Virus record (IMG/VR): IMGVR_UViG_3300028361_000125
Location: 1-23,720 of that record
From: a virus
DNA: 23,720 nt
Reading direction: 5' to 3' (one strand)
Shown one piece after another: positions 1-23,720 of the stretch. The position numbers and the translations under genes are program-made. How positions within the stretch are numbered: position 1 is the stretch's first letter; every line of letters begins with the position of its first letter. The notes under the pieces are model-generated. The model had not been told where the DNA came from. It saw only the letters and a list, made by a program, of their open reading frames with translations, and ran no database searches.

Positions 1-589
1 ACGCAAAGTTTCCGCCCAAATCATAAACCTCTGTTCCTAATGTAACGTTTGTGAACGTGGAAGTGGTTAATGTCTGTACTCCTGAAGGCTTTGCTCTACA
101 TGCTATGGGTGTTCCAAGTTTTTCTGCTGTTACAGCATTATCTGCTATCTTAGCTGTAGTGACCACACCTGCGCCTAATACTGCTGCTACGTCTACTGCA
201 CCAGCTTTTAGTGTTCCGTCTTGGTCGTGGGCTACTGCCATACCTTGAGATAGTCGGTTTTCACGTTCTGCTGATACTGGTATGTATACTCTAGTCAGTG
301 AACCTGCTGTGTAGTTGCGGTCTCCTGAGCCTCTTTTTTGGTCTACGTTAGTAATAGATGTGGCGGAAGCTACTGTACCTTCAAATTCGTTGTATGTACC
401 TGCTGTTTGTACTTCTTGTCCGTCTACAACTGTTGCTTCGTCCATAGCGAAGATAACGCCCTCACCTATGGCTGTCCAGTTAGTAGTAGAAACAACTGTT
501 ATAGATGTTCCTCCTGCTGTGTAGTTAGCGTCTAGGGTCGTTGCTGAACCTGGGCTTCCAACGTTTAAAAATAAATCTGATGCTGGCAT
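1..589 (-). CDS. Tail fibre / receptor-binding-like protein, C-terminus cut by left edge
   Basis: An open frame runs from ATG at 589 off the left edge, giving 196 visible residues that begin MPASDLFLNVGSPGS. AAGGAAC lies just upstream and serves as ribosome-binding site. The first 150 residues look like a fibre shaft or collar (Thr, Ala and Gly rich, with GAVDVAAVLGAGVVTTAKIA and NAVTAEKLGTP, patterns common in phage tail fibres). From about residue 165 the sequence CRAKPSGVQTLTTSTFTNV, then EVYDLGG, resembles the start of the C1q/TNF-like beta-sandwich found at the tips of many phage fibres. The tip itself is missing. It is the last visible gene of the leftward late operon, after the nozzle-like gene. 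The fibre role is inferred from composition, motif style and position. Confidence 0.7.
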   Translation of the reverse strand, partial: MPASDLFLNVGSPGSATTLDANYTAGGTSITVVSTTNWTAIGEGVIFAMDEATVVDGQEVQTAGTYNEFEGTVASATSITNVDQKRGSGDRNYTAGSLTRVYIPVSAERENRLSQGMAVAHDQDGTLKAGAVDVAAVLGAGVVTTAKIADNAVTAEKLGTPIACRAKPSGVQTLTTSTFTNVTLGTEVYDLGGNFA

Positions 590-622
590 GTTATTGTTCC
601 TTACTTATTATATTATTACTTA

Positions 623-2641
623 TCATGCTTTTAATACCAAATCTTCAAGTGATTGACCCTTGGTATTTGTTGCGCTGTGTATATAATCTGTACCTGAAGT
701 ATTGCCGATTATTTCCCATGATAGCTCTGCTAGTAACCCTTTTGGCTTGATTTGTAGAACTGCTACGCTCTTACCATAACTATCAATACTCCCAGGGTCA
801 TCTCCATACTTATATGCTGCGTCCTTAGCTAGAAATGCACCGCCGTACTGCCATTGGCCTATGCCTGTAGCTGTAGTGGTAGTAACAAAGGTATCACTAC
901 CTGCTGCACTTGACGTCCCGTTACGAGTTAGTCCAGTGGCGTTTACTGTAATTGAACCTCTAGGCTGTAGTAGTTTGAAGTATTGCCTACGTATCTTGGC
1001 TAGGTTAAGTCCGTCCTCATCCCACACTAAAGCTGAAAAGGCTAGTCGGCTTCTCCATGCTACGTTGTCATCTTGGTGTGATCGTGAACCTGCTCGTGTA
1101 AACTCAAGTATTCTGTTACCTACTAATACACAGAAGTGAGTGTCACCAGCGTTATCTTCGTATAGCCACATATCTTTAGCCGCTACTGGCCAGCGTAATA
1201 TCCAAGGATTACCTTTACGTGATTTGTCATGTACCCATATCTCATTGTTACTAGATGAGCCTACTGGTAGTGCGTAGTAGTTACGCTGTCTTAACTCAAC
1301 ACCTACAGCACCAGATAGAGCTTCTAAGTTAATCTTTGCGACGTCTGGTTCTATGGCTTGGGCGATTGATTGGGTCGTTAGTATGTTTACAATGTTCTGT
1401 GAAGTACCTGTAGATTTGAAATCTAGCCCTGTAGGGTAGTCTATAGCGTCACCGTTTAGGATAGTTGCTCTTGGGGCGTAAGTACCCGACTGGCCGTTAG
1501 CCTCGTAGACGTTAGGGTATACAATAGCTTGGTCACCAACAGTAAGTGTTTCAAAGGTTACGTGGAACAAGTTACCTCTACCAGCCGCACCTCTAGCAGA
1601 TACAGTTATAACAGGGTCGCCCTTACCATTACGGAAGCTAGTAACGTAGTTTAGTTGGGTGTCGCCATTTTCATCTATCGGTACATATCCACCCCCGTTA
1701 TATGGTGAGAAGTCTGCTGTAGAGCTTATAGAGCCTGGTGATGAGTAGTAAAGTAGATTATCTGCGGTAACGCCATATACAGTACCGTTCTTCTTGTCTA
1801 CATGCATGTGAGTGAATACAGCACCTTCTGTAGAGTTACCTTCTGGGGCTATCTTGAATGGATTTGTGGCGAGTGTTCCGTAGTCTATGAATGATGTTTG
1901 GTCTGATCCCACTGAGTAGAGTTCTAGTTGGGTGTCTGCTGTGTTCCCGTAATAGATAGTATAGGTAACTGCACCTGATACAGCGCCCCATGAGATAGTA
2001 CAGAAGTCAGTAAGGTTCACCCAACTGTTGCGGTCTTTGGCGGCGTTATCTGATGATACAGTGCTGGCGATTGACTCTCCGACTGAATTACTAGCTGTGA
2101 CTCGGTAGTAGTGAGTTGAACCACCTGCTGTACCCGAATAGACTACAGAGCTTATAGAAGGTGTTGTTAGGGCTGTGTATTTAACTACTGCGTCTGTGGC
2201 TAGGTCTACATAAGATAAGTTATCTACACCGTTATAGATGTACACCTTGTTCTTATTCTGAACGCCTGAAGCCCATGCCTCGTCATCATAGGTATTAGAA
2301 CCGCCCAATACAGTATATCCACCACCGTCTTTTTGTTTATAAAGTACACCGTTAGCGCCAGTGTCCATCATCCATAGGTTATATCGCTCTCTACTCTGGT
2401 AGAACTTACCACGCCCTATAGCTGGAAATGTAGGTTGTGTACCGTAGGCTACTAGTGGTGGTCTTGGGCGGGATACGTGGTCCTGTACCAGTTCCATGTT
2501 GGTCATGTCTGATAGGGATTCGATAGGTCGTCTGGAGTCGTCAAACGTGGAGATATAACCCTTTTCAAAAGAGTTCTGGTGTATGTTTACTATCTTACGA
2601 GACTTACGTGAGTTGCGCTTTGACTGCTGTTGAAAAGGCAT
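623..2641 (-). CDS. Tail nozzle/stabilisation-like virion protein with FnIII-like domain
   Basis: 672 residues. The N-terminus is basic, followed by KGYISTFDDSRRPIESLSDM and then VSRPRPPLVAYG (about residues 28-67), a block I associate with podoviral tail nozzle or stabilisation proteins that fold as beta-propellers. Residues about 158-255 have a fibronectin type III-like pattern (HYYRVTASNSVGES, then VTYTIYYG). The remainder is beta-rich with repeated Tyr/Gly/Asp turns and no transmembrane segment. ATG at 2641 directly abuts the TAA of the upstream adaptor-like gene, so translation is probably coupled. In short-tailed phages the adaptor and nozzle genes are usually adjacent, which supports the call. 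It could instead be a host-recognition or other tail-surface protein. Confidence 0.6.
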   Translation of the reverse strand: MPFQQQSKRNSRKSRKIVNIHQNSFEKGYISTFDDSRRPIESLSDMTNMELVQDHVSRPRPPLVAYGTQPTFPAIGRGKFYQSRERYNLWMMDTGANGVLYKQKDGGGYTVLGGSNTYDDEAWASGVQNKNKVYIYNGVDNLSYVDLATDAVVKYTALTTPSISSVVYSGTAGGSTHYYRVTASNSVGESIASTVSSDNAAKDRNSWVNLTDFCTISWGAVSGAVTYTIYYGNTADTQLELYSVGSDQTSFIDYGTLATNPFKIAPEGNSTEGAVFTHMHVDKKNGTVYGVTADNLLYYSSPGSISSTADFSPYNGGGYVPIDENGDTQLNYVTSFRNGKGDPVITVSARGAAGRGNLFHVTFETLTVGDQAIVYPNVYEANGQSGTYAPRATILNGDAIDYPTGLDFKSTGTSQNIVNILTTQSIAQAIEPDVAKINLEALSGAVGVELRQRNYYALPVGSSSNNEIWVHDKSRKGNPWILRWPVAAKDMWLYEDNAGDTHFCVLVGNRILEFTRAGSRSHQDDNVAWRSRLAFSALVWDEDGLNLAKIRRQYFKLLQPRGSITVNATGLTRNGTSSAAGSDTFVTTTTATGIGQWQYGGAFLAKDAAYKYGDDPGSIDSYGKSVAVLQIKPKGLLAELSWEIIGNTSGTDYIHSATNTKGQSLEDLVLKA

Positions 2642-3319
2642 TTAATACCTTTCAGTTCCATGTATTCTATTCACGTTCGTAGGAATAGCTTTCGGTGTGT
2701 TGTAGGTATTTCGGCGGTTAGTACGTACCATTTGCATGTATAACTCGTTAGCTTTGGCGTTTAGGTCGGCACTTTTATCCTCGTAGGTTATGTCGTTAAA
2801 GGCTATCTCTGCTGCGACTGCCATAACTCCCCAGTCTGCGTCTGGTAGTGGGATAGTGTCTGTGGATAGTGTTACGTCTGCTGGCATGTAGTAGCCTGGT
2901 AGGTGTAGAGTGCCACCAACTATGTCTTCTGTAGCCACGATAGCGTTAGAACAGTAAAGTACTTTAGGGTTCATTCCAGCTAGGTAGAACTGACGACCAG
3001 TCTTTGTTCGGCGGCGTGGGTTGGTCATCTGGTAATAGACTTTATTAGAGTTAGTGTCTACTGCATACACTTCGTCTGATGCTGCTATTAGTGTAGCGTC
3101 TGTGTTGTATGACGGGGTGGCTGATACTGTTATCGCGCCCAATGACTTAACTTCCCATGTCTCATCAAACAGTACCTTAGAGTTACGGAACAGTCGTCTT
3201 TTAACACGATTTATTGCTGCTACCCACTGTGAGGCTTCTTCTGTACCAAATGTAGGAGCATCATCATCAATACCACGCAATACGTAGTTAATGTCTACTA
3301 GCGCTTCTGCTACTGTCAT
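2642..3319 (-). CDS. Head-tail adaptor-like protein (tail tubular protein A / gp4-like)
   Basis: 225 residues, close to the usual size of podoviral adaptor proteins. An N-terminal helical part (about 1-45) is followed by a beta-rich middle. The C-terminal helical segment PLPDADWGVMAVAAEIAFND and then DLNAKANELYMQMVRTNRR (about 157-203) matches the helix-loop-helix style of adaptor proteins that dock on the portal ring. No strong ribosome-binding site is visible before ATG at 3319. The 97-base gap to the upstream 1720-residue gene shows no clear promoter or terminator. The next gene starts at the base after its stop codon. The adaptor role is inferred from length, C-terminal pattern and neighbours. 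Confidence 0.6.
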   Translation of the reverse strand: MTVAEALVDINYVLRGIDDDAPTFGTEEASQWVAAINRVKRRLFRNSKVLFDETWEVKSLGAITVSATPSYNTDATLIAASDEVYAVDTNSNKVYYQMTNPRRRTKTGRQFYLAGMNPKVLYCSNAIVATEDIVGGTLHLPGYYMPADVTLSTDTIPLPDADWGVMAVAAEIAFNDITYEDKSADLNAKANELYMQMVRTNRRNTYNTPKAIPTNVNRIHGTERY

Positions 3320-3416
3320 TGGTTATTATCGGGTGTTGTATTTGGTAGTGTTATCACTGTCCGCTCCTTGATTAGAGGCTCGGTGTAACGGCTACCTTGT
3401 TTATAACTTAATAGTA

Positions 3417-6400
3417 TCATACTACTGCATTTTCTAATAGTTGTCTTAGCGATTTATTCACTGATATAGGGTTGCTACCACCTTCGTAGAAGAAACTGAA
3501 CTTCTTAGGTTTAGAGCCTTTGCCTGCTGATTTACGCCCACTAGATTTTCTACCACCCTTACTGCTTGAACGACTAGAGCTACTTGATGTCTGATTGCTA
3601 ACTAATCCATAGCCTAGTTCTTCTCGTAGCATCTTGCCTACTTGTGGGTACTTCTGTAGACCTGCTTGAGTTAATGCGTTGTCTATCTCTATTACTTTAT
3701 CCATCTGAGCTTTGCTGATAGTGCCGTCTTGTATTCTTGAGCGCATGTCATTGTCACCTAGTTTGTAGAATGATTGTGTTTTATCGTCTAGTTGTGACTT
3801 AACAGTACTTTTTAGGAAGGTGTCTGTAGCTTTTGATTGTGCGATTTCATCTTTGCCTTCAGAATTCTTTTTATAGCGTGAGTATTCTTCTGCAAACTTG
3901 CTGTCTAGTTTTACTCCGCCTATTTCTAACCCTCTTTGGTCTAATAGTGTCTTTGCCTCTGTGTTTACCCTATCTATGGTTTCTCTTAGTTCGTCTGTGT
4001 CGTAATCACCAATCTTTATGCCGTCACCTTTTTTACTGTAAGCGTCTACTATTTTGTCGTAGTCTGTGCCAGTAGCTTGTACGTCTTGAGTTTTTCCACT
4101 TGCACTAGTACCACTAGCTCTACGGTCTTGTATGCCTTGTACCGTTTTAGCCGCATTACCAGATTGTTGTATAGACTCTTGTATAGCCTTAACGTCATCC
4201 TTGCCTGTAATGTTACCCTGTTTGTTGTCGTAGTATGCTCTAGCTCCAGATGTTGAATTAGGACCAAATAGTAGGCTCTTGGTTGCATTTATTGGGTCGG
4301 CTGATACAGGGAACGTCGGGTTGTTGCCACCGTCTACTGCGTGACCTCTAACCAATGCTTGTGCGCCAGTAACCGTTTTTCTTAGTTGGTTTCCAGCTGG
4401 AATAAATCCTCTAGACACTTCTTCGGCTGCGTTCTGTACATCACCCTCTATTAGAGATTTAACGCCCTTGATCCCACGCTCTACTACCTGTACTGGTGCT
4501 GCTTGTCCGTCAAACCTACCAACATCTGAGTCTTGACCGAATACGTCTTTTCTTAGTTCTTGTGGAAGTATGTTAGCACCTGCCATTACAAATGGGTTCA
4601 TGTTAGCTGCTTCACTGGCAAACCGTTGCGCCGTACCACCGATTTTACCTACAGTACTTCTTTCGTCATCTTCATCATCTTCTGAGAAGTCTTTTATTGT
4701 ATCTAAGGTAGCGCCTAGGAAGTCTGGTAATGGTTCAAACCCTGTGACAGATGCCAGGATACTGTTCATAACAAAGGCTCCTGCAACGTACTTGCCTTTT
4801 TGAACAGGTGTTAGGTCTTTCCAGAATAGTTGGTTCTGTGCGTTTACTTCTAGGGTGTACTGTAGAACTCCGTTAGCTACGGTACTTCGGTATATCTCTG
4901 GCTTGTCTGCAATACCACGACCAGCGACAACTCGCTCTGCCATTCTGTCTGCTTCTACAACAGCCTCGTCTCCTTTAAATCCTCTTGCTAATGCTGCCTC
5001 ATGTTCTGCATAGAACGTCATCTTAACAAACTCTTGCTCTACTACTTGTAGTGGTATACCTAGAGCGTCTAAGCCCTTGGATACATTACTTCTTATAGGT
5101 GAGTTTACGTTTGTTATTCTTGACTGAACAAATCGTGATTTTTCTATTATTGGGTCGTTAGTTGCTAGTTTCTTAACTGCTACCAACGTATTCTTACCGC
5201 CAGCGTGAGCGATTGTAGATGGTATACCAAGTGTCTGAGATAATACTGATTGAGCGTTACCTAGTATAGTGGCTCGTCCACCTATCTTCTGTAGTGTCTG
5301 CCATCCCTTGAGCGCTACTGGACCAGTATCACCCATTTTATCTACTACTGTTCGGTCTAGTGCGTTTGTCTTACCAGCTAGTGCGTTTGCGTATTCTTGC
5401 CATCCGTTAATAACTTTATCAATATTAGTGTCGTTAAACTTCTCTTTGAAAGCATCTCTTAGGTCTGCTTTAACTGTTTTTTCATCAAACTCTGATTCAA
5501 ACTTTTGAGCTGTACGCATAGCTGTTTCTACGGCTCTAGCTCTTACGGCTGATTCAGTCATGTGTATGTTGTATAGGGTAGGCTCTAGGTAGGAGTCAAC
5601 GGCTTCAAATGGGTCTTTCTTAAAGTCCTGTGCGCCCTTACGCTGTTGAAAGAATGGGTTCCAGCGTTTGCGTGGTTCAAACTCACCAGTACGTCCTGAT
5701 ATTTCTCCAGGTACACCTTTACGAGTATTGCCGTCTGCTTCTCCTAATGCTGAGTTCCTTAGCTTGCCATACATATCACCAGCAAAACTAGTCTTGTTGC
5801 TTAGCTCGCTAATGTGAGTGAGGTAGTCTTTACGCTTTGCTACTTCTGGCTCGCCAAATCGTGCAAATTCCTTATTAACTCTAGTCAGAAGTGTGTCGTA
5901 TACTTTACGAGTTTCTTTTTTGTATAGGTCTATCTGCTTGACTGTTTCTGTGCCGTATTCAGCAGTTATATCTTTTCGTGTAGTAGTTCCCTCAATATAG
6001 TTAAATACAGCTTCTTTATAGGCTTTCTTATTAACGCCAGATGGTTTAGCCTTCATGGTGTCCTTCATTCTTGTTTTAAGGTTTCCTCTTTCAGCGTTCA
6101 ATTCTTTACGGAAGTTAGTCTCGTTCTGTAGCTTGTTGGCTATGACGTACTTGTACACTTTGCTTGCTTGAGCCTTGTCTTTAAACACTCTAAATATGTT
6201 GCGCTCCATAGTCTGACCAACTTTGTAAGAGTTTTCTATGTTCTTAGCGTCACCTATAATATTATTCATATTAACCATTTCGCCACCTACGTTTACTTCT
6301 ACGCCTGTTGGATTGACTCTTACATGGTTGCCTATTACGGTTCCGTCGCTGTCTAGTACATTACCAGATTTAATAGTATGTATCTTAGGGTTGAACTTGT

Positions 6401-8579
6401 TAATAGCGACGCTTCTTCCAGCCTCACCTTTTTCTGCGTAATAGTTAAACTCTGTTCCTTCTCTTTCAGCTGTAGCTTGGGCTGATTGTATCTCTTGGCT
6501 ACTGTTTACTGCACTTTCTAGTATTTTAGCGTTACGGCTATTAGGGTTAGTAGCTACTGCATTAAAGATGTCTGCTGGGCGTGATGCGTCTTGGTTTGTA
6601 AATTCTGGTATACTGTTGGCATATGAAGAACCCTGAGACAATTTTTCTCTCTTTGATTTTAGTTCCGTTGCTTGGGATTGTTCTATTCCAAGAGCACTGG
6701 CTACCTGGTCTACTCCTGATGTTTCTGCTGTTTGTCTCTGCGTTTTGGTTTGACCGCCTAACTTAGTACTCTTACCTTGTAGGGCGTCTTGGAGTTTAGA
6801 TACTCTAGGGGTAGGTTTAGGGGTAGGTTGGGATTGGGCGGCAAATGGAACTACTTGGTCGCTACCAAATGCGCTATTTAATAACTTGGAGTTATCCCCA
6901 CTCTTATCCATCTGTACCACTACGCCATCGTGACCTTTAGACTCTAGTAGTTTAACTACATTGTCTGACCATGCCTGTGTCTCTGATTTAGAGAGTCCAG
7001 TAGGACTTGGATATTTATTGCCAGCTTCTCTGCTTATTTCTCTCCACTGTTGGTCGTTTGTTAATATTAGAGGCTTGCTTAGTTCTACTGATGATTCTTC
7101 TATATTTTCGCCAAACTTAGAGGCAGTATCTTTATCAAACGCATAATACTTTTTATCATTTCCTAGTATACTTTGGTCGTTGAGTGTCTTGACCTGCTTA
7201 TTGCCACCAGAACCCCTAAACACTTTATAAGTCTTAGCCTCTGTGTTTGCTGAGTCAAAGTCTCTAGTGCCGTCTGCTGATACAGGCTTAATAGCTTTGT
7301 TCTTTAGTCTTGTTGCTGGTGATGCTCCTATATTGTCTATGGCGTCTATTTCTTTGGCGGCTTGGTTCATAGCTGCTGTTTTGCCCATTTGCTGAGCTTT
7401 GGTGTATCTCTCTACCAATACGTTACGCTTTTGTTGTTGGGCGTCGGTTAGTCCTGTAGGGGTATTCAACTTAGTCCCTATCTCAACACCGCCTCTTGCG
7501 CCTGCACCTAAGATTCCGCCAGCAAGTACTGATTGGGCGACACCCTCTGTAAGGCTTCTGGTTGGATCGTAAGTCTTTTGTGATGCAAAGTTATCTGCTA
7601 CTGTCTGTAGACCTTCTGTAGTACCCTCTGTGAGTCCTGATGCTACTAGACGTGTAGTTGTCCTAGCTGCTGCGTTACCCGCTAGCCTTTGGGGTAGTTT
7701 GCTAACTAATTTAGAGGTTATCGCTCCACCAGCTTTTCCACCGATAGTTCCGAGAGATAGTTTCTCAAGTCCTGCGTTTACTCCACCTAATGCTGTACCA
7801 GCTCCAAATGATGCTTGAGGGCTATATCCTGCATCTTCCATGTTTCCTGCTAGGTCGTTAGCTGAACCTGTAAAGTACTTTGCTAGTACTGCTTTTTGAG
7901 TAACAGGGTTGAGTGAATTAACAAGGTCTCCACCTAGTGAAATACCACCGCTAATGAGTGTGTCTCCAAGTCCTCTATTGGCAAAGTCGCCTTGTTGGTC
8001 TACTGCACCAAGCCCTTGTAGCTTGTCTCCGAACTCGACAAGTCCATCAGCGTTACCACCTAGTGCGTTTACACCTCTACCACCGTATGCAAGAAGGCCA
8101 CCAGCTGTATTAGCATATATATCATCTAGCGTTGAAAGCCCCGTTAGTACTGGGCGTAATACCTTGTTATTAGCTACTGAATTAGCAGCAGGTAATATAG
8201 CTTTTTGGAAGCCTGACATACCGCCTTGTGTATTATTGTTTAATGTGTTTTGTAGCCCTTGGTTAAACTGTTGGGCAGTTATAGATCCAGATTTAAACCT
8301 GTCCCTCAAGGCTATCGCTTGCTCACGCTCTACCTTGTTGGCGTCTGTTCTAGCTTGCTGGCTAGTCTGCGATTGTTTGAACGTCTTACCGCTATCGAAT
8401 GGATTTACTTGGTTAAAAGCTTTTGATATATTGCTTCGGTTATCTACAGCTTTAGTCTGAGCAGGTGGAGCCATTCTTTTTCGGGCAGCGTTAGAAGTCC
8501 TCGCAATACCTTGGCGAGCGTTCTCTTCCTTATCCCAGAAATCACTGGATTCCCAGAGGTTGCGTAAACTGAATCCCAT
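3417..8579 (-). CDS. Giant internal virion / ejection protein with ART-like domain
   Basis: 1720 residues, starting at ATG 8579 after AAGGAG. Residues 120-370 are Gly/Ala rich with amphipathic or weakly hydrophobic stretches, as in ejection proteins that insert into membranes. Residues about 450-580 look like an ADP-ribosyltransferase fold of the kind seen in phage polyvalent proteins: YKVFRGSGG near 451, KYYAFDKDTASKFGE near 477, SKGHDGVVVQ near 547, DQVVPF near 574. Residues 770-930 are charged and helical, ending KRKDYLTHISELS. Residues 1090-1285 hold further hydrophobic segments (KYVAGAFVMNSILASVTGF). Residues 1664-1693 form a Ser/Lys/Arg-rich basic tail. I see no lysozyme or transglycosylase motif. 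It probably enters the host with the genome; function is inferred from size, layout and neighbours. Confidence 0.65.
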   Translation of the reverse strand: MGFSLRNLWESSDFWDKEENARQGIARTSNAARKRMAPPAQTKAVDNRSNISKAFNQVNPFDSGKTFKQSQTSQQARTDANKVEREQAIALRDRFKSGSITAQQFNQGLQNTLNNNTQGGMSGFQKAILPAANSVANNKVLRPVLTGLSTLDDIYANTAGGLLAYGGRGVNALGGNADGLVEFGDKLQGLGAVDQQGDFANRGLGDTLISGGISLGGDLVNSLNPVTQKAVLAKYFTGSANDLAGNMEDAGYSPQASFGAGTALGGVNAGLEKLSLGTIGGKAGGAITSKLVSKLPQRLAGNAAARTTTRLVASGLTEGTTEGLQTVADNFASQKTYDPTRSLTEGVAQSVLAGGILGAGARGGVEIGTKLNTPTGLTDAQQQKRNVLVERYTKAQQMGKTAAMNQAAKEIDAIDNIGASPATRLKNKAIKPVSADGTRDFDSANTEAKTYKVFRGSGGNKQVKTLNDQSILGNDKKYYAFDKDTASKFGENIEESSVELSKPLILTNDQQWREISREAGNKYPSPTGLSKSETQAWSDNVVKLLESKGHDGVVVQMDKSGDNSKLLNSAFGSDQVVPFAAQSQPTPKPTPRVSKLQDALQGKSTKLGGQTKTQRQTAETSGVDQVASALGIEQSQATELKSKREKLSQGSSYANSIPEFTNQDASRPADIFNAVATNPNSRNAKILESAVNSSQEIQSAQATAEREGTEFNYYAEKGEAGRSVAINKFNPKIHTIKSGNVLDSDGTVIGNHVRVNPTGVEVNVGGEMVNMNNIIGDAKNIENSYKVGQTMERNIFRVFKDKAQASKVYKYVIANKLQNETNFRKELNAERGNLKTRMKDTMKAKPSGVNKKAYKEAVFNYIEGTTTRKDITAEYGTETVKQIDLYKKETRKVYDTLLTRVNKEFARFGEPEVAKRKDYLTHISELSNKTSFAGDMYGKLRNSALGEADGNTRKGVPGEISGRTGEFEPRKRWNPFFQQRKGAQDFKKDPFEAVDSYLEPTLYNIHMTESAVRARAVETAMRTAQKFESEFDEKTVKADLRDAFKEKFNDTNIDKVINGWQEYANALAGKTNALDRTVVDKMGDTGPVALKGWQTLQKIGGRATILGNAQSVLSQTLGIPSTIAHAGGKNTLVAVKKLATNDPIIEKSRFVQSRITNVNSPIRSNVSKGLDALGIPLQVVEQEFVKMTFYAEHEAALARGFKGDEAVVEADRMAERVVAGRGIADKPEIYRSTVANGVLQYTLEVNAQNQLFWKDLTPVQKGKYVAGAFVMNSILASVTGFEPLPDFLGATLDTIKDFSEDDEDDERSTVGKIGGTAQRFASEAANMNPFVMAGANILPQELRKDVFGQDSDVGRFDGQAAPVQVVERGIKGVKSLIEGDVQNAAEEVSRGFIPAGNQLRKTVTGAQALVRGHAVDGGNNPTFPVSADPINATKSLLFGPNSTSGARAYYDNKQGNITGKDDVKAIQESIQQSGNAAKTVQGIQDRRASGTSASGKTQDVQATGTDYDKIVDAYSKKGDGIKIGDYDTDELRETIDRVNTEAKTLLDQRGLEIGGVKLDSKFAEEYSRYKKNSEGKDEIAQSKATDTFLKSTVKSQLDDKTQSFYKLGDNDMRSRIQDGTISKAQMDKVIEIDNALTQAGLQKYPQVGKMLREELGYGLVSNQTSSSSSRSSSKGGRKSSGRKSAGKGSKPKKFSFFYEGGSNPISVNKSLRQLLENAVV

Positions 8580-8589
8580 CTAAGACTCC

Positions 8590-9696
8590 TTAAATTCTTT
8601 GTTCTTCTTCTCTGTTCCTGTCAAGAAATGCTTTGTATGGTGAGTATTGTTCTTGTCCACCGTTTTGCTTACTAGCGTTTAGTGCTTGGCGGTCTACTAG
8701 GTAGTCAGATAGTTTTGGCGCGGTTGCTTTAACTGCTCTTGAGGCTTCGTTCCTGAATTGACCAGGTAGTGCGTCTAGTTGGTTCTGTATGCCTAAGTAT
8801 CTATCTTGGTATGGTTGAGCGGCGGATAGTTGGTCTCCACCCATAACTCTAGCTCGTTCTGCTGCGATTTCTGCTAGTGTTTGGTTGATGCCTTGTTCTT
8901 GTGCGCCTACTCCTGCTCTTAGAGATTCCTCTTGAGTTCTACGGCTTGCTTTGATTTCTTCTAGTAGTTTCTCAAAGTCTGTCTTAGTGTCGCCTACTGC
9001 TAGGTCTAGGTTTCTTTCGTTTTTGCCGAATGAACCCATTACTCCATCTCTTTGCTGTGAAGCCTGTCTTGCTACTGCGTTACTCCCTGCTAGGTTAGCT
9101 GAAGCACCTGAACCACCTGCCATACCTATAATACGTCGTAGGCTGTCTGACATTGTTCGTGCATTAGTGTCTACACCGTTTATAGCTTGGTTCTTAGAGT
9201 TTTGAGAATCTTCTCTTTGAATATCGAAGTCTCTGTTAGCTCTGTTAAAGCCTGATTGGGCGTTATTATTAGCCTGTGTCGTGCTGTCGTTAAGACCCTG
9301 TAAGCCACTGTTAAGTGTACCTTGTGTAGATTGTAGTAGTCTTTCGAATAGGCTTTTTTGAGCGTCAAGACCTCTTACGTCTTCTTGATTGTATGCTGGT
9401 GCTGCTGATCCACTGCCACCTCTAGTAGTCCCACTTCCCTGTTGAGGGTTCCACTGTCCATCGCCAAAAACACTACCGACACCTGTCTCTGTGTCGTAGT
9501 ACATAGCTCCGTCATATGCACCCGTAGTAGCACCCTTTACCTGTGGGGTTGATGATGCTTCTGGCTGACCGTAGCTAGGCCTACCTGAACCATAGCCGTT
9601 AGAAAAAGATGAACCGAATGTACCACCTGTATTATTGGATTGTCCTTGTAGTGCGTTTGTAATGGCCCAGTTTGCTGGATTGAGGTTTAATCTCAT
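8590..9696 (-). CDS. Gly/Gln-rich coiled-coil internal virion protein
   Basis: 368 residues, ATG at 9696 preceded by AGGAG at good spacing. Residues 20-105 are low-complexity Gly/Ser/Thr/Gln. Residues 105-300 are predicted helical and Gln/Asn/Glu rich, with a short hydrophobic Gly/Ala patch near 190-205 (IIGMAGGSGASANLAG). The C-terminal region is helical with KAFLDRNREEEQRI at the end. The gene sits 10 bases upstream of the giant ejection-type gene, and its stop codon overlaps that gene's ribosome-binding site. This resembles the small internal core protein that precedes the large ejection protein in podoviruses. I do not recognise a named family; the role is inferred from neighbours and composition. 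Confidence 0.6.
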   Translation of the reverse strand: MRLNLNPANWAITNALQGQSNNTGGTFGSSFSNGYGSGRPSYGQPEASSTPQVKGATTGAYDGAMYYDTETGVGSVFGDGQWNPQQGSGTTRGGSGSAAPAYNQEDVRGLDAQKSLFERLLQSTQGTLNSGLQGLNDSTTQANNNAQSGFNRANRDFDIQREDSQNSKNQAINGVDTNARTMSDSLRRIIGMAGGSGASANLAGSNAVARQASQQRDGVMGSFGKNERNLDLAVGDTKTDFEKLLEEIKASRRTQEESLRAGVGAQEQGINQTLAEIAAERARVMGGDQLSAAQPYQDRYLGIQNQLDALPGQFRNEASRAVKATAPKLSDYLVDRQALNASKQNGGQEQYSPYKAFLDRNREEEQRI

Positions 9697-9713
9697 GTTA
9701 TATCTCCTGAATG

Positions 9714-9797
9714 TTAAATATGTTTTATCTTGTTGCTAGAAGTATCTAGCTTGTAAAACTTATCTTCATTTTCGGCTAAAACCGTTTCAGGTGGCAT
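9714..9797 (-). CDS. Possible 27-residue small gene
   Basis: ATG at 9797 opens 27 codons: MPPETVLAENEDKFYKLDTS followed by SNKIKHI and TAA. A weak AGGAA lies upstream. The frame fills about half of a 179-base gap between the tail fibre gene and the Gly/Gln-rich virion gene, and its stop falls just before the latter's ribosome-binding site, as expected of an operon gene. It contains a perfect 6-base inverted repeat (9735-9740 with 9745-9750). No family is recognised and it may be chance. Confidence 0.4.
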   Translation of the reverse strand: MPPETVLAENEDKFYKLDTSSNKIKHI

Positions 9798-9875
9798 AAA
9801 GGCTAGTTCCTGTTTGGATATGTCTATATGTATAGTAACAGTTTTGTTTATTATGTGCTACTAGGTGAGTATAGA

Positions 9876-10901
9876 CTAAACCCCCCAAGCTATCCATGAG
9901 TATCCAAAGTAGACAGACGCAGACATCGTGCTAGAGCCTCTTATAATTTCTGCTGTAAATTGTGTTGTGGATATGTCGTGTGCTGCAGCTGAGTAGATTG
10001 CTCCAAAGTTTCCAGTCATAGCCGTGATGCTCGTCGCTGCTGATGGCGTTTTGTATCCCAATATACTTATCTGCACACCCAGTACAGTAGTAAATGCTGT
10101 CGGAAAAGTAACTGTATCTGTAGTGTTTATTGAACCAGATCCTTGAACCTGCCCCCAACCCATTTGCGTAATAACACCAGCAGTAGTGGCGTTTGCTATG
10201 GAGTTCGAGTCGTCCGTTTGTGTTCTTCTCTGCAGCTTAACACCTGGAGCAGAAGAATTGTTAATTTGTGCGATTGTAGGTGATGCAATCGTTTTATTAG
10301 ATAGAGTTGCTGCTGCTGCACGTTCTGTAGCGTTAGATGTGTTGTCTACGTTACCCAGTCCTACCATAGTAGAAGTTATACCTGATACTGTACCTGTAAA
10401 TGTAGGTGAAACTAAGTTTGCTTTTAAGTTCAGTGCTGTTTGTTGAGCTGTCGATACAGGCTTACCAGCATCAGTTGTGTTATCTACGTTAGATACGCTA
10501 GAAGCTGTTGCTGCGTTGTCTGCTTTAGTCCCTTGTGTTGCTGTTGCGTAGTCGCTTGTATCAAAGGCTTTTACTTGGGCGAGATTGGTTACTTCAGAGT
10601 CCATGAGTGCGCCAGCTGCTGTTACATTAGTAGCATCTGTTACGTCAGCGCTTGCTTCAATTTCAGCTACTTTAGCTGCATCTGTGTATGATACTTTGGC
10701 GGTGTTGGCGGAAACAGCTGAGTTATTAGCTACTTCAGTATCAAAGTCAGATACCTGAGAGGCGGTTACTGTCACACCCTTGCTTAGATTAGCTATTGTA
10801 GTTTTCTTGCTTAGTCCACCACCTGTTTCTTGTATCTCTACTTCATCAGTAGATACTGGTGTTGTCTTTGCTGTTAAGTCGTTGATTTCTTTGTTAGCCA
10901 T
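9876..10901 (-). CDS. Tail fibre with collar-type repeats
   Basis: 341 residues, ATG at 10901 after AGGAG. The N-terminus (MANKEINDLTAKTTP) is typical of phage fibre attachment regions. The middle carries phrases that recur in phage tail fibres: VTVTASQVSDFDTEVANN near residue 44, LVSPTFTGTV and VGLGNVDNTSNATE in the collar-repeat region around 160-190. The last 100 residues are beta-rich and end FGYSWIAWGV, like the tip of many receptor-binding fibres. It is the third of three consecutive, unrelated-looking fibre or surface genes in this operon. It probably contacts the host surface; the receptor cannot be inferred. Confidence 0.75.
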   Translation of the reverse strand: MANKEINDLTAKTTPVSTDEVEIQETGGGLSKKTTIANLSKGVTVTASQVSDFDTEVANNSAVSANTAKVSYTDAAKVAEIEASADVTDATNVTAAGALMDSEVTNLAQVKAFDTSDYATATQGTKADNAATASSVSNVDNTTDAGKPVSTAQQTALNLKANLVSPTFTGTVSGITSTMVGLGNVDNTSNATERAAAATLSNKTIASPTIAQINNSSAPGVKLQRRTQTDDSNSIANATTAGVITQMGWGQVQGSGSINTTDTVTFPTAFTTVLGVQISILGYKTPSAATSITAMTGNFGAIYSAAAHDISTTQFTAEIIRGSSTMSASVYFGYSWIAWGV

Positions 10902-10919
10902 TATGTCTCCTATTATAAC

Positions 10920-12293
10920 CTATTTATATATTCTGATGTTGCCACTATCATCTACCCTGATGTCACCTATGTCTGTAATACGCTTGATCGGTACATCTAC
11001 AACTCCACTGTCTGCTGTAAGGTCGAATGAACCCTCGCTGGCTACTATCTCAGTTGTTTGTACCACTGTTCCGTTATCGGCTGTAAATGTGTAGTTACCT
11101 TCTGCTCCTACGACGGTAGCTGTTACTACTGCCACTATAGTTCCATTGTCAGCAGTCAAGCTAAATGAACCCTCTTGTGCTGTGATTTCACTTGTCTGAG
11201 TTACTACTCCGTTATCAGCAGTCAGAGTAAAGTTACCTTCTTGTGCCACTATGGTTGCAGGCTGGGTGATAGCTCCATTATCAGCGGTCAATGTGAAGTT
11301 GCCCTCTTGTGAAATTATCTCGGTAGTCTGAGTAACATTACCCTGGTCGGCTGTTAGGTCTAGTGTTCCTTCATCACCTTGTACGCTAGATGTAGCGGTT
11401 ACTGTTCCACCATCAGCAGTTAGTGTGAAGCTAGTCTCTTGTCCGATTATCTCAGTAGTAGATGATAGTTCTCCATTGTCTGCAGTTAGGTCGTAAGTTC
11501 CCTCTGCACCTGTAATAATTGAAGTAGCTATTACTTCTCCATTATCACTGGTTAGGCTAAAGTTGCCCTCGTCACCTACGAGTGGTCTGACGTTAGTTAT
11601 TTCACCGTTATCAGCAGTAAGTGCGAATGAACCCTCTTGTGCGACTATTTCAGTAGTCTGAGTAACTGAACCGTTATCGGCAGACAAATTAAATGTACCC
11701 TTATCCTCGTAGCGTTCAGTGATAGTAATAAGGTATCTGAGGTCTGATTCAACATCATATATCTGACCACTAACAGGTCTGAGCATTTTACCGTCTTGGT
11801 CTATGAACCATCTAGGGTTGTATACAGCTTCAAAGTGTACATCTCCCTTATCGTCTATGTGTAGTCCTTTGGTGGTACTACCAGAGATTACAGTGTTTCC
11901 AGCAGGGATTGTTCCGTTATCTGCTGTGAGAGTGAAGTTGCCTACTGCTCCTTGTATCTCTGTAGTTTGGGTGAGTTCTCCATTGTCGGCGGTAAGAGCG
12001 TAGTTAGATTCAGCACCTACTACTGTTAGGGTTGATGTGATCGTGCCATTATCGGCAGTTAAACTAAAGTCAGACTCTGCACCAGTAATCTCTGTGGTCT
12101 GCGAAACGTCTCCGTTGTCTGCACTCAGAGCGAAGTTGCCTATAGCTCCTATGATTTCAGTTCGTTGTACTACTTCACCGTTATCGGCAGTCAAGTTGAA
12201 GCTAGACTCTTGAGCCGTAATAGTAGCACCTACTGGCTCTAATTCTTCTAATGCTCCTATCGGTGCTGTGGATAGTGGAGTAAAACCTATCAC
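10920..12293 (-). CDS. Virion surface protein made of sixteen 22-residue repeats
   Basis: 457 residues with GTG start at 12293, three bases after the TAG of the upstream gene. Five repeats begin at residues 32, 54, 76, 98 and 120 (exactly 22 apart), then comes a non-repeat insert (about 142-200, with GLHIDDKGDVHFEA and RWFIDQDGK). Eleven more repeats start at 201, 223, 245, 267, 289, 311, 333, 355, 377, 401 and 423; only one of the steps is not 22. The consensus is aromatic-x-LTADNG-x-V-x-QTTEI followed by about six residues ending in E-G. The C-terminus GDIRVDDSGNIRIYK echoes the insert. The rhythm resembles GSFxLTGxxAxL repeats seen in other phage virion proteins. A beta-rich fibre or decoration role is inferred. 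Confidence 0.7.
   Translation of the reverse strand: MIGFTPLSTAPIGALEELEPVGATITAQESSFNLTADNGEVVQRTEIIGAIGNFALSADNGDVSQTTEITGAESDFSLTADNGTITSTLTVVGAESNYALTADNGELTQTTEIQGAVGNFTLTADNGTIPAGNTVISGSTTKGLHIDDKGDVHFEAVYNPRWFIDQDGKMLRPVSGQIYDVESDLRYLITITERYEDKGTFNLSADNGSVTQTTEIVAQEGSFALTADNGEITNVRPLVGDEGNFSLTSDNGEVIATSIITGAEGTYDLTADNGELSSTTEIIGQETSFTLTADGGTVTATSSVQGDEGTLDLTADQGNVTQTTEIISQEGNFTLTADNGAITQPATIVAQEGNFTLTADNGVVTQTSEITAQEGSFSLTADNGTIVAVVTATVVGAEGNYTFTADNGTVVQTTEIVASEGSFDLTADSGVVDVPIKRITDIGDIRVDDSGNIRIYK
10998..12200 (-). repeat. 66-bp coding tandem repeat, 5 + 11 units
   Basis: The DNA under the sixteen protein repeats has a 66-bp period in two blocks, about 11871-12200 and 10998-11693, separated by the unique insert. 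Units share a core encoding LTADNG but differ at many silent sites, so the array is old or held by protein-level selection rather than recently expanded. Confidence 0.85.
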
Positions 12294-12296
12294 GGT

Positions 12297-13067
12297 CTAT
12301 CTCACTTTTTTAATAACAAATTGATGGCAATCATCAGCGATTTCACCACCACTTGTGTTGATTGTATATGCGCCGTCAGAATCTTCTACTCTTGTGCCTA
12401 CCTCTATGTAATCTCCTGCACCAAGCTCTAATGTATAGATAAGACCTGTAGTCATGTTTCCATAAGCTGAACCTCTGGCGTAGTTACGGAGTGAGCCACC
12501 TCGGAGAGATGAGCCACCGTTTATCTTATAAATACCCTGTAATGTAGTTCTTGATGAGCCTGTAGTCTGTGCGCCACCAATAAATACAACTTCGTACCAG
12601 CCAGCTAATGCTACTGTTACTCTTTCGCTGTTCGTTACAGTTGAGTGAGTGTAGTTATCATCTTTGAACATCTCACCATCCCATGTCCAATAGACCTCTG
12701 TACCGTTAGCACCACCCACATTTTGGTTGACAGTTGATGTCTTATTGAGGATTATCATTGGCTCTTTAACTTCTTTGGCGGGTATTGTGATGAACACATC
12801 TTTGCTACCAGCACTCCAGCTTACCGCTGCATTTGAATTACTAGAAGCGGTTATTGTTGTTCTTGCTAGTAGAGTACCTGAAGTCGTAAAAGTACCAAGT
12901 CCTACTTCCCAGTCTGTACCGTCAGTGACAGTGTAGTAGCAAGTATCTGAGTTACTTAGGGCATCACTAAAAGACTGGTAGCCTGTTGCTGCTCCAGCTA
13001 ATGTGTACGTTCCAGTACCAGTTGTTGTAGTGGTCTCTTTGACCCTATCTGCATAGACTAACGCCAT
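12297..13067 (-). CDS. Tail fibre protein with C1q-like tip
   Basis: 256 residues, ATG at 13067 after AGGAG. The first 100 residues (MALVYADRVKETTTTTGTGT, then GTLLARTTITASSNSNAAVS and DVFITIPAKEV) form a domain that recurs at the N-terminus of many phage fibre proteins. Residues about 105-256 look like a C1q/TNF-type jelly roll: ERVTVALAGWYEVVFIGG in the middle, YTLELGAGDYIEVGTRV near 210, and a final beta strand FVIKKVR. The trimeric receptor-binding tip is inferred from this resemblance. The next gene starts at GTG three bases after its stop, so the two products are probably made together. Confidence 0.75.
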   Translation of the reverse strand: MALVYADRVKETTTTTGTGTYTLAGAATGYQSFSDALSNSDTCYYTVTDGTDWEVGLGTFTTSGTLLARTTITASSNSNAAVSWSAGSKDVFITIPAKEVKEPMIILNKTSTVNQNVGGANGTEVYWTWDGEMFKDDNYTHSTVTNSERVTVALAGWYEVVFIGGAQTTGSSRTTLQGIYKINGGSSLRGGSLRNYARGSAYGNMTTGLIYTLELGAGDYIEVGTRVEDSDGAYTINTSGGEIADDCHQFVIKKVR

Positions 13068-13076
13068 TGGTTACTC

Positions 13077-13457
13077 CTAAGCTACGTCAGATATTTCAGC
13101 TACGTCTACTGCACTAATGTCTAGTGGTGAGCCTGAGTTAGTTGATTCACTTGTTACTGTTGTTACATGTAGTAGAGTTGTGCCTACTGAGAACGCTAGA
13201 TGTGATGCTGTGCCGTTTGCTGAGGCGTTGTTGCCTGTTTGTGCGCCCAATGTTAGCTTGCGACCACTTGTGTCACCGTTTGCTACTGTCCAGTCACCAT
13301 TTCCTGCTCCTGCTGTTAGCGTGTAGTTACCTAGTGTATAGGTTGTTGTTGCCTGTGTATAAGTCGTAGGTTGTGTTGAACATACGTCTACTCTTGTTGC
13401 TGTTGCGATTACTGCTAACATTCCGTCTAATGTTGCATCTGGTGTGAACTTTGCCAT
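13077..13457 (-). CDS. Conserved small phage virion protein
   Basis: 126 residues, ATG at 13457 with GAAGG upstream. The pattern MAKFTPDATLDGMLAVIATA then VDVCSTQPTTYTQA, DTSGRKLTLGAQTG and NGTASHLAFSVGTT is one I recognise from small conserved proteins encoded next to fibre genes in many phages. The protein is Thr/Ala/Gly rich, beta-rich, and without membrane segments. It lies 9 bases before the C1q-like fibre gene. A structural or fibre-attachment role is inferred from context only. Confidence 0.6.
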   Translation of the reverse strand: MAKFTPDATLDGMLAVIATATRVDVCSTQPTTYTQATTTYTLGNYTLTAGAGNGDWTVANGDTSGRKLTLGAQTGNNASANGTASHLAFSVGTTLLHVTTVTSESTNSGSPLDISAVDVAEISDVA

Positions 13458-13474
13458 TTATTTGCCTTCTTTCG

Positions 13475-14395
13475 TTATGAATAACTGAGCGATGCCCTGT
13501 TATCCCATATATTATTAAATTGAGAATCCCCATCAGCCCACATGGTAATTACACCTGAGCTGGTGTCGAGTCTCTTGATTTGCCAAACAGCACCACTTGA
13601 AGCACTACCTATAGGTGCGTTACCTATATAGACTGTATTAGCCACTGTATCATCGACCCTATTAGCTAGTGTTGGGCTTGCTGTTGGCAATGCACCCTCT
13701 ACCATGAACGGAGCTATAGATGAACTTCCGCCACCGCCACCACCACTAGGTGTATCACGTATCTCTTTTAATAACTTATTAGAGGCTTTTAGTTCTTTTT
13801 CTATGTTGGTAGTGTCTGTTGGTATTTGGGCGGGGATTACTATCTTCTTGATAGCCCCCTCTATAGCCTTGAGGTCCTTTGTGAGGGGCTTTAGGTCAGG
13901 TGCGTCTACTTTTACCACTGGTGCGTCTACGTTTACTACAGGGGCTTCTACGTTGGTTTCCTGAGCTTGTACGGCTGCTTCTACCTTGCCTATTAGCTTA
14001 GATAGCTCGCTGAACTGCTCTGTATAGTCTACAAACTTCTGTTCCTCTGTTTCTGCGTGGTCTTTTGGTATCTCTTTGACTTCTTTGAGAACATTATTCA
14101 TAACCTCTGTTAGTGGGGTGATGTCTACATTCTCATGTGTTTTTAGCGTCTCATGTAATGAGCTTAGTGCCTCTGTAACTTCTTTGGAGTCCTCGCTAGT
14201 TGCGTAGCCCTCTATTTGGTTGATAACAGCAGTCTTTGTAGTCTTGCCGTCCATGTAGTCAACTACCATCTTAGCGGTCTTAACAATAGTTTCTTGCAAG
14301 TCTAAGTTAGCTATCTGATTCTTAGAGTCTTGGTTAGCCTCTTTAGCTTGCTGTGCTTTCTGGTCTTGTACTTGTCTTAGGCCGCTTAAATCCAT
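13475..14395 (-). CDS. Coiled-coil virion protein with conserved C-terminal domain
   Basis: 306 residues, ATG at 14395 after AAGGA. Residues 1-145 are helical and charged, likely coiled coil. Residues about 148-172 contain short repeats (VEAPVVNVDAPVVKVDAPDL). A six-Gly hinge lies near 220. The last 65 residues (NTVYIGNAPIGSASSGAVWQ, IKRLD, WADGDSQFNNIWDNRASLSY) form a compact domain that I have seen at the end of many phage structural proteins. The order stalk, hinge, globular domain suggests a fibre or head-surface attachment. The start follows the long hairpin at 14417-14481. Confidence 0.6.
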   Translation of the reverse strand: MDLSGLRQVQDQKAQQAKEANQDSKNQIANLDLQETIVKTAKMVVDYMDGKTTKTAVINQIEGYATSEDSKEVTEALSSLHETLKTHENVDITPLTEVMNNVLKEVKEIPKDHAETEEQKFVDYTEQFSELSKLIGKVEAAVQAQETNVEAPVVNVDAPVVKVDAPDLKPLTKDLKAIEGAIKKIVIPAQIPTDTTNIEKELKASNKLLKEIRDTPSGGGGGGSSSIAPFMVEGALPTASPTLANRVDDTVANTVYIGNAPIGSASSGAVWQIKRLDTSSGVITMWADGDSQFNNIWDNRASLSYS

Positions 14396-14416
14396 ATTGT
14401 TCCTTGTTAATTGGTT

Positions 14417-14481
14417 GCCCCTTTATTATACCTTAGTATTCTGCCGTCTGTCGGTATACTATCGTTGGTATATTAAGGGGC
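14417..14481 (-). other. Long nested hairpin downstream of the capsid cassette
   Basis: GCCCCTT at 14417-14423 pairs with AAGGGGC at 14475-14481. Inside it TATACC pairs with GGTATA, then TAGTAT with ATACTA, then CCG with CGG around a 5-base loop. Together this gives one hairpin of about 65 nt with small internal loops. No U-tract follows on either strand, so it is not a standard intrinsic terminator. An RNA-processing or attenuation site between capsid and tail genes is inferred. Confidence 0.6.
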
Positions 14482-14490
14482 TATTAGTTA

Positions 14491-14850
14491 CTACGCTTCT
14501 CGCGTGAGTGTTCCGCTAACAGCTGTGATGTTCCAACCAGTTGTTCCGTTACCAACTAAGGTCACGAATGAACCTGCTGGCTGGTTAGTAAAGATTACAT
14601 CTTTGTTGTCTGCTGCTGTGAATCCGTTACCTGCAATGAGGTCTGCTGCTGCTGGGCTAACTGCTAGAGTTATACCTGGTGCGCCTACACGGAATGTGAA
14701 GCTATACCCGACTACTGTTACTGGAAGTGTTACTACTGAAGTAACTGTTACGTCTTGGACTAGTCCCTGGTCTTCAATCGCCATTGTATCTGTTGATGCA
14801 CTGATGGTTGCTGACTCTTGGTGACCCATTCCTCTTAAATCTACTGACAT
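14491..14850 (-). CDS. Head decoration-like virion protein
   Basis: 119 residues, ATG at 14850 with AAAGG upstream, two bases after the stop of the 59-residue gene. It is beta-rich and begins MSVDLRGMGHQESATIS. The stretch LAVSPAAADLIAGNGFTAAD then NKDVIFTNQPAGSFVTLVGN and GWNITAVSGTLTREA matches a small protein I associate with capsid surfaces or head-neck regions of tailed phages. Its position directly after the major capsid gene supports a decoration or minor head role. No membrane segment or catalytic motif is visible. Confidence 0.6.
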   Translation of the reverse strand: MSVDLRGMGHQESATISASTDTMAIEDQGLVQDVTVTSVVTLPVTVVGYSFTFRVGAPGITLAVSPAAADLIAGNGFTAADNKDVIFTNQPAGSFVTLVGNGTTGWNITAVSGTLTREA

Positions 14851-14852
14851 AT

Positions 14853-15032
14853 TTATTTACCTTTCTTTGGTGCGACTTCCTCTTTCACGCTAGCTTTGGC
14901 ACGGTGGGCTTCAAGAGCCGCTTCTACCGCTTCTGCCTGTTTACGGTTTTCTTCAGCAAGACGTACTTGCCTCTGATGGTTGTATTTAGCTGATGCTTGG
15001 ATTTCTATAATCGCTTCTTTTGTTAGTGCCAT
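14853..15032 (-). CDS. Small helical charged protein (59 residues)
   Basis: The chosen start is ATG at 15032 (MALTKEAIIEIQAS), because AAGGAG sits eight bases before it; the frame is open 27 bases further upstream but lacks a comparable site. The protein is almost entirely helical, rich in Lys, Glu, Ala and Gln, and ends in a basic tail. A 6-base inverted repeat (15047-15052 with 15057-15062) lies between the capsid stop and this start. No family is recognised. Placement between capsid and decoration-like genes suggests a head-assembly accessory, which is inference. Confidence 0.6.
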   Translation of the reverse strand: MALTKEAIIEIQASAKYNHQRQVRLAEENRKQAEAVEAALEAHRAKASVKEEVAPKKGK

Positions 15033-15072
15033 TGTTTTCTCCTTATTAGTTGTTATCAACTATGCGAGAGTT

Positions 15073-15909
15073 CTACGCAGTTTTGTGGATACCGATGCAG
15101 TTGACTTTATTAACATCAACGAATGCGTCGTATCGGTGGCGGTATTCAAGCTGATCGCCTGATACACCTACTGGGTTTTTGTGTAGTGTGTAGTCAACTA
15201 ACTTCTCTGGTGATACACATACGCTTGGGTGTGTGATGACTAGGTCGGTGTTAGCTGGCATACGAACTGATGGTACTTCTACTAGCTTAACGCCGTCGAT
15301 AGTTCCAAGTACACCTGATTTCTTATCTTTGTAAGACAAGTCAGATGAATCAAGTAGTGTTGACTGCTTGATGAAGTTTACGTAGGCAGGAGTAAGCAGT
15401 GCTACTCGTCCTTCTACTGGTGCTTCTTTGTCGCTAATATCAGCGTTGATAGTTAGGAAGTTCGTGTAAGCGTTAGCTGCTGTGGTAGCTCCGTCTGCAA
15501 CGATGTCGTCACGACCTGCTTCTTCACCAGCTGTTACGATTGTCTGAATGATGTATGTGTCAATTTCAGGGATTGTAACATTCTTAGTTGCTTGTGCTAG
15601 GTATTTACCTGGCTTACGAACCATCATTGAGTCTGTGTAGTTACTCTTGTCGATAGTTTTTGTCCATGCACGGTCTCGTGAGAGTGTGAATGTCTGTACT
15701 GTGTCTTCTACTTCTGTAGCGTTACCGTATCGAGCTTGTCCTCCGTTTACGTTATAGTCGCCCATTGTAGGGTCAGTTAGTGTGTAAACGTTAATTGCGT
15801 TAACACCGTCCCATGACCAGTTCTGGTTAGTTACCATTTTAGTCTTGCGACCAGCTGATAGTGCTTCAGAAGTTTTCTTCTCAAATTTACTGGCTAAGTT
15901 TACTGCCAT
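15073..15909 (-). CDS. Major capsid protein
   Basis: 278 residues, ATG at 15909 with AAAGG upstream, 28 bases after the scaffold-like gene. Typical capsid features are visible: ALSAGRKTKMVTNQNWSWDG near the N-terminus, FTLSRDRAWTKTIDKSNYTD near residue 75, the helical segment NVTIPEIDTYIIQTIV, then VALLTPAYVNFIKQS near 165, ending VDVNKVNCIGIHKTA. This layout (N-arm, a strand crossing the dimer contact, spine helix, A-domain end) fits an HK97-fold capsid protein. The long acidic gene just upstream fits a scaffold. Family-level subdivision cannot be made by eye. Confidence 0.85.
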   Translation of the reverse strand: MAVNLASKFEKKTSEALSAGRKTKMVTNQNWSWDGVNAINVYTLTDPTMGDYNVNGGQARYGNATEVEDTVQTFTLSRDRAWTKTIDKSNYTDSMMVRKPGKYLAQATKNVTIPEIDTYIIQTIVTAGEEAGRDDIVADGATTAANAYTNFLTINADISDKEAPVEGRVALLTPAYVNFIKQSTLLDSSDLSYKDKKSGVLGTIDGVKLVEVPSVRMPANTDLVITHPSVCVSPEKLVDYTLHKNPVGVSGDQLEYRHRYDAFVDVNKVNCIGIHKTA

Positions 15910-15937
15910 AATGGTTTGCCTTTCTTAATTGCAAACT

Positions 15938-16777
15938 CTAATTGACGCTATTAAACTCCGTATCGAAGTCATCTAGGTCTTGGTCTTTTGGCGCTTCTTT
16001 TGGTGTTCTAGTCGGCTTGGCTGTGGTACGAGTTTTCTCCGCCTGCTTCTTTTTTGTTTGCTCCCTAGCACCAATATTGCGAAATTGACCAATAGAGTCC
16101 ATTTCTTCTTTTAAATATTGGTACACATCACCTGTAACTTTAATTGGATTGCCGTTCTTGTCCTTTTGAACGTACATAGCTTCGAACTTATCTAGTTGGC
16201 GGGCTATATACTCCTTAGTCTGAGTATCGGCTTTGTCTATCCCTAATTCAGTTGCCGCTCGGCGTATTGCTACGTCCATTGACTGTTGATTTAGTTCTAT
16301 ACGTTCCTTTTGTATGTTAAAGGCTTCTACCTCTAATTGACGCTTCTGCAACTCTTGTTCATCCCCTTCGGCTTCCTGTAGGTAGCGGTCTAGGTTTGCT
16401 TTCTCGTTAGCTTCTTTAGTCTCACGCAGTTGGCGTTCGGCTTCTCGTCTTTTAAAGGCTTCGTGGGCTAGTTCCTTCTGACCCTTGTCTTCGGGTTCTT
16501 CCACTTCTGAGGCTGTGTCTTCCTCTGACTCGGGTTCTTCTTCTACCTCTTTGGCAGGAGTTTCTTCTTCGTCGTCATCTTCATCAGATTCTTCTTTGGA
16601 GTCGTCCGTCGATTCGTCCTCAGATTCAGTGTCTTCTTCTACATCGTCGGTTGATTCTTCATCAAATGATGCGTCGTCTTCCTCTAATGCGTCGAAAGGA
16701 TCACTCTCGTCTTCTGTTGATGTTGCTTCCGATACACTTGTATCTTCTGCTGTCTGTGCTTCTTCAGCGTCAGGCAT
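15938..16777 (-). CDS. Acidic scaffold-like protein
   Basis: 279 residues from ATG at 16777 (MPDAEEAQTAEDTSVSE). The frame stays open to a GTG at 16795, but GGAG is placed correctly for the ATG and nothing suitable precedes the GTG. The first 100 residues are extremely acidic (Asp, Glu, Ser repeats such as DSKEESDEDDDEEE). Residues about 100-210 are helical with heptad-like charge (FKRREAERQLRETKEANEKA). The end is basic, then acidic. An acidic, helical protein directly before the capsid gene is the usual position and composition of a phage scaffold; the sequence gives no direct proof of scaffold function or of a protease domain. Confidence 0.7.
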   Translation of the reverse strand: MPDAEEAQTAEDTSVSEATSTEDESDPFDALEEDDASFDEESTDDVEEDTESEDESTDDSKEESDEDDDEEETPAKEVEEEPESEEDTASEVEEPEDKGQKELAHEAFKRREAERQLRETKEANEKANLDRYLQEAEGDEQELQKRQLEVEAFNIQKERIELNQQSMDVAIRRAATELGIDKADTQTKEYIARQLDKFEAMYVQKDKNGNPIKVTGDVYQYLKEEMDSIGQFRNIGAREQTKKKQAEKTRTTAKPTRTPKEAPKDQDLDDFDTEFNSVN

Positions 16778-16892
16778 ATTTGCTCCGTTCTCCACGTATT
16801 AGGTGTGGCGACCATACTGTTATTTTTAGAGGGGTTAGCCTCGTGCATTATTTAAAGACTTGCCTACAGTCATGGGGTTTGGGAGTTAACCC

Positions 16893-16925
16893 TGTGGGAC
16901 ACTACGGTTTTGGTAGTACCCCACA
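16893..16925 (-). other. Hairpin upstream of the scaffold gene
   Basis: The 13-base arms 16893-16905 and 16913-16925 pair at 11 positions (TGTGGG with CCCACA and ACTAC with GTAGT) around a 7-base loop. The hairpin lies in the 180-base gap between the 64-residue gene and the scaffold start. No U-tract follows on either strand. The rest of the gap shows no gene or convincing promoter. Confidence 0.6.
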
Positions 16926-16957
16926 CGACTAACTGACCATTCTAGCCATACAGACCT

Positions 16958-17152
16958 TCATCTTGTACCCCTGTTAAATTTAAAGTGCCTATGGTTTGGG
17001 TGTCCAGCGTTTTCACAACTCATTACCTCGCCTCTGTCTACCCAGAAGTGATTAACTGCTGGTAGAGTGTCCATGTTTAGTTCATACTCAGTGCGGCGCT
17101 TAATCTCTTCGTCTATAGCTTCTTGGTCATCTATTGGCGCGGTTGGTGTCAT
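16958..17152 (-). CDS. Small protein with Cys/His cluster (64 residues)
   Basis: ATG at 17152 overlaps the TGA of the upstream gene (ATGA), with GGGAG at good spacing inside that gene. The C-terminal part contains MSCENAGHPNHRHFKF: one Cys and three His in a short span that could bind a metal, though a single Cys makes a classic zinc finger unlikely. The N-terminal half is acidic and helical. No family is recognised. It belongs to a coupled set portal, 101-residue gene, this gene. Confidence 0.6.
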   Translation of the reverse strand: MTPTAPIDDQEAIDEEIKRRTEYELNMDTLPAVNHFWVDRGEVMSCENAGHPNHRHFKFNRGTR

Positions 17153-17454
17153 TTCTTCTCCCTCATAATTGCTGCTATACGTGACTTGAGGTTCTGCATT
17201 GAAGCTTTATAAAGTTTGAGTGCTTTAACTTCTGCTGTGATGTCACCATCTTTATCAATAAGGTCTAGCTGTCGTAGGATGACTGCGTTAGTCTCTTTGT
17301 CTATTTCTTTATTGAATACTTCTACTGCTGGTAGTATCTTGGCTCTAGCTTGTACCTTTACTTCTGCTTTCTCTTCCTTCTTTAACTTGACTCGCTCTAG
17401 CTTCTCGGCTGTTGCTGAGTTCATACCTGTGTATAGTGCTGAATCGTCTCTCAT
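17149..17454 (-). CDS. Small helical protein downstream of portal (101 residues)
   Basis: ATG at 17454 overlaps the portal stop in an ATGA junction, so it is translated by coupling to portal. The protein is helical and Lys/Glu rich (EKLERVKLKKEEKAEVKVQA, later LYKASMQNLKSRIAAIMREK), likely a coiled coil. No enzyme or membrane motif is visible. Its fixed link to portal suggests a role in head assembly or DNA packaging, but I do not recognise the family. Confidence 0.6.
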   Translation of the reverse strand: MRDDSALYTGMNSATAEKLERVKLKKEEKAEVKVQARAKILPAVEVFNKEIDKETNAVILRQLDLIDKDGDITAEVKALKLYKASMQNLKSRIAAIMREKK

Positions 17455-19454
17455 TGTTGTTGTTCACTTTCTGCTTTAGCTTGCATTGCTCGTACTACGT
17501 CATCTGGTGGTACACCGTTAGCTTCCATGTCTAGGGCTTCGGCTGCTGTTTCGGCTGATACGCCATACTCTTGCATTACTGCCTCCATGTTTGCTTGTAG
17601 TTCTTCTGGTGATTGCTCTTGCTGTTGGGCGGGCTGTCCTTGTAGTTTCTGACCTTTAATCTCCATATCCATTTGGTGTTTCTGGTCATTTTGCTGTAGT
17701 TTCTGTTCCATTAGAGGGTCGCCACCTTGAGCGTTAGGGTCTTGGCTTGGGCCTTGACCTTGTTCTTGCATAGCCTGTTGCTGTGCCATCTCTTCGGGGT
17801 CTACTTCTTCTAGTATCTTGTCGTTATCGGTAGTTAGGTTGATGATAGAGCTAAATAACTCCCCCATGTTTAGGCGGTAACCTGATTGTGCTAGTACCTG
17901 TTCAATGGTTGGGTCAATGCTACGTAGTTCTACAATCTTTAGTAGTGCCTCTAGTCGCTTATCTTCATCCTTAGACTTGTCATCTTCTGCGTCTAGTTCA
18001 AATGTGAATGTAGATCGTGCGTTATCCCATATGATTTCTAGTTCATTAGTTGGCTCGCCCTCTGCGTCTACTGGGAACTCTAGCCCTGCTTTAGCTAGTC
18101 GTTCACGCTCTTCATCAGATAGCTTGAGTAAGTCTGTACCTTGCATGTTAGCGAAGGTGATGTTGATTAGGTTCTTAGCTACTGCTTCGTATGTAACGTA
18201 TAGGTTATCTTTGAAGTCCTCATCATCAATAGATAGCTGGTTCTGTTGGAAGTCTACGCCAGCTGGAGTCTTGGAGTAGTTAGGGTCGCCGCTACCTGAT
18301 GATGATATAGATGTATCGCCTACAGGTATGAGCTGGTTAAGTGATGTCTTGTACATAGATACAGTAGATGCTAGTTGGTTGTATACACCGTTAGCCATCT
18401 CTACAGGTTCTACTTGTGCGCCGCCTAGGTACCAGTTCTGATCTTGTGCATAGATAAGTGAGTCTTCGTCTACTTCGTCCTCTGGTCCCATAATCTTTTT
18501 CGGCGGGCGGATACCAATCTGCGTAGCAAGGATATGCAATCGTCGTAGTTCATCTAGTACGTTTTGTGTACCACCTGCGAGTCGCACAATACCTATACCG
18601 TAAGGGTTGTTGAAGTCTTGGTAGCAGTATAGATACTTAACTGGTATGTCACCTGTTGGGTCTGGGTTTTCCCATTCACGTACTGTTGAGTCAGTAGCTT
18701 TGTGATACATGTAAAACGGTGCTTTGATACCACGCTGGAATACTATACAGAACTGTATGCCACCTTTAGTAACTGCCTTGTCTTGCTTGTCTTCGTGTTC
18801 TTCGTTAGCGTCTCGGTCTTCACCCTCTGTCTTAGAGTCGTAGATTTCTTGTAGTTCTTTAACGCTCCACTTGTTATAGCCGTCTGTTGGATTCTCTTTA
18901 GTTTCCTTCTTGGCTTGTTCGATAAGGTCTTTAACCTGTTTACGAGTGTAGAATACATCCCAGAAGATAAGGTCTGAGTCTTGGTCTGATACCTTACCAG
19001 CTTCTAGGCGTACATCTTGTGCGTAAGGAATAATAATATCACCACCTGTGTAGTCTCCATTGTCCACTAGTAGAGAGATGATAGGTTGACCACCATATAT
19101 AGCGGCTTTACGGACTGCATCCTTCCATTTGCGGGACCATGGTGCTTGTGAGTTAGCGTTAGGGATAATCTTGCTTTCCCAGTAGATGTTGGCTAGTTCC
19201 GTGATCCATGCTTCGTCTCGGTCTTGTGATTTGGCGCGACCTTTAAGCTCTGAGTTGACGATACGCTTAGGTAGTTTAAATAGTGCTGCAGCTAGTGAGC
19301 CGTCATTAACTTCTGGTAGGGTCTCGTCTAGGTCTTCTATTAGGCCGTTGTCTGCTAAGCGTTCGTACTCGCCATAGTTCTTGCGCCATTGATAGGCTTC
19401 ATCTTTAGCTCGTGTATATTGTTCTTTTAAGTCGTCTTGGTCGAAGAATGCCAT
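17451..19454 (-). CDS. Portal protein
   Basis: 667 residues, ATG at 19454. Portal hallmarks include PWSRKWKDAVRKAAIYGGQP (about 105-124), QDVRLEAGKVSDQDSDLIFW (about 146-165), and NNPYGIGIVRLAGGTQNVLD near residues 282-301, followed by ELRRLHILATQIGIRPPKKI. The last 130 residues are rich in Gln and helical (the C-terminal barrel or crown region). Length matches podovirus-type portals. It forms the dodecameric ring through which the terminase packages DNA. The best ribosome-binding site (CAGGAG) is unusually far upstream, about 14 bases, so translation may be modest. A promoter-like sequence lies 60-90 bases upstream. Confidence 0.85.
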   Translation of the reverse strand: MAFFDQDDLKEQYTRAKDEAYQWRKNYGEYERLADNGLIEDLDETLPEVNDGSLAAALFKLPKRIVNSELKGRAKSQDRDEAWITELANIYWESKIIPNANSQAPWSRKWKDAVRKAAIYGGQPIISLLVDNGDYTGGDIIIPYAQDVRLEAGKVSDQDSDLIFWDVFYTRKQVKDLIEQAKKETKENPTDGYNKWSVKELQEIYDSKTEGEDRDANEEHEDKQDKAVTKGGIQFCIVFQRGIKAPFYMYHKATDSTVREWENPDPTGDIPVKYLYCYQDFNNPYGIGIVRLAGGTQNVLDELRRLHILATQIGIRPPKKIMGPEDEVDEDSLIYAQDQNWYLGGAQVEPVEMANGVYNQLASTVSMYKTSLNQLIPVGDTSISSSGSGDPNYSKTPAGVDFQQNQLSIDDEDFKDNLYVTYEAVAKNLINITFANMQGTDLLKLSDEERERLAKAGLEFPVDAEGEPTNELEIIWDNARSTFTFELDAEDDKSKDEDKRLEALLKIVELRSIDPTIEQVLAQSGYRLNMGELFSSIINLTTDNDKILEEVDPEEMAQQQAMQEQGQGPSQDPNAQGGDPLMEQKLQQNDQKHQMDMEIKGQKLQGQPAQQQEQSPEELQANMEAVMQEYGVSAETAAEALDMEANGVPPDDVVRAMQAKAESEQQQ

Positions 19455-19512
19455 AGGTGTTGTCGTTGCTCCTGGTTAGCGCCTCGACAAAACGGTTGGC
19501 TGTTATACTTGT

Positions 19513-19541
19513 ATATTACTACAGATCGTGCTTATTGTTAA
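19513..19541 (-). promoter_or_regulatory. Promoter-like sequence before portal
   Basis: Read on the minus strand, TTAACA (19541-19536) is followed by exactly 17 bases and TAATAT (19518-19513). The -35 part matches the sigma-70 consensus at 5 of 6 positions and the -10 at 4 of 6. It overlaps the stop codon of the upstream 91-residue gene and would supply extra transcription to portal and capsid genes. Confidence 0.5.
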
Positions 19542-19813
19542 GTATTATTATCTAGGCACTTGCTGCTGTGGTATCTTTTATTGTCAGTAGCCCTTGTGTA
19601 GTAACCGCCACCAAAAGGGTAGGTGATAATAGACTTCTTACACCCGTCACACTTTACCTCTGCAAAGCTCTTTAGCTGATTGGCATTAAACTTATACTCA
19701 TTCTTCGCCTTAGCAAATGCTTTATCGTCTAGGTCTTTGACCATCTTCTCTATAGCTTTAACGCTAGTTGGTTCTTTTATATCTAACCAGTTCTTTATTA
19801 GTTGCTTTACCAT
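19538..19813 (-). CDS. Small zinc-ribbon-like protein (91 residues)
   Basis: ATG at 19813 follows a strong AAGGAGG site. The N-terminal 50 residues are helical and basic. The C-terminal half carries CDGCKKSIITYPFGGGYYTR then YHSSKC, that is CxxC with a later HxxxC, a plausible Cys3His zinc site. It lies between terminase and portal genes, where small packaging accessory proteins are common. DNA or protein binding is inferred. No named family is recognised. Confidence 0.65.
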   Translation of the reverse strand: MVKQLIKNWLDIKEPTSVKAIEKMVKDLDDKAFAKAKNEYKFNANQLKSFAEVKCDGCKKSIITYPFGGGYYTRATDNKRYHSSKCLDNNT

Positions 19814-19823
19814 GGTGTCCTCC

Positions 19824-20102
19824 TTAGAACTTTCGCTTAATAGTCACATACTTCTTTGTTAGCTTATAGCCACCTTTATCAGACTTGACTATGGTAATTG
19901 TGAGTTTGGGCGAGGTCTTACCTGTTATATGCTTGAGCATTTCCTCTACATCATGTACTAATGTCACATCTGTACTAATGGTAGTCTTCTCTGTTTCTTC
20001 TAGTAGGTGGGCTAGTTCTTCGTAGTAAGACTTAGTAGTTATCTTAGTAGAGCCATCTGGTTGCTTGTCGTATGTGGTGCGTTTCTCGTGCTTAGGGTTC
20101 AT
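19824..20102 (-). CDS. Small basic protein of unknown function (92 residues)
   Basis: ATG at 20102 overlaps the TGA of the upstream gene (ATGA), with GGGGAG upstream. The product is charged, with a Lys/Thr-rich N-terminus, a helical middle (SYYEELAHLLEETEKT) and a basic beta-rich end (SPKLTITIVKSDKGGYKLTK). No motif is recognised. It is one of three small genes between the terminase and portal genes. Confidence 0.6.
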   Translation of the reverse strand: MNPKHEKRTTYDKQPDGSTKITTKSYYEELAHLLEETEKTTISTDVTLVHDVEEMLKHITGKTSPKLTITIVKSDKGGYKLTKKYVTIKRKF

Positions 20103-20470
20103 GAGTTCTCCCCTAGGTATTTAATTGGGTCGTCTGCTATTACCATTTGTTGTAGGTGGTATTGCCATGCTGGGTTTGATTTGTAGTCTACATCTCCATC
20201 TACGCCAGCGCCGTATTCAGTGTGAACAACAAACAGCGCCATATCTGTCTTAATTGGTAGTACTGCAAGTGACTTGTCTATGTGCAACTCTTCACCCCAT
20301 AGAGCCTTAGCAAAGTCATGGTCGAATAGTAGTGAGCTAGGCCCACTGTATTGTAATCCGTACAGTAAGTACCTTTTAGTCATTTCTGGCAGTACAGTTT
20401 CTAGGTCTACGTCCCACCCACCATCTATAGCCTTAGTGATTGCTTGTTCTAGTATTTCTTTAGGTAACAT
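20099..20470 (-). CDS. Conserved phage protein downstream of terminase (123 residues)
   Basis: The chosen start is ATG at 20470 (MLPKEILEQAITKAIDGGWD), because AAAGGAG lies 8 bases before it. The frame is open to 20551, but that extension lies entirely inside the terminase end. The start overlaps the terminase coding sequence by 11 bases, implying coupling. The pattern ITKAIDGGWD followed by SLLFDHDFAKALWGEE resembles a small protein often seen in phage genomes that describes a single short alpha/beta domain; its function is unknown to me. Confidence 0.65.
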   Translation of the reverse strand: MLPKEILEQAITKAIDGGWDVDLETVLPEMTKRYLLYGLQYSGPSSLLFDHDFAKALWGEELHIDKSLAVLPIKTDMALFVVHTEYGAGVDGDVDYKSNPAWQYHLQQMVIADDPIKYLGENS

Positions 20471-21632
20471 GGAATGAACTCCTTTTCTGTGTTTGGCGTT
20501 TGTGTTCTTTCTTCTTTGGGCGGAGGGCATCAAATCCATAGCGTAGTGCATCCATAAAGTGATTCCATAGGTCTACTGGTACGTTGAGTACTCTCTCGTC
20601 CTTATCCTTGAGCCATAGGTAGTTACGATACTCTTTAAGTCCATTGATAGAACGCTTGGTGATAGATATTTGTTGGTCTCTTACATACTGTATACCCTGA
20701 TTAACTGAGTCCTTGCCCTTGACTACACCTATGACGTTGACACCATATAGCCTTAACTCGTCTATACTTTTAGGTTCGGCGGAGTCTGCTATCACTAGTG
20801 CCTTGTCTACGTTATTCAGTATGTCTGCTATCTGTTTGTTAGTCAGCCCCTTCTGATAAGTAACCTCATCTATAATATAGCCACCATTGTATTCATATAT
20901 AGCTACTATAGCTGTTGGGTCGTTAGTATAACCGAAGTCTAGCCCATATCGTACTAGTCTAGCTTCATGAGGTATTGAGTCTATTACTTGCCAGCCTGTG
21001 AAGACACGCTCTTCTGCCTCACCTAGTAGACCCTCACCGTATACTCTCCACCATTGCTTGTTGATCTTGCGACGTTCTATCTCTCCTACAATAGACTCTG
21101 ATAGTGCTTCGTTGTCCTTGTAGGTGAGTACTATGAATTCTACGTCATCTCTGTGGCCTATGTATTCCTCATACATGAAGAACTCTGCTACTGGGTTCCA
21201 GTCAGCGAAACAGAACTCCTTAGTACGTATAAGCATCTGTTCAAATGATTCCTTGTGTATGTTGTTGCACTCATTGACGAATAGTCTATCTCTCCTGGGT
21301 CCACGTACCTTGCCTGGTTGGTCAGCACTAAAGAACTCTATCTTGCTGCCTGTCTCGAATGTATAAGTAAAGTCTGTCTTAGACCATGCGTCGTCTTTGA
21401 AGTATCCTTGCTCCTGCATAATACTGATGAAGTCTCTCATAGCTCCTTTACGTAGGTGAGGGAATGATTCAGATACTACTGATGTGAGGGTTGGTGACTT
21501 GTCTGATTGGGCGCGGGCTATTAGATATATAAGTATAGATATAGTCTTGCTGGCTGACGTACCACCTGCTACTGCACGTATACGTTTAGACATTCCTTTG
21601 ATCTTCTTGGTGGCGGTAGTCTGGCTATACAT
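20460..21632 (-). CDS. terL: Terminase large subunit
   Basis: 390 residues. The ATPase domain has a Walker A motif GGTSASKT (23-30) and a Walker B RLFVNEC with Glu121. The RNase H-like nuclease domain has its three acidic residues at Asp232 (RYGLDFGYTNDP), Asp283 (VIADSAEP) and Asp361 (HFMDALRYG). All expected catalytic groups are present, so the packaging motor and DNA-cutting activity should be intact. ATG at 21632 overlaps the small-subunit gene by 8 bases and has no strong ribosome-binding site, so translation is probably coupled. Length is at the short end for the family. Confidence 0.93.
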   Translation of the reverse strand: MYSQTTATKKIKGMSKRIRAVAGGTSASKTISILIYLIARAQSDKSPTLTSVVSESFPHLRKGAMRDFISIMQEQGYFKDDAWSKTDFTYTFETGSKIEFFSADQPGKVRGPRRDRLFVNECNNIHKESFEQMLIRTKEFCFADWNPVAEFFMYEEYIGHRDDVEFIVLTYKDNEALSESIVGEIERRKINKQWWRVYGEGLLGEAEERVFTGWQVIDSIPHEARLVRYGLDFGYTNDPTAIVAIYEYNGGYIIDEVTYQKGLTNKQIADILNNVDKALVIADSAEPKSIDELRLYGVNVIGVVKGKDSVNQGIQYVRDQQISITKRSINGLKEYRNYLWLKDKDERVLNVPVDLWNHFMDALRYGFDALRPKKKEHKRQTQKRSSFHVT

Positions 21633-22062
21633 CTATTTGGTCTACATCCATTATAGGCTTAGGGAGGATATGTGTAGTCTCTGTCTCGTTCTTATCCTTC
21701 CATCCGAAGTTGTTCTTTAGGTTGAATATAGCCCCTGCTTGGTTGCGTGATTCCATCAGTCTAACCTCTACATCTTCGTGTACTCGGTTCCTTGCCATCT
21801 TAACTGTGCCGAAAAACTCCTCTTTCTTTGAGTAGTTTAATAGTGTATCTCGGTCTATTCCTAATCTGTTAGCTAGCCCACTCATCGTGTATGGGGCGGG
21901 ATGGGTGATTGCTACTACGCCTCCCTCTTTATCATGTATTTCTTTTATTCTATTATTACAGAACTCAAAGTACTCTTCTATCTTGTCTTCTAGTTCTTCT
22001 GCTGACTTGAACAATAGTGGTCTGCCGTTTGGTCTTATGACTATCTCTTTCTTCTTAGGCAT
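21625..22062 (-). CDS. terS: Terminase small subunit
   Basis: 145 residues, ATG at 22062 with AAGGA upstream, overlapping the preceding gene by 8 bases. The N-terminus GRPLLFKSAEELEDKIEEYF is followed by a helix-turn-helix-like segment YTMSGLANRLGIDRDTLLNY (about 58-77) and EEFFGTVKMARNRVHEDVEV. The end AIFNLKNNFGWKDKNETE is typical of terminase small subunits that recognise packaging-site DNA and stimulate the large subunit. Immediate coupling to the large-subunit gene supports the call. Confidence 0.87.
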   Translation of the reverse strand: MPKKKEIVIRPNGRPLLFKSAEELEDKIEEYFEFCNNRIKEIHDKEGGVVAITHPAPYTMSGLANRLGIDRDTLLNYSKKEEFFGTVKMARNRVHEDVEVRLMESRNQAGAIFNLKNNFGWKDKNETETTHILPKPIMDVDQIDV

Positions 22063-22300
22063 TGGGCAAGTCCTTACATAAGTAGTTAGTTATGTGGTAG
22101 CCTGCTGCTTCTAGTAGTCCTTCTTCTGACTCAGCTGTTACTGTAAATGACTTATCCCAGTTGTATAGTCCTATGCTATCGTCCTTCTTGCCTTGTGATT
22201 CGTCTATGAAGCGTATCTCTATTGCTTCTCGTGGGTAGATGGCGTGTAGTGTTATTGCTTGTTGGGGTTTGGCGGGCTTAGGAGGGGTGTCAGGTTCCAT
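22055..22300 (-). CDS. First gene of the late operon, unknown (81 residues)
   Basis: ATG at 22300 has AAGGA about 13 bases upstream. The N-terminus is Pro/Lys rich (MEPDTPPKPAKPQQAI), followed by a beta-rich middle and a helical end (EEGLLEAAGYHITNYLCKDL). It is the first gene after the leftward promoter and overlaps the terminase small subunit by 8 bases. I do not recognise it. Its place suggests a packaging accessory or a regulator. Confidence 0.6.
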   Translation of the reverse strand: MEPDTPPKPAKPQQAITLHAIYPREAIEIRFIDESQGKKDDSIGLYNWDKSFTVTAESEEGLLEAAGYHITNYLCKDLPNA

Positions 22301-22329
22301 ATAGGGGCTGTCCTTGATTAGTTAGCTAT

Positions 22330-22358
22330 AGTCTATCATGCTTGTGATTGTGTAGCAA
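22330..22358 (-). promoter_or_regulatory. Leftward promoter of the late operon
   Basis: On the minus strand TTGCTA (22358-22353) and TAGACT (22335-22330) are 17 bases apart, with TG one base before the -10, an extended -10 arrangement. Its -35 lies inside one of the CAAGC repeat arms, so a protein binding the arms could block or help it. The first gene starts about 30 bases downstream. Confidence 0.5.
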
Positions 22359-22437
22359 GCTATCGGCTTGTGTAGCAAGCTGTGGATAAGCTACTAATTA
22401 TGTATGCACAAGGTATTGCTTATGTTGATAGCTTGTG
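22340..22437. repeat. Alternating GCTTG / CAAGC arms (operator or iteron-like)
   Basis: GCTTGTG occurs at 22340-22346, 22366-22372 and 22431-22437. AGCAAGCT occurs at 22354-22361 and 22374-22381, inside a 14-base direct repeat TTGTGTAGCAAGCT with a 20-base period. Successive arms are about 10 bases apart, one helical turn. The cluster sits between the two divergent promoters. Regulator binding or replication initiation is inferred. Confidence 0.6.
22381..22389 (-). promoter_or_regulatory. Perfect DnaA-box match
   Basis: TGTGGATAA on the plus strand is the reverse complement of TTATCCACA, the strongest bacterial DnaA box. It directly follows the second direct repeat and precedes an AT-rich stretch. 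One perfect 9-mer could occur by chance in a window this size, so the context carries the argument. Confidence 0.4.
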
Positions 22438-22444
22438 CTAGAAT
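22416..22444 (+). promoter_or_regulatory. Rightward early promoter
   Basis: TTGCTT (22416-22421) and TAGAAT (22439-22444) are 17 bases apart, with TGC immediately before the -10 (extended -10). The layout mirrors the leftward promoter. Transcription would start near 22451, at the foot of the first leader hairpin. Confidence 0.5.
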
Positions 22445-22450
22445 GTTGTT

Positions 22451-22659
22451 AGTGAATAAGGCAACTTACTCACAGTACCTTGAGAGCTTATCGATTACAT
22501 AAGGGAACAGCACTAACCGAGCAATAAGCCGACTTGTACTTACTACCTTATGTGACTGGTGGGATTGGTGTTCTATCTCCTATACAAGAGCGTAAGTTGG
22601 GCGGCAATGCGAGAGCTGCTCAACATATAACGTACTGTGTAGGCGTTAGAACATCAATT
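22451..22659 (+). ncRNA. Structured leader RNA with three consecutive hairpins
   Basis: No plausible gene is present. Hairpin 1 (22452-22473): GTGAATAAG pairs with CTTACTCAC at 8 of 9 positions around a GCAA loop (GNRA type). Hairpin 2: TTACATAAGG (22495-22504) pairs with CCTTATGTGA (22546-22555). Hairpin 3: 22563-22575 pairs with 22647-22659 (13 pairs), 22579-22585 with 22637-22643 (7 pairs), and GTTGGGCGGC (22596-22605) with GCTGCTCAAC (22615-22624; 10 pairs including two G-U) around a 9-base loop. The leader begins about 7 bases after the -10 box. No U-tract terminator follows, so it is probably the 5' part of the early transcript. Confidence 0.6.
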
Positions 22660-22745
22660 GGGCGGTCAGCACCACTAGTGTGAACTGTACGAGTGTAAAC
22701 CTCAAATCGCCCCCAAATAAAATGAAAGTAATGAAAGGAATTATT

Positions 22746-22817
22746 ATGAACGATATATTGAATACAGTGTTTTGGTCTATTACTATTGGAGCATTTGTTC
22801 TGATGGTGATTGGTTAG
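22746..22817 (+). CDS. 23-residue single-pass membrane peptide
   Basis: ATG at 22746 has AAAGGA at good spacing. The product is MNDILNTVFWSITIGAFVLM plus VIG: a short polar start, then about 16 hydrophobic residues forming one membrane helix. An in-frame ATG at 22722 would add eight residues but has no ribosome-binding site. It is the first gene after the structured leader. Phages often encode such tiny membrane peptides early; a holin is not indicated from sequence alone. Confidence 0.55.
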   Translation: MNDILNTVFWSITIGAFVLMVIG

Positions 22818-22826
22818 GCGGGCGGT

Positions 22827-23102
22827 ATGACCAACACCCCCAACCCCCAAGCTAATACGGTAGATGAGATAGTGGAAGAACTGTTTGATATGGGCATTTT
22901 AACTGGAATTGGTAAAACAAATATTGATGTTAGTGGAGCAAAGCGGTTAGCCACCCAAGCCATCCAAGCCCTAATTACAGAAGCAAAAGCAGAGGTTTGG
23001 CAAGAAGTAGATGAATTAGCTCTAGGCTATAAGTCTTACAGAATGTCTGATGTTGCTCAAGACCGCCTAACCCAATTAAAGAAAGATTTAAGTAATGAGT
23101 AA
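22827..23102 (+). CDS. 91-residue protein with TPNPQAN tag
   Basis: ATG at 22827 begins MTNTPNPQANTVDEIVEELF. The region before it (GGCGGGCGGT) contains no usual ribosome-binding site. After the tag, the protein is helical and Ala/Glu rich (TQAIQALITEAKAEVWQEVD), with no membrane segment or metal site. It overlaps the next gene by 8 bases. Function is unknown. Its first codons are shared with two later genes. Confidence 0.7.
   Translation: MTNTPNPQANTVDEIVEELFDMGILTGIGKTNIDVSGAKRLATQAIQALITEAKAEVWQEVDELALGYKSYRMSDVAQDRLTQLKKDLSNE
22836..22857 (+). repeat. N-terminal tag element, copy 1
   Basis: A 22-base element beginning ACCCCCAAMCCCCAAGCTAA and ending TA, in frame and encoding TPNPQAN plus the first base of the next codon. 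It differs from copies 2 and 3 at one base (C for A at the ambiguous position). Confidence 0.85.
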
Positions 23103-23175
23103 TATATGTAAGAGGTGCAACCAAGCCGAAGCTGAAATTAACTATTGCCAAGAGTGTTGGCTAGAAATGTGGTAG
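23095..23175 (+). CDS. 26-residue double-CxxC zinc-ribbon peptide
   Basis: ATG at 23095 overlaps the upstream gene end by 8 bases. The product MSNICKRCNQAEAEINYCQE continues CWLEMW: CKRC and CQEC are ten residues apart, the spacing of a minimal four-Cys zinc ribbon. Nothing else is present, so it is a stand-alone zinc knuckle that may bind nucleic acid or protein. Reading frame, start overlap and intact metal ligands argue that it is a real gene. Confidence 0.65.
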   Translation: MSNICKRCNQAEAEINYCQECWLEMW

Positions 23176-23177
23176 CT

Positions 23178-23315
23178 ATGAGTAAATGGATATACAAACA
23201 AATATGGAACTTTAGTGAATGGTCTAGTATCGGGCTAGGCAAGTACGCACCCTACGTATTTGGCAAAATGCTAGGGAGTAAAGGCTCAGAAGTTGATGAT
23301 ACTGGTAAGCGATAA
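23178..23315 (+). CDS. Small phage protein (45 residues)
   Basis: ATG at 23178 starts two bases after the upstream stop. The product MSKWIYKQIWNFSEWSSIGL continues GKYAPYVFGKMLGSKGSEVD and DTGKR. The pattern of aromatic residues followed by GLGKYAPYVFGKMLGSK resembles small proteins I have seen in early regions of other phages, but I know no function. It is amphipathic rather than clearly transmembrane. Its stop overlaps the next start by one base (TAATG). Confidence 0.55.
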   Translation: MSKWIYKQIWNFSEWSSIGLGKYAPYVFGKMLGSKGSEVDDTGKR

Positions 23316-23536
23316 TGACCCCCAAACCCCAAGCTAATACACTAATGGAATTAAAAATGAACCTATGGAGCTTAGCAGATACGGCAGAAGTAGAGGAGTT
23401 AGTAACTAAATGTGAGGGCAAGCATATCCAGCAGGTAGTCTATTCAACCTATCACAAAGGCATGACACAAATATGTTTTGGTTGCATGGCGGTGAATACC
23501 AGCATACCAATCGCCCCACTAAAGGAGAACAAGTAG
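23315..23536 (+). CDS. 73-residue protein with TPKPQAN tag
   Basis: The start ATG at 23315 shares its A with the previous stop (TAATG), and no ribosome-binding site is evident, so re-initiation is likely. The product begins MTPKPQANTLMELKMNLWSL. After the tag it is helical, then carries Cys residues in VTKCEGKHIQQV and QICFGCMAVN, including a CxxC. A weak metal site is possible. Function is unknown. It ends with AAAGGAG, which serves the next gene. Confidence 0.65.
   Translation: MTPKPQANTLMELKMNLWSLADTAEVEELVTKCEGKHIQQVVYSTYHKGMTQICFGCMAVNTSIPIAPLKENK
23318..23339 (+). repeat. N-terminal tag element, copy 2
   Basis: The same 22-base element as at 22836, with A at the ambiguous position (encoding Lys), identical to copy 3. 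It begins at codon 2 of the 73-residue gene. Confidence 0.85.
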
Positions 23537-23599
23537 ATGTCTAACACCCCCAAACCCCAAGCTAATAGACTAAACCAACTAATTAAGGAGAAATTATGA
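23537..23599 (+). CDS. 20-residue peptide made largely of the tag
   Basis: ATG at 23537 follows AAAGGAG. The product is MSNTPKPQANRLNQLIKEKL, so half of it is the shared tag followed by a short basic helix. TGA overlaps the next start in an ATGA junction. It could be a leader peptide that delivers ribosomes to the next gene, a degraded relative of the tagged genes, or a functional micropeptide. Confidence 0.5.
   Translation: MSNTPKPQANRLNQLIKEKL
23546..23567 (+). repeat. N-terminal tag element, copy 3
   Basis: The same 22-base element, identical to copy 2. Here it fills most of the first half of the 20-residue peptide gene. Confidence 0.85.
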
Positions 23600-23720
23600 G
23601 TAAATTAACAAAAGAACAAGCCCTAGCAAAGATTGAAGAATTAAAGAAGTACGTTGACCAAGTTGATGTAGAGACTGATAAGCCTATTGGTATAGCTATC
23701 AAATCACGGTATGGCGAGTC
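23596..23720 (+). CDS. Unknown protein, C-terminus cut by right edge
   Basis: ATG at 23596 overlaps the previous stop (ATGA) with AAGGAG upstream. The visible 41 residues start MSKLTKEQALAKIEELKKYV, a helical segment, followed by DQVDVETDKPIGIAIKSRYG. The rest lies outside the window, so no function is proposed. It lacks the shared N-terminal tag. Confidence 0.7.
   Translation, partial: MSKLTKEQALAKIEELKKYVDQVDVETDKPIGIAIKSRYGE

Follow-up and report, generated by a model that had tools for sequence, protein, structure and literature searches.

Positions 22451-22659 (+) of this phage probably encode a functional, strongly structured leader RNA. Its reading as a structured leader transcribed from a predicted promoter that ends at 22444 is well supported by the folding z-score, the difference between the two strands, the best + strand promoter of the region, an intact Shine-Dalgarno sequence, and the lack of a real-looking + strand reading frame. 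Among the functions offered for the leader, stabilization of the transcript fits best, judged by its position and by analogy with bacterial mRNAs.

The window is the whole 23,720-base stretch analyzed, an IMG/VR virus record (IMGVR_UViG_3300028361_000125) of an uncultivated phage. Packaging and structural genes run leftward, small genes run rightward from 22746, and the leader lies between both sets. The rightward operon is probably the early one, as suggested by this gene layout. The features of the locus are as follows.

15073-15909, leftward: major head protein
17451-19454, leftward: portal-like gene
20460-21632, leftward: large terminase
21625-22062, leftward: small terminase
22330..22361, - strand: predicted leftward (late operon) promoter, TTGCTA-17-TAGACT with an extended -10; best minus-strand score in 22300-22760 (10.5)
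22348..22381, + strand: two direct 14-bp repeats TTGTGTAGCAAGCT (repeat search, family D7)
22381..22389, - strand: perfect DnaA box TTATCCACA, the window's sole exact copy (exact match)
22416..22444, + strand: predicted early promoter, TTGCTT-17-TAGAAT with extended -10 TGc (weighted sigma-70 scan)
22452-22473, + strand: hairpin H1 with a GCAA tetraloop; -7.5 kcal/mol, z -4.8 for 22451-22474
22487..22563, + strand: composite hairpin H2; -21.1 kcal/mol, z -3.4 (moderate)
22564-22658, + strand: H3, a 95-nt composite helix; -43.5 kcal/mol, z -7.1, the strongest element
22660-22713, + strand: candidate fourth helix GGGCG...CGCCC, seen in the fold of 22451-22714
22734..22739, + strand: Shine-Dalgarno region (AAAGG) that serves the first gene; predicted to be unpaired
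22746..22817, + strand: first small gene, an ORF of 23 aa with a Shine-Dalgarno sequence and one hydrophobic stretch (MNDILNTVFWSITIGAFVLMVIG)

The 23-aa ORF has no PHROG match better than E 0.22, and the gene after it starts directly, with no intervening terminator. Three window ORFs open with ACCCCCAAMCCCCAAGSTAAY, which encodes the N-terminal motif TPxPQAN (TPNPQAN/TPKPQAN), at 22836-22872, 23318-23354, and 23546-23582. The same sequence opens at least one ORF in each of about 12 other phage contigs (L015-L018, L137-L151), including some with unrelated terminases, and the ORFs that it opens are otherwise unrelated to one another. It resembles a start-associated sequence and could serve gene shuffling or translation. 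Just past the right end of the window, the overlapping contig L001 runs on into a pentapeptide-repeat gene of the ANLSGADL type (L001:1-300), and a related N-terminus is present in L016 and L017. Amid the structural genes, a 1720-aa ORF at 3417-8579 (-) has no Pfam or PHROG match and may encode an internal virion protein. A tRNA-Thr (anticodon agt) that ARAGORN reports at 2423-2512 (+), antisense to a 672-aa ORF at 623-2641, is probably spurious.

The early promoter, TTGCTT-17-TAGAAT, is the top + strand promoter in 22300-22760 and ranks fourth on the + strand of the whole window. A stricter consensus promoter scan does not list the site, and it therefore stays a prediction. From its position, the rightward transcript would start at A22451. 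The first-pass annotation placed about 300 bases between the promoter and the first small gene, with a GCAA-tetraloop hairpin at the transcript start. Both placements agree with the distance of 295 nt from A22451 to the ATG at 22746 and with H1, which begins 1 nt after A22451.

The annotation also described three consecutive hairpins, and all three are present in the computed minimum-energy fold at the positions listed above. The predicted fold of 22451-22659 (+) has an energy of -74.1 kcal/mol and a z of -6.5, with none of 200 dinucleotide shuffles as stable. One fold dominates, with a mean pair probability of 0.96. In the computed order of local formation, H1, H2, and H3 form in turn as the transcript grows, and no competing fold lasts. 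In H2, a 10-bp helix closes a weakly paired apical region, and a 1x1 mismatch separates this helix from one of 7 bp that contains several G-U pairs. H2 abuts H3 with zero linker. The 36 pairs of H3 form a long, nearly continuous helix, with an apical 10-bp stem and a 9-nt loop, AAUGCGAGA. The stability signal is carried by H3 and H1. Taken alone, the fourth helix has a z of -0.8, no better than shuffles.

The minus strand of 22451-22659 folds far more weakly than the + strand (z -2.8). The modelled 22451-22714 structure contains ten G-U pairs, which explain this difference and point to selection on the + RNA. The leader is among the top few structured regions of the window and is not unique there. 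Another very strongly folding stretch, of 150 nt, is observed in a related phage contig at L044:2101-2250 (+), a few hundred bases upstream of its terminase (regression z -7.8).

The ribosome site of the first gene is predicted to be open. The probability of being unpaired is about 1.0 over 22735-22739, with or without the leader. One minimum-energy fold pairs CCUU with AAGG; masking of the ribosome site by this pairing is rejected because the accessibility prediction shows the site open. No terminator-like site is found in 21600-23720, in agreement with the annotation's statement that the hairpins are not followed by a terminator. As for coding on the + strand, the leader contains only GTG/TTG frames of at most 49 aa without a Shine-Dalgarno sequence, which does not account for the structure, and a 45-aa GTG frame from 22680 simply extends the small gene. 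Given the lack of a terminator, the open Shine-Dalgarno, and the lack of a convincing + frame, the leader is unlikely to be an attenuator, a terminating riboswitch, or a simple translational lock. For an attenuator or terminating riboswitch, there is neither a terminator-like site nor more than one dominant fold. For a translation-controlling riboswitch or thermometer, the Shine-Dalgarno is predicted unpaired whether the leader is present or not.

The favored role, held tentatively and at somewhat less than an even chance, is protection, with the RNA as a folded 5' UTR that would cap a long early leader ahead of the first gene and shield it while it carries no ribosomes. RNA polymerase would initiate at A22451, the start site that we infer, early in infection. 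H1 with its GCAA loop would fold at once and leave one unpaired 5' base. The 5' end would thus be inaccessible to pyrophosphohydrolase and to nucleases that depend on a free one, and H2 and H3 would put about 170 nt of ribosome-free leader into duplex. By this proposed stabilizing effect, the mRNA would last long enough for a ribosome to load 295 nt downstream, at the open Shine-Dalgarno.

Support for a protective leader comes from the strength of the + strand fold relative to the minus strand and to natural windows of related phages (6 of 3,500 as stable), the position of H1, the single dominant fold, the unpaired Shine-Dalgarno, and the lack of a terminator. It also comes from bacterial mRNAs, where RppH and RNase E require single-stranded 5' termini, which explains stabilization by 5' structure (review, PMC3997798). 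Two observations in other phages point the same way. In TerL-related phages, the segment +1..+36 after 74 predicted strong promoters has a z of -2 or lower in 20% of cases versus 5% at random positions, an enrichment to which palindromic DNA operators could contribute. Start hairpins look like a general habit of these phages, but on the mononucleotide test used for the 74 promoters the window's own +1..+36 reaches a z of only -1.8. The second observation is a leader of the same layout with an unrelated sequence, found in L026/L101 (IMGVR_UViG_3300049432_000210). On the strand divergent from the terminase, a hairpin at the expected start position is followed by two composite helices and then by a Shine-Dalgarno with a hydrophobic ORF of 31 aa. 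Counting against a purely protective role, H2 and H3 span more than 170 nt, beyond what a protective cap needs. Three rivals are therefore kept at lower weight: antitermination, processing by RNase III, and a link to a replication origin.

The first rival is RNA-mediated antitermination, in which nascent H2-H3 would bind its own RNA polymerase and cause read-through of terminators in the early operon, in the manner of the HK022 put RNAs, which contact the beta' zinc-binding domain of the polymerase, but without being related to them. The annotation had named put as a precedent. Its general plan is shared: putL lies just downstream of PL and is made of two stem-loops (PMC9378689), and the leader likewise sits just past a phage promoter and has two abutting stem-loops. 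HK022 putL and putR were located by aligning both early leaders and confirmed via annotated relatives. A covariance model (R2) was built from nine put RNAs and the leader was scored with filters off, giving 0.1 and -0.1 bits versus 73-98 bits for the put members tested. Membership in the put family is thereby ruled out. Of the precedent, the two stem-loops just past the promoter stand, themselves a weak criterion, and the family relationship falls. A score near zero excludes family membership, not put-like function. Against such a function, the fold is roughly three times as large as put, and the 1 kb of early region present contains no terminator and so no visible target. On balance, antitermination is unlikely. 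A 9-mer, CGGCAATGC, is common to H3 and putL; it lies in different hairpin arms and is judged to be chance.

RNase III processing is rated slightly below this. RNase III would cut H3 and so set the stability or translation of the first gene. The lambda pL-N leader carries an RNase III hairpin, and its processing by RNase III affects stability or translation. The long, nearly continuous H3, located within the 295 nt that precede the first early gene, would suit such a cut; against it, the fold leaves the Shine-Dalgarno uncovered, so no cut is needed to free it.

A role linked to replication is improbable. The divergent region would be a replication origin, and the structured RNA would prime or control replication. 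The window's sole exact DnaA box and both 14-bp repeats sit just upstream of the early promoter, and this gives circumstantial support to a link with replication; the repeats are possible operators or iterons. Related phages contain 28 exact DnaA boxes in 640 kb versus about 7.5 in a codon-block shuffle (about 3.7x), a null that was computed on a set nearly identical to the 28-box set. In these phages, 68% of the boxes are no more than 120 bp away from a predicted strong promoter versus 21% of random positions (p ~1e-6), a proximity that the intergenic location of both may confound. Examples of the box in relatives are found at L019:1324, L038:7534, L061:4706, and L104:1497. However, one box and two repeats make a poor origin, and DnaA may simply regulate the promoter. 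The leader also has no good promoter for an antisense RNA (best score 6.3), and the early region breaks off after roughly 1 kb, so that no replication genes come into view.

It is equally improbable that the leader is a regulatory RNA of its own, or part of a structured mRNA for a small hydrophobic peptide in a type I toxin-like arrangement, and that it works in trans or is itself targeted by an antisense RNA. The first ORF does encode a 23-aa hydrophobic peptide, and in L026 a hairpin with a T-rich tail, taken to be a terminator, comes after the structured leader and the 31-aa hydrophobic ORF. In the window, however, the next gene follows directly without a terminator, no notable antisense promoter is present, and the ribosome site is predicted to be open. 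Type I toxin mRNAs usually hide the ribosome site. Chance structure, a strongly folding stretch with no function, is also given little credence: 6 of 3,500 random 209-nt windows of related phages match the leader's stability (by regression z) and conservation could not be shown, but the fold is far better than shuffles, is placed exactly at the predicted start, and has a strand bias from ten G-U pairs, with no convincing coding constraint as a cause.

Searches for homologues find a single one. Contig L001 carries the leader at 100% identity and agrees with the window to 99.9% across 12 kb. Because this sole other copy is identical, covariation and conservation cannot be shown. The leader has no homologue by blastn among phages and plasmids. 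A covariance model of the leader (R1) finds no non-identical homologue in 95 related loci, in the whole records of 38 and 27 loci, or in 15 loci found by pattern. Scans of viral contigs with the neighboring 81-aa and 91-aa ORFs, with the H3 loop as a DNA pattern, and with part of the small peptide in back-translation return only L001 or unrelated DNA. Rfam 15 gives no match at gathering score in the window; in 22300-22800 there are only sub-threshold chance matches, none of them to the leader helices. Among genome contigs, the terminase search returned one distant match only, and the contigs of the closest terminase relatives (L002, L003, and L010, at 75-85%) stop just short of the leader. The absence of homologues says little because the contigs are fragmentary.

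The terminases of L101 and L102 are 93% identical, and in L102 (3141-3581) the leader and small ORF of L101 (3143-3586) are replaced by unrelated DNA of the same length, with both flanks of the block aligning at 77-83%. Covariation was attempted in the L026 leader; none is obtainable from L102, where the sequence is unrelated. L019 has a different leader in a very similar context, where a divergent promoter and a pair of GC-rich hairpins precede a Shine-Dalgarno. The divergent region of L032 looked structured at first and was considered as an analogue; on inspection, its hairpins are terminator-like and it was dropped.

If the leader is real, homology-based RNA catalogues would miss leaders of this sort, since phages whose terminases are 93% identical can exchange them. 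It is conceivable, though at long odds, that this is the first example to be seen of a larger, unrelated RNA class that acts on polymerase (or replication) in phages of uncultivated bacteria. Such a class would evolve fast and keep its layout but not its sequence, which would hide it from homology searches, and L026 would be its second example. If real, the window leader would show clearly that an early leader in a phage can keep its fold rather than its sequence. It offers a defined 264-nt fragment for tests of stabilization, antitermination, and RNase III processing.

Among known systems, the leader resembles the 5'-terminal stabilizing stem-loops of bacterial mRNAs (PMC3997798). These share a stem-loop 1-2 nt from the 5' end, a position that H1 is predicted to occupy, and an open ribosome site; the leader differs in the two further long helices after H1. 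Like the lambda pL-N leader, it spans about 200-300 nt and places a long hairpin ahead of the first early gene, but it lacks a masked Shine-Dalgarno and any link in sequence. It does not correspond to a lambda nut site, in which boxA precedes a short boxB hairpin. H1 at +2 leaves no room for boxA, no nut-like boxA lies on the + strand of the leader within three mismatches, and the boxA scan gave fewer matches than shuffles. The likeness to HK022 put is that of a phage early leader with successive adjacent stem-loops right after the promoter. Apart from its greater size, the window leader differs in having no terminator in sight and in lacking the conserved segments of put, e.g., CGAACGGC or GGCGGG in the right context. 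The leader of L026/L101 shares the start hairpin, the two composite helices, the Shine-Dalgarno, the small hydrophobic ORF, and the divergence from packaging genes. It differs in its unrelated sequence, its weaker z of -3.3, the apparent terminator after its small ORF, and its absence from a phage with a 93% identical terminase. Set against these systems, the window leader is an orphan, so far unclassified and of a fairly ordinary kind, unless the L026 pattern of shared layout without shared sequence proves to be general.
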